Part shown: positions 1-64,000 of the stretch, piece after piece
Layout: every line of letters begins with the position of its first letter
Position numbering within the stretch: position 1 is the first letter of the stretch
Notes under the pieces: generated by a model
Told to the model about the DNA's origin: nothing
The model's database searches: none
The model's input: the letters and a program-made list of their open reading frames with translations, nothing else
Program-made: the position numbers and the translations under genes
Assembly (NCBI GenBank): GCA_021737975.1
Contig: JAIPCZ010000001.1
Span: 1-64,000 of the forward strand
DNA from: Polaromonas sp.
Lineage (GTDB): Bacteria; Pseudomonadota; Gammaproteobacteria; Burkholderiales; Burkholderiaceae_C
Direction of reading: 5' to 3'
Length of the DNA: 64,000 bases

Positions 1-723
1 CGGGTCACGCTGTGCCTACCCATGGGCGGCGGCATTGCCGACCAGGCGATTGGCCTGCTGGCGCAGCGCCTGGGGATCACCCTGATGCCGCTGCCCGCGC
101 GCGACAACCCGGCGATATCACTGGTGTTCTCCGACGCGCAAGACCGCGCCTTTGTCAGCTCGGCGCAACTCGATGTGCTGGCCAGCGCCAGGCAGTTGCC
201 CGCCAGCACCTGGGTGCATGTGCCGGGCCTGGAGGAAGCCGCCCGCCTGGCCGCGCCACTGGCCCGGGCGCGCCAGCGCGGCGCGCGTATTTCGGTCAGC
301 GCCAGCTGGAGCCCGCGGCAACTGGCGCAACTGGCCGGGCGCCAGGACCGCGCCTGGGACCTGCTGGTGCTCAACGAAAAAGAAGCACAGGCCGCCTGCG
401 GGCAGGGCGACGAGGCGCCGGTGCGCCTGGCCGGGGCCGCGCGCTCGGTGCTGGTGACGCTTGGCGAGCGGGGCGTCGCTGGCGTGCTGGATGCGGTGCA
501 GCTGCGCGTGCCCGCCGCGCCCACGCGGGTGCTTGACAGCACCGGCGCGGGCGATGCCTTTTGCGCCGGGCTGATTGCCGGACTGGCGCGCGGCAACACA
601 CCCGAAGCCGCGCTGAAGCTTGGCAGCCTTGCCGCCGCCAGAATTTTGACCCAGACCGGTGGCCTCGTCACCGACCCCGCCCTGATGGCCGGTCTAAGCC
701 CTGAGAACTTATGCAAACCCTGA
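1..723 (+). CDS. PfkB-family carbohydrate kinase (5' end outside the window)
   Basis: Open frame continues to the window edge; C-terminal PfkB signature DSTGAGDAFCAGLIAGLARG and GERGV motif. Confidence 0.85.
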   Translation, partial: RVTLCLPMGGGIADQAIGLLAQRLGITLMPLPARDNPAISLVFSDAQDRAFVSSAQLDVLASARQLPASTWVHVPGLEEAARLAAPLARARQRGARISVSASWSPRQLAQLAGRQDRAWDLLVLNEKEAQAACGQGDEAPVRLAGAARSVLVTLGERGVAGVLDAVQLRVPAAPTRVLDSTGAGDAFCAGLIAGLARGNTPEAALKLGSLAAARILTQTGGLVTDPALMAGLSPENLCKP

Positions 724-1985
724 CCATTCTGGGCGGCGGCAGCGCCTATACCCCGGGCCTGCTGCAGGCCCTGATCGCCCATGCGGGCGAACTGCCATTG
801 ACCACCGTGCGGCTGTACGACACCGACGCCGACCATCTGGCCATCGTGGCCCGCCTCACCAGGGCCCTGGCACAACAGGCCGGCGTCTTCAAGGTGGAGG
901 TGGCGCCCACCCTGGAGGCCGCCATTGCGGGCGCCGACCTGGTGCTCAACTCGACCCGGCCCGGCGGTCTGGCGGCACGCCGCATCGACGAAACCCTGCC
1001 GCTCGAGTTCGGTCTGCCGGGGCAGGAAACCGTCGGACCGGGCGGTTTCTTTTTTGCCCTGCGCTCGGTGCCCGAGGCTTTGCGTGTGGCAGCCGTCATG
1101 CAAGCCCTGGCACCCGATGCCATTTTGCTCAATTACACCAACCCCAGCAACATCGTGACGCAGGCGCTGGCCGATCGCGGCGGCATCAGGGTGATCGGCC
1201 TGTGCGACCAGTCGGACGAGGACCTGCTGGCGCTGTGCCATGCCCTGGGCCGACCGGCGCGCTACACGTTTTGCTGCAACGGCCTCAACCATGCCACCTG
1301 GTACAGCGACGTGCTGATCGACGGTGTCCCACTGGCGTCGATCAGCGCGACGCTGGCGCCACCCGACGACTATGACGACGAGCACAAGCTGCGCTTCGCG
1401 CTGTCGCTCGCGCTGGCCCGAGACCACGCGGGTTACTGGCCCAACTCCTACCTGCCTTACTACCTGTATCCGCAGGCTTTTGTGGCGCACGCGGAGCAGC
1501 ATGGCCCGCGAAGCGACGTGGTGGCGGCCTCGCTGGACAAGTATTACGCCCACTTCGAGGCCGAGGGCAGGCGCCCCCGGCCACAGCTGAAATTCTTCCG
1601 TGGCTCGGCCGGTTTTGGTGATCTGGCGGTGACCGTGATCCGGGCACTGGCATCAAGCACACCGCATGAACTGGTGCTGAACCTGCCCAACCTGGGCGCC
1701 ACGGCGGCCTTTGCGCACGACACCGTGGTCGAGACGCGGGTGCGGGTCTCCCGGGCCGGCATCGAGCGGATGGTGGCCCCGCGCCTGCCGACCTCCTTTT
1801 ACGGCCTGGCGAAACAGCTTGAGCGCTACCAGCGGCTTAGCGCCAAAGCCGCCGCCGGCGGCGACAGCCAAGCCAGGGTGGCCGCACTGGCGGCCAACCC
1901 CCTGGTGGGCAAACCCTTGCTGGCGTCGCGCATGCTCAGCCTGGCCAGCGAGTGCTACGGCGGCTGGCTGGAGGCCGCGCCGTGA
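711..1985 (+). CDS. Glycoside hydrolase family 4 (6-phospho-beta-glucosidase-like)
   Basis: N-terminal LTILGGGSAYTPGLL dinucleotide-binding motif, NYTNPSNIVT, CNGLNH motif; overlaps the upstream kinase ORF. Confidence 0.88.
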   Translation: MQTLTILGGGSAYTPGLLQALIAHAGELPLTTVRLYDTDADHLAIVARLTRALAQQAGVFKVEVAPTLEAAIAGADLVLNSTRPGGLAARRIDETLPLEFGLPGQETVGPGGFFFALRSVPEALRVAAVMQALAPDAILLNYTNPSNIVTQALADRGGIRVIGLCDQSDEDLLALCHALGRPARYTFCCNGLNHATWYSDVLIDGVPLASISATLAPPDDYDDEHKLRFALSLALARDHAGYWPNSYLPYYLYPQAFVAHAEQHGPRSDVVAASLDKYYAHFEAEGRRPRPQLKFFRGSAGFGDLAVTVIRALASSTPHELVLNLPNLGATAAFAHDTVVETRVRVSRAGIERMVAPRLPTSFYGLAKQLERYQRLSAKAAAGGDSQARVAALAANPLVGKPLLASRMLSLASECYGGWLEAAP

Positions 1986-2824
1986 AGACGCAGGATTTGC
2001 TGAAACGGCTGGACTGGGACGAGTTCGAGCGGGTGGTCATTTTGTCGCCCCACCTCGACGACGCCGCCTTGAGCTGCGGCGCCCTGCTGCACGCCCTGCG
2101 GGACCGCATCTCGACCCTGGTGGTGAGCATCAGCAGCGCCACCTCGCGCCGCTTGGGCACCGACGGCAGCCGCAAGCTCGAGCGCCGCCATGGCCATGTG
2201 AGCGCACGCACCCGGCGCTTTGAGGACATCGCGGCCATGCGCTCGGTCAATGCCGACTTTGTTCATCTGAGCTTTGCCGATGGCATCTACCGCCGCAGCC
2301 CGCTGACGGACAAGCTGATTTACCGGCAGGCGCGAGAGCGCTGGGTGGCGCCGCGCATCGACGACATGGCGCACATCGAGGAGCTCTACCTGGTGCTGCG
2401 CCGCCTGTGCCTGGATCTGGGGCGGATTTTGCTGCTGAGCCCGATGGGCATCGGCCACCACGTGGACCACCAGATCGCCGCCCAGGTGGCGGTGCGGCTG
2501 GCGGCCACGGCCACTGGCGCCGAGCTGCTGTTTTACGAGGATTTCCCCTACGTGGCCGACCCCCGGGTCGGGCGCGGCGACCAGGACGACCCGTTGCAGG
2601 CCCTGGGCCGGCTGCACCTGGCCGCTGTCAGGCGCCTGGCCCTGCCGGTCGATGTGGACGCCAAGATGGCCTTGCTGCGGCACTACGCGAGCCAGGTGCC
2701 TGCCCTGTTTGACAGCGACGATGGCATGCGCAGTCGTATTGCGGGCCACCAATACCGCAGTGTGGCGACCGAGTTTTACTGGCAGGCACTGCCCGCCAGC
2801 ACCTGCACCCCCAAGGAGAATTGA
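1982..2824 (+). CDS. PIG-L family deacetylase
   Basis: SPHLDDAALSCG motif and GHHVDHQ motif; GTG start overlaps the GH4 stop. Confidence 0.8.
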   Translation: MKTQDLLKRLDWDEFERVVILSPHLDDAALSCGALLHALRDRISTLVVSISSATSRRLGTDGSRKLERRHGHVSARTRRFEDIAAMRSVNADFVHLSFADGIYRRSPLTDKLIYRQARERWVAPRIDDMAHIEELYLVLRRLCLDLGRILLLSPMGIGHHVDHQIAAQVAVRLAATATGAELLFYEDFPYVADPRVGRGDQDDPLQALGRLHLAAVRRLALPVDVDAKMALLRHYASQVPALFDSDDGMRSRIAGHQYRSVATEFYWQALPASTCTPKEN

Positions 2825-2825
2825 C

Positions 2826-3839
2826 ATGTTGAAAAGTCTGATGGCCCGGGAAGCAAGCTCGGCGCCCCAATTGCTGCGCTCGCAGGCGCAGCGCTGGCAG
2901 CAAGAGGCCGATGCCGTTCGCAGCGTGGCGGCCGGGCGACCCGCCGTGGTGCTGCTCGGGCGCGGCAGCTCGGGCCATGTGTGCACCTTTGCATCCTACC
3001 TGTTTGCCCTGCAAAGCGGGCGCCAACCCATTGAGTTCCGGCCCTGGCTGAACACCCAGGACCTGCCCGTGGTCGACTGGCATGACGCGGTGGTCTATGC
3101 CTTTTCGTACTCGGGCCAGTCCACCGACATCGCCGCCAGTGCCGAGTGGCTGCGCAAGCGCGGTGCCCTGGTGGTGGCGATTACCGAGGCCGACTCGCCC
3201 GACGCGCACCTGCTCAAGCCGGCCCACCACCTGATCCGCCTGGGTTGCGGCGCCGAGCAGGCGGTACCGGCCACCAAAAGCGTGATCGCACAGCTTTTCG
3301 TGGCCGCCGCGCTGGCGGGTTATGACATCGTGGCGGCGGCAGAGCAAAGCGCCGCCTGCATGTTGCAAATCGATGCCGAGGGCATCCCGGCCCAGCTCGC
3401 CACATTTTTGGCCGGCGCGCGCACCGTCACCTGGCTGGCGCGCGGCCCGTCTGTGGGTGGCGCACTTGACGCGGCGCTTAAGCTGCAGGAAAGCGTGGGG
3501 CTGCCGGCCTTTGGTTTTTCCACGGCCGAATACCTGCACGGGCCCATCGCGGCGGCCAGCCCGGCCGACCGGGTGGTGATCTTCTCGGGCGCCGATGAGC
3601 CCATGGCGAGCAAAGAGGCGGTCACCGCCGCCCTGCTCGCGCGCGCCGTGCCCTTCATTTGCCTCGGCGGCAACCAGCACCCCGAGTCACAATTGGCGCT
3701 GCCCTTTCCGCAGGCGCGCTGGGCCCGCACCGCACTGCTGGCCTACCTCGCGCAGCTTGCCTGTGCCACGCTTGCCGAGCGCAGCGGCATCAACCCCGAC
3801 GTGCACCCCGCACTGCACAAGGTCACCCAAACCCATTGA
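2826..3839 (+). CDS. SIS-domain sugar isomerase / GlmS-like protein
   Basis: LLGRGSSGHV, SYSGQSTD, EYLHGPIAA motifs of SIS/GlmS isomerase-type domains. Confidence 0.8.
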   Translation: MLKSLMAREASSAPQLLRSQAQRWQQEADAVRSVAAGRPAVVLLGRGSSGHVCTFASYLFALQSGRQPIEFRPWLNTQDLPVVDWHDAVVYAFSYSGQSTDIAASAEWLRKRGALVVAITEADSPDAHLLKPAHHLIRLGCGAEQAVPATKSVIAQLFVAAALAGYDIVAAAEQSAACMLQIDAEGIPAQLATFLAGARTVTWLARGPSVGGALDAALKLQESVGLPAFGFSTAEYLHGPIAAASPADRVVIFSGADEPMASKEAVTAALLARAVPFICLGGNQHPESQLALPFPQARWARTALLAYLAQLACATLAERSGINPDVHPALHKVTQTH

Positions 3840-3853
3840 AGTACGACACCGCC

Positions 3854-4933
3854 ATGTTTCGACAACTCATCGCCAACAACACTCTGCAGGACCTGACCTA
3901 CGCCCTGTTGGTCGCTGCCACCTTCATGCTGCTGTTGCTGGCGCTGCGCTGGCTGGTGTTGCGCTACCTGAAACGGATTGCCAGCAACACCGAGACGGAG
4001 ATCGACAACTTCCTCCTCGAGGTGCTGTCGGCCACCCGCGTCCTGCTGGCAGCGGCCATTGGCCTGTACCTGGGCAGCCATTTTCTGACCCTGCCAGCCA
4101 CAATGGAAAAATGGGTCGGCCGCATCTTCGTCATCGCGCTGATCCTGCAGCTGGGTTTCTGGGCCTCGCGCGGGCTGATTTTCTGGCTGCGCAACCACTT
4201 CTCGCAGGGCAACGAGGAAGACCAGGGCGCACGCGCCATGACGCTGTCCCTGCTGTCCTTTTTGGGCCGGGTGGTGGTTTGGGTGCTGGTGCTGCTGTCG
4301 ATGATGGACAACCTGGGCATCAACGTCACGGCCCTGGTGGCGAGCCTGGGCATTGGCGGCATTGCCATTGCCCTGGCGGCGCAAAACATCCTGAGTGACC
4401 TGTTTGCCTCGCTGACGATTGCGATTGACAAGCCGTTTGTCATCGGCGACTTCATCATTCTGGGCGAAGAGATGGGCACCGTGGAGCATGTGGGCCTGAA
4501 GACCACGCGCATTCGCAGCCTGGGCGGTGAACAGATTGTGCTGTCCAACAACGACCTGCTGCAAAGCCGAATCCGCAACTACAAACGCATGGACGAGCGC
4601 CGGGCCCTGTTTGCCATAGGCGTCACTTACGACACCCCGGCGGAAAAACTTGAGCTGATTCCGAAGCTCATCGAGCAGGCCGTGGCAGCGCAAACCGACG
4701 CCCGTTTTGACCGTGCCCACTTCAAGTGCTTTGGCGCTTTTTCGCTGGACTTCGAGGCAGTTTATTATGTGTGCAAACCCGACTACAAGCTGTTCATGAA
4801 CGTGCAGCAGGCCATCAACCTGCAGTTGGTGCGAAGCTTTGCCGCAAACAGCATCGAGTTTGCCTTCCCGACCCAGACCCTGCACCTGAGCCACGGCGCC
4901 ATTCCGGGGCTGATGGCGGCTACGGCAACTTAG
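3854..4933 (+). CDS. MscS-family mechanosensitive ion channel
   Basis: Multiple TM segments; VASLGIGGIAIALAAQNILSDLFASLTIAIDKPFVIGDFI is a classic MscS TM3/beta-domain signature. Confidence 0.9.
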   Translation: MFRQLIANNTLQDLTYALLVAATFMLLLLALRWLVLRYLKRIASNTETEIDNFLLEVLSATRVLLAAAIGLYLGSHFLTLPATMEKWVGRIFVIALILQLGFWASRGLIFWLRNHFSQGNEEDQGARAMTLSLLSFLGRVVVWVLVLLSMMDNLGINVTALVASLGIGGIAIALAAQNILSDLFASLTIAIDKPFVIGDFIILGEEMGTVEHVGLKTTRIRSLGGEQIVLSNNDLLQSRIRNYKRMDERRALFAIGVTYDTPAEKLELIPKLIEQAVAAQTDARFDRAHFKCFGAFSLDFEAVYYVCKPDYKLFMNVQQAINLQLVRSFAANSIEFAFPTQTLHLSHGAIPGLMAATAT

Positions 4934-4945
4934 GGCCGGCGGAGC

Positions 4946-5440
4946 TCAGGTCTCAGCCAGGGCACCGTCGCGGCGGGCAATGAGCGCCGGACCATAGGCC
5001 ATGTCGCTGGTGGCCACATGGCCCACGGTAAAGCCCAGAATGAGCTGCATGACCGGCCATCCGGGGGTCAGCACCGAACCACCGCGCAGGCGGGGTTCAC
5101 CCACCAAACCGTTGAAACGTTCACGGATCATTTGCAGCTCGTCGAGCATGCTGCCGTGTTCTGCGGCGTGCTCCTTGAGGTCGGCATAACCGATGTCCGC
5201 GAGCATGCGCTCCTCAAAGGAAAAGTGGGCCTGCATCAGGTTGGCCAGCTTGTCGATCGCCGGACGAAAGACATCCAGACCGCCGCCGCTGTGCCAGCTT
5301 TCATAGACCCTGCCGCCAAGCTCGAAGATCGCCTTGTGCTGGATGTCAATGGTGGGATGCGCCACCGACAGGTGATCGCCCCATTGAATCAGGTGACTGA
5401 TCGAAAGCTGCTGCTGTTCACCCGTGATTGCGCTGGTCAT
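4946..5440 (-). CDS. Bacteriohemerythrin / hemerythrin-like protein
   Basis: HPTIDIQHKAIFEL, HFSFEERMLADIGYADLKEHAAEH iron-ligand spacing, C-terminal GHVATSD. Confidence 0.85.
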   Translation of the reverse strand: MTSAITGEQQQLSISHLIQWGDHLSVAHPTIDIQHKAIFELGGRVYESWHSGGGLDVFRPAIDKLANLMQAHFSFEERMLADIGYADLKEHAAEHGSMLDELQMIRERFNGLVGEPRLRGGSVLTPGWPVMQLILGFTVGHVATSDMAYGPALIARRDGALAET

Positions 5441-5613
5441 CGTAAGGTCCCTTTGTAAGCAATGGCTTGTTATTCAAGCGAGGACGAGCCTAAAGATTCA
5501 AGGCCGATCTGTACATCACACAAACGTCGTAGTGCAAATGACAGGGAACTCGGCTAGGATGCGCTCCCTGAGCCTGGTCAGATCGATCATGCCCGCCAAC
5601 AGCAGGTAACGGC

Positions 5614-6213
5614 ATGCGCATACTGATCGTCGACGACCATGCCCTTTTCCGTGCCGGCATCGCCCTGCTGCTGTTGCGCCTGGATGCAGCGGTGGCGCTG
5701 GTCGAGGTCAGCAGCGTGGAAGAGGCCCTGGTTTTGGCTGAAACCCGACCGCCCGGGTTTGAACTGGTGCTGCAGGACCTGAACCTCCATGGCACGCAGG
5801 GTCTTGATGCGCTGCGCACCATGCAGCAAGCCTTTCCAGGCGCGGCGCTGGTGGTGGTGTCCGGCCGGGAATCGTCTGAAGCCATGCGCGAGGCACGCGC
5901 CAAGGGGGCGCGGGGTTATATCGTCAAGTCGATGTCAGCCGATGCCATGCTGGCGGCCTTGCAAAAGGTGCTGGCCGGCGCCAGCCACTTTCCGTTGCTG
6001 GCCGATGCCGACCCGCATGAGACCCGCCTGACTCCCCGCCAGCGTGACATTTTGAAGCTGCTTTGCCAGGGGCTGGCCAACAAGGAGATCGCGTTGCAGT
6101 TGGGCATGAGCAACAACACCGTGCGCACCCACCTCATGTTCGCATTCCGCGTGCTGGGTGTTCGCAGCCGCACGGCGGCGGCGCTTGCGGCACGGCGGCT
6201 GGGCTTCATCTGA
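5614..6213 (+). CDS. LuxR/NarL-family response regulator
   Basis: REC domain (ILIVDDHALFRAG) and C-terminal LTPRQRDILKLLCQGLANKEIALQLGMSNNTVRTHL HTH. Confidence 0.9.
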   Translation: MRILIVDDHALFRAGIALLLLRLDAAVALVEVSSVEEALVLAETRPPGFELVLQDLNLHGTQGLDALRTMQQAFPGAALVVVSGRESSEAMREARAKGARGYIVKSMSADAMLAALQKVLAGASHFPLLADADPHETRLTPRQRDILKLLCQGLANKEIALQLGMSNNTVRTHLMFAFRVLGVRSRTAAALAARRLGFI

Positions 6214-6215
6214 GC

Positions 6216-8252
6216 ATGGACCCGCACCCCGCCAGCAGCCTGGGTGCCCGCATCCTGTGGCAAATGGCCGTGCGGATCGCGCTGGTCATCGGCCTGGTGA
6301 CGCTGGCAAGTTATTGGCAGGTGTACCGCAGCGCCACCAGCACCGGCATGGTCACGCTGGCCGAATACGTGCGCGAGCGCGGCGAACGCGAGAGCCAGCT
6401 GTTCATCCTGGCCGAGGACAACCTCAAGGCCCTGATGACGAACTTTTTGGCAGCACGCGCCAGTCCCGCCACGGGGCTTGAGGACCGTGCCTTCGCCGCC
6501 GCCTTCGAGCGCAACACCGACGGCGCGCTGCGCCGGCGCAGCGGGTTCGCTGTCCATCGTGAGCCCTCGGCCTACATTGCCGCCCGGGTGCAGGTGAATG
6601 GCGAGGTGCGCCGCGAGATGGTCACCATGCTCCATGTGGTGCAAGACTTCGGGCGCGCCTGGAACAACCGCTTTGAGGCAAGCTTTCTCGCCTCACTGGA
6701 TGGTTTGGCGGCGACCTATTTGCCTGGCGTGGACTGGTACCAGGAGGCCCCGTCCAACCTGCAGTTCACAGATTACCCCTGGGTCAAAAATGTCCTGCCG
6801 GAGAACAATCCGCAACGCACCTTGAGATGGACCGGGATCTGGTATGACTGGGTCACCAAACGCTTTGACGTCAACTGCATTCTGCCGGCCGACCTGAACG
6901 GCCAGTTCCGCTATTACGCAGGCATCTCCATTCGGCTCAACGACATCATCGAACGCACGCGCGAGACTGGGCTGACCGGTACCCACAATGTGATCTTCCG
7001 CGCCGACGGCAGGCTGGTCAGCCACCCCGACGAAGACGTGATGGCCGTGCTGCGCAAAAACAAGGGCGAGTTCTCCATCCCGCAGTCCGGTGACGCGCAC
7101 CTGAGGGCGATCTACCAGGCCGTGGTGCAGGCCCAGGGCGTCGGTGTGCTCACGCTCGAGGCCTACGATGAACACCTGGGTGTGGCGCGCATCCACGGTC
7201 CGGACTGGTATTTCGTCAGCGTCTTGCCAACGAACGTCCTCAGCCGCCCCGCCGAATCAACCGCCCGGATGATTCTCTGGCTGGGTCTGGCTGCGCTGTT
7301 GCTGGAGCTCGCCATCGTTGGCTGGATCATCCGTCGTCAGGTCGCGCAGCCGCTGGCCCAGCTCATGCAGCGCCTGGAAGCTTTCGGCCAGGGCCGTTCG
7401 GGGACTCGCATGGCCAGCGACGGTTCAGACGAGCTTGCGCAGCTGGGCCGCAGCTTCAACCAGATGGCGCAAACCATCGAGGAAGACCAGCAGCAGTTGC
7501 GCGAGCATGCGAAATCGCTCGAGGCCAGGGTGTCGCAGCGCACCCGGCAACTGCAGGACAAGGACCGCACCAAGACACGTTTTCTCACCGCCGCCAGCCA
7601 CGACCTGCGCCAGCCCATTCAGGCGGCCACGCTGTTCATCGACAGCCTGAAACATTCCAGCCTCGACGAACGACAGCGTCAAACGCTTGCCCAACTCGAT
7701 CTCTCGGTCAGGTCGCTGAGGGAACTGCTCGACGGCCTGCTTGACATTTCCAAGCTCGATGCCGGTGCGATGCGACCCGAGCGCACCAGGGTCGGCGCCC
7801 ACGCCCTGCTGGCCAAGCTTGGGGCCGAATTCGCCTCACAGGCCTTGCCCAAGGGCCTGCGTCTGCGGGTGCACTACCCGCGGTCCGACATCGCGCTCGA
7901 CACCGACCCCCAGTTGCTTATGGCCATCCTGCGTAACCTGCTGTCCAACGCCGTCAAATACACCCGGCACGGGGGCATTTTGCTTGGCGCGCGCCGGCGC
8001 GCCGGCCAGGTGGCGCTGCAGGTCTGGGACACGGGTATCGGCATGCAGCCGGATCAACTCGAGCGAATCTACGAAGAGTTCTACCAGATCGACAACGCAC
8101 AACGTGACCGCAGCAAGGGCTTTGGCATTGGCCTGGCCATCGCCCGTCGCACGACTGAGTTGCTGGGCTGTCCGCTGAAATGTGTCTCGCAGCCGGGTCG
8201 GGGCACGCATTTTGAGTTGCTGCTGCCGATCAGCCAGGATGAGGCGACATAA
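6216..8252 (+). CDS. Sensor histidine kinase (extracytoplasmic sensor domain, HAMP, HisKA, HATPase)
   Basis: Two TM segments, HAMP-like segment, H-box FLTAASHDLRQPIQAATLF, N-box NLLSNAVKYT, G-box DTGIGMQ; starts 2 nt after the RR stop. Confidence 0.9.
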   Translation: MDPHPASSLGARILWQMAVRIALVIGLVTLASYWQVYRSATSTGMVTLAEYVRERGERESQLFILAEDNLKALMTNFLAARASPATGLEDRAFAAAFERNTDGALRRRSGFAVHREPSAYIAARVQVNGEVRREMVTMLHVVQDFGRAWNNRFEASFLASLDGLAATYLPGVDWYQEAPSNLQFTDYPWVKNVLPENNPQRTLRWTGIWYDWVTKRFDVNCILPADLNGQFRYYAGISIRLNDIIERTRETGLTGTHNVIFRADGRLVSHPDEDVMAVLRKNKGEFSIPQSGDAHLRAIYQAVVQAQGVGVLTLEAYDEHLGVARIHGPDWYFVSVLPTNVLSRPAESTARMILWLGLAALLLELAIVGWIIRRQVAQPLAQLMQRLEAFGQGRSGTRMASDGSDELAQLGRSFNQMAQTIEEDQQQLREHAKSLEARVSQRTRQLQDKDRTKTRFLTAASHDLRQPIQAATLFIDSLKHSSLDERQRQTLAQLDLSVRSLRELLDGLLDISKLDAGAMRPERTRVGAHALLAKLGAEFASQALPKGLRLRVHYPRSDIALDTDPQLLMAILRNLLSNAVKYTRHGGILLGARRRAGQVALQVWDTGIGMQPDQLERIYEEFYQIDNAQRDRSKGFGIGLAIARRTTELLGCPLKCVSQPGRGTHFELLLPISQDEAT

Positions 8253-8260
8253 TTCCGGCC

Positions 8261-9289
8261 ATGCGCACCGCTCATTTGTCGGGATCCAGTAATCGCCGAA
8301 CCTGGCTTGCCGCCCTGGCAGGCGGCATGGTCCTGCCGGCGGCCACGGGCGCCCCGCCCAGGCCCGACATCACGCTGCGCTTTTCACATGTGGTGGCCGA
8401 AGAAACCCCCAAGGGCCTGGCGGCCAACCGCTTCAAGGTGCTGGTCGAGCAGCGCAGCGGCGGGCGCATTGGTGTGCAGGTGTACCCCAACGCGCAGTTG
8501 TACGGCGACGATGACGAAATGCAGGCGCTGCAGATGGGGGCGGTGGATCTGGTGGCTCCCTCGCTGTCCAAATTCGGCCGCATCGGCCTGCCTGAATTCG
8601 AGATGTTCGGCCTGCCATTCCTGTTTGACGATTTGAGCGCGGTTCGGCGCATCACGCTGGGGCCCTTGGGCCAGAAGCTGATGCAAGGCCTGCCGCGCCA
8701 GGGCCTGGTGGGCCTGGGGTTTTTTGACAACGGCTTCAAGCAGATGAGCGCCAACCGACCGCTGCTGGAACCCAAGGATTTTGCCGGTCTGCGCATGCGG
8801 GTGCAGGCATCTTTCGTGATCGCGGCGCAAATGCGCGCGCTGGGCGCAAAGCCCGTCACGCTGGCCTTCAGCGAAACCCGTCGCGCACTGGCGGCCGGTG
8901 TGGTCGATGGCACCGAGAACCCGGTGTCCAATTTCTGGACGCAAAACATGCACGAAGTGCAAAGCGATCTGAGCCTGACCGAGCACGGTTACCTGGGTTA
9001 CGCGGTGGTGACCAACCAGCGTTTCTGGCAGCACCTGCAGCCCGATGACCGGGCGATGATCAACCAGGCATTACAAGAGTCGCTGGCCTTTGCCAACACG
9101 ATCGCCGACGCCCAGAACGACCAGGCATTACAAGCCTTGCGCCAGGCGGGCACCACGCGCATTCACAGCCTCAGCACGGGCCAGCGCGCCCGCTTGCGAC
9201 AGGCCGTGGAACCGGTGCAACAGCAACTGGCCAGCCGCATCGCCCCCCGATGGATGAGCGATTTGAAACAGGCCTTGCGCAAGGCCTGA
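8261..9289 (+). CDS. TRAP transporter substrate-binding protein (DctP family), paralog adjoining the kinase
   Basis: DctP-like [25 protein letters not shown]; signal-peptide-like N-terminus; starts 8 nt after the kinase ORF. Confidence 0.85.
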   Translation: MRTAHLSGSSNRRTWLAALAGGMVLPAATGAPPRPDITLRFSHVVAEETPKGLAANRFKVLVEQRSGGRIGVQVYPNAQLYGDDDEMQALQMGAVDLVAPSLSKFGRIGLPEFEMFGLPFLFDDLSAVRRITLGPLGQKLMQGLPRQGLVGLGFFDNGFKQMSANRPLLEPKDFAGLRMRVQASFVIAAQMRALGAKPVTLAFSETRRALAAGVVDGTENPVSNFWTQNMHEVQSDLSLTEHGYLGYAVVTNQRFWQHLQPDDRAMINQALQESLAFANTIADAQNDQALQALRQAGTTRIHSLSTGQRARLRQAVEPVQQQLASRIAPRWMSDLKQALRKA

Positions 9290-9382
9290 GCCAGGATTCA
9301 GGGTAAACCCTAGCTGTTGAACGCCACAGTTGTCGCCTGATGCGCAGGCAAATACAGTCGCCTCGTTGTTCAAGACTTTTAA

Positions 9383-10378
<996 letters not shown>

Positions 10379-10404
10379 ACCACCGTCTTCAGCAGACACC
10401 AACA

Positions 10405-10428
10405 CCCCGGTCAGTCCGGGGTTTTTTT
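10405..10428 (+). terminator. Terminator-like stem-loop between dctP and dctQ (possible attenuator)
   Basis: CCCCGG-TCAGT-CCGGGG stem followed directly by TTTTTTT, located 11 nt before the DctQ ATG. Confidence 0.75.
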
Positions 10429-10438
10429 GGGGTATTTC

Positions 10439-10966
10439 ATGAAAATTCTGGATCACCTGGAAGAGTGGATCATCGGGCTGATGTTGGCCGCCATGACCGG
10501 ACTGACCTTTTTGCAGGTCGTGATGCGATACGGGTTCAACAGCGGTCTTTCCTGGGCGCTTGAGCTCACCACCGTGTTTTTTGCCTTCATGATCTTTGTC
10601 GGCATTTCCTACGGCGTGCGGGTGGGGTCGCACATCGGGGTTGATGCCCTGGTGAAAATGATGCCGCACAACACGCGGCGCAATGTCTCGATTCTGGCGG
10701 TGCTGCTGAGCCTGTTGTATGTGGGTCTGGTGCTCACTGGCGCCAGCACCTATGTGCTGAAAATGAAAGAGGTCGGCATTGAATTCGAGGACATGCCGAT
10801 CGAGCGCTGGCAGGTGCTGATCATCATGCCCATCGGGTTTTTACTCACCGGATGGCGTTTTCTGCAAATTCTGGTTGGCCTGATCACCGGAAAAACCGAC
10901 AGCCTGAGGCTGGCTGACGAAGCCGCCGAGGCCATGCGACTCAAATCTGACGAGGCCCAATCATGA
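10439..10966 (+). CDS. dctQ: TRAP transporter small permease DctQ
   Basis: Four TM segments, WALELTTVFFAFMIFVGISYGVRVGSHIGVD. Confidence 0.9.
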   Translation: MKILDHLEEWIIGLMLAAMTGLTFLQVVMRYGFNSGLSWALELTTVFFAFMIFVGISYGVRVGSHIGVDALVKMMPHNTRRNVSILAVLLSLLYVGLVLTGASTYVLKMKEVGIEFEDMPIERWQVLIIMPIGFLLTGWRFLQILVGLITGKTDSLRLADEAAEAMRLKSDEAQS

Positions 10967-12246
10967 ACACCCTGTTACTTTTTACCGCGCTGTTTTTCTG
11001 CATGGCCATCGGCATGCCGATTGCCGTGAGCCTCGGGCTGTCGAGCCTGCTGACCATCTTTTTCTTCTCGCAAGACTCATTGGCCTCGATGTCGATCAAG
11101 ATGTTTGAGACCAGCGAGCACTACACCCTGATGTCGATCCCGTTCTTTGTGCTGGCCGGGGCCTTGATGAGCACCGGCGGCGTGGCCAAGCGCATGGTGG
11201 CGTTTGCCATTGCCGCGGTGGGCCATTTGCGCGGCGGACTGGCCATTGCGTCCATTCTGGCGTGTATGCTGTTTGCGGCGGTATCGGGCTCCAGCCCGGC
11301 CACGGTGGTGGCGATTGGCTCGATCGTGATCGCTGGCATGGTGAAAAACGGTTATCCGAAAGAGTTTGCCGCCGGTGTCATCTGCAACGCGGGCACGCTG
11401 GGCATTTTGATTCCGCCGTCGATCGTGATGGTGGTCTATGCCGCCGTGACCGAGGTGTCGGTGGGGCGCATGTTCATGGCGGGTGTCATTCCGGGTCTGA
11501 TGCTTGGCCTGATGCTGATGATGGCGGTCTGGTGGCGTGCCGGCAAGCTCAAGGTCAAGCCGCCGCCCAAGGCCAGCGTGCCTGAAGTGTTGCGTGCCTT
11601 CAAGGACTCGATGTGGGGGCTGGCGCTGCTGGTCATCATCATGGGTGGTATTTACGGCGGCATCTTCACACCCACCGAGGCGGCGGCTGTGTCGGCAGTC
11701 TATGCGCTGGTGGTGGCGGTGTTCATCTACCGTGATTTGTCTGCCAAGCAAATACCCCACGTGTTTCTGGAAGCCGGGCGCACCACGGTGATGCTGATGT
11801 TCATTGTGGCCAACGCGCTGCTGTTTGCGCATGTGCTCACCACCGAGCGTATTCCGCAAACCATTGCCGAGCAAATTGTCGGCATGGGCATGACGCCATG
11901 GATGTTTTTGCTGGTGGTCAACATCATCTTGTTGGTGGCGGGCAACTTCATGGAGCCCACCGGCATCATTTTGATTCTGGCGCCGATCTTCTTCCCCATT
12001 GCCACGCAGCTTGGCATCGACCCGATCCACCTGGGCATCATCATGGTGGTGAACATGGAGATTGGCATGGTGACACCGCCGGTGGGGCTGAACCTGTTTG
12101 TGACGAGCGGGGTCACGGGCATGAATCTGGTGCAGGTCACCAAGGCCGCGTTGCCTTGGCTGTCGGTGTTGCTGGTGTTTTTGGTGCTGGTCACCTACAT
12201 CCCGCAAATCACGCTGTTCCTGCCCGACATGATCTTTGGCAAATAG
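10963..12246 (+). CDS. dctM: TRAP transporter large permease DctM
   Basis: About 12 TM segments, SGSSPATVVAIGSI, GGIFTPTEAAAV, ATG overlaps the dctQ stop. Confidence 0.93.
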   Translation: MNTLLLFTALFFCMAIGMPIAVSLGLSSLLTIFFFSQDSLASMSIKMFETSEHYTLMSIPFFVLAGALMSTGGVAKRMVAFAIAAVGHLRGGLAIASILACMLFAAVSGSSPATVVAIGSIVIAGMVKNGYPKEFAAGVICNAGTLGILIPPSIVMVVYAAVTEVSVGRMFMAGVIPGLMLGLMLMMAVWWRAGKLKVKPPPKASVPEVLRAFKDSMWGLALLVIIMGGIYGGIFTPTEAAAVSAVYALVVAVFIYRDLSAKQIPHVFLEAGRTTVMLMFIVANALLFAHVLTTERIPQTIAEQIVGMGMTPWMFLLVVNIILLVAGNFMEPTGIILILAPIFFPIATQLGIDPIHLGIIMVVNMEIGMVTPPVGLNLFVTSGVTGMNLVQVTKAALPWLSVLLVFLVLVTYIPQITLFLPDMIFGK

Positions 12247-12293
12247 GGGCAGCTCAGCGCGATGTAGCGCGAGCCCATTTACTCCCAATAAGG

Positions 12294-12317
12294 CCCGGCG
12301 CTGACCGGGCTTTTTTA
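12294..12317 (+). terminator. Rho-independent terminator after dctM
   Basis: GCCCGG-CGCTGA-CCGGGC stem followed by TTTTTT. Confidence 0.85.
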
Positions 12318-12343
12318 CGTCTGGGGTTTGATTTGGATTGGTT

Positions 12344-12364
12344 ATTGGCTATTGGCTATTGGCC
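12344..12364. repeat. Three tandem copies of the heptamer TATTGGC
   Basis: TATTGGCTATTGGCTATTGGC read directly. Confidence 0.9.
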
Positions 12365-12503
12365 CATGAAACGCTGGGGGCCCAACACAGGCGAGGATTT
12401 TGAATGCTTGGCGGCTGACCGCAGCAGACACATAACAGAGAGTCGACTGCTGGAAAAGCATCCGCTAAATCCGACATTCAAATCACGGTCTATCTCCCCA
12501 TAC

Positions 12504-13361
12504 TCACTTCACTGTCGCGGCCAGTTGCATGAGCCATTCGCTTGCCTCATGGCTTAAGACGCAGGCGTCGCGCACCAGATCGTCAAAGTGACGCGTCAGC
12601 ATTTCAATGTGCTCTCGCGTGTTGAAAACGAAGTATGAACTCCCAATGTAGATCACGGCCCTGTGTTGCCCAAAGACCGTTACGGGTGCGCTGAAATGCT
12701 GGGTCAAATCGTACAAATGGAGTCTGGTACTGGGATAGAGATCCTTGCACAGCCGAGACATGTGCAAGAGCTGTTCTTTCACCTGCCCTTTTGTGAGCCC
12801 AGTCCAAATGCCACTGCGCTGAGCAAAGTCAGTGAGTGACTGGATTGGCATGGCAAATTCGTAGTCTGTGCCGACAACCTGGGTGATATGCAGCCGCTTA
12901 TTCTTGGTGGCCAAGGCCTGCTGCGGTGACTTTCCCTCGTAGTTCGCGTATTCCAGCTCCAGCGTTGCTTCGGTCTTCATGATGTCTGGAAGTGTGGTGG
13001 GGACATTTCTCACCTTGGCACCCATGGACTCTTGCAGCCAACGTTCAATGTGAAGGTCTGCCCGGTCCGGTGAGGTCTGGGCCACTTCCAGAAACTCGCG
13101 CAGGATTTCACCCGGACCAAGAGAACTCGTCGTCAGTCCTAACAACCAATCGGCGCTGACATTCAGCGCGCTGGCCAACTCTGCCACGACATGCCCCGAA
13201 GGCAGCCGAACTTGGTGCTCAGAGAGCAGCTGTGAAATGGTCGAACGGTCTACTGCGGCGCGTACAGCAAGTTGAGTGCGATTGAGTTTTTGCTCCAGCA
13301 TTGCGGCGCTCAACCTCTGGCGAAACAGATCCGAACGAAGGGATTTTGGGTGAATGGACAT
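12504..13361 (-). CDS. XRE-type HTH regulator with an unassigned C-terminal region
   Basis: N-terminal HTH (LNRTQLAVRAAVDRSTISQLLS, ALNVSADWLLGLT); about 200 aa C-terminal region with no motif I recognise. Confidence 0.75.
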   Translation of the reverse strand: MSIHPKSLRSDLFRQRLSAAMLEQKLNRTQLAVRAAVDRSTISQLLSEHQVRLPSGHVVAELASALNVSADWLLGLTTSSLGPGEILREFLEVAQTSPDRADLHIERWLQESMGAKVRNVPTTLPDIMKTEATLELEYANYEGKSPQQALATKNKRLHITQVVGTDYEFAMPIQSLTDFAQRSGIWTGLTKGQVKEQLLHMSRLCKDLYPSTRLHLYDLTQHFSAPVTVFGQHRAVIYIGSSYFVFNTREHIEMLTRHFDDLVRDACVLSHEASEWLMQLAATVK

Positions 13362-13454
13362 GGGTAAGGCAGTTTCGTTGACGTGATTATTATCACCACT
13401 TGATGCGAAAACGTTACAAATCAAACGTTGAGTCTCGTCGACAACCGCTAGAGA

Positions 13455-13673
13455 ATGTCTTTCATGGAAACAAGCAAACGCACCCTCATCAAAGCCTTTA
13501 CCTGGCAAAGCCTTGGATTTGGGGTCATGACTATCACCAACTATTTCTACATGGGGAGCATGGCACAAGGACTTGGCCTATCTGCCTTGCTCACCTTGAT
13601 CGGTCTGGTGACCTACGTTCTGCATGAGCGCCTCTGGGCAACAGTGGCGTGGGGCAAGGCAAAAGTGAATTGA
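13455..13673 (+). CDS. DUF2061-family small membrane protein
   Basis: KRTLIKAFTWQSLGFGVMTITNY...HERLWATVAWG pattern typical of DUF2061. Confidence 0.75.
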   Translation: MSFMETSKRTLIKAFTWQSLGFGVMTITNYFYMGSMAQGLGLSALLTLIGLVTYVLHERLWATVAWGKAKVN

Positions 13674-13943
13674 AAACATCGACAAATTCACACAGCTGAC
13701 GCGCAGGGGAAGGAAAAGTCCGAGACAGGCCATTGGCTCCAGAAGGCACAATGCGGCCAGCCGTAGCGCTTCGAAGTTGTCATTCGAAATGCAGGTTTAA
13801 ATCAAGCTCACCAAGATCGGCTAGAAACTTGCGAGAGCCATAATTTCCTGGGTTGACGGTTGAGCCCTTGCACAAATGACCGCTGCTGACGCGCAGGCAG
13901 TGCGCAAACACCGGGCGCGACAAGCGCAATTCCCGCCAGGGAT

Positions 13944-14585
13944 TTATCTGGCATCCGCCACATACGGGTTGCTGCGCCGCTCCCGCCCGAACGTGCTCTC
14001 CGGGCCATGGCCGGGGATGAACACCGTGTCGTCACCCATCGGCCACAGGCGCTGCTTGATGCTCGCGATCAGCGTGTCATGATCGCCTTGAGGAAAATCG
14101 GTGCGGCCGATCGAGCCGGCAAACAGCACATCCCCAACAAACGCGCGCTTGGCTTCACTAGAGTAAAACACCACATGGCCCGGCGTGTGGCCCGGGCAAT
14201 GCCGCACCACCAGCGTGCAATGGCCCACGTTTACGGTGTCGCCGTCCTTGAGCCAGCGCGTGGGTGTGAATGTTTTGGCAGGCGGGAAACCGAACATTTT
14301 GCTCTGCCCGGGCAGGCCGTCGATCCAGAACTGGTCGGCCTCATGCGGGCCGATGATGGGCAGATTCATGCGCTCTGCCAATTCGCCGACACCCCCTGCG
14401 TGGTCGATGTGGGCATGGGTCAGCCAGATTTGTCCCAGCTTCAAACCCAGCCGATCCACTTCTTCGAGCAACAGGTCGAGGTCGCCACCAGGGTCGATGA
14501 CCGCCGCTTCAAGCGTCTGGTCGCACCAGACCAGGGAACAATTTTGCGCAAAGGCGGTGACCGGGACGGTGAGGTAGCGAAACAT
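13944..14585 (-). CDS. MBL-fold metallo-hydrolase (glyoxalase II-like)
   Basis: THAHIDHAGG, CPGHTPGHVV, GDVLFAGSIGRTDFPQG, PGHGPEST. Confidence 0.92.
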   Translation of the reverse strand: MFRYLTVPVTAFAQNCSLVWCDQTLEAAVIDPGGDLDLLLEEVDRLGLKLGQIWLTHAHIDHAGGVGELAERMNLPIIGPHEADQFWIDGLPGQSKMFGFPPAKTFTPTRWLKDGDTVNVGHCTLVVRHCPGHTPGHVVFYSSEAKRAFVGDVLFAGSIGRTDFPQGDHDTLIASIKQRLWPMGDDTVFIPGHGPESTFGRERRSNPYVADAR

Positions 14586-14588
14586 GGT

Positions 14589-14891
14589 CTAAAACCCCGA
14601 CTCGGTGCTGAGCACCCGGTGCGCCACCAGGTCCAGGGCGGGCTTGGTGTTGCCCTGCTTGTCGGTCCAGACCTTGGGGTTTAAAGAGCCGGCTGCGGCC
14701 AGCGAGTCGCCGTCACGCAGCGCCAGCAAAACGGCGCAAGGGACCGCATCGAAGGCGATCAGGTTCACCATCAGGTGCTCGTTTTCGCTGCCCTGCGCGC
14801 GCACCCGGGCCACCACATAGCTGCTGTCGCCCTTGCCCTGGCGGCGCTCCGGGTCGCCGATCAAACGGCCGGCAATCAATCCATCAATCAT
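14589..14891 (-). CDS. SSB-like OB-fold protein
   Basis: Short OB-fold pattern GRLIGDPERRQGKGDSSYVVARVRAQ ... SLNPKVWTDKQGNTKPALDLVAHRVLS. Confidence 0.55.
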   Translation of the reverse strand: MIDGLIAGRLIGDPERRQGKGDSSYVVARVRAQGSENEHLMVNLIAFDAVPCAVLLALRDGDSLAAAGSLNPKVWTDKQGNTKPALDLVAHRVLSTESGF

Positions 14892-15001
14892 TCCAATGCT
14901 CCTGGGGCTTTCCATACAGGCCTGCATGGTAGCCGCAGGTGCGGTGTCGCTTGCGGCGCTGGCTATAGTGCAGGCTTGTTTCATATTTTTTGGAGTGATG
15001 T

Positions 15002-15424
15002 ATGCGCGTGTGGCAACAGCCTGTTTCTGTGGCCGAACTGACCCGTACCAGCCTGGACACGGCGGTCAGTCATCTGGGGATCGAGTTTCTGGAGGTGGGT
15101 GACGACTTCATTACTGCCCGGGTGCCGGTGGATGCGCGCACCCGGCAGCCCTTTGGCCTGTTACACGGCGGTGTCAGCGTGGTGCTGGCTGAAACGCTGG
15201 GCTCGGTGGCTGCCAACCACGCCTGTCCTGCGGGTTATCGCGCGGTGGGGCTCGACATCAACGCCAATCACCTGCGCAGCGCCACCAGCGGCTGGGTCAC
15301 CGGCACCACCCGCGCGGTGCACATTGGGCGCACCACCCAGGTCTGGCAGATCGACATGGTCAACGACGCCGGTGAAATGACTTGCGTGTCACGCATCACC
15401 ATGGCGATCCTGGCGCCACGTTGA
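15002..15424 (+). CDS. PaaI-like hotdog-fold thioesterase
   Basis: PFGLLHGGVSVVLAETLGSVAA, GLDINANHLR. Confidence 0.88.
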   Translation: MRVWQQPVSVAELTRTSLDTAVSHLGIEFLEVGDDFITARVPVDARTRQPFGLLHGGVSVVLAETLGSVAANHACPAGYRAVGLDINANHLRSATSGWVTGTTRAVHIGRTTQVWQIDMVNDAGEMTCVSRITMAILAPR

Positions 15425-15428
15425 GGCG

Positions 15429-16910
15429 TCACGCCAGCGCGGCCGCCGCAATCACCTGCGCCACGGCTGCGGTGAGCTTTTTGGCGTAGGGCACATGCAG
15501 GAACTCATTGGGGCCGTGGGCGTTGCTCTTGGGGCCGAGCACGCCGCAGACCATCATCTGCGCCTTGGGGAAACCGGTGGACAGCATGTTCATGAGCGGA
15601 ATGGTGCCGCCCTGGCCAATGTAGCCGCAGGGTGCGCCAAAGTAGTCTTGTGAGGCCCGTTGCAGCGCCTGCTCGAACCAGGGCGCGGTGCCGGGCGCGT
15701 TCCAGCCGGTGGCACCAGCGCCACCTTCAAACGTCACTTTGGCCTGGTAGGGGGCGTTGTCTTCCAGCAGGGTCTTGAGTTCGGCCACGGCACTGGCCGC
15801 GTCAATCAGCGGCGGCAGGCGCACGCTCAGCTTGAAGGCGGTGTAAGGGCGCAGCACATTGCCGGCGTTCTTGAGTTCGGGCAGGCCGTCGGCCCCGGTC
15901 ACGCTCAAGGTGGGTGTCCAGGTGCGCGCCAGCAGGGCTTGCAGCGGGTCGCTGGTGGTGGGCAACATGGTCTGGCTGCTGCCGCCGCAGTCGGCGTGCG
16001 CCCACGGAAAACGCTTGTACAGCGCCTCGCCCAGAATGCCGGCGGTGACTTTGGCCTGGGCCAGGCGGTCAGCGGGCACCTCGCAATGAAAGCTGGCGGG
16101 CAGCAAGCGGCCGCTGGCGCTGTCTTCCAGCCGGTCCAGCACATGCCGCAGGATGCGAAAGCTCGACGGCACCAGGCCGCTGGCGTCGCCCGAATGCACA
16201 CCCTCGGTCAGCACCTCAACTTTGAGCGTGCCGCTGGCCATGCCGCGCAGGCTGCTGGTCATCCACAGCTGGTCGTAGTTGCCGGCGCCCGAGTCCAGGC
16301 AGATCACCAGACCGACATCACCCAGGCGTTTGCGCAGCGTGTCGATGTAGGGCAGCAGGTCATAAGAGCCGCTTTCTTCGCAGGTTTCCACCAGGCCCAC
16401 AATGCGCGGGTGCGCGGTCTGCTGGGCTTTGAGCGCCTGAATGGCGGTGATGGCCGCGTAAATGGCGTAACCATCGTCGGCCCCGCCACGGCCATACAGC
16501 TTGCCGTCCTCGTACTTGGGTGACCACGGCCCCAGGTCCGAGCGCCAGCCGGTGAATTCGGGTTGTTTGTCAAGGTGGCCGTACATCAGCACGGTCTGAT
16601 CAGACACCACCTGATTGGTGTTGCCGGTGGAGGCCACGACTTCAAAAAACAGCACCGGTGTGCGCCCGGGCAGGCGAATGATCTCGAGCGTCAGGCCCGC
16701 CACCTTTTGCGCCTGCACCCACTCAAAGGCGTTTTGCACCACTTTCTCAATCAGGCCATGCTGCGCCCAGTCGGCGTCAAACATGGGGGATTTGGCCGGA
16801 ATGGCGATGTAGTCGGTGAGCTGCTTGACCAGGTCGTTGTCCCAGGCCTGGCTGACCTGGGTCAGCGCCTGGGCCGTGTTGAGGAGCGATGGAGTGATGC
16901 GTGCGTTCAT
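15429..16910 (-). CDS. M20-family metallopeptidase
   Basis: LMYGHLDKQPE, YGRGGADDGYAI, ETCEESGS, VHSGDASG motifs. Confidence 0.9.
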   Translation of the reverse strand: MNARITPSLLNTAQALTQVSQAWDNDLVKQLTDYIAIPAKSPMFDADWAQHGLIEKVVQNAFEWVQAQKVAGLTLEIIRLPGRTPVLFFEVVASTGNTNQVVSDQTVLMYGHLDKQPEFTGWRSDLGPWSPKYEDGKLYGRGGADDGYAIYAAITAIQALKAQQTAHPRIVGLVETCEESGSYDLLPYIDTLRKRLGDVGLVICLDSGAGNYDQLWMTSSLRGMASGTLKVEVLTEGVHSGDASGLVPSSFRILRHVLDRLEDSASGRLLPASFHCEVPADRLAQAKVTAGILGEALYKRFPWAHADCGGSSQTMLPTTSDPLQALLARTWTPTLSVTGADGLPELKNAGNVLRPYTAFKLSVRLPPLIDAASAVAELKTLLEDNAPYQAKVTFEGGAGATGWNAPGTAPWFEQALQRASQDYFGAPCGYIGQGGTIPLMNMLSTGFPKAQMMVCGVLGPKSNAHGPNEFLHVPYAKKLTAAVAQVIAAAALA

Positions 16911-17071
16911 TGAAGGTGTCCTTGCGTGGTGCGTCAACCGAATGGGCAGATCATGCCACGACTGGCCGGCGGGTTGCTGGCCGCGTCAGGATGCCATACT
17001 CGGCTCATGCGCTTGAAGCGCCTGTCCTTGTACAGGCCATGGGAGCTAAAAGATCAAACATAAGGACTGCC

Positions 17072-17953
17072 ATGCGGATCAGAATTTACATGTGTTCAGG
17101 CTTGCTGCTGCACAGTTTGGTGGTGACTGCACAGCCGGCGGCGGAAACTCCCGGGTTTCCAGGGGCTTGGGGTGAGTCATTCGCTTTGATCGACCAGGTG
17201 TCCGGAAAATTGCAGAAACCAGCCGTGCCGGCTGCCAAAATGCCCGCGGTTGTGATCCTACATGGCAGCGGAGGCATCGACGGGCGCGGTGCTTTTTATG
17301 CTGAAGCACTGAATAAGGCGGGCTTTGTCACGCTTGAAATTTTCATGTTTGCGCCCGGCGCGCGCAGTCGCGAGGGACATGAATCCACGCTCACCCACGC
17401 CTACGGTGCACTGAATTACCTGGCCTCACGCAGCGACATCAACCCGCTTGCCATTGGCGCCATGGGTTTTTCCTGGGGCGGGAACATGGCCTTGAAACTG
17501 GCCTCGAAAAAAATAATGACCGCATTTGCTTCCAGCACCGGGCAGACCAGATTTGCTGCGCTGGCTTCTTTTTATCCCTTGTGCTGGCAACATTCTCAAG
17601 CGGCAACGAACACGTCCCATGCCAGCCATGGGGCCTACACCGAATTCACCGGTGCACCCGTCATGTTGTTTGCAGGCGGCAAGGACGACTACGGCACTCC
17701 CGATGAATGCCAGAGATTTGTGGATGCCGTGGCGCCTGTGGCCAAGGAGCTCATCAAGTACCAGTTCTATCCTGATGCGACGCATGGCTGGGACGCGCCA
17801 CCGGGCAGATCACGGACTATTCACGACCCATCAGCAAACCAGGGAAAAGGCGGCACTGTGCGCATGTTTCCCGACAGCACGATTGCTGCCGATTCACGAG
17901 CCAAAGTGACCGCTTTTTTTGAAGCTCACTTGAAGGCCGGCACTCAACCGTAA
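17072..17953 (+). CDS. Dienelactone hydrolase-like alpha/beta hydrolase, probably exported
   Basis: Signal-peptide-like N-terminus, VILHGSGG, GAMGFSWGGNMAL, late DATHGWD His motif. Confidence 0.75.
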   Translation: MRIRIYMCSGLLLHSLVVTAQPAAETPGFPGAWGESFALIDQVSGKLQKPAVPAAKMPAVVILHGSGGIDGRGAFYAEALNKAGFVTLEIFMFAPGARSREGHESTLTHAYGALNYLASRSDINPLAIGAMGFSWGGNMALKLASKKIMTAFASSTGQTRFAALASFYPLCWQHSQAATNTSHASHGAYTEFTGAPVMLFAGGKDDYGTPDECQRFVDAVAPVAKELIKYQFYPDATHGWDAPPGRSRTIHDPSANQGKGGTVRMFPDSTIAADSRAKVTAFFEAHLKAGTQP

Positions 17954-18057
17954 ATGGCCTCGGAGGTTTTATCTGGTGCTCGCGCGCGCAGCTTTTGGCG
18001 CCGTTGCACCCTGCAACTCAGGGACAATAAAGGACCCACACCCCAGGAGATTTCATT

Positions 18058-18945
18058 GTGAACCCTTCCCTCGACACGCTCAACCATCACTTCAGCCTGC
18101 CTGGCACGCTGCATTTTGTCAATGGCAGCGGCGACTTGCCGGTGGCCGAAATTCAGACCCCTTTGGCCAGCGCGCGTGTGGCACTGCAGGGCGCGCAGTT
18201 GCTGGCGTGGCAGCCGGCCGGGGCAGCGCCGGTGATCTGGCTGTCGCGAGCCGCCGTGTTTGCGCCGGGTGAGCCGGTGCGCGGGGGTGTGCCGGTGTGC
18301 TGGCCCTGGTTTGGCGTGCGTGAGGGCCTGCCGGCCCACGGCTTTGTGCGCACCCGCATGTGGCAGGTGCGCGCGGCTTCGACGGATGCAAGCAGGCAAG
18401 TGGTGTTGCGCCTGGGCCTGCAGGACGACGCCGGCACCCGCGCGCTGTGGGACCATGCCTTTGATCTGGAGCTGCAGCTCACGATCGGAGCCACGCTGAG
18501 CATGACACTCACCAGCCGCAACACCGGCGACCGGGCTTTCACCCTGACCGACGCGCTGCACACCTATTTCTGCGTGGCCGACATCGATCAAACTGTGGTG
18601 CAGGGGCTCGACGGCTGCGACTACCTCGACAAGGTGCAAAATTTTGCCCGAACCAGACAATCGGGCGCGGTCGAATTCACCGGCGAGACCGACCGCATTT
18701 ACGTCGACACCGCGGCCGACTGCATGATCGAGGACCGGGTGACACAGCGCGCCATTCGGGTCAGCAAAAGCGGCAGCAGCTCCACGGTGGTCTGGAACCC
18801 CTGGCGCGACAAGGTGTTTGCCGACATGGCCGCGGGCGAGTACCGGCAGATGCTGTGCGTGGAAACCTGCAACGCCGGGCCTGACCAGGTCACCCTGGCA
18901 CCGGGCCAGTCACATGCGCTGACCGTCCGCCTGGCCGTCGACTAA
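18058..18945 (+). CDS. D-hexose-6-phosphate mutarotase (YeaD-like aldose epimerase)
   Basis: RGGVPVCWPWFG, PAHGFVRTRMW, LHTYFCVADI, GEYRQMLCVETCNA. Confidence 0.88.
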   Translation: MNPSLDTLNHHFSLPGTLHFVNGSGDLPVAEIQTPLASARVALQGAQLLAWQPAGAAPVIWLSRAAVFAPGEPVRGGVPVCWPWFGVREGLPAHGFVRTRMWQVRAASTDASRQVVLRLGLQDDAGTRALWDHAFDLELQLTIGATLSMTLTSRNTGDRAFTLTDALHTYFCVADIDQTVVQGLDGCDYLDKVQNFARTRQSGAVEFTGETDRIYVDTAADCMIEDRVTQRAIRVSKSGSSSTVVWNPWRDKVFADMAAGEYRQMLCVETCNAGPDQVTLAPGQSHALTVRLAVD

Positions 18946-18956
18946 AAGGCCCGGGT

Positions 18957-20078
18957 TCAGGCGCTTTTGAGGGTGGGGTAGTCGGTGTAACCCCTGGCAC
19001 CACCGCCGTACCAGGTGGTGCGGTCGCATTCTGCCAGCGGCTTGCCTTTGCGCAGGCGCTCAACCAGGTCCGGGTTGCCAATGAAGGGGCGGCCGAATGC
19101 CACCAGATCAGCACCCTCAGCAATAGCTTGTTGCGCCAGGTCCTTGTCAATACCGTTGTTGACCATCCATGCCCCCTTGCCAGCGGCAGCCCGGTAGGCA
19201 CGGCGCAGGCCGGTGTAGTCGAACGGCCGATCAGGCAGCACGCGCGGGCCGCCGGTGGCGCCTTCAATGACGTGCACATAGGCCAAACCAAAGGCGGCCA
19301 GCTCGCGCACCACGTAGTCAAACAGCGGCTGCGGGTCGGGGTCGAAGGCGTCGTTGGCTGGCGTCACCGGCGACAGGCGGATGCCGACCCGGCCGCCGCC
19401 CACGGCGCTGGTCACGGCCTGCACCACTTCGAGCAGGAAACGGGCGCGGTTTTCGATGCTGCCGCCAAAGTCGTCGCGGCGCTGGTTGGAGCCGCTTTTG
19501 AGGAACTGGTCGAGCAGATAGCCGTTGGCCGCGTGGATTTCGACGCCATCAAAACCCGCGGTGTGCACCGCATTGCGCGCGGCGGCCACGTAGGTGTGCA
19601 CGATGTCGGGCAGCTCGTAGGCCTGCAGCGCGCGCGGCTCAGAGGTTTCGACAAAGACCGGCAGGCCGTCCTTGAGCAGCACGGTTTTGGTTTTGGCGGT
19701 GATGGCCGAGGGCGCCACCGGCGCGCCGCCATGGGGCTGCAGGCTGGTGTGCGAGACCCGGCCCACGTGCCACAGTTGACACACGATCTTGCCGCCCGCC
19801 GCGTGCACGCTGCGCGTCACGTCTTTCCAGGCCTCGACCTGTTCCTCGGCATACAGACCGGGCACGTCGGCGTAGCCCTGGCCTTGCTGGCTGATGGCGG
19901 TGGCCTCGGTGATGATGAGCCCGGCGCTGGCGCGCTGGGTGTAATACTGGACCATCAGGGCGTTGGGGGTGGCATCGGGCGCGCGGTTGCGCGTCAGCGG
20001 GGCCATCACGATGCGGTTGGCCAGCGCCATGTTCCCGGCTTGAGCAGGTTCAAACAGGGTGGCGGTGCGGTGTGGCAT
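18957..20078 (-). CDS. Alkene reductase / old yellow enzyme family (NemA-like)
   Basis: RIVMAPLTRNRA, QLWHVGRVSH, FDGVEIHAANGYLLDQFLKSGSNQRRDDFGGSIENRARF, FGRPFIGNPDL. Confidence 0.93.
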   Translation of the reverse strand: MPHRTATLFEPAQAGNMALANRIVMAPLTRNRAPDATPNALMVQYYTQRASAGLIITEATAISQQGQGYADVPGLYAEEQVEAWKDVTRSVHAAGGKIVCQLWHVGRVSHTSLQPHGGAPVAPSAITAKTKTVLLKDGLPVFVETSEPRALQAYELPDIVHTYVAAARNAVHTAGFDGVEIHAANGYLLDQFLKSGSNQRRDDFGGSIENRARFLLEVVQAVTSAVGGGRVGIRLSPVTPANDAFDPDPQPLFDYVVRELAAFGLAYVHVIEGATGGPRVLPDRPFDYTGLRRAYRAAAGKGAWMVNNGIDKDLAQQAIAEGADLVAFGRPFIGNPDLVERLRKGKPLAECDRTTWYGGGARGYTDYPTLKSA

Positions 20079-20115
20079 AAAAGACTCCAGAATGTTTTTG
20101 GCTGTGGTCTGCAGT

Positions 20116-22218
20116 TTAATTGCTGCGCACCAGGGCCTCGAATGACTGGATCGGCAGGGCTTGACTGAACAGATAGCCCTGGAAGTGGCGGCAACCCAAG
20201 CCCGCCAGATACTCAAGCTGGGCACCGGTCTCGACCCCTTCGGCAATGACCTCCAGACCCAGGCTGTCCGCCAGCGCGATGATCATCTTGGCAATGGCGG
20301 CATCGTCGGCATCCACGAGAACATTTTGCACAAACCCCAGGTCGATCTTGAGCTGGTCCAGCGGCAGGCGCTTGAGGTAGGACAGCGACGAATAACCTGT
20401 GCCGAAGTCGTCCAGTGCGAAGCCCACCCCGCTCGCCTTGAGCAATTTCATCTTGGCAATCACGCCCTCGACGTTGCTGACCAGAAGACTCTCGGTGAGT
20501 TCGAGCTTAAGCCGTTCCGCCTTGGCGCCGGTGCGCTCCAGGACCGCCAGGACCTGCTCGGCAAAGTCGTCCTGATGAAATTGCAGCGCGCTCACGTTCA
20601 CCGCCAGGGTCAGATGGGCCAGTTCGGCCTGGCCTGCCCACTGCGCCAGTTGGTGGCAAGCGGTCTCCAGCACCCAAAGGCCCAGGGGCAGGATCAGGCC
20701 GGTTTCTTCTGCCAGCGGGATGAATTCGCCGGGCTGCACGAGGCCGCGACGGGGATCCTGCCAGCGCACCAGCGCTTCCGAGCCGATGACCTGGCCGTCC
20801 TGATCGACCTGGGCCTGGTAGTACAAGAGGAGCTGCTCTTGGGCAATGGCGGCACGCAGGCTGATTTCCAGCGTGGCCCGGGCGCTGACCACCGCCTGCA
20901 TTTGGGAGTCAAAAAAGCGCAGGGTATTGCGACCCGCGGCCTTGGCCTGGTACATGGCCAGCTCGACACGCTTGATCAGGGTCTCCGCACTGTCCTCTGG
21001 CGCACCCAAAAGCGTGATGCCCATGCTCACGGTGCCCTGGTAGTCCTGGTCGGGCAGGGGATAGGGCTGGCGCAGCACCTTCAGCAGTTTTTGTGCGATC
21101 AACTCCGCCTTGGCCGCGGCAAGCACCGGATCGGCGCCCAGATCTTCCAGCATGACCAAAAAGGTATCACCGCCAAAACGTGCCACCGTGTCGCAGTCGC
21201 GCATATTTTCCGTCAGCCGCTGCGCGACCTTTTGCAAAAGCAGATCACCGATGTCATGACCGACACTGTCATTGAGTATCTTGAAATTGTCGATATCCAG
21301 GCACAACAGTGCCCCGCAGCTTCCGTTGCGCTGGCTGGCCGAGATCGCCTGGTGCAGGCGGTCCTGCATCAGGCGGCGGTTGGGCAGGTTGGTCAGCGCG
21401 TCGTAGAACGCGAGCCGGATGATCTTGCCCTCGGCCTCCTTGCGCTGGCTGATGTCGGTCAGCGTGCCGACGAAATGGGTCACCTCGCCTTGCGCATCGC
21501 GCACGGCGTTGATGATGACCCAATCGGCATAGATTTCGCCGTTTTTGCGCTTGTTCCAGACTTCGGCCTGCCAGGAGCCCACGGTGTGCAAGGACTGCCA
21601 CATCGCTGACCAGAATTCTGATGGATGCCGATCCGAACTCAGCAGCCTAGGCGATTGACCCACCGCCTCGGCCTCGGTGTAGCCGGTCGTCATGGTGAAT
21701 GAGGGGTTAACACGAAGAATGACTCCCAGCCGGTCGGTGATCAACATGCCTTGTTGTGAATCAAAGGCGGTTGCGGCAATGCGCAGCTCTTCCTCGGCCT
21801 TGGCGAGCACGCTCATGTCGGTGTCCATGCAAAACATCACCGGCGCCTGCCCATCGATCGAGACGACCGTGTGACTGGAATAAACCGGCACCAGGTGGCC
21901 CTGCTTGTGGCGCAAATTCATCCGGCTCGGCGGGATGCCCTGTTCGTTTTCGAACATCCAGCGCACGGCGCCCGCCACGCGTGTGCGCAGCTCATCGGGA
22001 ATAATCAGGTCGAGCAGGTTGCCGCCCATGGCCTCGGCGGCGCTGTAACCATAAATGTTTTCCGAGGCCCGGTTCCAATAGACCACGGTGCCGTCAGCCA
22101 GGTAACCCTGAATGGACATGGCGGCGGCGTCTTCAAACAGTTGTTCAAAACGCAATTCGGCAATTTCGCTGGCAGCTGCGACGCCTTGCGGCAAGGACGA
22201 TATTGGCGGGCTTGACAT
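20116..22218 (-). CDS. PAS-PAS-GGDEF-EAL c-di-GMP protein with degenerate GGDEF site
   Basis: PAS domains; RFGGDTFLVML at the GGDEF position; intact EALVRWQDP, DDFGTGYSSLSYL, EGVET EAL motifs. Confidence 0.92.
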   Translation of the reverse strand: MSSPPISSLPQGVAAASEIAELRFEQLFEDAAAMSIQGYLADGTVVYWNRASENIYGYSAAEAMGGNLLDLIIPDELRTRVAGAVRWMFENEQGIPPSRMNLRHKQGHLVPVYSSHTVVSIDGQAPVMFCMDTDMSVLAKAEEELRIAATAFDSQQGMLITDRLGVILRVNPSFTMTTGYTEAEAVGQSPRLLSSDRHPSEFWSAMWQSLHTVGSWQAEVWNKRKNGEIYADWVIINAVRDAQGEVTHFVGTLTDISQRKEAEGKIIRLAFYDALTNLPNRRLMQDRLHQAISASQRNGSCGALLCLDIDNFKILNDSVGHDIGDLLLQKVAQRLTENMRDCDTVARFGGDTFLVMLEDLGADPVLAAAKAELIAQKLLKVLRQPYPLPDQDYQGTVSMGITLLGAPEDSAETLIKRVELAMYQAKAAGRNTLRFFDSQMQAVVSARATLEISLRAAIAQEQLLLYYQAQVDQDGQVIGSEALVRWQDPRRGLVQPGEFIPLAEETGLILPLGLWVLETACHQLAQWAGQAELAHLTLAVNVSALQFHQDDFAEQVLAVLERTGAKAERLKLELTESLLVSNVEGVIAKMKLLKASGVGFALDDFGTGYSSLSYLKRLPLDQLKIDLGFVQNVLVDADDAAIAKMIIALADSLGLEVIAEGVETGAQLEYLAGLGCRHFQGYLFSQALPIQSFEALVRSN

Positions 22219-22286
22219 GGGGCGGGTCCTCTTCCAAAAGTATAGTATCGTTCAACTTGAGGCGCACCGGGCCTTAAACTCCGCGC

Positions 22287-24344
22287 ATGATTCCAGGCTT
22301 CCAACGCGCCACCGCCGTCACCCTTGCGCAATACCAAACCCTCAAGGCCGCTGCCAGGCGATACCCCTTTCGAGCGGCGCTGGCCCTGCCCGCGCTGGTG
22401 CTGCTCTACGTGCTCCTGCTGATTCCGTTCACGCCGGGCATTGGCGACCTGCGCAAGGCCAAATCCGAGGCGCCCTCGGTGCTGCTGGCCCTGGACGGCA
22501 GCACGCTCGTGGAATACAAGCGCATCAACCGGCAGTGGGTCACGCTGGACCAGATTTCACCCGAGGTGGTGAACGCCCTGATCGCCACCGAGGACCGCCG
22601 CTTCTACGAGCACCATGGCATCGACGTGCGGCGCCTGGCCGGGGCCGCGCTCAGCACCCTGTCAGGAGAATTGCAGGGCGGCTCGACCCTGACCCAGCAA
22701 TTGGCCCGCAATCTTTTCCCCGAAGAAATCGGCCGCTCCGCCACCCTGACCCGCAAGCTCAAGGAAGCCATCACGGCGCTGAAGATCGAGGCCGTGTATT
22801 CCAAGCGCGAGATCCTGGAAACCTACCTCAACACCGTGCCGTTTCTCTACAACGCGTTCGGCATCGAGATGGCGGCGCGCACCTACTTTGACACCTCGGC
22901 CGACCAGCTCGACGTGCTGGAGAGCGCCACCCTGATCGGCATGCTCAAGGGCACCAGTTATTACAACCCGGTGCAAAACCCCGAGCGCGCCAAGCAGCGC
23001 CGCAACCTGGTGCTGGAGCAGATGGCCAAAAACGGCAGCCTGGACCCTGCCCGCGTCAAGGCCCTGTCCAAAAGGCCGCTCAGGCTCGACTTTGAACGCC
23101 AGGTCGAAGCCCCAGGGCTGGCACCACATGTGGCCCAGCACCTGCGCAAGTGGCTCATCGACTGGGCCGACCGCCGCGATTACGACCTGCAGGCCGACGG
23201 ATTGCGGGTCTACACCACACTCGATGGCGGGCTGCAAAAAGCGGCGAACCAGGCGCTGACGCGGCAACTGAATTACCTGCAAACGCTGGCCGACGGTCGG
23301 CGCAAGGCCGGGCAGGAGCCCGCCGTGCTGCAGGCCGGCTTTCTGGCCATGGACCCGCGCGATGGCGCCGTGCGGGCCTGGGTGGGCAGCCGCGACTTTG
23401 CCCAGGAACAGTTCGACCACGTCAGCCAGGCGCGGCGCCAGCCCGGCTCGACTTTCAAGCCTTTCGTGTATGGCGCGGCCTTCATGCAGGGCATGAGCCC
23501 GTCGGACACCTTCATGGACCAGCCCGTGGCAATCTCGTCGCCGGGCACTGAGGTGTGGACCCCCAGCGATGCCACGCCGCCAAGCTACCAGCCCACCAGC
23601 CTGCGCAGCGGCCTGGTGTATTCCAAAAACACCATCACCGCCCAATTGATGCAAAAAGTGGGGCCCAAGCGCGTCGGCGAGTTGGCGCAGGCCATGGGCG
23701 TGCGCCAGAGCAAGCTGGATCTGGTGCCCTCGCTGGCGCTGGGCACGAGCCCGGTCACGCTGATCGAGATGGTCACCGCCTACAGCACCCTGGCCAATGG
23801 CGGCAGCTACTTTGCGCCCCATCTGGTGCTGCGTGTGGAGGACCGCAACGGCAAGTTGCTGGAACAGTTTGCCCCGGTGACTGAACGGGAGCCGGCCATG
23901 CCACGCGCGCAGGCGCTCACTTTGGTGAACGTGATGCGCGGCGTGATCGACGAGGGCACAGGTTCGGCCATTCGCTACCGCTACGGCATCCAGGCGGACG
24001 TGGCCGGCAAAACCGGCACCACCCAGGACAACACCGACGGCTGGTTCATCATGATGAATCCGCAACTGGTGGCCGGCGCCCGCGTCGGCTTCAACGACAA
24101 CAGCGTCACGATGGGCTCCTGGGGCCAGGGCGCGCGCAGCGCCTTGCCCATGGTGGGCGAAGTCTTTCAGCAGGCGTTTCGCAACCGCTGGCTGGACCCA
24201 AAGGTCGAGTTCGACATTCCACGACCCAAGCCGCCAGCGCCGCCCGAACCGGAGCCGCTGCCAGAATCCGAGCCACAACAAGACCCCTTGTCCGGCCTGG
24301 TCAACGACCTCATGGACCGCCTCAAGCCGCTGCTGGGTGAATGA
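22287..24344 (+). CDS. Class A penicillin-binding protein (transglycosylase/transpeptidase)
   Basis: GT51: ATEDRRFYEHHGID, GGSTLTQQLARNLF; transpeptidase: RQPGSTFKPFVY, YSKNT, GKTGTTQDNTDGWF. Confidence 0.93.
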   Translation: MIPGFQRATAVTLAQYQTLKAAARRYPFRAALALPALVLLYVLLLIPFTPGIGDLRKAKSEAPSVLLALDGSTLVEYKRINRQWVTLDQISPEVVNALIATEDRRFYEHHGIDVRRLAGAALSTLSGELQGGSTLTQQLARNLFPEEIGRSATLTRKLKEAITALKIEAVYSKREILETYLNTVPFLYNAFGIEMAARTYFDTSADQLDVLESATLIGMLKGTSYYNPVQNPERAKQRRNLVLEQMAKNGSLDPARVKALSKRPLRLDFERQVEAPGLAPHVAQHLRKWLIDWADRRDYDLQADGLRVYTTLDGGLQKAANQALTRQLNYLQTLADGRRKAGQEPAVLQAGFLAMDPRDGAVRAWVGSRDFAQEQFDHVSQARRQPGSTFKPFVYGAAFMQGMSPSDTFMDQPVAISSPGTEVWTPSDATPPSYQPTSLRSGLVYSKNTITAQLMQKVGPKRVGELAQAMGVRQSKLDLVPSLALGTSPVTLIEMVTAYSTLANGGSYFAPHLVLRVEDRNGKLLEQFAPVTEREPAMPRAQALTLVNVMRGVIDEGTGSAIRYRYGIQADVAGKTGTTQDNTDGWFIMMNPQLVAGARVGFNDNSVTMGSWGQGARSALPMVGEVFQQAFRNRWLDPKVEFDIPRPKPPAPPEPEPLPESEPQQDPLSGLVNDLMDRLKPLLGE

Positions 24345-24371
24345 CGCCGGCCGCGGTACCTGCGCAAAAAC

Positions 24372-24764
24372 TCAAACCGCGGCGAAGCGCCCCTGCAAGT
24401 AGCTGATGATGGCTCCAGACTCGGCCAGCCATTGACTTTGGCCGTTGGCGTCGGTGATCTTGAGGCAGGGCACCTTGACGGTGCCGGCGCCCTTCTGCAG
24501 GTCGTCGCGATTTTGCTGGTGGTGCTGCGCGTCGCGGCGCTCGATGGGCAGCGACAGGCGCCGCATTTCCTGGCGCACCTTGATACAAAACGGGCAGGTG
24601 GTGAACTGGTACAACACCAGGCTCTGGCACTGCTGGTCGACCACCTGCTGCTGCTCGGGCGCGCGCACCACGCCCTTGGGCTGGCTGACAAATTCCCAGA
24701 CCTGCATGAAGGGGCCAAGCACAATGCGCAGGGTTCTGAAAAAGCTTCTGATGATTAATTTCAT
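24372..24764 (-). CDS. Glutaredoxin / GST N-terminal domain protein
   Basis: YQFTTCPFCIKVRQEM, KVPCLKI, ESGAIISYL. Confidence 0.85.
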   Translation of the reverse strand: MKLIIRSFFRTLRIVLGPFMQVWEFVSQPKGVVRAPEQQQVVDQQCQSLVLYQFTTCPFCIKVRQEMRRLSLPIERRDAQHHQQNRDDLQKGAGTVKVPCLKITDANGQSQWLAESGAIISYLQGRFAAV

Positions 24765-24967
24765 CGGGTAATGATAATCGCGGCGGGAAGGCAGCTAATT
24801 GGTCGCATGTTTCGTGGCGGCATGGGTGAAGGGATCGGGGCGCGGCACAAGGGCCGAGATGGCGTCCGGCAAGAATGGCCGCCTGAGAATGCCGTAACCG
24901 GCCCTGTCACCAATGCAGTCATTTCATGAGAACACAGGTGTGCACGTTCGGTGAACTGTTGCAGCGC

Positions 24968-26017
24968 TCAGGCCGCGGACTCCTGGCTGAATGAGATTTG
25001 CACTTTGAGCGATTGGCGCTTGTCGAGCGCCAGCTCAAAGGCTTCCACCGCGCGATCCAGCGGCAAGATGCTGGTGATCACGGGTTTGCCGTCCACCAGG
25101 CCTTCATTCAGGAACTGAACTGCTGTGGCAAATTCAGCATGGAACCTGAAGGTGCCGCGCAGGTCAATCTCTTTGGCAACAATCTGGTTCATGGGCAGGC
25201 TGATGTCCCCACCCAGGCCGACGGTCACCAGAACACCGCGCGGGGCGACCACTTCCAGCGCCGTGCGCAGCGCAGGCTGGCTGCCCGAGGCCTCGAACAC
25301 GGCATCGAACTGGCCCTTGTCGACCTTGTATTTGTCCAGACCGTCGGGCTGGGTCAGCAGGTTGATGGTTTCGTCTGCGCCCATGTTGCGGGCGCATTGC
25401 AGCGGCAGGTCAGCGATGTCAACGGCCACAATGCGCGCCGCGCCGGCGCGGCGCAGGCCACCGATCAGCAGCGAGCCAATGGGGCCGCACCCGGTCACCA
25501 ACACCTGCCTGCCCAGCACGCCACCGGCGCGCTGGATGGCGTGCAGCCCCACCGACAAGGGCTCTGCCAGCGCGGCTTCAGACAGGCTCAGATGGTCGGC
25601 AACCCGGTGCGCCTGGCTGGCATCGATGACCAGCTTTTCGCTGAAGCCGCCCTGAATGTGGGGAAAGGGCATGGCGCTGCCGTAAAAGCGCATGTTCAGG
25701 CAATGGTTGTGTTGCCCCAATTGGCAAAATCGGCAGTGGCCACAGGGCCGCGAGGGCGAAATGGCAATGCGCTGGCCCGGTTTGAAACCCGAGACCTGCG
25801 CACCCAGCGCCTCGACCGTGCCCGAGAATTCGTGACCGAGTGCCATCGGCTGCTTGAGGCGAACAGTGCCAAAACCACCATTCTGGAAATAGTGCAGGTC
25901 AGAGCCGCAAATGCCGCCAAAAGCGACACGCACCAGAAGTTGCTGGTCACCCAGCTCTGGCAGTTCGGTGGTTTCGATGCGCAAATCTTTGGCGGCATGG
26001 CAGACAACGGTTTTCAT
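24968..26017 (-). CDS. idnD: L-idonate 5-dehydrogenase (zinc ADH family)
   Basis: GGICGSDLHYFQNGGFG, SPSRPCGHCRFC, MRFYGSAMPFPHIQGGF, FDAVFEASGS; resembles remembered E. coli IdnD along its length. Confidence 0.88.
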   Translation of the reverse strand: MKTVVCHAAKDLRIETTELPELGDQQLLVRVAFGGICGSDLHYFQNGGFGTVRLKQPMALGHEFSGTVEALGAQVSGFKPGQRIAISPSRPCGHCRFCQLGQHNHCLNMRFYGSAMPFPHIQGGFSEKLVIDASQAHRVADHLSLSEAALAEPLSVGLHAIQRAGGVLGRQVLVTGCGPIGSLLIGGLRRAGAARIVAVDIADLPLQCARNMGADETINLLTQPDGLDKYKVDKGQFDAVFEASGSQPALRTALEVVAPRGVLVTVGLGGDISLPMNQIVAKEIDLRGTFRFHAEFATAVQFLNEGLVDGKPVITSILPLDRAVEAFELALDKRQSLKVQISFSQESAA

Positions 26018-26046
26018 GGCAGGACTCTTTCAATGAAAGTGAAGGG

Positions 26047-26823
26047 TTATAGGGTGGCGGTCACGCCGCCATCCACGTACAGGATGTGGCCATTGACAAA
26101 GCGCGAGGCGTCGCTGGCCAAAAACACCACAGCACCGCCCAGGTCTTCGACATCGCCCCAGCGGCGGCTCGGTGTGTGCTCCACCAGCCAGGCAGTGAAG
26201 GCCGGGTCCGCCACCAGTTTTTCGGTCAACTCGGTCTTGAAATAGCCCGGCCCCAGCCCGTTGACATTGATGCCAAATTGACCCCAGTCGATGGCCATGC
26301 CTTTGGTCAGCATCTTGACGGCGCCCTTGCTGGCGGTGTAGGGCGCAATGCCGGGGCGCCCCATCTCACTTTGCACCGAGCAGATATTGATGATCTTGCC
26401 CTGTCCGCGCGGAATCATTTTTTTGGCCACTGTCTTGCCCACATAGTAGACACTGTCAAGGTTGGTCTTCATCAGGGTGTGCCAGTCGTCGTCGGCAAAT
26501 TCGTGCAGCGGATTGCGGATTTGCATGCCGGCGTTGTTGACCAGAATGTCAATGACGCCAATGCCGGCCTCGATCGCATCGACCGCCAGGCTGACCGCGC
26601 TGGCATCGGTGACATCAAACGCCCGGGCGCTCACCGTCAGGCCCTCGGCTTGCAGCGCTTGAGCCGCCAGCGCCAGCTTGTCCGGGTTGCGGCCGTTCAA
26701 AATGACGTGGGCACCAGCCTGCCCCAGAGCCCTGGCCAGCGCCAGGCCGATGCCGCCGGAAGAACCGGTGATAAGGGCGCGCCGGCCGGTGAGTCGAAAG
26801 GTATCGAGCAAGTTCATAAGCAT
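26047..26823 (-). CDS. idnO: Gluconate 5-dehydrogenase-like SDR
   Basis: GSSGGIGLALA, NICSVQSEMGRPGIAPYTASKGAVKMLTKGMA, RWGDVEDLGGAVVFLAS; resembles IdnO. Confidence 0.85.
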   Translation of the reverse strand: MLMNLLDTFRLTGRRALITGSSGGIGLALARALGQAGAHVILNGRNPDKLALAAQALQAEGLTVSARAFDVTDASAVSLAVDAIEAGIGVIDILVNNAGMQIRNPLHEFADDDWHTLMKTNLDSVYYVGKTVAKKMIPRGQGKIINICSVQSEMGRPGIAPYTASKGAVKMLTKGMAIDWGQFGINVNGLGPGYFKTELTEKLVADPAFTAWLVEHTPSRRWGDVEDLGGAVVFLASDASRFVNGHILYVDGGVTATL

Positions 26824-26879
26824 TTCAGGAAGTAAACAAAAGATGAGGGACGGGCAACAGTTGGGGCAAAACGATCAGC

Positions 26880-27274
26880 CGACCCATGACCACATATTGC
26901 GACGGCAGAAACAACATCTCGCCGCCGATAAGCTGGTGGCAATGCGGACGGTGAAAACATCCGTTTCGTCGCGCTGTGGCGGCTCCAGGGTCCGGAGCTG
27001 GCTGTCCAGCAGTTCGGGAAGCATGTAATGCCCGGCGCGCAGGGCCATGCGCTGGCGGATCAATTCGGCGTCACCATCCAGAAAAACAAAGACCACATTG
27101 CCGGCCCGGGCGCATCTTGGCCACGCTCTCGGACAAGTGCAGGTCGTCGCCATCGATCATGTCGTACTGGAGCTGCCGTGCCATGGCGCCGGCCACGGTT
27201 GATTCGCCACAGCCCGAGACCCCCATCACCACCACATGCAAAGGCTCGGTCACGGCTGTAACGGTCTGATCCAT
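26880..27274 (-). pseudogene. Decayed gluconokinase (gntK/idnK family)
   Basis: N-terminal part VVVMGVSGCGESTVAGAMARQL...DGDDLHLSESVAKMRPG, then a frame change and missing central region, then FVFLDGDAELIRQRMALRAGHYMLPELLDSQLRTLEPPQRDETDVFTV. Confidence 0.85.
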
Positions 27275-27287
27275 GGTGTTCACGGGC

Positions 27288-28244
27288 TCAGGCTCCCACC
27301 GAGCACTCGGGCACCGGGGTGTGCAGCGCCTGACCGGAAGTGCCCGCTTGCATATTGGCAAAAGCCAGATCGGCCATGGCCTGGCGTGTTTGCAGGGTGG
27401 CGCTGGCCATGTGCGGCGTCAACACCACGTTGGGCAACTTGCGCAGCGCCTCGGGCACACGCGGCTCATTGGCATACACGTCCAGCGCCGCACCCGCAAT
27501 GGTGCCCGCCTCGAGCGCCTGTATCAGCGCCTCTTCGTCGACCACGCTGCCGCGCGCCACATTGATCAGGTAAGACCTGGGACCCAGGGCTGACAACACC
27601 TCGGCGTTGATCAGGTTCCGGGTGCCTGCCCCGCCGGGGGTGATCACCACCAGATAGTCAACCTGGGCGGCCAGCGCCTGTGCCGTTGGATAGAACGTGT
27701 AGCCAGATTCGGGCTTGCTGCTGCGTGCGGTGTAGGCGATCGACATGCCAAAACCGCCGGCCCTGCGCGCGATGGCCTGGCCGATGCGACCCAAGCCCAC
27801 AATACCGAGTCGTGCACCAGAGACTTTTTGCGCTAGCGCCATGGGGCCATTCAACCACTCTCCGGCGCGCACAAAACGGTCCGCCTGCGGGATGCGACGC
27901 CCGATCGACAAGACCAGGCCCATGGCAAGGTCGGCCACATCGTCGGTCAACACGTCCGGCGTATGGGTCACCGCAATGCCCTGTGCATTGGCAGCCGGCA
28001 CGTCAACGCCGTCGTAGCCCACGCCGAACACCGACACCACCCTGGCATTTGGCAATTGCGCCAAAAGCGCCCCGGTCACCACCGACTCACCCGAAGCGGC
28101 CAAGCCCACAATACGTGGCGCAAGCTGTGCAAAGGCCGTTGGATCGGTTTCATGCGTGCGCTCGTGCACGGTGTAAACCCGTTGCAGCGCCTCTTGGTAG
28201 AAGGGGTGCAATTTGGCAACCGCCAAAATATCTGGCTTGATCAT
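27288..28244 (-). CDS. D-isomer-specific 2-hydroxyacid dehydrogenase (2-ketogluconate/hydroxypyruvate reductase type)
   Basis: GLGRIGQAIARRAGGFGM, LINVARGSVVDEEAL, NVVLTPHMASAT. Confidence 0.88.
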   Translation of the reverse strand: MIKPDILAVAKLHPFYQEALQRVYTVHERTHETDPTAFAQLAPRIVGLAASGESVVTGALLAQLPNARVVSVFGVGYDGVDVPAANAQGIAVTHTPDVLTDDVADLAMGLVLSIGRRIPQADRFVRAGEWLNGPMALAQKVSGARLGIVGLGRIGQAIARRAGGFGMSIAYTARSSKPESGYTFYPTAQALAAQVDYLVVITPGGAGTRNLINAEVLSALGPRSYLINVARGSVVDEEALIQALEAGTIAGAALDVYANEPRVPEALRKLPNVVLTPHMASATLQTRQAMADLAFANMQAGTSGQALHTPVPECSVGA

Positions 28245-28407
28245 TTCAAATCTCCTGACGATAAAACAGTTGTTGGACAGCACGGTCCGAAAATGTGGAA
28301 AAAATGGCAAGCCTAGTGGTTGCCGTCACATGCAGTGTTGTTTGATGATGGCTCGATCAATCAAAATTTTGTGAGCATTTCAGGCCGGCGCGCGGGTTCG
28401 TGGCGGC

Positions 28408-29616
28408 TTATGTCAAAGCGGCAACCGCCTGGCCAATCCGCTGGCACCCGTCCTCGATCACTTCGGCGCTTGTGGCGATGGACATGCGGAAGTAGGGCGA
28501 GAGACCATACACCGAGCCGGCAATCACGGCCACGCCAACGCCCTCAAGCAAGTACATCACCACGTCCATATCGGTTTCGATTTTCTTGCCCTGTGGCGTG
28601 GTGCGACCGATCATTCCCGCGCAGTTGACGTACAGATAAAAGGCCCCGCCGGGCTTGCGACAACTGATCCCGGGGATGGCGTTGAGGATGCTGAGTGCCA
28701 GGTCACGCCGGTCTTTATAGGTTCCGACCCAATCTGCGATAAAACTTTGTTCGCCCTGCAAGGCCGCCAAGGCTGCGGCCTGGCTGACCGAACTGGCGTT
28801 GGACACGGATTGCGATTGCAGCATGTCCAAGGCCGCAATCAACTCAGCGGGGCCGGCGGCCCAGCCGATACGCCAGCCTGTCATGGCATAGGTTTTTGAT
28901 ACCCCGTTGATCACCAGCGTCCGGGCTTTGAGTTGCGGCTCGATCGCCACCAGATGCGGGTTGTCGCTGGACTCGAACCGGATGTGTTCGTAAATGTCGT
29001 CTGTCATCAACAGCACATGGGGATGACGCAACAGCACATCCGCCAGGGCGCGCAGATCGGCGGCGCTGTAGGTCGATCCCGTGGGGTTGGTCGGCGAATT
29101 CAGGATCAGCCAGCGGGTTTTGGGGGTGATCGCAGCCTCTAGCTTGGCCGGCGTGAGCTTGAATCCCTCAGACTCCAGGCAAGTGACGATGACCGGCTCC
29201 CCCTGGCAGGCGAGGGTCATGTCGGGATAGGACACCCAGTAAGGGGCTGGAATGATGACCTCGTCGCCAGGCTCCAGGGTGACGGACAAGGCGTTGTAAA
29301 TGGCGTGCTTGGCACCAATGGTGACGATGATGTCCTTGGGCAAATAGGACAAGCCGTTCTCACGCTGAAACTTCTCGGCAATGGCTTCCCGCAGCGCCAG
29401 GGTACCGGCGGCCTGGGTATAGCGTGTTTCGCCCCGCTTGATCGCCTCACAAGCGGCAAGGCAGATGTGCTCCGGTGTGTTGAAGTCCGGTTCGCCCACG
29501 ACCAGGTTGACAATGTTTTTTCCAGCCCTGCGCAAGGCGGCGGCGCGGTCCTGGGCAGCACTGCTTGGCGAGGGTTTGACCCGACTGAGGCGCTCAGCAA
29601 TGTGAATAGTGCTCAT
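28408..29616 (-). CDS. Pyridoxal phosphate-dependent aminotransferase (class I, aspartate aminotransferase-like)
   Basis: VGEPDFNTPEHI, NSPTNPTGSTYS, NGVSKTYAMTGWRIGW. Confidence 0.93.
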   Translation of the reverse strand: MSTIHIAERLSRVKPSPSSAAQDRAAALRRAGKNIVNLVVGEPDFNTPEHICLAACEAIKRGETRYTQAAGTLALREAIAEKFQRENGLSYLPKDIIVTIGAKHAIYNALSVTLEPGDEVIIPAPYWVSYPDMTLACQGEPVIVTCLESEGFKLTPAKLEAAITPKTRWLILNSPTNPTGSTYSAADLRALADVLLRHPHVLLMTDDIYEHIRFESSDNPHLVAIEPQLKARTLVINGVSKTYAMTGWRIGWAAGPAELIAALDMLQSQSVSNASSVSQAAALAALQGEQSFIADWVGTYKDRRDLALSILNAIPGISCRKPGGAFYLYVNCAGMIGRTTPQGKKIETDMDVVMYLLEGVGVAVIAGSVYGLSPYFRMSIATSAEVIEDGCQRIGQAVAALT

Positions 29617-29796
29617 GTTAGACTCCTTTTTCGATATGACATGCGCTGGAGAGTACGCAAGCTTGTCACTTCACGCAAAGACAAATTTCGTCTGGCCGGA
29701 TAGTGACAGCTTATGTTGTTTCAAAAAATTCAATGCAAAAAAGCTGCTCGTGACCTACTTCGAAGGACTGCATCGATCGCCAATTGAGACAATTTC

Positions 29797-30729
29797 ATGA
29801 ATCTGCGACGTTTAAGGTATTTCGTAAAAATTGTCGACATTGGCAGCCTGACCCAATCTGCGGACGTGCTCCACATCGCCCAACCGGCATTGAGTCAGCA
29901 AATCGCCACGCTTGAGGGGGAGTTTCGCCAACAGTTGTTGGTTCGAACCAAACGTGGCGTCACGCCAACGGAGGCGGGCCTGATCCTGTACCGTCATGCC
30001 CAGATCATTCTTCGCCAGCTTGATCAAGCCCAAAGCGATGTCAACAACGCCGGCAAGAGCCTGTCAGGCCAGGTGGCGGTGGGCCTGGCACCCGGCACGG
30101 CCGCCTCGGCCCTGGCCTTGCCACTGCTGAAGACCATACGCGCCCGCCACCCTTCGATCCTGCTTTATCTGAATGAGAATTTTGGAACCACGCTAAGCGA
30201 GCTGGTGATGAATGGGCGCATGGACATGGCGGTGCTCTATGCCGGGAAGAATGTTGTCCATGGACTCTCCTACCAAGCTTTGCTCAAGGAGCAGCTATTT
30301 TTGGTGGCGCCACAGACCTCCCCTGGTCTTCCAGAGCAAATTGACTTGTCTGAGGTGAGCAAGCTTGAACTATTGTTGCCACGACCGTACAACTATCTCA
30401 GAAAATACGTGGACGAGGCCTTCTCTGGCTTGACCAAGAGCGCCAGGGTGGTGGCGGAAATTGAGTCAGTGGCCACCCTCAATGCCGCCGTGGCGGCGGG
30501 TCTGGGCGCCACCATCCTGCCAGAGTCGGCTGCGCGCGCCATGGCCATTTCGATCCAGGCCCAACTGTGCAGGATCGTGTCTCCGGTCATCGAGGTGCCT
30601 TTGGCCTTGTGTGAGTCGGACCACTTGCCGTTGTCCGAGCCCGCACAGGCGGTAAAAGACATTATTCTGGAGCTGGTGGAGGCGCAGAATTTCGACTTTG
30701 GCTATGGCAAGCAGGAAGAGGAAAATTGA
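29797..30729 (+). CDS. LysR-family regulator (Nac-like)
   Basis: MNLRRLRYFVKIVDIGSLTQSADVLHIAQPALSQQIATLE winged-HTH. Confidence 0.9.
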   Translation: MNLRRLRYFVKIVDIGSLTQSADVLHIAQPALSQQIATLEGEFRQQLLVRTKRGVTPTEAGLILYRHAQIILRQLDQAQSDVNNAGKSLSGQVAVGLAPGTAASALALPLLKTIRARHPSILLYLNENFGTTLSELVMNGRMDMAVLYAGKNVVHGLSYQALLKEQLFLVAPQTSPGLPEQIDLSEVSKLELLLPRPYNYLRKYVDEAFSGLTKSARVVAEIESVATLNAAVAAGLGATILPESAARAMAISIQAQLCRIVSPVIEVPLALCESDHLPLSEPAQAVKDIILELVEAQNFDFGYGKQEEEN

Positions 30730-30804
30730 GCTGAAAGTCTCCGGCCCGCAATTTTCTGGCGCGCATGTCGCAGAGCGGCCGCCGGTAGCGCGTCAAGAGT
30801 GGTT

Positions 30805-31578
30805 TCAGTTCAACAGCCGCATTCGGGAGATCGGAACGATCCGCCCGTTTCCTGATTCGACTTCCGCCCGGATCGCCAGCGCGTTCTCGACAGCGCCCGG
30901 CGTGTCACCATGCAGCAAAATGGATTGCACCTTGATGGCAAGTTTTTTCCCGTTGATGCTGGTGATGACGCCATCGTCCAACAGGCGTTTGACCCGCTGC
31001 AACACCTGGCCCTGGTCTTTGATCACCGCGCCGGGTAATTTTCTTGGAACCAGATCGCCATCATCGGTGTAAGCGCGATCGGCCAGGAACGTGGCGGCCA
31101 CCCTCAGGCCAAATTTGTTGGCGGCACGTTCGATTTGCGTGTTTGTGGACACCGAGATGATCATGTCAGGATTGAACTCAGAGACCGTGCGCACCAGCGG
31201 TTCGGCCAGCGCAAAATCTGCTGCGGCCATGTTGCCCAAGGCGCCATGAAAGCTCATGTGCGTGACACGCGCACCAGCAACCGAGGCAATACCGGCCAGC
31301 GCACCCAGTTGATAAAGGACATACCTGGACACATCCGCCGGATCGCATTGCATGGGACGACGCCCAAACCCCAACAGGTCAGGAAATCCGACATGTGCGC
31401 CCAGGTCAACGTCTTGGGCCAAGGCCAAACGAACGGTCTTGTCCATGATCACCGGATCGCCCGCATGAAAACCGCAGGCAACATTGGCCGAAGTGATGAC
31501 TTTCAGCAAGCCCGCGTCGTCGCCCATGGTGTAGTCGCCAAATCCCTCGCCAATATCTGCATTCAGATCAATATCCAT
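30805..31578 (-). CDS. pxpA: 5-oxoprolinase subunit PxpA (LamB/YcsF family)
   Basis: MDIDLNADIGEGFGDYTMGDDAGLLKVITSANVACGFHAGDP, HMSFHGALGN, LHGDTPGAV. Confidence 0.93.
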   Translation of the reverse strand: MDIDLNADIGEGFGDYTMGDDAGLLKVITSANVACGFHAGDPVIMDKTVRLALAQDVDLGAHVGFPDLLGFGRRPMQCDPADVSRYVLYQLGALAGIASVAGARVTHMSFHGALGNMAAADFALAEPLVRTVSEFNPDMIISVSTNTQIERAANKFGLRVAATFLADRAYTDDGDLVPRKLPGAVIKDQGQVLQRVKRLLDDGVITSINGKKLAIKVQSILLHGDTPGAVENALAIRAEVESGNGRIVPISRMRLLN

Positions 31579-31617
31579 AGAGCCGCCTTCCGTTACAAGA
31601 TTTCATCACGCCGGTCA

Positions 31618-32043
31618 TCAGCGCGCAGGACTCAACACCAGAACCGTGGCGCCATAACCCAGCAAATCGCCTGTGCTGGCCACCAGGCTTTTCACCAAGC
31701 CACTCCCGGAGGCAAGGACAGGGACATAGATCAGGCCAATTTTAAGAATGCCGACGACATCCCCGTGCCTGACGTTGCTGCCAGCCGTGACAAATGGCGC
31801 ACGGCGCATTGGATGAGTGGCCAGGAAAATACCTGCGGTCGTGGTTTTGACAGCGGTCTCTGGCGAAGCCTGCTGCGCCGCAGCGCCGGGTGACCCTGCC
31901 CCGGCGATATCTGTTATGTCGACATGGTGAGCGTCTGACACGGTTAACCTGACGTGCTCCCCAGGACGGGACAGTTCAAGACTGCGCATGCTGGAGGTTT
32001 TAAGCCAGGTTGAAAGTTGTTGAAGTTCGTTCAATTCCATCAA
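31618..32043 (-). CDS. BCCP-like biotinyl/lipoyl-fold protein without biotinyl-lysine motif
   Basis: Domain aligns with AccB (PFVTAGSNVRHGDVVGILKIGLIYVPVLASGSGLVKSLVASTGDLLGYGATVLVL), but EAMKM is absent. Confidence 0.7.
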   Translation of the reverse strand: MMELNELQQLSTWLKTSSMRSLELSRPGEHVRLTVSDAHHVDITDIAGAGSPGAAAQQASPETAVKTTTAGIFLATHPMRRAPFVTAGSNVRHGDVVGILKIGLIYVPVLASGSGLVKSLVASTGDLLGYGATVLVLSPAR

Positions 32044-32058
32044 ATTGCTCCGCGGTGT

Positions 32059-33057
32059 TCAAGACTGGGACAGCCGGTAGAGTGCCACGAGCTGGCGCAA
32101 CTTGCCGAGATAATCGCGCACGGCATGCAACGCCAGCCGGGCATCGTCATATGACGCCGGCACGAAACGCAAGCGGGTTCCGGGGAGGGCCTGGGCCAAT
32201 CGCCAGAGATCGGCCTCGATCACCGTGCCAATTTTCGGATAACCACCTGAGGGCTGCGCATCGCGCAGCTGAATGATGGGTTGCCCGTTGTGTGGCACCT
32301 GAATCACGCCCGGCACGATGCCGTGCGAACGCAGCTCCAGGGTCTGTTTTGGCTTCAGCGCGGTACCCGCCAAACGATAACCATAACGATCACTTTGAGC
32401 CGTTATTTTCCAGTCCGTCGTCCAGAAGGCGTTGAGGGAATCCTCCTCATAACAATCATATTCAGCAGCAGGCATGACACGAACAAAGGTCTGTCCGGAT
32501 TGCACCTCATCACCAAGAGGCAGCGCATATGGCGGGGGCTCGACACCCAGTTCCAAGGCGTCCGATTCGGGGCGAGCGCAACCGGGCTCGGTCACTGTGC
32601 CCGCACTGAGTATGTCCCCTTGCCGCAAGGCCCGCCCATGATGCCCACCGAATTCGCCGCGCAGCTGCGTGCTGCGAGAGCCCAAAACCACCGGCACATC
32701 GACGCCACCAGCCAATCCGAGATAGGCACGCGCCCCATGATGTGCTGTCTTCAAGCTCAGTTCCTGGCCCTTTTTGGCATGGTGTACCCAATAGGGTGGA
32801 ATGTCCTTATCGTCAAGTTCAGCGCCTGCATCGGCACCTGTCAACGAGAAACACATGTCCTCAAGAAATCGCACCTTGAACGGAAACATCGGGACTTCGA
32901 TGGCTGCAGCGTCTTCTGAATTTCCCAGCAGAATATTGCCAACGGCAAGCGCAAGCTGATCCATCGCGCCAGCGGTGCCCACACCATAACGCAGGTAGTT
33001 CTTGCGCCCAATATCCTGAACGCTGGCCAATCCGCTGGTAGACAGGATTTCTATCAT
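32059..33057 (-). CDS. pxpC: 5-oxoprolinase subunit PxpC (biotin-dependent carboxyltransferase/AHS2 family)
   Basis: STSGLASVQDIGRKNYLRYGVGTAGAMDQLALAVGN, GVPGVIQVPHNGQPI-like IVPGVIQVPHNGQPIIQLRDAQPSGGYPKIG. Confidence 0.92.
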   Translation of the reverse strand: MIEILSTSGLASVQDIGRKNYLRYGVGTAGAMDQLALAVGNILLGNSEDAAAIEVPMFPFKVRFLEDMCFSLTGADAGAELDDKDIPPYWVHHAKKGQELSLKTAHHGARAYLGLAGGVDVPVVLGSRSTQLRGEFGGHHGRALRQGDILSAGTVTEPGCARPESDALELGVEPPPYALPLGDEVQSGQTFVRVMPAAEYDCYEEDSLNAFWTTDWKITAQSDRYGYRLAGTALKPKQTLELRSHGIVPGVIQVPHNGQPIIQLRDAQPSGGYPKIGTVIEADLWRLAQALPGTRLRFVPASYDDARLALHAVRDYLGKLRQLVALYRLSQS

Positions 33058-33728
33058 TTGATGACCTTTTCTGCGATGAATCGAACCATATCGCCCGGTG
33101 CGAGCAGCGCGGGTGGATGTTGTTGTGGTTCAAAAAACGACATGTCGGTGTGACCAATGGTGTTCCATCCGCTAGGTCCCGCCGAGGCAGACACCCCTGT
33201 TTGTGCACCGCCAATCGATACCGCGCCACCCGGCAAACCAAGCACGGGGACCTTGCGACGCGGTGTGGCAATGATCGGATTCATGCCGCCGAGATAACAG
33301 TATCCCGGGTGGCTGCCCAAGGCAAACACCGTGTAGAGCGGTTCCGTGTGAATCCTCACGATTTCATCAATTGTCAGCCCCGAGTGAGCCATGACATCGG
33401 CCATGTGCGGCCCGAATTCGCCACCATAAATCACGGGCAGTTCGACAATTCGCCCGTCAAGCAACAGTTCCTGGCCACTGTTCCAGGCTGCAATCAGGTC
33501 GCCCGTGATGGTTGCCAGTTCCACCGGCGGCTCCAAAAAAACAAGCATGAGATTGCTCATGCCAGGAACGGCTTCCCTGACCCAGGGCCAGGTCTCGGCC
33601 TGTCGTGCCAACGACCAAATCTTTCTCTGAACGGCCAGATCCATGTCGCCGGGTGCCTCGAAAAGCACACCTGTGGTGCCGAGAGGGCTTATTTTTGGTC
33701 GTGCGACAGAGTGGACTAGAGGTGCCAT
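33054..33728 (-). CDS. pxpB: 5-oxoprolinase subunit PxpB (AHS1 family)
   Basis: LPVIYGGEFGPHMADV, HTEPLYTVFALGSHPGYCYLGGMN, RRKVPVLGLPGGAVSIGGAQTGVSASAGPSGWNTIG; 4 nt overlap with pxpC. Confidence 0.92.
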   Translation of the reverse strand: MAPLVHSVARPKISPLGTTGVLFEAPGDMDLAVQRKIWSLARQAETWPWVREAVPGMSNLMLVFLEPPVELATITGDLIAAWNSGQELLLDGRIVELPVIYGGEFGPHMADVMAHSGLTIDEIVRIHTEPLYTVFALGSHPGYCYLGGMNPIIATPRRKVPVLGLPGGAVSIGGAQTGVSASAGPSGWNTIGHTDMSFFEPQQHPPALLAPGDMVRFIAEKVIK

Positions 33729-33787
33729 GGCGTATTGCGGTTAAGTGATCTCAGGGCATCCGCCTGCTTTGTTCAGGCAAACGATTT

Positions 33788-35143
33788 TCATGCGCATTGC
33801 TTCTGGATCAACAACTGTTCAAGATGGTGAATATTCGGACTGCCCCGGCAAAACGCCGGATCAGTCAAGACATCGTGGAGAAGAGGCATATTTGTCTGAA
33901 TGCCCCGGACATTGAATTGCTCCAGTGCCAATCGCATTCGAATCAGGGCTTCATTGCGGTCGCGCCCATGCACGATCAGTTTGGCAATCAAAGAATCGTA
34001 ATGCCTGGATATCACGCAACCTGCGGACACATGGGAATCAAGTCGAACACCGTACCCGCCGGGCGGGTCCCAAGCCGTGATTTTCCCCGGGCAAGGAATG
34101 CAGGTGTAGGGTTCTTCGGCATTGATACGACATTCAATGGAATGTCCATGGATTGAAATATCGGATTGCTGCAACCGGAGCACTTCGCCGGCGGCCACGC
34201 GGATTTGCTCCTGAACGATGTCAATGCCAAAGACCATTTCAGTGACTGGATGTTCAACTTGCAGGCGCGTGTTCATTTCTATGAAAAAAAATGCGCCCTC
34301 CTCGTACAAAAACTCGAAGGTTCCCACGCCCTGATAACCGATCAATTTGCAGGCTTCCACGCAGCGCTGGCCCACCTGGTTGACCAGTTCCGGCGAAATA
34401 CCTGGCGCAGGTGCTTCCTCGACCACTTTTTGATGACGCCGTTGCATTGAGCAGTCACGGGTGCCCAGCCAGAGCGCATGGCCATGGCTGTCGCACAAGA
34501 CCTGGATCTCAACGTGACGCGGACGCTCGAGGAACTTCTCGATATACAGCTCAGGGTTGCCAAAAGCCCGTCGCGCCTCCTCGCGTGTGATGGCGATGCT
34601 GTCCAGCAAATCTTCTTCCTTGCGGACGACACGCATGCCGCGTCCGCCCCCCCCGCCAGAGGCCTTGACGATCACGGGATAACCGATGTCTCGTCCGATC
34701 TGGAGTATTTGGGCGCTGTCTTCGGGCAGTGCGTCGTCCGGCCCGGGAACACAGGGCACTCCGGCCTGGCGCATGGCACGTTTGGCTGACACCTTGTCGC
34801 CCATCGTCCGCATCGCCGCTGGCCTGGGGCCGATGAAACTCAGTCCACTGGCTTCGACGCGCTCGGCAAATTCGGCGTTTTCTGACAGAAACCCATAACC
34901 CGGGTGAATGGCTTGGGCGCCGGTAATTTCGGCAGCCAGCAAAATCGCCGCCTGATTCAAGTAACTGCGCCCCGGCGCTGCGGGGCCGATGCAAATGGCC
35001 TGACCGGCAAGTTGCACATGTTTGGCGTCACGGTCCGCCTCGGAGTAGACGGCAACCGTTTGAATACACAATTCGTGGCAGGCGCGTTGAATGCGGACTG
35101 CAATCTCACCGCGATTGGCGATCAATACCTTGTCAAACATCAC
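33788..35143 (-). CDS. accC: Biotin carboxylase (AccC family)
   Basis: [83 protein letters not shown]. Confidence 0.95.
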
Positions 35144-35158
35144 ATCGGCCTCTCGTTG

Positions 35159-35644
35159 TCAAGCTTGCCCGGATGGCGCATCCTGTTTACCCAACATGAA
35201 AAGCGCCTGTCCGGCGTCCACTTCCTGGCCATCCTCGGCCAGAATCGCGACGATCCTGCCGTCGCGATCCGCTTCGATGCTTGTAAATATCTTCATGGCT
35301 TCAAGCAGGCCCAGCTTTTGACCCTTTTGAACGGCATCGCCCATTTGCACGAAGGGCGCGTCGTTCGGTGCGGGCGCTCGACTGAACATTCCGAACATGG
35401 TCGCCTTCACAACATGCACGCTTGAGTCAGCCTGACGCGGACCGGGCAGAGGCGCCGGACTTTTTGAGGGTACCTCCGGGGCATCGGCAGCCGTTTCGAT
35501 TGCCACGGGCGCCGGGCGTTCTTGAGCCCCTGGATGTTGATCACGCGACAGGCGCAATCGGCATCCGTTTTCCTCCAGTTCCAGCTCTGCCAAATCTGAA
35601 GCCGAGGCCAAGTCGATCAGCGACTTAATCTTCTGAAGATCCAT
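35159..35644 (-). CDS. accB: Biotin carboxyl carrier protein (AccB family)
   Basis: C-terminal domain with LGLLEAMKIFTSIEADRDGRIVAILAEDGQEVDAGQALF. Confidence 0.92.
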   Translation of the reverse strand: MDLQKIKSLIDLASASDLAELELEENGCRLRLSRDQHPGAQERPAPVAIETAADAPEVPSKSPAPLPGPRQADSSVHVVKATMFGMFSRAPAPNDAPFVQMGDAVQKGQKLGLLEAMKIFTSIEADRDGRIVAILAEDGQEVDAGQALFMLGKQDAPSGQA

Positions 35645-35879
35645 TCTTGTCTGCCCTGTTAAACGTATTCGCACTGCAGCCATGCCACAGCGCTCACCCA
35701 AGTCGAAAACATTTGCCGTTCCTTTTTGCGCATTCTTGTGAGCGCCACGTCGAAACCCTTTGCATGGGGCGTAAAGCTAACACAGACTACCCCGCAACAG
35801 GCCACATGAAATTTGAATGGTGTCAATCAAAGTTCCAATGGTTGGGGCTGGCGGCGCAGACCGGAATTTTGTATGAATC

Positions 35880-35896
35880 GAGTCATAAGTTGACTC
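35880..35896. promoter_or_regulatory. Inverted repeat in the divergent accB/SDR intergenic region
   Basis: GAGTCA-TAAGT-TGACTC, perfect 6 bp arms. Confidence 0.5.
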
Positions 35897-36050
35897 TATC
35901 CCTTCACACGTAATTCGTCTTGTTCGGCGGCGTCTTATGCTCATAAGATCGGGCAGGAAACTGAAACCCGCGATATTCCGTGAACGCCACCGGCGGTGTG
36001 ATCAGCCCGGCCATCGAGGTCGCCACAAGCCAACACAACAAGGTGATGCC

Positions 36051-36803
36051 ATGCCCTTTTCTGACTACAAGACTGCCCTTGTCACCGGAGCGTCCTCCGG
36101 CATAGGTGCCGCGATCGTGGAGCGCTTTTGCCTGGCAGGGCTTGAAGTGCATGCCCTGGCGCGCAGTGCAGGGCCCTTGCATGATCTAGCCAAACGTACC
36201 GGCTGTATCCCGCATGTCATGGATGTCTGCGACCTGCCGGCCGTGACCCGACTCACGCAGGAGGTGGAGTTTCACATCCTGGTCAACTGTGCGGGGATAA
36301 ACTTTCCGGGATCGCTTGTGGATGCACGGCCCGAAGAGGTTGACGCTGAAATCGGCGTCAACTTGCAGGCCGCCCTGCACTTGGTGCGCTTGACCATGCC
36401 CGGCATGCTGGCGCGCGACAGCGGTCACATCATCAATATCACATCGATTGCCGCCATCTACAACTTCGTTGGCAGCAATGCGCTTTATCACACCACAAAA
36501 GCCGCCATGCATATGCTGTCACGCCAGCTGCGCAACGATGCGATTGGCAAGCGTGTTCGGGTCACAGAAATTTGCCCCGGGCGGGTGGCAACAGATATTT
36601 TTGCCCATGTCAATGGCACCGACCCGGCAGTTGCCCGCGCGCAGTTCATTGACGGCTTTGAGTTGCCGCAGGCAACGGATATCGCTGATGCCGCCGCCTA
36701 TGCCGTCAGTGCCCCGATTGCTGTGAACATTTCACATCTGGAAATCATGCCCACGCTGCAAGTCCCTGGCGGACTGACGACGATCAAACCAGAACCCCGG
36801 TAA
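36051..36803 (+). CDS. SDR-family oxidoreductase
   Basis: ALVTGASSGIGAAIVERF, NCAGI, NITSIAAIYNFVGSNALYHTTKAAMHML. Confidence 0.9.
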   Translation: MPFSDYKTALVTGASSGIGAAIVERFCLAGLEVHALARSAGPLHDLAKRTGCIPHVMDVCDLPAVTRLTQEVEFHILVNCAGINFPGSLVDARPEEVDAEIGVNLQAALHLVRLTMPGMLARDSGHIINITSIAAIYNFVGSNALYHTTKAAMHMLSRQLRNDAIGKRVRVTEICPGRVATDIFAHVNGTDPAVARAQFIDGFELPQATDIADAAAYAVSAPIAVNISHLEIMPTLQVPGGLTTIKPEPR

Positions 36804-36855
36804 CCAACACGTTTCAGTTCGTTCACTTTCAGTCATCCATCAATAAGGATCCACC

Positions 36856-37521
36856 ATGTCGACCGGCGCACGCAAGAACCCATCAGCTCAACAAGCCATA
36901 CCAGCGGTCATCGATGAGCTTCGCACCCTCCAGGTTGCCTTGATCAGCGACCAATTCCATCGCCTGGTGGGTACGGGAGAGTTGAAAAAGTACGATTGCA
37001 GCACCGGCGTGATGGCGGGAACGGCGGTCACGGTGCGTGTTCGCCGTGGTGACAACCTCGCCATCTTGCGCGCGTTTCAGTATTGCCGCCCGGGCGATGT
37101 GATGGTCATCGATGGTGGCGGTGATACCAGCCAGGCCTTGCTCGGCGGCATCATGTCGCTGCATGCCCGCACCATGGGCCTGGCGGGCGTGGTCGTGGAT
37201 GGCGCCATCCGGGACGTTGCCGAGGTCAGCAAGCGGGATTTTCCGGTGTTTGCGCGCGGGCATATCCATCGCGGACCCTACAAGGACGGTCCTGGCGAAA
37301 TCAATGTCCCCGTCTCGATTGGCGGGATGACGGTCATGCCGGGTGACATCATCATGGGCGACGATGATGGGTTGCTGGCGTTCTCACCGGATGAGGCCGA
37401 GGAAGTGATCGCCAAAGCCAGAATCCAACAGCAAAAGGAGGAAGCCACCATCCAGATGATTCTTGAAAACCGCTGGGATCTTTCGTTTGTTGACGCGCTT
37501 GAGGCGCGTTGCAACAACTGA
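36856..37521 (+). CDS. RraA-family protein (4-hydroxy-4-methyl-2-oxoglutarate aldolase-like)
   Basis: GDVMVIDGGGDTSQALLGGIMSLHARTMGLAGVVVDGAIRDV, PGDIIMGDDDGLLAF. Confidence 0.88.
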   Translation: MSTGARKNPSAQQAIPAVIDELRTLQVALISDQFHRLVGTGELKKYDCSTGVMAGTAVTVRVRRGDNLAILRAFQYCRPGDVMVIDGGGDTSQALLGGIMSLHARTMGLAGVVVDGAIRDVAEVSKRDFPVFARGHIHRGPYKDGPGEINVPVSIGGMTVMPGDIIMGDDDGLLAFSPDEAEEVIAKARIQQQKEEATIQMILENRWDLSFVDALEARCNN

Positions 37522-37731
37522 TGCGATGCAGCGGCGCATAGGCATTGCATATTCTTATACAGCCAGACGAAAAGCGTCTTTTCCACGATGACCCGTTGCG
37601 AATAGCATTTAGATCAGGAGTCATTTTGTTCTACTTGTTTGCCGCTCAAAAGCAATGTTTTTCGTAGGTTTGCAAGCAGGCCGCCGATTTGACTTTTTGT
37701 TCAGCCCCTAACCATTCATGAGGAGTATTTG

Positions 37732-38739
37732 ATGAAATCGACCCGACGTGTGATCATGACGGCCATCCTTGCCGGTGCCGCTGCGGCAAGCTGGAATTTG
37801 CCAGCAGTTGCTGCACCCATTCAACTGAATCTGGCGGACGTATTGCCTGAAACCAACTTCATGGTTCAAAACGCCAAGCGTTTTGCCGATGAAGTGGCCA
37901 AACAAACCAACGGGGATGTGGTGATCAACATTCGCCCGGGCGGCGCTCTTGGATTCAAGGGGCCTGAACAGCTGCGCGCGGTGCGTGATGGCATGGTTCC
38001 CATGGCAGATATCCTGCTGAGTCAGCAAATTGGCGACGACTCCTTTTTTGGCATTGAGGGCGTTCCCTTCCTGGTGAACTCGCCGACTGACCTCAGGGCA
38101 TTGCACAAGTTCGTCCGACCGGAATTCGACAAATTGGTCGCCAGCAAGTACAACCAGAAAATTTTGTACATGGTGCCCTCACCCGGACAGTACCTGTTCC
38201 TGAAAACCAAGACGGACAAGATCGATGGCTTGAAAAACATCAAGATTCGGGGCGCGGACAAGATGACCGTTGATATCGTGAGCTCCATCGGCATGTCTGG
38301 TGTTCTGATCCCGTTTGGCGAACTGATTCCCGCACTGGCATCCGGCCGTGTGGACGGTGTCGCAACCTCGGCCACCACGGGTGTTGATGCCAAATTCTGG
38401 GAATTCATGAAGTATGTTTATTCAACCAACCACACCTGGTCGACCAACATGGTCAATATCAACCTGGACTCATGGAAAAAAATCCCGCCCCAGCACCAGA
38501 AGACCATCGAGGCAATTGCCGCAAAACTAGAACCCGAGTTCTGGGAAGTGTCCCGCAATGCCGATGGTGAAAGCCTGAAAAAGTTGACTGCGAACGGAAT
38601 GGAAGTGGTGAACGTCACGCCGGACATGTTCAAGGACATGCGCAAAATGGCGGCGCCATTGCTCGATGACTATCTGAAGCGCGCGCCAGATGCTGCGCCT
38701 CACATCAAGAACTACCTGTCGGCCACAGGGAGAAACTGA
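37732..38739 (+). CDS. TRAP transporter substrate-binding protein DctP
   Basis: Signal peptide, LNLADVLPETNFMVQNAKRFADEVAKQTNGDV, LASGRVDGVATSATTG. Confidence 0.9.
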   Translation: MKSTRRVIMTAILAGAAAASWNLPAVAAPIQLNLADVLPETNFMVQNAKRFADEVAKQTNGDVVINIRPGGALGFKGPEQLRAVRDGMVPMADILLSQQIGDDSFFGIEGVPFLVNSPTDLRALHKFVRPEFDKLVASKYNQKILYMVPSPGQYLFLKTKTDKIDGLKNIKIRGADKMTVDIVSSIGMSGVLIPFGELIPALASGRVDGVATSATTGVDAKFWEFMKYVYSTNHTWSTNMVNINLDSWKKIPPQHQKTIEAIAAKLEPEFWEVSRNADGESLKKLTANGMEVVNVTPDMFKDMRKMAAPLLDDYLKRAPDAAPHIKNYLSATGRN

Positions 38740-38741
38740 AA

Positions 38742-39323
38742 ATGAAACAGGTGCTCAGCGGTCCCGACCACCGGTCTGACGCGATTGAGATCATCCAGAG
38801 GGGAATTGATCGACTGTCGCTGATTTCAGCTTATCTGGCTGCCGGGTGTCTGGGCCTGCTGACCCTGTTGACACTGTGCCAGGTTGCACTCGGCGTGCTC
38901 TCTAAAATCAGTGATGTTTTCCCAAGTGCTATCGCCGTGGGCTGGGAATACAGCGCTTATTTGATGGGTACCGCCTTCATGCTCGGCGGGGCTCTGACCA
39001 TGCGCGCTGGCATGCAGATTCGCGTCGAAATTGTGATGCGAATGGTGGGCAGCCGCGTTCAGCGCCTGATGGAGATTGTGGCCTCCGCGATTGGTGCGGG
39101 ATTTGTCTCCTTTCTCGCCCTCAGCCTGGCGCTGTTTGCACTGGACTCATATCGTTCGGGTCAGGTGTCGGGTGCCAGTTTCACACCGCTGTGGATTCCG
39201 CAGGCTACTTTAGCCCTTGGGACCACGGTCTATGCCTTGCAAAGCATCATGCGGTTTCTTGCCGCCGTGCTGCGCATGCCACTGATCAATGAGTCATTCA
39301 AAGTGGCTTCAGCGTCGGAATGA
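38742..39323 (+). CDS. TRAP transporter small permease DctQ
   Basis: Hydrophobic, WEYSAYLMGTAFMLGGALTMRAGMQIRVE; between dctP and dctM. Confidence 0.88.
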   Translation: MKQVLSGPDHRSDAIEIIQRGIDRLSLISAYLAAGCLGLLTLLTLCQVALGVLSKISDVFPSAIAVGWEYSAYLMGTAFMLGGALTMRAGMQIRVEIVMRMVGSRVQRLMEIVASAIGAGFVSFLALSLALFALDSYRSGQVSGASFTPLWIPQATLALGTTVYALQSIMRFLAAVLRMPLINESFKVASASE

Positions 39324-39334
39324 GGGCCTGCTAA

Positions 39335-40648
39335 ATGAGCTACGTTTTCCTTACCCTGTTCCTCGCGCTGTTCGGTTTTCTTGGCGGCGGTGTCGGAATC
39401 GGCATCTCGCTGGCATCAACGGCCATGGTGATGATTGGCGTCTTTACCGACATTCCCATGGGCAAGCTGATTGCTCAGCACTCGTTCAACATTCTGTCCA
39501 ATGCCGATCTGGTGGCACTCCCGCTGTTTATCCTGATGGGTGAGTTTTTGTTCCGCACCAATTTGTCACGAACGCTGTTCAACGGCTTGGCGCCTTGGGC
39601 CGGCCTGCTGCCCGGGCGCTTGTTGCATGTGAATGTGCTGGCCTGTTCCATTTTTGCGTCCATCTCCGGCTCATCTGCCGCCACGACGCAGGTGGTGGGC
39701 AAGATGACGCTGACCGAGCTTCGCCGTCGTGGTTACGGCGAAGACATCGTCGTCGGCAGCTTGGCGGGTTCGGGAACACTTGGCTTCCTGATTCCACCCA
39801 GCACCGTCATGATCATCTACGGAGTTCTGGCTGAAGAATCCGTGTTGCGGCTGTTTACCGCCGGATGGATACCCGGGTTATTGCTGGGCGCGTGTTTCAT
39901 GGGCATGATCATGTTCCTCACCTGGCGCAACCCGGCACTGATCCCCGAATCTGAGCGCAAGTTGCGCCACTTGCCCTTCGCCGCGCGTGTTGCAGCGCTC
40001 AAGGAATTGGCACCGGCCATGTTCCTGATCATTTGTGTGATCGGTTCCATGTACGCCGGTGTGGCAACGCCCACCGAAGCTGCGGCGCTGGGTGTGCTGG
40101 GTGCGTTTGGCGTGGCAAAAAAACAAGGGGCGATCACCTTGGAAACCATCCGTGCGGTTGCCATTGGCACGGTTCAATCGTGCAGCATGATGGGCATGAT
40201 CATCGTCGGGGCCACCATTCTGGGTAGCGCAACCGCGGCGTTGGGCGTGCCCGATGCCGTGACCCAACTTGTCACCGAACTCGATCTGCCGCCGTTTGGC
40301 CTGATCGTCCTGTTGCTTTTGATGTATTTGGTGTTGGGCATGTTCCTTGAGGGTTTCTCCATGATCGCCACGACCCTACCCGTGGTGCTGCCGCTCATCA
40401 CGGCGGCTGGTTTTGACAAGATCTGGTTCGGGATTTTTATGGTGCTGGCGGTTGAGATGGCGCAAATCACACCACCGGTGGCGTTCAACCTTTCGATCAT
40501 TCAGGGTATCACCGGCATTCCGATGGGGCGCCTGTGGCGCGTCACGCTGCCCTTCCTGCTCACCATGATGTCATTCACCCTGCTGCTGGCGATCTTTCCG
40601 CAAATCGTGCTGTGGTTTCCGAATTATGTTTTGGGCATCGCCAGATGA
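39335..40648 (+). CDS. TRAP transporter large permease DctM
   Basis: SGSSAATTQVVGKMTLTELRRRGY, LGFLIPPSTVMIIYG, GVATPTEAAALG. Confidence 0.92.
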   Translation: MSYVFLTLFLALFGFLGGGVGIGISLASTAMVMIGVFTDIPMGKLIAQHSFNILSNADLVALPLFILMGEFLFRTNLSRTLFNGLAPWAGLLPGRLLHVNVLACSIFASISGSSAATTQVVGKMTLTELRRRGYGEDIVVGSLAGSGTLGFLIPPSTVMIIYGVLAEESVLRLFTAGWIPGLLLGACFMGMIMFLTWRNPALIPESERKLRHLPFAARVAALKELAPAMFLIICVIGSMYAGVATPTEAAALGVLGAFGVAKKQGAITLETIRAVAIGTVQSCSMMGMIIVGATILGSATAALGVPDAVTQLVTELDLPPFGLIVLLLLMYLVLGMFLEGFSMIATTLPVVLPLITAAGFDKIWFGIFMVLAVEMAQITPPVAFNLSIIQGITGIPMGRLWRVTLPFLLTMMSFTLLLAIFPQIVLWFPNYVLGIAR

Positions 40649-40739
40649 ACTGGTCGTGAACCGAGCGTTTGACCGACTTACCGGCTGGCCTTGGCGCGGC
40701 GGGAGGCCTAGTCCATTCAACGTCAGCTGAAGACTCGGC

Positions 40740-42029
40740 TCACACCAGAAAAATCGCCCGAAAATCGTTGACGTTGGTCAGCGTGGGGCCGGTCACCACC
40801 GAATCGCCCAGGGCTTGGAAAAAGCTGTGGGCGTCGTTGTTGTCCAGGAAACTGCGCGGATTCATGCCCAGCGCCCAGGCGCGGGCCAGGCTGTCGGGCG
40901 TGAGCATGGCACCGGCAATTTCTTCGATGCCGTCAACGCCGTCGGTGTCGCCGGCCAGCGCGTGCACACCTTCCAGGTCGCCCAGCGCCACGGCCAGGGC
41001 CAGCAAGAATTCCACGTTGCGGCCACCCCGGCCGCTGCCTTGCGGGTCGCGGATCGTGACCGTGGTTTCACCACCACTGAGCAGCACGCAGGGCGGCTGG
41101 AACGGCTGGCCGTGCTGCGCCACCTGGCGCGTGATGCCGGCCAGCACCTTGGCCACGTCGCGCGCCTCGCCCTCCAGGCTGTCGCCCAGGATGTGGGGCG
41201 TGATGCCCGCCGCGCGGGCCACCCGGGCCGCCGCTTCCAGCGCGATTTGTGGTGCCGTGATCATGCGCACCTCACTGCCCGTCAAGCGGGCGTCGCCGGG
41301 TTTGACGGTTTCACCCTGGCCGCTCTCCAGCAAGGCGCGCACGGGCGCGGGCAGGTCGATGCGGTAGCGTTGCACAATGTCCAGCGCGTCCAGGCAGGTG
41401 GTGGCGTCGGCCACGGTGGGGCCCGACGCAATGTCCATGGGCGAGTCGCCCGGCACATCGGAGATCAGCAGCGTGAGCAGCTGCGCGGGATGGCAAAGGG
41501 CGCCCAGGCGGCCACCCTTGAGGCTCGACAGATGGCGGCGCACGCAGTTCATTTCGGAAATGGTCGCGCCACTGGCCAGCAGCGCGGTGTTCACGGCCTG
41601 TTTGTCGGCCAGCGTGAGGCCCTCGCCCGGCGCCACCAGCAGCGAAGAACCACCACCGGAAATCAGGGCAATGACCAGGTCATCGGCCGTCAGGCCGGTC
41701 ACCAGCGCGGCGATGCGCTGCGAGGCCGCCAGGCCGGCCGCGTCCGGCACCGGATGCGAGGCCTGCACGATCTCGATGCGCCGGCAGGGCTGCTGGTAAC
41801 CGTAGCGCGTCACCACCAGGCCTTCGAGCGGCCCCGGCCAATGGTCCTCGAGCGCCAGCGCCATGGCCGCCGACGCCTTGCCGGCGCCAATGACGATGGT
41901 GCGGCCTTTCGGGGCCGGCGGCAAGTGCGGCGGCAGGCACAGCGCCGGTTGGGCCGCCGCCACGGCGGCATCGAACAGGCTGCGCAGCAGGGCGCGCGGG
42001 TCAGAAATGGCGGTGTTGGCATCGGTCAT
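40740..42029 (-). CDS. Glycerate 2-kinase / TtuD-like (DUF4147-MOFRL)
   Basis: VIGAGKASAAMA, ALISGGGSSLL, LISDVPGDSPMDIASGPTVAD, LSGGETTVTI, AGDTDGVDG. Confidence 0.92.
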   Translation of the reverse strand: MTDANTAISDPRALLRSLFDAAVAAAQPALCLPPHLPPAPKGRTIVIGAGKASAAMALALEDHWPGPLEGLVVTRYGYQQPCRRIEIVQASHPVPDAAGLAASQRIAALVTGLTADDLVIALISGGGSSLLVAPGEGLTLADKQAVNTALLASGATISEMNCVRRHLSSLKGGRLGALCHPAQLLTLLISDVPGDSPMDIASGPTVADATTCLDALDIVQRYRIDLPAPVRALLESGQGETVKPGDARLTGSEVRMITAPQIALEAAARVARAAGITPHILGDSLEGEARDVAKVLAGITRQVAQHGQPFQPPCVLLSGGETTVTIRDPQGSGRGGRNVEFLLALAVALGDLEGVHALAGDTDGVDGIEEIAGAMLTPDSLARAWALGMNPRSFLDNNDAHSFFQALGDSVVTGPTLTNVNDFRAIFLV

Positions 42030-42113
42030 GGGCGATTCTCAAAAAAACTGAACCCCGATTGTGCCGCTTGTCATTGCGCAGGACCCGAGACCATCGTGGC
42101 GAGGGCGCCGCTC

Positions 42114-43004
42114 CTAGATGCCGCTCGCGACCTCGTGGTTGCCCATCAGCTCCAGCGCCTTGACCAGCGCCGAATGGTCGAGCTCGGCCATGCCGTTGGC
42201 CGCGCAGACCTGCATCAATTGGGCGGCACCGGCCGTTTGCGGCAAAGCCAGGCCCAGCTCGCGCGCGCCCTGCATCGCCAGGCCGAGGTCTTTCTGGTGC
42301 AGCTTGATACGGAAACCCGGGTCGAAGGTGCGCTTGATCATGCGCTCGCCGTGCACCTCGAGAATGCGGCTCGCTGCAAAGCCGCCCATCAGCGCCTGGC
42401 GCACCTTGGCCGGGTCGGCACCCGCCTTGCTGGCAAACAGCAGGGCCTCGCCGACCGCGGCGATGTTCAGCGCCACGATGATCTGGTTGGCCACCTTGCA
42501 GGTCTGGCCGTCGCCATTGCCGCCGACCAGGGTGATGTTTTTGCCCATCAGCTCAAACAGGGGCTTGACCAGATCAAAGGCGGCTTGCGGGCCGCCGACC
42601 ATGATGGTCAGGCTGGCCGCCTTGGCGCCGACCTCGCCACCCGACACCGGTGCGTCGAGGTAATCGCAGCCCAGCGCGTTGATCTTTTGGGCGAAGACCT
42701 TGGTGTCCATCGGCGAGATCGAGCTCATGTCGACCACGGTTTTGCCGGCTGTCAAGCCCGCAGCCACGCCCTGGTCGCCAAACAGCACCTTGGCCACATC
42801 TGGCGTGTCGGGCAGCATCAGGAAAATGATGTCGGCGCGCTGCGTCACTTCCTGGGCCGAGGCACAGGCCACACCACCCGCGGCGGTCAGCTCGGCTGGC
42901 ACCTGACTCAGGGTGGTCAAAAATACCTCGTGACCGGCCTTGATGAGGTGGGCCGCCATGGGTTTGCCCATGATGCCCAGGCCGATAAATCCTAATTTGC
43001 GCAT
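42114..43004 (-). CDS. garR: 2-hydroxy-3-oxopropionate (tartronate semialdehyde) reductase
   Basis: GFIGLGIMGKPMAAHL, LDAPVSGGEVGAKAASLTIMVGG, GNGDGQTCKVANQIIVALNI. Confidence 0.92.
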   Translation of the reverse strand: MRKLGFIGLGIMGKPMAAHLIKAGHEVFLTTLSQVPAELTAAGGVACASAQEVTQRADIIFLMLPDTPDVAKVLFGDQGVAAGLTAGKTVVDMSSISPMDTKVFAQKINALGCDYLDAPVSGGEVGAKAASLTIMVGGPQAAFDLVKPLFELMGKNITLVGGNGDGQTCKVANQIIVALNIAAVGEALLFASKAGADPAKVRQALMGGFAASRILEVHGERMIKRTFDPGFRIKLHQKDLGLAMQGARELGLALPQTAGAAQLMQVCAANGMAELDHSALVKALELMGNHEVASGI

Positions 43005-43025
43005 GGTTTGCTCCGTCGTTAAAAA

Positions 43026-43808
43026 TCAGTCGCGGTATTTGTCGCACAGGGCTTGCGTGCCCGCGCGAAACACGCCGAGGTCGCTGCCCACCGCCACCAG
43101 CGTCGCGCCCATGGCCATGTAGCGGCGTGCGTCGGCCTCGACCGGGGCCAGGATGCCGCTGGGTTTGCCGGCGGCTCGTGCCGCGGCGAAGATCGACACG
43201 ATGGCCGCCTGCACATCGGGGTGGCTGGCATTGCCCAGATGGCCCAGGCCGGCGGCCAGGTCGGACGGACCGACAAACAGGCAGTCGACACCGTCCAGCG
43301 CCGCGATGTCCCTGGCCGCGGCAACACCGGCCTTGCTCTCGATCTGCACCATCACACACATCTGGTCGTTGGCGCCCTTGAAATAGTCGGCCACGGTGCC
43401 GTAGCGGTTGCTGCGCTGTGACACCGACACGCCGCGCATGCCTTGCGGCGGGTAGCGGGTGGCCGCCACGGCGCTGCGGGCCTCCTCGGCGCTTTCGACA
43501 AAGGGCACCAGAAAGTTGTAGAAGCCGGCGTCGAGCAGGCGCTTGATCTCCACCGCGTTGTTGGTCGATGGCCGCACCACCGGCGCGCTGACGCTGTCCT
43601 TGAGCGCCATTAGTTGCGGAATATAGGTGCTCATGTCGTTGGGCGAATGCTCGCCGTCGAGCAGGATCCAGTCAAAGCCGGCCACACCCAGCACCTCGGT
43701 GGTGATGGCGTTGGACAGCGACGACCAGCAGCCGATGAGTTTTTTGCCCGCCAGCAGCTCGCGCTTGAAACTGTTGGGATACGGTTGGTAGGGGGTGGGG
43801 TGTGTCAT
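43026..43808 (-). CDS. garL: 2-dehydro-3-deoxyglucarate aldolase (HpcH/HpaI family)
   Basis: [71 protein letters not shown], very close to remembered E. coli GarL. Confidence 0.93.
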
Positions 43809-43836
43809 GGTGAGGATGCGTAGTTGATGTTGAGCG

Positions 43837-45429
43837 TCATGTGATCGGCGCCGGGTTGAACAGCACCAGGGCGTTGTGTAATTGCCAGTGCTCGGCCCAG
43901 GTTTTTTTGCGCCCGCTGGCGACGTCGAGCATCAGCTGGAACAGTTCCCAGCCCAGGTCTTCAATGCTGGCTTCACCGTCGGCAATACGACCGGCGTTGA
44001 CGTCCATCAGGTCATGCCAGCGCCGTGCCAGGTCGCTGCGCGTGGCGACCTTGATCACCGGGCACTCGGCCAGGCCATAAGGCGTGCCGCGGCCGGTGGT
44101 GAACACATGCAGGTTCATGCCGGCGGCGAGTTGCAGCGTGCCGCAGACAAAGTCGCTCGCGGGTGTCGCGGCATACACCAGGCCGCTGGTAATGCCGTTC
44201 TGGCGCAGGCTTTCCCCTGGCGACAAGACGCCGGAAATCGCCGCGCTGCCGGACTTGATGATCGAGCCCATGGCTTTTTCGACAATGTTGGACAAGCCGC
44301 CTTTTTTGTTGCCCGGCGTGGTGTTGGCGCTGCGGTCGGCGCTGCCCTTGGCCAGGTAGGCGTCATACCAGGCCATTTCGCGGATCATGGCCTGGGCCAC
44401 CTCCGGGCTGCTGGCGCGCGCGGTGAGCTGGTCAATACCGTCGCGCACCTCGGTCACTTCGGAAAACATCACGGTGGCACCGGCGCGCACCAGCAGGTCG
44501 GTGCAAAAACCGACCGCCGGGTTGGCGGTGACCCCCGAGAAGGCGTCGCTGCCACCGCACTGCACCCCCACCACGAGGGCGCTGGCGGGCACGGTCTCGC
44601 GCCTTCTCGCGTTGAGCCGTTCCAGATGTCGCGTGGCCGTCTGCATGATCGAATCGATCATCGACATGAAGCCGACATGCGCCTCGGCCTGCAGGCAGAC
44701 CACGTCCAGTTCGGCGGGGGCGCTGCCGGCATGGCGCTCGTCGCGGATGGCGAACGAACCCGGCGGCAACAAGCGCTCGGGCTGCAGTTTTTCGCAGCCC
44801 AGGCTGACCACCATGACTTCGCCACCAAAGTTGGGATTCAGGCTGATGTTGCGCAGGGTGCGAATCGGGATGATGGCGTCGGGTGCGTCGATGGCCACGC
44901 CGCAGCCATAAGCGTGCTCCAGCCCGACCACATCGTCGACGTTCGGGTACTTGGGCAGCAGCTCGGCCTTGATGCGTTTGAGCGCAAATTCGACCACGCC
45001 CGAGACACATTGCACGGTGGTGGTGATGGCCAGGATGTTGCGGGTGCCGACCGAGCCGTCGGGGTTGCGGTAGCCCTCGAAGGTATAGCCGTCGAGTGGC
45101 ACCTGCACCTGCGCCTGCACGGTGGCCAGCGGCAGGGCCTCCAGCGAGCGGGCGGCCGGCATGTCCAGCACCGCCTCGTTGACCCAGCTGCCGGCGGGCA
45201 GATCCTGGCGCGCGGTGCCAATGCGCACGTTGTAGCGGCGCACCACGCTGCCCTGGGCGATGTCCTGCAAGGCGACCTTGTGACCCTGCGGCACCGCCTG
45301 CATCAAGCGCAGGCCGTTGGCAAACACGCTACCAGCCGGCAAGCCGCCGTCGTTGGCTACGATGGCGACGTTGTCCAACGGGTGCATACGCACGAACAGG
45401 GGCTCGCGCTGATCAGAGGTCTCCGCCAT
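43837..45429 (-). CDS. garD: Galactarate dehydratase (fused UxaA/GarD family)
   Basis: Full-length SAF plus C-terminal domain, [66 protein letters not shown]. Confidence 0.93.
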
Positions 45430-45430
45430 C

Positions 45431-46714
45431 TCAAACGCCCACCAGGCGCGGCAGCCACAGGGACAGGGCCGGGAAAAAAGTGATGATGGCCAGGTTGATG
45501 AGCATCAGGGCAAAGAAGGGCATCAGCGCCTTCACGACCTGTTCAATGGGCAGCTTGCCCACGGCGCTGCCAACAAACAGCACCGAGCCCACCGGGGGGG
45601 TGATCAGGCCGATGCCCAGGTTGACGATCATGATCATGCCGAAGTGCACCGGATCGACGCCCACCGCCTTGACCACGGGCAGCAGGATGGGTGTCAGGAT
45701 CAATATCAACGCCGCCATGTCCATCAGGGTGCCCAGAATGAGCAGCAAGCCATTGATACACAGCAGGATCATGTAGCGGTTGTCAGTGAAGGTGGTCAGC
45801 GCCGTGGTGATCTTCAGGGGGATCTGCATCAAGGTCATGATGTAGCCAAAGCTGGCGGCAAAGCCGATCAGGATCATCACGATTGACACCGTCTTGACGG
45901 TGCGGTGCACCAGCTTGGGCAGGTCGCGCCACTTGTAGTCACGGTAGATGAACATGGTGACAAAAAAGGCCCAGATCACGGCGATGGACGCTGATTCGGT
46001 GGCGGTGAAGACACCGCTCAGGATGCCGCCCAGGATGATGCCCATGGTGGCCAGTCCCCACAACGCGTCCACCGCGATGCGCAGCGCCTGGCGGATTGGC
46101 ATCGGCTCGCCTTTGGGAAAGTTGCGCGATTTGGCGATATACAGGCAGTAGGCTGCCAGCGTGAGGCCCAGCAACAGGCCCGGCAGCACGCCGGCCATGA
46201 ACAAGGCCGCAATCGAGATCGAGCCGCCGGCCGCCATCGAGTAGATCACCGCGTTGTGGCTGGGTGGAATCAGGGTGGCCTGGATCGAGCCACTGACGGT
46301 GAGCGCGGTGGCGAAATCGCGCGGGTAGCCCCGCTTCACCATTTCGGGGATCATGACGGAACCGATCGAAGCCGTGTCCGCTACCGAAGAGCCCGAGATG
46401 GCGCCGAAGAAGGTCGAGGCCAGAATGTTCACCAGGGCCAGGCCACCCCGCACAAAACCGACCAGCACGCCGGCAAACGCCACCAGGCGACGCGACATGC
46501 CGCCCTCGGCCATGATGGCGCCGGCCATGACAAAGAAAGGAATGGCCAGCAGCGAGAACTTGTTGACGCCGCTCGAGATCTGGATCATGACGGCCTCCAG
46601 CGGCAAGTCGATCCAGATGGCGCCCACCAAGGCTGCCAAACCCAGGGAGTAAGCCACGGGCATGCCGATGAGAATGAGCAGCGCAAAGCTGCCAAGCAAA
46701 ATAAAAGTATCCAT
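45431..46714 (-). CDS. TRAP transporter large permease DctM
   Basis: [63 protein letters not shown]. Confidence 0.93.
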
Positions 46715-46728
46715 GGTCAGGCGCCCGC

Positions 46729-47241
46729 TTATTCAACCTGGTGGTCAAAGCGGACCACCGCACGCTGGTACTGGGTACCAAAAAACATGTTTTCGAGGAC
46801 AAAGATGAGGGTGAGCAAGCCACCCAGGGGCACCGGGATATAGGTCAGGCCCACCGGTAGCCAGGGCAAATCCGCCAGGGTCTGGTTCATGGTCTCCAGA
46901 CAGAGCTTGGTCCCATAAACCACCATGAACAGACAAATCGTCAGCATCAGCAGGTTGACGGCGACGCGGCAGGCCTTTTGCAGGTGCCGGGGCAGGCGGT
47001 CGGTCAACATGGCCACGGCAATGTGGGCACCCGCGCGGTAGGCCGCGGCGGCGCCCAGGAAAGTGAAGATCACCATCAACAGGATGGCAATCGGCTCGGG
47101 CCACTGCGCCCCGAAGCCCAGAACGTAGCGTGCAAATACACCCATGGGAATGATCAGGCTCATCAGCGCTATGGCCAGGCCCGCAATCCAGATGCAGGCA
47201 AGGTAGAGCAGGTCGAGGGCGTTGTGCAGTGTGTGCTTCAT
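46729..47241 (-). CDS. TRAP transporter small permease DctQ
   Basis: WPEPIAILLMVIFTFLGAAAAYRAGAHIAVAML; between dctP and dctM. Confidence 0.9.
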   Translation of the reverse strand: MKHTLHNALDLLYLACIWIAGLAIALMSLIIPMGVFARYVLGFGAQWPEPIAILLMVIFTFLGAAAAYRAGAHIAVAMLTDRLPRHLQKACRVAVNLLMLTICLFMVVYGTKLCLETMNQTLADLPWLPVGLTYIPVPLGGLLTLIFVLENMFFGTQYQRAVVRFDHQVE

Positions 47242-47343
47242 GAAAGAACCCGTTAAAAATCACGCGATGAGCAAGCAGGGACGCCACGCGCCGCAGCCTG
47301 GCTGCGGTGGCTCCGAAGTCAATTCAGAAAATCAGGACCGGAG

Positions 47344-47376
47344 CGCGGAGACGGGCCCGTAGCCCGTGTCCCCGCG
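47344..47376 (-). other. Strong intercistronic stem-loop just after the dctP stop (minus strand)
   Basis: ACGGGC-CCGTA-GCCCGT core with outer CGCGGA/TCC(CC)GCG pairing. Confidence 0.6.
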
Positions 47377-47384
47377 ACTCGTCC

Positions 47385-48368
47385 TTACTTGACGGCGGCG
47401 ATGCGGCCCATCAGTTCCGCATAAGGCGCACCGTATTTGGCGCGCACGGGAGCCGTCGCATCAAAAAACGGCTTCTGGTCCACGGCGATGAATTCAACGC
47501 CGGCGGCCTTGAGTTTGGCGGTCGAGTCCGTCACGCTCTTGTCCCACAGCACGCGTTGTTCCATTTGTGCCTCACGGCCAAATTTCTTGGCCAGCGCCTG
47601 CTCGGCCGGTGTCAGCTTGTCCCAGGTCACTTTGGACATCACCAGCAATTCCGGAATGATCAGGTGATTGGTCTGCGCGTAATACTTGGCGCCGGTGGTG
47701 TAGTGGTTGGAGGTCAGCATGCTGGGCGGGTTGTTTTCTGCCCCGTCAATTACGCCGGTCTGCAAGGCGCTGTAGACCTCGCCGTAGCCCATGGCGATGC
47801 CATTTCCACCCAGGGCATTCATGGTGTCCACGAACAGGGGGTTACCCATCATGCGCACTTTTTGGCCCTTGAGGTCAGCTGGGGTGCGAACCGGCTTCTT
47901 GGTGTACAGGCTGCGCGAACCGCCGTCCATCCAGGCCAGTGCGACCATGCGCGCCGGGCTGGCGCTGATCTTGTCCAGGATTTCCTGGCCGATCGGGCCG
48001 TCGATCACGGCACGCATGTGCGCTTCGTCGCGGAACACGAAAGGCATGTTGAACACATTCACGTCGGGCACCACGGCGCCGACAGGACCCAGCGAGGTGC
48101 GCAGCACATTGATGGCACCGATCTGCGTCTGCTCGATCATGGTCTTTTCGTCGCCCAGCACGCTGCCCGGGTACATCTGCATCTTGTACTTGCCATTGGT
48201 GGCGGCTTCGAGCTTTTTGCCCATGTTTTCAGTGGCGACCACGGTCGGGTAGCCCGGCGGATGCACGTCGGCCGCCTTGAGTGTGGTTTGCGCCAGCGCT
48301 GCAAAGGGCAGGGCCAACGACAATGTGGCCAGGGCGGCAGTGGCGAGCAGGTTTCTACGGAAGGTCAT
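47385..48368 (-). CDS. TRAP transporter substrate-binding protein DctP
   Basis: Signal peptide, TTLKAADVHPPGYPTVVATENMGKKLE, LGGNGIAMGYGEVYSALQTGVIDGAENNPPS. Confidence 0.92.
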   Translation of the reverse strand: MTFRRNLLATAALATLSLALPFAALAQTTLKAADVHPPGYPTVVATENMGKKLEAATNGKYKMQMYPGSVLGDEKTMIEQTQIGAINVLRTSLGPVGAVVPDVNVFNMPFVFRDEAHMRAVIDGPIGQEILDKISASPARMVALAWMDGGSRSLYTKKPVRTPADLKGQKVRMMGNPLFVDTMNALGGNGIAMGYGEVYSALQTGVIDGAENNPPSMLTSNHYTTGAKYYAQTNHLIIPELLVMSKVTWDKLTPAEQALAKKFGREAQMEQRVLWDKSVTDSTAKLKAAGVEFIAVDQKPFFDATAPVRAKYGAPYAELMGRIAAVK

Positions 48369-48407
48369 GGTTGTCTCCTTGATTGACCGGGTTAAAAAAC
48401 AAACGAA

Positions 48408-49322
48408 TTAACGACTGACAGGGAAAAACTGGGGTTCGGGCAAGCCGCACACGCCAGGGCGCAGCGCAAACACAGCGCCAGCCAGCGGCTGGTCGGACAG
48501 GTCGACACCATCGGGGCGAATCGACGTCACAAAAAGGGTGTCCAGACGGGCACCGCCAAAGGCGCACATGGCGGGTTTTTTGACCGGCAAAGCGAGCGAC
48601 TGGTCGAGCTTGCCCGATGGCGTGAAGCGGTGCACCAGGCCGGCGTCGTTGCCGCAAATCCAGTAGCATCCGTCGGCATCCATCGCCGCGCCATCGGGGC
48701 GTCCGGGCAATGGCTTCATGTCGACAAAGACACGCCGGTTGGAAGGGGTGCCAGTGGCCGGGTCATAGTCGAACGCCCAGACCGTTTGCACGCTGGGATG
48801 CGAATCCGACAGGTACATGGTTAGGCCATCGGGGCTGAAAGCCATGCCGTTGGGTGTCTTGAGGCCGTCGAGCAGTTTGACCAGTTGGCCCGGCGTGTCG
48901 CCGTGCGCCTGGTAGCGGTAGACGCAGCCTTCACCCTGGCTTGCGGCCATGGCCATCAACATCGTGCCCGCCAGAAAACGCCCCTGGCGGTCGCAGCGAC
49001 CGTCGTTGAAACGCATGCCCTCTGCCGCGTGGCCGACCGTGGCGAGGCGCGAAAAGCCGAGCCCGCCGTCAGCCTGCGGTGACAGCGCAAACACGCCGGT
49101 CTCGGCGCCGGCGATCCATCCGCCCGTGACTGATGCGGCAATACAGGCCAGCATTTCCGGCGCTTGCCAGGAACTCACCTGGTTGCCGGCCAGCGTCCAG
49201 CGGTTCAGCGTGCGCGCCGGAATATCAACCCAGTACAAGGCCTGCTCGCCGGCGTGCCAGACCGGGCTTTCGCCCACCGCATTACGCGCGTCGAGCACCA
49301 GTTCAGCCTTGGACGTGGTCAT
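48408..49322 (-). CDS. SMP-30/gluconolactonase/regucalcin-family lactonase
   Basis: GESPVWHAGEQALYWVDI, EGMRFNDGRCDRQGRFLAGTM, LKTPNGMAFSPDGLTMYLSDS, GRPDGAAMDADGCYW. Confidence 0.92.
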   Translation of the reverse strand: MTTSKAELVLDARNAVGESPVWHAGEQALYWVDIPARTLNRWTLAGNQVSSWQAPEMLACIAASVTGGWIAGAETGVFALSPQADGGLGFSRLATVGHAAEGMRFNDGRCDRQGRFLAGTMLMAMAASQGEGCVYRYQAHGDTPGQLVKLLDGLKTPNGMAFSPDGLTMYLSDSHPSVQTVWAFDYDPATGTPSNRRVFVDMKPLPGRPDGAAMDADGCYWICGNDAGLVHRFTPSGKLDQSLALPVKKPAMCAFGGARLDTLFVTSIRPDGVDLSDQPLAGAVFALRPGVCGLPEPQFFPVSR

Positions 49323-49326
49323 TGAC

Positions 49327-50136
49327 TTAGCTTCCGAACGGGCCGGCCACCACAAAGCCGCCGCCCTGGAACTGGACCACGGGGTCGTTCAGGTCGGGTG
49401 CCGGGGTGCGCGCATAAACGGCATCGCGGAACACATCGGAGCTGTCTTGCGGCACATAGCCAATGTGGCGGGCGCACCGGTTGTCCCACCAGGTCACCGC
49501 GTTGTCCGACATGCCAAACACAATGCTGTGGCCCAGCACAGGGGTCGTCAGGCAGGCGGTGATGAGGCGGTGCAGGTCGTCAAAACTCAGCCAGCTCGCC
49601 AGCATGCGGCGGTCTTTGGGCTCCGCGAACGAGGACCCAATGCGCACACAGGCGGTTTCGATTCCGTAACGGTCATAGTAAAAACGCGACAGGTCTTCAC
49701 CAAAGGCCTTGCTCACGCCGTAGAGGCTGTCCGGGCGTGGCGGATGGTTGGCGTCGATGGTGTCGCTCTGGCGGTAAAAGCCGGTGACATGGTTGGAGCT
49801 GGCAAACACCACGCGCTTCACGCCATGCAGGCGGGCCGCTTCGTAGAGGTTGTACACGCCCAGAATATTGGCCTGCAAAATCGGGCCGAAGGCGCCCTCG
49901 ACCGAAACTCCACCCAGGTGCACGATGGCCTGCACACCTTGCACTATGGCGTTCACCGCTTGTGCATCGGCCAGGTCGGCCAGTTTGATTTCCTCATGCT
50001 CGCCTGCCACCCCGAAGTCAAGCCGGTCGGACAGGCGCAGCACCTCGCAATTGGCCTTGAGGCGACCGCGCAAGGCCTGGCCCAAGCCGCCGGCCGCGCC
50101 GGTCAGCAACAAGCTGTGATGGGCTTTTAAGGTCAT
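49327..50136 (-). CDS. udh: NAD-dependent epimerase/dehydratase family; probable uronate dehydrogenase
   Basis: LLTGAAGGLGQALR, VFASSNHVTGFYRQSD, DSLYGVSKAFGEDLSRFYYDRYGIETACVRIGS; placed with a lactonase and aldarate genes. Confidence 0.85.
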   Translation of the reverse strand: MTLKAHHSLLLTGAAGGLGQALRGRLKANCEVLRLSDRLDFGVAGEHEEIKLADLADAQAVNAIVQGVQAIVHLGGVSVEGAFGPILQANILGVYNLYEAARLHGVKRVVFASSNHVTGFYRQSDTIDANHPPRPDSLYGVSKAFGEDLSRFYYDRYGIETACVRIGSSFAEPKDRRMLASWLSFDDLHRLITACLTTPVLGHSIVFGMSDNAVTWWDNRCARHIGYVPQDSSDVFRDAVYARTPAPDLNDPVVQFQGGGFVVAGPFGS

Positions 50137-50209
50137 TTTTTTACTCACTTCAAGAAATTTGCGCGGGTACTGGACTTTTCCGGTTGATCGCTTTACATTC
50201 GAATCCAAC

Positions 50210-50244
50210 ACTGACTTGTCAGTTGTATGTTGTCTGATAAGTTG
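50210..50244. promoter_or_regulatory. Putative FadR/GntR operator upstream of the regulator (udh/gntR divergent region)
   Basis: ACTGAC-TT-GTCAGT perfect inverted repeat followed by AGTTGTATGTTGTCTGATAAGTTG, which recurs before gudD. Confidence 0.6.
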
Positions 50245-50285
50245 AAATTGTGATCACCCCAAACCATTGAGTCAAGCGTTTTTAT

Positions 50286-51032
50286 ATGGAATCATGGAAA
50301 ACCCCTAGTCCCCAGCCGGTCCGGCCACGCCGCCCCCGCGGTCTGGTCCAGGTCATCGTCGATGATCTCGCGGGCAACATCCGGGACGGCTTGATCAAGC
50401 CCGGCGACAAGTTGCCCACCGAGTCTGAAATCATGGCGCGCTTCGAGGTCAGCCGCACCGTGGTGCGCGAAGCCTTGTCGCGATTACAAGCCTCCCGGCT
50501 GGTGGAAACGCGCCACGGCATCGGCACCTTCGCGCTCAGTGCGCCAGACACCAGCAACTTCCGGATCGCCGAGGAGGACTTTTCGACCGTCGCCGATGTG
50601 ATCTCCCTGCTCGAGTTGCGCATCAGCCTCGAATGCGAGGCGGCCGGCCTGGCGGCACAGCGCCGAACGGCGGCTCATCTGGCCACGATGGAAACCGCCC
50701 TGGCGGCATTTTCAGACGCCATTGCGCATGAATCTGACGCGCTGCCCTCGGATTTCGAGTTCCACATGGAGATTGCACAGGCCACCGGAAACCGGCATTT
50801 CGCCGACCTGATGACCTACCTGGGCACCCGGATCATCCCCCGCGCCCGGGTCAACACGCCGCGCAGCGCGCCGGAAGGGCGCCTGATTTACCTGAAAAGG
50901 GTGCACGGCGAGCACGAGAGCATTTTCAACGCCATCCGCAACCAGGACGCCGAAACCGCGCGCGCGGCCATGCGCACCCACCTGAGCAACAGCCTGGAGC
51001 GGCTGCGCAAGGCCCAACTCGCACCGGCCTGA
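50286..51032 (+). CDS. FadR/GntR-family regulator (FCD domain)
   Basis: LIKPGDKLPTESEIMARFEVSRTVVREALSRLQASRLVETRHGIGTF plus FCD-like C-terminus. Confidence 0.92.
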   Translation: MESWKTPSPQPVRPRRPRGLVQVIVDDLAGNIRDGLIKPGDKLPTESEIMARFEVSRTVVREALSRLQASRLVETRHGIGTFALSAPDTSNFRIAEEDFSTVADVISLLELRISLECEAAGLAAQRRTAAHLATMETALAAFSDAIAHESDALPSDFEFHMEIAQATGNRHFADLMTYLGTRIIPRARVNTPRSAPEGRLIYLKRVHGEHESIFNAIRNQDAETARAAMRTHLSNSLERLRKAQLAPA

Positions 51033-51094
51033 CACGCCCGGCGGGTCGCCGCCAGCGCCGCTGGGGTTAACCCTATTGGCACGGCGATCACTTT

Positions 51095-51118
51095 AGTTGT
51101 ACGATGACTGCTAACTAG
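51095..51118. promoter_or_regulatory. Putative FadR/GntR operator upstream of gudD
   Basis: AGTTGTACGATGACTGCTAACTAG, 18 of 24 positions identical to 50221..50244. Confidence 0.6.
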
Positions 51119-51148
51119 AACCCGACTCTCATTGCAAAGTGTGCATCC

Positions 51149-52486
51149 ATGCCTGATACCACCCAAACCCCCAGCATCGTCCGCATGCAGGTCATCCCGG
51201 TCGCCGGGCATGACGGCATGCTGCTCAACCTGAGCGGCGCCCACGGCCCGTTTTTCACCCGCAACCTGGTCATTCTGACCGACAGCGCGGGCAACACCGG
51301 GGTTGGTGAGGTGCCCGGCGGTGAAAAAATCCGGCAGACGCTGGAAAGTGCGCAAGCCCTGATCGTCGGGCAATCCCTGGGCCGCTACAACCAGGTATTA
51401 AACAGCCTGCGTGTGGCCTTTGCCGACCGTGACAGCGGCGGCCGCGGGCTGCAGACCTTCGACTTGCGCGTCGCGATCCATGCCGTGACGGCGGTGGAAA
51501 GTGCCCTTCTCGATCTGCTGGGCCAGCACTTGGGCGTGCCGGTGGCGGCCCTGCTGGGCGAGGGCCAGCAGCGCACCAGCGTGGCGGTGCTGGGCTACCT
51601 GTTTTATGTGGCGGATCGCAGCCGGACCGACCTGCCCTACGTGAGCGAGCCCGGTCAGGCCGACGACTGGCTGCGGCTGCGCCATGAAAAGGCCATGGAT
51701 GCACAAGCCATCGTGCGCCTGGCCGAGGCCGCCTATGCGCGCTACGGCTTCAAGGACTTCAAGCTCAAGGGCGGCGTGCTGCGCGGCGAGGAAGAAATGG
51801 AGGCCGTGGATGCCCTGCACGCGCGCTTCCCGGACGCCCGCATCACGCTCGACCCCAATGGCGGCTGGTTGCTCAAAGACGCCATCCGCCTGTGCCGCGA
51901 CCACCGCAGCACCTTAGCCTATGCCGAAGACCCTTGCGGCGCAGAAGGCGTGTTCTCGGGCCGCGAGGTGATGGCCGAGTTCCGCCGCGAGACCGGCCTG
52001 CTGACCGCCACCAACATGATCGCCACCGACTGGCGCGAAATGGCGCATTCGATTGCGCTGCATTCGGTCGACATCCCGCTGGCCGACCCGCACTTCTGGA
52101 CCCTGCAAGGGTCGGTGCGCGTGGCCCAGTTGTGCGAAATGAACGGGCTGACCTGGGGCTCGCATTCCAACAACCACTTCGATATCTCGCTGGCCATGTT
52201 CACCCATGTGGCCGCGGCCGCGCCGGGCAAGGTCACCGCCATCGACACCCACTGGATCTGGCAGGACGGCCAGCGCCTGACCCAGGCGCCACTGCAGATT
52301 GTGGACGGCAGCATCACGGTGCCCGCCAAACCCGGCCTGGGCATCGCGCTCGACATGGCAGAAGTCGAAAAAGCACACCTGCTCTACCTCCGGCACGGCC
52401 TGGGCGCCAGAGACGACGCCATCGCCATGCAGTACCTGATGCCTGGCTGGAAGTTCAACCCCAAGAGCCCGAGCCTGGTGCGCTGA
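51149..52486 (+). CDS. gudD: Glucarate dehydratase (enolase superfamily)
   Basis: [88 protein letters not shown]. Confidence 0.93.
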
Positions 52487-53545
52487 ATGGGCTCCTCAGC
52501 TGACGCTTCATCGGGCCGTTTGCGGCTGGCCGTGATTGGGGCCGGAATGGGCTCTGGCCCGCACTTCAAAAGCCTGCACGACCTGGCCGCTGAGGCAGAA
52601 GTCGTGTGGGTCCATGCGCGCGATGCCGCGCGGCTGGCTGCTGCGCAGCTTTCGCACGGCGCCACCCAGACCACCCGGCTGGAGGACATCCTCGAAGACG
52701 CCAGCGTGCGGGCCGTGCTGGTGCTGACGCCGCCGAACACCCACCTCGCGCTCGTGCAGCAACTGGCGCGCGCGGGCAAACATGTGCTGGTGGAAAAACC
52801 CCTGGAGATCGATCTGGCACGTGCCCAGAGCCTGGTTCAGGTGTGTGAAAGCCAGGGGGTCATGCTGGCCGTGATGCTGCAGCACCGCCTGCGCCAGGCT
52901 GCCACCAGCTTGCGCGCCTTGCTCAATGCGGGTGAACTGGGGCAGCTGGTCAGCGCCTCGGCCAGCGTGCGCTGGTGGCGGCCACAAAGTTATTACGACG
53001 CGCCCGGGCGCGGCACCCTGGCCCGCGACGGCGGCGGTGTGCTGATGACGCAGGCCATCCACACCCTGGACCTGCTGCTCAGTTACACCGGCCTGCCCGC
53101 GCGGGTGATGGGCCTGGCCAGCACCAGCCCGGTGCACACCCTGGAGGGCGAGGACTGCGCCTGCGCCCTGTTGCACTACGCCGATGGCGCCATGGCCACC
53201 GTGCAGGCCACCACGGCGGCCTACCCCGGTTTTCCCGAGCGCCTTGAACTCAACGGCACGCTGGGCAGCGCCAGCCTCGAAGCAGGGGTGCTGCAAGTGG
53301 CGTTCATGAACGGCCAGACCCTGTCGGTCGGGGGCCTGCAAGACAGCGGTGGCGGCGCCGACCCGATGGCCTTCGACCATGCCGCACATCGCGCCGTGTT
53401 GAAAGATTTCATTGATGCCATTCGCCAGGGGCGCGAGCCGGCGGTGACCGGGCGCTCCGCGCTGGCGGCGCAGCAGGTCATCGAGGCCATCATCGCCTCG
53501 TCCCGCGCAGGCACGCCGGTTGGCTTGCCTGCGCTGAGTTCATGA
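52487..53545 (+). CDS. Gfo/Idh/MocA-family oxidoreductase
   Basis: LAVIGAGMGSGPHFKSLHDL, LTPPNTHLALVQQLARAGKHVLVEKPLEIDL; start abuts the gudD stop. Confidence 0.9.
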   Translation: MGSSADASSGRLRLAVIGAGMGSGPHFKSLHDLAAEAEVVWVHARDAARLAAAQLSHGATQTTRLEDILEDASVRAVLVLTPPNTHLALVQQLARAGKHVLVEKPLEIDLARAQSLVQVCESQGVMLAVMLQHRLRQAATSLRALLNAGELGQLVSASASVRWWRPQSYYDAPGRGTLARDGGGVLMTQAIHTLDLLLSYTGLPARVMGLASTSPVHTLEGEDCACALLHYADGAMATVQATTAAYPGFPERLELNGTLGSASLEAGVLQVAFMNGQTLSVGGLQDSGGGADPMAFDHAAHRAVLKDFIDAIRQGREPAVTGRSALAAQQVIEAIIASSRAGTPVGLPALSS

Positions 53546-53554
53546 ACCCACGGC

Positions 53555-54562
53555 TCAGGCTTGCGCCGCCCGCCACGCGGCCACCAGCGCGTCGGGCACC
53601 TCAACACCCTGGGCCTGCGCCTGACGTCGCAAAGCCTCGCGCCGCGCACCGGGCAGGCGAACGCCCTCGTCCTTCAGCATCTCACTGACCAGCACCTCGA
53701 TGCGGTCCATGTAGTGGTCACTGCCCGCCAGCGCACCGGGGTCGATCACGATGAAGGCCTGCCCGATGTTGGGGCGGTTGCCCTCGTCGACAAAGAAGCT
53801 CGACGCCTCGAAACCGAAATTGGCTCCGACGAGGGCCGTCACCAGCAGCTCGACCACCAGCGCCAGCATCGCCCCTTTTGGTGAGGACGCGGCGCCCAGC
53901 GGCAGCATCGAGCCGGCGAGACCCGCCTTGGCATCGGTCGTGGGCTGACCGTCCGCATCGAGCGCCCAGCCCAAGGGAATGGGCCGGCCTTCCTTGGCAG
54001 CCACCATCAGCTTGCCGCGGGCGACCTCGCTGAGACTCAGGTCGATCATGAGCGGATCACTGCCCCTGCGCGGGAACACCGCCGCGACCGGGTTGGTGCC
54101 GAAGATGGCATGCCGCCCGCCAGCCGCCGGCATGGCGGCCGGCGAATTGGCAAAACCAAGCCCGACCATGCCGGCCTCGGCCACGGCGCGCAGGTGGTCC
54201 ACCACCACACCGCAATGGTGACTGCGCGCCACACCCGCAAAGGCCACACCATTTTCGCGCGCGGCCCCGATGGCCTCGCGCACAGCCAGCTCACACGCGG
54301 CGAAGGCCAGGCCTTCCTGCGCGTCGACCAGAAGCGCACCCCCTTTGCGCCGCAGCACCTGGGGCGTCGCCGCGCCATTGACACGTCCGTTGCGCAGATG
54401 TGTGCTGTACTGCGCCACGCGCGACAGGCCGTGTGAAACCAGCCCCTGCGATTCGGCCAGCACCAGCGCGCGCGCAGTGGCTACGGTCATGGCTTCAGAA
54501 GCCCCGGCACGGCGCAGCTCGCCGGCCACCAGCGCCTGTAATTCGTCCAGTGTGAGCTTCAT
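53555..54562 (-). CDS. comC: Malate/L-lactate (Ldh_2) family dehydrogenase; candidate (R)-sulfolactate dehydrogenase
   Basis: VSHGLSRVAQYSTHLRNGRVNG, SHHCGVVV, GGRHAIFGTNPVA, DLSLSEVARGKLMVAAKEGRPIP; family certain, substrate inferred from neighbours and recalled ComC similarity. Confidence 0.7.
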   Translation of the reverse strand: MKLTLDELQALVAGELRRAGASEAMTVATARALVLAESQGLVSHGLSRVAQYSTHLRNGRVNGAATPQVLRRKGGALLVDAQEGLAFAACELAVREAIGAARENGVAFAGVARSHHCGVVVDHLRAVAEAGMVGLGFANSPAAMPAAGGRHAIFGTNPVAAVFPRRGSDPLMIDLSLSEVARGKLMVAAKEGRPIPLGWALDADGQPTTDAKAGLAGSMLPLGAASSPKGAMLALVVELLVTALVGANFGFEASSFFVDEGNRPNIGQAFIVIDPGALAGSDHYMDRIEVLVSEMLKDEGVRLPGARREALRRQAQAQGVEVPDALVAAWRAAQA

Positions 54563-55482
54563 GCCAAAGCCTCCAGCACCTTTTCGGCGATCAGGAAACT
54601 GACCCGCTCGTTCGACTCGGCCGTGACCCCCGCCACATGCGGCGTCAACACCAGGTTCGGGCAGCCCTCGAAGTGCGGCGCGGCTGCCAGCGGCTCGGCG
54701 GCGAACACATCGATGGCCGCGCCGCCCAAGCGCCCGGCCTTGAGTGCCTGGCCCAGCGCGACCTCATCCACAATGCCGCCGCGCGCCGTGTTGATCAGCA
54801 CCGCGCCGGTTTTCATGGCCGCAATACGTTCGGCATTAAAAAGCCCGCGCGTCGAGTCGACCAGCGGCACGTGCAGGCTCACAACGTCGGCCGTCTCGAT
54901 CAGTTCGTCCAGGCCAACACAGGCCACACCCTGCGCCCCATAGGCCGGGTGGTCGGGGCCCATCATCGCGTCGAAAGCCATCACACGCATGCCCAGGCCC
55001 TGCGCCAGGCGCGCCGTGAGCTGGCCAATCGAGCCAAAGCCGATCAGCCCAAGTGTCTTGCCGCCGATCTCGCGCCCGTTGGACAGGGTGTTGCGCGGCC
55101 ACTTGCCCGCGGCCACGGCCGGTGTCGACTGATAGACCCCGCGCAACAGCAACATCGCCGTGCCGAGCACATACTCGGCCACGCTCAGCGCGTTGGCGCC
55201 GGTGGCCGGGATCACACGCATGCCGCGCGCCTCACAGCCGGTCACGTCGATGTTGTCAAGACCAACACCGAGGCGACCAATCACCTTGCAACGGGTCAAG
55301 GCCGCCAGCAGCTCGCCGCGCACCTGGGTGCGGTTGCGCACGATCAGCACGTCGGCTTGCGCCGCTTGAGCCAGGAGCGCCGGCAGGTCGTCGACAAGGG
55401 TCGGCAGGTAGGCCACCTCGTGGCGTGCGGCCAGTTGCGCAACGGCACGTTCGTCCATGAACTCGGAAATCAGAATCTTCAT
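54559..55482 (-). CDS. slcC: D-isomer-specific hydroxyacid dehydrogenase; candidate (S)-sulfolactate dehydrogenase
   Basis: LISEFMDERAVAQLA, IVRNRTQV, VIGRLGVGLDNIDVTGCEARGMRVIPATGAN, INTARGGIVDEVAL, LTPHVAGVTAESNERVS; overlaps the comC-like gene by 4 nt. Confidence 0.72.
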   Translation of the reverse strand: MKILISEFMDERAVAQLAARHEVAYLPTLVDDLPALLAQAAQADVLIVRNRTQVRGELLAALTRCKVIGRLGVGLDNIDVTGCEARGMRVIPATGANALSVAEYVLGTAMLLLRGVYQSTPAVAAGKWPRNTLSNGREIGGKTLGLIGFGSIGQLTARLAQGLGMRVMAFDAMMGPDHPAYGAQGVACVGLDELIETADVVSLHVPLVDSTRGLFNAERIAAMKTGAVLINTARGGIVDEVALGQALKAGRLGGAAIDVFAAEPLAAAPHFEGCPNLVLTPHVAGVTAESNERVSFLIAEKVLEALA

Positions 55483-55539
55483 AAGCTGTAGTGGGTGGGT
55501 TGCAAAGGATCGGGGTGGGGCGATGCCGGCAAACTTCGT

Positions 55540-55980
55540 TCAGGGCAGCGGCACCTGCAGCGCATGTTTGAAAAGGACGTACATGCCGACCAGGATCAGG
55601 CTGGTCGACAGGCCGTACAAAAGCGCGGTGCGCAGCGTCCAGCGCTCATGCTGGGCGACCAGCAGCAGCGCCGCCATGGCTGCAGCGCCACTTGGCAGAA
55701 AGCCGAGCGGGCCCAGAGTGAAGCCCCAGCCCAGCATGATCAAGGCCACCAGCGCTCGGCGCAGCGTCGACCCGTCAGCGCCGGCAACACGCCGGGTCCG
55801 TCCCAGGATCACCAGCAAAATATAGACGATGCCCAGCGCCACCAGCAGCGCGCCCACGGTGCGCGGGAACACGGCCCCCAAGTCCGAGTAATCGCGCGCC
55901 GCATAGATCGCGCCGGCGCCCACCAGCACCATCAGGCCGCTGCCGATGGCGCCGGGAATGTCAGGTCGTGACTCAGCCAT
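55540..55980 (-). CDS. Tripartite tricarboxylate transporter small subunit (TctB family)
   Basis: Four-TM-like protein between tctA and slcC; YSDLGAVFPRTVGALLVALGIVYI. Confidence 0.82.
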   Translation of the reverse strand: MAESRPDIPGAIGSGLMVLVGAGAIYAARDYSDLGAVFPRTVGALLVALGIVYILLVILGRTRRVAGADGSTLRRALVALIMLGWGFTLGPLGFLPSGAAAMAALLLVAQHERWTLRTALLYGLSTSLILVGMYVLFKHALQVPLP

Positions 55981-57478
55981 TACGTGCCTCCGTGATGCGT
56001 GCCCGGCGCGCCGCCCACCAGGGCCAGAGCAGCCCGAGCACAATGAAGAAGATGATGGCCATCGAAATCGGCCGGGCGAAAAATTCGGCCAGGATGCTGC
56101 CGCGCGCGTTGCCGATCAAATGGCCCTGCACAAAACCACGTTCGGCAATCGAACCCAAAATCAGCCCCAGCACAATCGGCGAGGCGCTGAAACCCATGCG
56201 CCCGACCCCCCAGGCAGCCACCCCCAGCACCACCATTTGCTGCACTTCATGCACATTGTTGTGCACGGCAAAGCTGCCCAGCACCGTGAGCAGGGCCACG
56301 CAGGGCACCAGCACCGCTTTCGGGATCGCAACAATCGAACGGAAGGCGAAGCGACCGATCAGCAAACCCACCGGCAACATGATCAGCGTGGCCAGGATCA
56401 GGCCCCAGATGAAGGTGTAGACGATGGGCGCCTGCTGGGTAAACAGCGTCGGCCCGGTGCGGATGCCCTGCACCAGCAGCGCGCCCAGAATGATCGCGTC
56501 GGGCGGCGTGCCGGGAATGCCGAGCACCAGGGTCGGAATGAAACCGCCGCCCACCGTGGCATTGTTCGACGATTCGGAGGCAATCACACCGTCAGGCTCG
56601 CCCTTGCCGAATTGCGCGCGCCGTGGCGAGGCACGCTTGGCCTCGGAGTACGCCACCAGCGAGGCGATCGAGCCACCCGCACCGGGCAAGATGCCGACGA
56701 TGGTGCCGATCACCGAGCTGCGCAACACATTGAGGCGCGAGCGCCGCAAAATGCCGAATGCTTCCACCAGCCGAAAACTCGCCACCTGTCGGCTGGCTTC
56801 GAGGTGCGCCACCGGTGTCGCGACCAGGTCGATCAGCACCGGAATGCAATAGAGGCCGATCAGGGCGGAGACCACGTCGACGCCGCCCAGCAAGGTCTTG
56901 AATTCACCGACGAAACGGATGTCGCCGCCGACCTCCGCCACGCCAACCATGGACAGCAGCAGGCCAAGGCCGCCTCCGATCAGGCCCTTGATGGTGCTGC
57001 CTTCACCCAGCGAGGCAATCAGCGTGAGGCCGAACAGGCCGAGCCAAAAATATTCGACCGGGCCAAACCTGAGGGCCACCGTGGCCATGGGCGGCGCGAG
57101 CAGCAGCAAAAAGCCGGCGCCGATCAGGCCGCCGATCACCGATGCCAGGCAGGCCACGGTCAGCGCCAGGTCGCCGTCACCCCGGCGCGCCATCGGGAAG
57201 CCGTCGAAGGTCGTGGCGATCGACGACGGTGTTCCCGGTGTGTTGAGCAGGATGGCGGCATAGGCGCCGCCATAGATCGCGCCGGTGTAAATCGCACCCA
57301 GCGCAATCAGTGCCGCAGCCGGCTCCATCGAGAACGTGAAGGGCACCAGCACCGCCACTGCCATCGTGGCGGTCAGCCCCGGCAAGGCCCCGATGACCGT
57401 GCCGGCGACAACACCGGCCAGGGCCAGCAGGAGATTGAGCGGCGATAACGCCGCCAACAGGTAGTCAAGGCTGCCCAT
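55973..57478 (-). CDS. Tripartite tricarboxylate transporter large permease (TctA family)
   Basis: GVVAGTVIGALPGLTATMAVAVLVPFTF, AIYGGAYAAILLNTPGTPSSIATTFDGFPMARRG, GIPGTPPDAIILGALL. Confidence 0.95.
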   Translation of the reverse strand: MGSLDYLLAALSPLNLLLALAGVVAGTVIGALPGLTATMAVAVLVPFTFSMEPAAALIALGAIYTGAIYGGAYAAILLNTPGTPSSIATTFDGFPMARRGDGDLALTVACLASVIGGLIGAGFLLLLAPPMATVALRFGPVEYFWLGLFGLTLIASLGEGSTIKGLIGGGLGLLLSMVGVAEVGGDIRFVGEFKTLLGGVDVVSALIGLYCIPVLIDLVATPVAHLEASRQVASFRLVEAFGILRRSRLNVLRSSVIGTIVGILPGAGGSIASLVAYSEAKRASPRRAQFGKGEPDGVIASESSNNATVGGGFIPTLVLGIPGTPPDAIILGALLVQGIRTGPTLFTQQAPIVYTFIWGLILATLIMLPVGLLIGRFAFRSIVAIPKAVLVPCVALLTVLGSFAVHNNVHEVQQMVVLGVAAWGVGRMGFSASPIVLGLILGSIAERGFVQGHLIGNARGSILAEFFARPISMAIIFFIVLGLLWPWWAARRARITEARNG

Positions 57479-57488
57479 GAAATGCGGC

Positions 57489-58445
57489 TTACTTCTTGAC
57501 GATGCCCATTTCCTTGGCCAGCGCCTCGTAGCGGCCTTTTATCTCCGCCGTGAAGGCGACCATTTGTGCCGGACCGACGTTGAGCATCGCAAAGCCGCCT
57601 TCTTCCATTTTGCGGATGAACTCCGGATCGGCGTTGACCTTGGCCAGAACGTCGGCCAGCTTGGCTTGGACATCGGCGGGTGTGGACTTGGGAACGGCGA
57701 CGCCGCGGTAGGCACCGCCGACCAGATTAAAGCCCTGCTCCTTGAAGGTCGGGCAATTGGGCAATTTGGGGTGGCGCTGATCCATCGACACTGCCAGGCA
57801 ACGGACCTGGGCGCCCAGCTGCATCTGCACCGAGGTGTAGCCCCAGCTGCCCGCAACCTGATTGCCCAGCAAGGCCGTGTTGGACGGCCCGGTGCCACCG
57901 AAGGGCACGTAGGTAGTTTTGATTCCGGCGAGCTTGTCGAACTGGCGCTGGGCCAGGTGGTTGGACGAGTTGGTGCCGGAGCCCGACAAGGTGATGGTTC
58001 CGGGCGCTTTTTTGGCGGCATCAATGAAATCCTTCAAGGACTTGATGGGGCTGTCAGCCGGCACCAGCAGCGCATCGGGCGTGTAGTGGAACCAGAACAC
58101 CGTCGTGATGTCCTCGGTCTTGTAGCCAACGTCCTTCTCCAGCGGCTGCAAAACGATATGCGGCAGGTTGGTACCCATGACCGTGTAGCCGTCGCCAGTC
58201 ATACTGTTCAGCTGAGACCAGCCGGCGGCACCGCCGGCGCCGGCCTTGTATTGGATCGCCAGTCCCTGGCCGGTCAGTTTCTTGTACACCGGCTCCTGCA
58301 GGCGCGCCGAAATGTCGGACTCGCCGCCGGGCCCGAACGGGATGATGTAGTTGACGGTCTTGTCAGGGTAGCCGGCGGAAAACGCGAGCGGAGCGGCCAA
58401 TGCGACAGCGGCTGCGATGAGGGTGGTACGGATACGGAAGGCCAT
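57489..58445 (-). CDS. Tripartite tricarboxylate transporter substrate-binding protein (TctC/Bug family)
   Basis: AGYPDKTVNYIIPFGPGGESDISARL, GAGGAAGWSQL, GTNSSNHLAQRQFDKLAGIK. Confidence 0.92.
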   Translation of the reverse strand: MAFRIRTTLIAAAVALAAPLAFSAGYPDKTVNYIIPFGPGGESDISARLQEPVYKKLTGQGLAIQYKAGAGGAAGWSQLNSMTGDGYTVMGTNLPHIVLQPLEKDVGYKTEDITTVFWFHYTPDALLVPADSPIKSLKDFIDAAKKAPGTITLSGSGTNSSNHLAQRQFDKLAGIKTTYVPFGGTGPSNTALLGNQVAGSWGYTSVQMQLGAQVRCLAVSMDQRHPKLPNCPTFKEQGFNLVGGAYRGVAVPKSTPADVQAKLADVLAKVNADPEFIRKMEEGGFAMLNVGPAQMVAFTAEIKGRYEALAKEMGIVKK

Positions 58446-58506
58446 GGTTTGTCTCCTGGTGGTTTTGATTGTCAGGCCGGCGATGCCGCCAACCTGGAGG
58501 GTGTTC

Positions 58507-58546
58507 CACCTGCGCAGCCGGATCAGCGTCCGTTTGCGCGCAGGTG
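58507..58546. repeat. 9 bp perfect inverted repeat in the tctC leader (suyB-tctC intergenic)
   Basis: CACCTGCGC - 22 nt - GCGCAGGTG. Confidence 0.7.
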
Positions 58547-58625
58547 TCCGCGGGCATAGTACCCTACCGGGCTTGAACTCGCGATTCGCTCTGCGAACCC
58601 ATATTTCCGGTGGGGGCGCAACGAC

Positions 58626-59801
58626 TCAAGCGCTCTCGAACAGGCGGGTCATCACGAATTCGCGATGCCCCAGCGCCTCAGCCGCCGTAAAGCGACCGTT
58701 GACGGTGGCCATCATCACTTCCAGCAATTGGTCGCCGGTCTCGTCCATGGTGCGCTCACGTTGCAGCAGGCCCGAGCAATCCACATCGATGTGCTCGCTC
58801 ATGGTGCGCACGGTGCGCGGGTTGGCACAGACCTTGATGACGGGAACAATGGCGTTGCCAATCACGTTGCCCTGCCCGGTGGGGAAGAAGTGCACCACAA
58901 AGCCAGCCGCAGCGCAAAGAGTCACCATTTCAGCCGCAGCAGAAGAGGAGTCCATGAACCACAACCCTGGGTGTGTCGGCATTTCTGCCTTGTCCAGCAC
59001 ACCATCCACCGTGCACTTCTTGCCAATTTTCTGGATGTTGCCCAAGGCCTTTTCTTCGATGGTGGTCAAGCCACCCGCAATATTGCCCTTGGTGGGCTGC
59101 GAGTCCGACAAATCTGTCGTCTTGTTGCGCTCAATCATGGCTTGGTAGCGGTTGAACATGGCCATGAACTCATCGCGAACCTTGTCAGTCGCACAACGGG
59201 CCGCCACAATTTTCTCGCCGCCCGTGATCTCTGAGGTCTCGCCAAACACCAGGGTGGTTCCCAGACCGTGCAAGGTGTCAAACGCATTGCCGCAGGTGGG
59301 GTTGGAGCCGCAACCCGACGTGGTGTCGGACTCGCCGCATTTGGTGGAAACCCACAGTTCAGAAATAGGGCACTCGACCCGGTGAAGCGCCGTCGCGTGC
59401 TGCACATACTTCTTGGCGACTTGGGATGCCTTCATGATGGTTTCATGGTCGCCATGGCCTTCAATGCCAAAACCAACCACAGGTTTTCCCGTCTTGGCGA
59501 TGCCCTCAACGACCTTTTGAGTCCAGGCGTCTTCAATGCCAATCACGATCACAGCGGCGACGTTGGGGTTGCTCCCCGCGCCGATCAAGGTTGCGAAGTG
59601 CAGATCCAGGTCAGCGCCAAACTGCAGGCGGCCATAAGGATGCGGAATCGCCATGGTGCCCTTGATCGCATGGGCCACGGCCTCGGCTGCGGCGTTGGAC
59701 AGATCGTCCAGCGGCAAAATCACAACATGGTTGCGCACGCCCACACGACCATTTTCACGACGATAGCCCCAGAAGGTGGAGTCTTTGTTCAGAAATGACA
59801 T
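58626..59801 (-). CDS. suyB: UxaA-family lyase large subunit; candidate (R)-sulfolactate sulfo-lyase beta subunit
   Basis: [103 protein letters not shown]; substrate inferred. Confidence 0.72.
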
Positions 59802-59834
59802 CTTTTTTCCTTGATGAATGAATGAGGCCTTGGA

Positions 59835-60116
59835 TTACCAACGCTTGGTCTTGATGTTGTGAACATGCGCGTGCTCGCCGGTTTTGATCGGCGCGACCAC
59901 CTTGCCAATGTCGACACCGTACTTGATGACGGTATCGCCCGTGGCCATGTCTTTCATGGCGACCTTGTGGCCCAGCGGAATGTCGGCCGCGCACGGAATT
60001 TGAATCGTGCGGTTTTCATCAAGAATGAGTGCGGTGAGCAGTTGGCCCGCCTTGACGTTTTCGGTGACGACGACAGCCACGCTGTCTTCGGGATCATGCA
60101 AAACACAATGAATCAT
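59835..60116 (-). CDS. suyA: SAF-domain UxaA-family small subunit; candidate sulfolactate sulfo-lyase alpha subunit
   Basis: MIHCVLHDPEDSVAVVVTENVKAGQ...IPLGHKVAMKDMATGDTVIKYGVDIG...AHVHNIKTKRW; stand-alone SAF domain next to the large subunit. Confidence 0.72.
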   Translation of the reverse strand: MIHCVLHDPEDSVAVVVTENVKAGQLLTALILDENRTIQIPCAADIPLGHKVAMKDMATGDTVIKYGVDIGKVVAPIKTGEHAHVHNIKTKRW

Positions 60117-60181
60117 GGAGGCTCCGTTAAAAAAATGAAAAGCGAGGGGCAGTCTAGTGGCTTGAAAACCTTTGTCAATCG

Positions 60182-60197
60182 AGTCATTTATATGACT
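60182..60197. promoter_or_regulatory. Putative GntR operator in the divergent suyA/gntR promoter region
   Basis: AGTCAT-TTAT-ATGACT perfect inverted repeat. Confidence 0.6.
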
Positions 60198-60232
60198 TGT
60201 ATGAATCGGTTTTTCGACCCTAGAATCCAGGC

Positions 60233-61051
60233 ATGAAAAGCGACAAAACCGGCCTCGCGGCAAACCGGCGCCTGGCACAAGCAAGGCCCCAACTGGAGCT
60301 GACCCCCATCGCGGAGGCCAGTGGCGTGCCGCTGTACCGGCAGGTCAAGCGCGCGCTGATCAAACTGATCGAGAGCGGCCGTTATGCGCCCGCGGACTGC
60401 CTGCCCAGTGAATCCGCCATTGCCAGCGGCTTGCAGGTGAGCATTGGCACGCTGCGAAAGGCCGTCGATGAGCTGGTGTTGGAGAACGTGCTGATCCGCC
60501 GCCAGGGCAAGGGCACTTTTGTGGTCATGCACAACAACAGCCGATTCTTGTTTCAGTTCTTTCACGTCGAAAAGCGGGACCAGGACCTGTCGCAAGAGCA
60601 TCCATACCCGGCGGTTGAATGTGTGTCTTTCGAAAGGGCCCGGGCCACGGCGGAGGAGGCCTCCGCACTGGGCATCGGCTTGGGAGATCCGGTCTTTCGC
60701 GTGGGGAATCGGCTCAAGTTGTCCGGACTTCCGGTGGTCTATGACCGCCTTGCCATCTCCGCACTCACCTTCAAGGGACTGACCGAAAAGCAGTTTGTTG
60801 AGCGCTCCAGCACCGTCTACCACCTGTACCAGTGTGATTACGGCATCACCGTGCTGCGGGCGCACGACCGCGCCCGCGCCGTGTCGGCCAGCCACGATGT
60901 TTGTCGCATTTTGGGCCTCAGGCCTGGCACACCCGTGCTTGAAGTGCATCGCATCGCAATGACGTTCGGCGACAAGCCGGTGGAATACCGCGTCTCCACC
61001 ATCAACACGCAGCACCACGACTACGTGAGCCTGCTTTCCAAGCGGATTTAG
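60233..61051 (+). CDS. GntR-family regulator, HutC/UTRA type
   Basis: VPLYRQVKRALIKLIESGRYAPADCLPSESAIASGLQVSIGTLRKAVDELVLENVLIRRQGKGTFV, then UTRA-like C-terminus. Confidence 0.9.
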   Translation: MKSDKTGLAANRRLAQARPQLELTPIAEASGVPLYRQVKRALIKLIESGRYAPADCLPSESAIASGLQVSIGTLRKAVDELVLENVLIRRQGKGTFVVMHNNSRFLFQFFHVEKRDQDLSQEHPYPAVECVSFERARATAEEASALGIGLGDPVFRVGNRLKLSGLPVVYDRLAISALTFKGLTEKQFVERSSTVYHLYQCDYGITVLRAHDRARAVSASHDVCRILGLRPGTPVLEVHRIAMTFGDKPVEYRVSTINTQHHDYVSLLSKRI

Positions 61052-61057
61052 CGTCAA

Positions 61058-62065
61058 ATGCTGAAACGCCAATGGGAGGTGCTGGCCGGGCACCTTCCCG
61101 GAACCATGGTTTGTGTCGTGATCGCTCTTGCCGCGACCTTCCTGCCGGAGCATTACGGCGGTCCCCGGCTGCTGTACGCGCTGCTCATCGGGCTCGCTTT
61201 CCACTTCCTGAACACCGACCCAAGGATTGCCAACGGGGTCGAGTTTTGCGGGCGCAACCTGTTGCGTGTCGGTGTGGCCTTGTTGGGTGCGCGCATCACT
61301 TTTGAGCAGGTCAACCCTGGGCCCGGGCACCGGGCTGGTCATGGCGCTGGCGCTCGCCAGCACCATTGGTTTCGGCCTCTTGCTGGCCCGGTGGCTGGGT
61401 CGTCCGGCCAGCCAGGGCCTGCGGACCGGTGGTTCCGTTGCGATCTGCGGCGCTTCAGCGGCACTGGCGATCCCCAGCGTGCTGCCGCCGTCACGCGACA
61501 ACGAGCGCTTCACCCTGCTGGTGGTTGTGGGTGTCACTGTGCTGTCGACGCTGTCGATGGTGATCTACCCATTTTTCGTGCTGGCGCTGGGACTCGCGCC
61601 CCAGCCGGCAGGCATTTTTTTGGGCGGCACCATCCATGACGTGGCCCAGGTGGTGGCCGCCGGCATGATGCTCGGACCCGACGCGGCCGACACCGCCACG
61701 CTGGTCAAATTGTTCCGTGTCATGCTGCTCATGCCGGTGGTGCTGTTCATCGTGCTTGCCTACCGGAGGCACCCGGCGGTGTCACTGTCAGGCAAGAACT
61801 TGCCGCTCATTCCGGGCTTTCTGCCGCCTTCATGGCGCTGGTCTTCCTGGCAACAACGGGGGTGATCAATCCATCCATGGCGGCACTGGCTGGGGATACC
61901 TCGCGCGCCTTGCTGGTCTGCGCGATCGCAGCCGCGGGCGTCAAGACAAGTTTCGCGGACCTCGCCAAACTGGGCTGGCAACCGGTGGTGATGCTGCTGG
62001 GTGAGACCCTTTTCATCGCCGCCGTGGTCCTGGCTGCTGTGCTGGTGCTGCGGCTGGATGCCTGA
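61058..62065 (+). pseudogene. YeiH/putative sulfate exporter (PSE, UPF0324) family transporter, split by two compensating frameshifts
   Basis: Frame 1: LLYALLIGLAFHFLN...GVEFCGRNLLRVGVALLGARITFEQV; frame 2: LGPGTGLVMALALAS...GGSVAICGASAALAI...GGTIHDVAQVVAAG; frame 1 again: MALVFLATTGVINPSMAALAGDTSRALL...AAAGVKTSFADLAKLGWQP. Confidence 0.8.
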
Positions 62066-62082
62066 GCCAGCGAGCCCCGGCT

Positions 62083-62916
62083 TCAGCCCTTGAGTCCGCC
62101 TTGCGTCAGGCCACCCACCACCCGTTCCTGAAAAAACGCAATCAGAACGGCAATGGGCACGATCGCCACGATCAGCGCAGCCGAAATGATAGGCCAGGGG
62201 AAGCTGAATTCACCCTGGTACAGCGTGATGCCCACGGGCAGGGTGCGCATCGAGGCGCTGGCGTTGAGTGACAGGGCCAGCAAAAACTCATCCCAGGCGT
62301 TCACAAACGCCAGAATGCCCGCGGTGAAAACGCCGGGTGCGGCCAGCGGAATCACGACATGCCAGAGCGTGCCGATGCGGGTGCAGCCGTCGATCATGGC
62401 GGCGTTTTCGAGGTCCTTGGGAATACTCTGGAAAAAGCTGACGAGCACCAGTGTGCATACGGGCAAATTCAACACGATATAGGGCAGCACCAGGGCGGTG
62501 TAGGTGTTCAGCAGATTGAGTGCGCGCATGGTCTCGAAAATCGGCACCAGCAGGGTGACCAGCGGGAACATGCTTGATGCCACGATGGCGGTAAGGATGA
62601 GCTGACGGTGTTTCAGGTTGAGCCGCGCAATGGCATAGGCCGCGCAGGCCGCCACAAACAGGGAGCAGATCGTTGCCAGCCCGGCCACGATCAAGCTGTT
62701 GCCCAGGTATTTGAGCAAGGGTTGGTCGGTAAACGCCTGCACATAATTCTGCAGGGTGGGCGCGTGGGGCCACCAGGTGATGGGTTTTTGCACCAGTTCC
62801 ACTTCGCGCTTGAGCGAGGTGAACAAGATCCAGATTGCCGGGAAAAAGCCATTGACGACCACCATGGCCGCAGCCGCGAAGCGAAGGCGGGGCGAGGACC
62901 AAAATCCGGTGTTCAT
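62083..62916 (-). CDS. Carbohydrate ABC transporter permease (MalG-like)
   Basis: TSLKREVELVQKPITWWPHAPTLQNY, ENAAMIDGCTRIGTLWHVVIPLAAPGVFTAGILAFVNAWDEFLLAL. Confidence 0.92.
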   Translation of the reverse strand: MNTGFWSSPRLRFAAAAMVVVNGFFPAIWILFTSLKREVELVQKPITWWPHAPTLQNYVQAFTDQPLLKYLGNSLIVAGLATICSLFVAACAAYAIARLNLKHRQLILTAIVASSMFPLVTLLVPIFETMRALNLLNTYTALVLPYIVLNLPVCTLVLVSFFQSIPKDLENAAMIDGCTRIGTLWHVVIPLAAPGVFTAGILAFVNAWDEFLLALSLNASASMRTLPVGITLYQGEFSFPWPIISAALIVAIVPIAVLIAFFQERVVGGLTQGGLKG

Positions 62917-63812
62917 GCGCTGTTCCCGATACGTTTCAGATAGACCGCCGTGACACACATCGACAGCATGAACATACACACCGCCAGGGTGGAGCCATAA
63001 CCCATGTCCAGATACTCGATGGTCGTCTTGTGAATCAGCATGGCCAGCGTCTCGGTCGCGTTTCCAGGCCCCCCTTTGGTCATGGTGTAGGGAATGTCAA
63101 AGGTTTGCAGCGCCGTGATGGTGCGGAAAATAAGGGCCACGATGATGCTGGGCATCAGCATCGGAATGGTGATCTGCCAGAACTGTTGCCACTTGCTGGC
63201 GCCGTCCACCTCAGCGGCTTCGTACAGCGATTTGGGGATCATTTGCAGACCAGCCAGCAGGATCAGCGCCATGAAGGAACTGGTCTTCCAGATGATTGTC
63301 AGACAGATCGCGGCGAAGGCCCAATTGGGCCGGAGCAGCCACATGGTCTGATCACCCGCCCCCGTCACACCGAGGCGGCGCATCACATCATTAACCACCC
63401 CGTACTCGGTATGGAAGAACCAGGCGAAGATCAGGCCGGCAAAAGACAGCGGCAAGGCCCAGGGCAGCAGCAGCGCCAGGCGCACCGGCCATTGGCGTTT
63501 GAAGGGCAGGTTGGCGAGCATCGCCAGGCCCAGGCCCACCACCAGGGCGCCGGGCACGGTGATGAGGGTGATCATGACCGTGTTTTTGGTGGCGTTCCAA
63601 AAGTCCTTGTCTTGCCAGATGTCCGCGTAATTGGCGAAGCCGACAAACTTGAAGGTGTCCGAGCCGCCAGACAATCGCAGGTCAAAGAAGCTGTTGTAGA
63701 TCAGTTTGCCAATCGGGTAGACCACGATCAGCGCGAGCAGGGCAAAAGCGGGCGCCAGCAGCATCACGCCCAAGGCCTTTTCGGAAGGGTCTCGAAGTTT
63801 GGCCAGGGACAT
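62913..63812 (-). CDS. Sugar ABC transporter permease (MalF/UgpA-like)
   Basis: LLLPWALPLSFAGLIFAWFF, YEAAEVDGASKWQQFWQITIPMLMPSIIVALIFRTITALQTFDIPYTMTKGGP. Confidence 0.93.
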   Translation of the reverse strand: MSLAKLRDPSEKALGVMLLAPAFALLALIVVYPIGKLIYNSFFDLRLSGGSDTFKFVGFANYADIWQDKDFWNATKNTVMITLITVPGALVVGLGLAMLANLPFKRQWPVRLALLLPWALPLSFAGLIFAWFFHTEYGVVNDVMRRLGVTGAGDQTMWLLRPNWAFAAICLTIIWKTSSFMALILLAGLQMIPKSLYEAAEVDGASKWQQFWQITIPMLMPSIIVALIFRTITALQTFDIPYTMTKGGPGNATETLAMLIHKTTIEYLDMGYGSTLAVCMFMLSMCVTAVYLKRIGNSA

Positions 63813-63864
63813 GATGGCTCCAGTGCTTGTTGTGCTTGCTGATGGGGCTCGCGTCGTGCGCGGC

Positions 63865-64000
63865 TTAACGCATGACCCGGGTCAACCTGCTGTCAATCTC
63901 GGCCACACCTTCTGCCGGCGTCTTGGTCCTTGCCAGCATCGCGCTGGTGGTGGTGCGAATGGCATCACTCACCTCGCCGTAACGGGCGCTCATCGGGCGG
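63865..64000 (-). CDS. Sugar ABC transporter substrate-binding protein, C-terminus only (runs off the window)
   Basis: Minus-strand reading ...RPMSARYGEVSDAIRTTTSAMLARTKTPAEGVAEIDSRLTRVMR*, directly upstream of two ABC permeases. Confidence 0.7.
   Translation of the reverse strand, partial: RPMSARYGEVSDAIRTTTSAMLARTKTPAEGVAEIDSRLTRVMR

Follow-up and report, generated by a model that had tools for sequence, protein, structure and literature searches.

The minus strand of the DNA analysed here (64,000 nucleotides from Polaromonas sp., hereafter the window) holds, inside an operon for a 5-oxoprolinase-like enzyme, a gene for a paralogue of the biotin carboxyl carrier protein (BCCP) that lacks the biotinyl lysine, and this K-less protein is almost certainly a conserved non-biotinylated subunit. 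Together with its relatives it forms a conserved family of bacterial pseudo-BCCPs which is, apparently, undescribed. To judge from its sequence, the protein could not be biotinylated, and the chances are about even that it belongs, as a non-catalytic subunit, to an extended PxpABC system of a 5-oxoprolinase-like, lactam-opening type; a role in assembly or gating, with PxpBC(A) as the main partner, is an equally balanced proposition.

The Lysine-Free Protein

The K-less gene (31618..32040, minus strand) encodes 140 amino acids from an ATG at 32040. The open reading frame at 31618-32043 (minus strand) counts 141 codons from a TTG at 32043, which directly precedes this ATG; because the two codons adjoin and TTG-ATG recurs in the Gallionella homologue, the ATG is the likelier start, with the TTG also possible. 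Three parts are distinguished in the protein, namely an N-terminal BCCP-type domain (residues 1-35), a linker (36-60), and a BCCP-like barrel (61-140), which contains a His-Pro (HP) motif at residues 76-77 and Leu103 in place of the biotinyl lysine. The same succession of N-terminal domain, linker, and barrel with thumb is found in AccB-type BCCPs (TIGR00531). In fact, the protein is 25% identical to the AccB of its own operon over nearly the full length and from residue 1 onward (BLASTP, E=1e-9), the similarity including the N-terminal BCCP domain and the gaps being confined to the linker. The C-terminal domain aligns ungapped to that AccB, with GILKIGLIYVPV opposite GLLEAMKIFTSI, which confirms the reading of the preliminary description that the lysine of EAMKI has become a leucine. 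The profile of the N-terminal domain matches residues 21-86 of E. coli BCCP (4hr7_B; i-Evalue 1.9e-4), and the thumb of the K-less profile aligns ungapped with the E. coli protein.

The preliminary description also held that the rest of the fold pattern is kept, and the predicted structure agrees with it (AlphaFold, four-sequence alignment; mean pLDDT 80.6, about 91 for the C-terminal domain). Its best Foldseek match is the biotinyl domain of E. coli, 1bdo (TM 0.87 normalised by target, rmsd 1.3 Å), and together with the ungapped thumb alignment this indicates that the barrel-sandwich biotinyl domain with its thumb is retained. Between predicted strands 95-101 and 104-109, a hairpin turn at residues 102-103 occupies the place of the biotinyl lysine; a lysine at the hairpin turn, as in the lipoyl/GcvH domain, is absent from the K-less protein. 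What separates it from AccB-type BCCPs is the missing biotinyl lysine, the change of AMK to (I/V)Gx, and scores below the curated cut-offs (34.2 vs 115.2 bits for TIGR00531, 17.5 vs 22.1 bits for PF00364). With its defining lysine missing and these scores unreached, the protein is, on the evidence of its primary structure, no BCCP by function.

Chance or misalignment as the source of the missing lysine is rejected by BLASTP, profile, and structure, and chance is further excluded because 45 relatives without the lysine have a common family signature. The nearby K100 was considered as a compensating lysine and rejected, a lysine being present there in only 9/45 relatives.

The Operon and its Surroundings

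The operon is read on the minus strand in the order accB-accC-pxpB-pxpC-[K-less gene]-pxpA. The accB-like gene (35159..35701) encodes a biotinylatable BCCP with LEAMKI intact (TIGR00531 122 bits, cut-off 115; PF00364), and accC (33788..35143) a biotin carboxylase (TIGR00514 669 bits, cut-off 626.5; NF006367) which, aligned to 4mv1, is collinear from end to end with bacterial biotin carboxylases of solved structure; the operon has therefore kept the genes of a normal biotin pair. Homologues of PxpA, PxpB, and PxpC, the components of the PxpABC 5-oxoprolinase, are all present by profile matches: pxpB (33054..33728; TIGR00370 192 bits) is the CT_C_D half of a carboxyltransferase-like pair and a relative of YbgJ (5dud_B), the pxpC-like gene (32059..33057; PF02626, TIGR00724) is the CT_A_B half and a relative of YbgK (5dud_A), and pxpA (30805..31578; PF03746, NF003814) belongs to the LamB/YcsF family. 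Since the PxpC of the window scores 303 bits against an equivalog cut-off of 500, the enzyme is best called 5-oxoprolinase-like, with a putative substrate. In the assembly G000 (69.5% complete), the AccC of the window is the sole stand-alone AccC found, the other strong matches lying in frames that are 683 and 801 residues long.

Compared with canonical PxpABC, the K-less clusters have an additional AccB, AccC, K-less protein, aminotransferase, short-chain dehydrogenase/reductase (SDR), and Nac-like regulator, whereas no K-less BCCP gene is found in the canonical clusters sampled (L091-L103). The BC, CT (CT_A_B + CT_C_D), and BCCP modules are also those of urea carboxylase/urea amidolyase; here, however, they are separate proteins, accompanied by PxpA and a second, biotin-free BCCP.

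A larger cluster (27288-40648) surrounds the operon, with genes for a TRAP transporter and a glyoxylate-reductase-like protein, as well as several that recur in related loci. These are the Nac-like LysR regulator (29797..30729, plus strand; NF008410 477 bits), which recurs beside the K-less gene, the aspartate-transaminase-like aminotransferase (28408..29616, minus strand; NF004769 668 bits) and the SDR oxidoreductase (36048..36803, plus strand, open reading frame listed from 35937; PF00106), both recurrent in the cluster, and an RraA-family aldolase-like protein (36856..37521, plus strand; NF004850, PF03737), present again in several loci. This gene content could suit the breakdown of a hydroxylated lactam via a 4-hydroxy-2-oxoglutarate-like intermediate.

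A Family Without the Lysine

The preliminary description had proposed aligning homologues from other pxp operons, and the absence of the lysine proves to be conserved. None of the 45 relatives collected from alpha-, beta-, and gammaproteobacteria has a lysine at the biotinyl position or an AMK motif (0/45), in a set assembled after removal of sequences with an (A/S/C)MK motif and with counts that are not independent, about nine of the members being close Rhizobium relatives. The position is taken by proline (16), histidine (10), leucine (6), glutamate (3), or others. In contrast, all 29 aligned BCCP partners from the same loci carry the lysine, and four more (L084-L087) have AMK by motif. The relatives have a signature of their own: the Met of AMK is replaced by Gly in 42/45, Pro is found at +4 in 42/45, an aromatic residue (Y/F) is present in the GYG motif in 43, and, at a site which by alignment to E. 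coli BCCP is the base of the thumb, His and Pro are each found in 44/45, HP being present in no partner. For example, the same operon is found in a Gallionella metagenome-assembled genome (L009), where the lysine-free protein is 49% identical to that of the window.

An unfiltered profile survey of 399 Pseudomonadota genomes gave bimodal scores. Eight matches of at least 84 bits, the window included, are all without the lysine, and the remaining 22 that were fetched (79.6 bits or less) all carry AMK; four matches from the enterobacterial family (G1095, G1067, G1130, and G1158; 75-78 bits) were left unfetched, with scores in the lysine-bearing range. This score gap argues that the motif filter hides no lysine-bearing member. 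Two further surveys supplied alphaproteobacterial and enterobacterial members, while in a single-protein survey of 399 genomes of the order, the loci inspected besides the window held lysine-bearing AccBs only. The family is also present on plasmids: a tblastn search returned 112 records, and each of the first 12 loci fetched has a lysine-free BCCP, 11 of them with a lysine-bearing BCCP alongside and one, Rahnella L050, without.

The K-less members match BCCP models weakly, and no matching NCBIfam or Pfam model describes them. They are named in public records as BCCP subunit, acetyl-CoA carboxylase, biotin/lipoyl-containing protein, or hypothetical protein, and no account of this bacterial family was found in a search of the open-access literature, which most subscription papers lie outside.

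Two other kinds of BCCP sequence were observed. Loci L117 (3660-4199) and L118 (3948-4433) encode a lysine-bearing BCCP with ESMK in place of EAMK. Plasmid pA of Rhodococcus pyridinivorans (L115, 4737-5228) encodes a BCCP-like protein without AMK and with Arg at the lysine position (VEVARLKMP), which has no pxp context and adjoins a carboxyltransferase combining PYC_OADA and HMGL-like domains.

Genomic Context of the Relatives

At least one pxp gene is present in the fetched stretch at 42/45 K-less loci, and none was found within the 10-15 kb fetched at L113, L121, and L128. At 32/45 loci, accC and a lysine-bearing BCCP gene lie beside the K-less gene. The direct neighbours vary, the K-less gene following pxpC or accC and preceding pxpA, pxpB, or an SDR gene; therefore, synteny singles out no one partner, and no gene fusion that would point to one was noticed among the loci read. 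The modules also recombine, as in L044, which has a second pxpBC pair, and L048, where accB-accC-K-less-SDR lies apart from pxpBCA.

The 11 enterobacterial loci form one clade of the K-less tree (99/97), and neither accB nor accC was found in their fetched stretches. These loci also carry the Nac-like LysR gene, the aminotransferase, and the SDR, with pxpABC in 10/11. An AccC search of enterobacterial genomes, in which Rahnella L050 was not included, found one stand-alone AccC in the housekeeping score range in nine genomes, with the other strong matches belonging to reading frames about 1200 residues long; in G1129 there is a second AccC, which is unlinked. In a tree of a small set of PxpC proteins (13 rows picked for similarity to the window), a branch with SH-aLRT 87 sets apart those whose loci lack a K-less gene.

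Origin and Selection

When the motif columns are left out of the tree, the 38 K-less rows still group in a single clade (bootstrap 100, SH-aLRT 91), and the loss of the lysine needs a single change; K-less and pxp-type BCCPs together are split (100/100) from 22 of the 23 other AccBs sampled, in an alignment of only 142 columns and with several long branches.

The K-less gene is under purifying selection. Among nine Rhizobium orthologues, pooled pN/pS is 0.286; the corresponding values are 0.370 (biotinylated partner), 0.158 (pxpB), and 0.132 (pxpA). By part, the values are 0.106 for the N-terminal domain, 0.454 for the linker, and 0.326 for the C-terminal domain, so that the N-terminal domain is the most constrained. 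Neither frameshifts nor internal stops, either of which the preliminary description would have taken as pointing to decay, were found in these nine orthologues.

Possible Roles of the K-less Protein

The explanation preferred here is that the K-less protein would act by docking and not by carrying. Its BCCP-type surfaces (the N-terminal domain and the rebuilt thumb/hairpin) would dock on PxpB/PxpC, and the bound protein would stabilise the PxpABC complex; where AccB/AccC are present, it would tether the complex to the BC-BCCP half or gate the access of the biotinylated BCCP. This is proposed because the docking surfaces of BCCP are kept while the biotin tip has been rebuilt. By description only, such a protein may be likened to AccE (epsilon), which, to our knowledge, is not derived from BCCP. 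AccE is a small non-catalytic subunit for biotin carboxylase assembly in actinobacterial acyl-CoA carboxylases (PMC11926652, PMC11001197). The placement on PxpBC follows from the nature of PxpB and PxpC, which as carboxyltransferase-domain homologues are likely docking partners of BCCPs, and from PDB entry 9yx5, in which M. smegmatis allophanate hydrolase subunits 1/2 (PxpB/PxpC homologues) are listed together with the BC-BCCP subunit AccA3; therefore, proteins of the PxpBC type can be found together with a biotin carboxylase. The retention of the K-less protein in enterobacterial loci without accB/accC likewise favours a role with PxpABC. The preliminary description had suggested either a scaffold for PxpB/PxpC or a decoy for AccC: the scaffold would fit better, whereas the decoy is weakened by the enterobacterial clade and by the nine genomes with only one stand-alone AccC.

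A more specific version, put forward tentatively, would make the K-less protein an obligate, BADC-like, biotin-free subunit of an AccB-AccC-PxpB-PxpC-PxpA lactam-opening enzyme, docked in the carboxyltransferase site where the biotinylated carrier would otherwise bind; the enterobacteria would have lost the biotin half and kept the pseudo-carrier alone as an activator of PxpABC.

The plant BADC proteins lack the biotinylation motif, are 25-30% identical to BCCP, and contact the BCCP thumb (PMC11926652). Like them, the K-less protein is a non-biotinylated BCCP homologue kept beside a biotinylated BCCP and a BC; in contrast to them, it is bacterial, encoded in pxp operons, and sometimes without a dedicated accB/accC. 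On the docking explanation it would be functionally like BADC, and its family apparently arose independently, being placed next to the proteobacterial pxp-type BCCPs in a tree that includes no BADC sequences. It is rather unlikely that the protein is a strict bacterial counterpart of BADC, that is, one forming hetero-oligomers with the biotinylated BCCP of its operon and gluing or inhibiting the BC-BCCP half, independently of PxpBC. The 32/45 relatives beside accC and a lysine-bearing BCCP, the identity to the partner (25% here, near that of BADC), and the BCCP-like character of the most constrained domain all agree with such a role. On the other hand, the clade of 11 loci without accB/accC and the nine genomes with a single stand-alone AccC weaken it, as they do the decoy, although enterobacterial K-less proteins could still use the housekeeping AccB/AccC.

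A direct part in chemistry or ligand binding, with the thumb His-Pro and the rebuilt hairpin forming a site with PxpB/PxpC or PxpA in place of the biotin tip, is improbable. The near invariance of the pair at the base of the thumb, and its absence from the partners, would be expected of such a site, but H/P pairs can be structural alone and canonical PxpABC functions without a K-less protein. We know of no solved BCCP that uses such a thumb residue in catalysis. More improbable still is a regulatory docking subunit for PII (GlnB/GlnK) that would tie the pathway to nitrogen status, a candidate reading drawn by analogy from E. coli and plants, where PII proteins bind BCCP (PMC11001197, PMC11926652), and in keeping with the Nac-like regulator of the cluster.

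Finally, that the protein is a relic, a duplicated BCCP which lost its lysine and is now drifting, is scarcely credible: divergence between lineages is high, with many pairs near 27% identity, but decay is rejected because the family is a single old clade that spans three proteobacterial groups and conserves a new signature, because the gene is under purifying selection, with open reading frames intact in tight operons, and because the predicted fold matches E. coli BCCP. The view of the preliminary description that the mimic serves a structural or regulatory purpose, and is not decaying, is upheld.

Biological Implications

The docking of a pseudo-carrier on PxpABC would be directly testable, given the small operon. 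For annotation, naming the relatives biotin carboxyl carrier protein or acetyl-CoA carboxylase predicts an impossible function. The results suggest that one class of PxpABC operon combines a full biotin carboxylase set with a pseudo-carrier, absent from the canonical operons sampled, and that bacteria, too, have evolved and conserved dead carrier domains, with an origin apparently separate from that of plant BADC.
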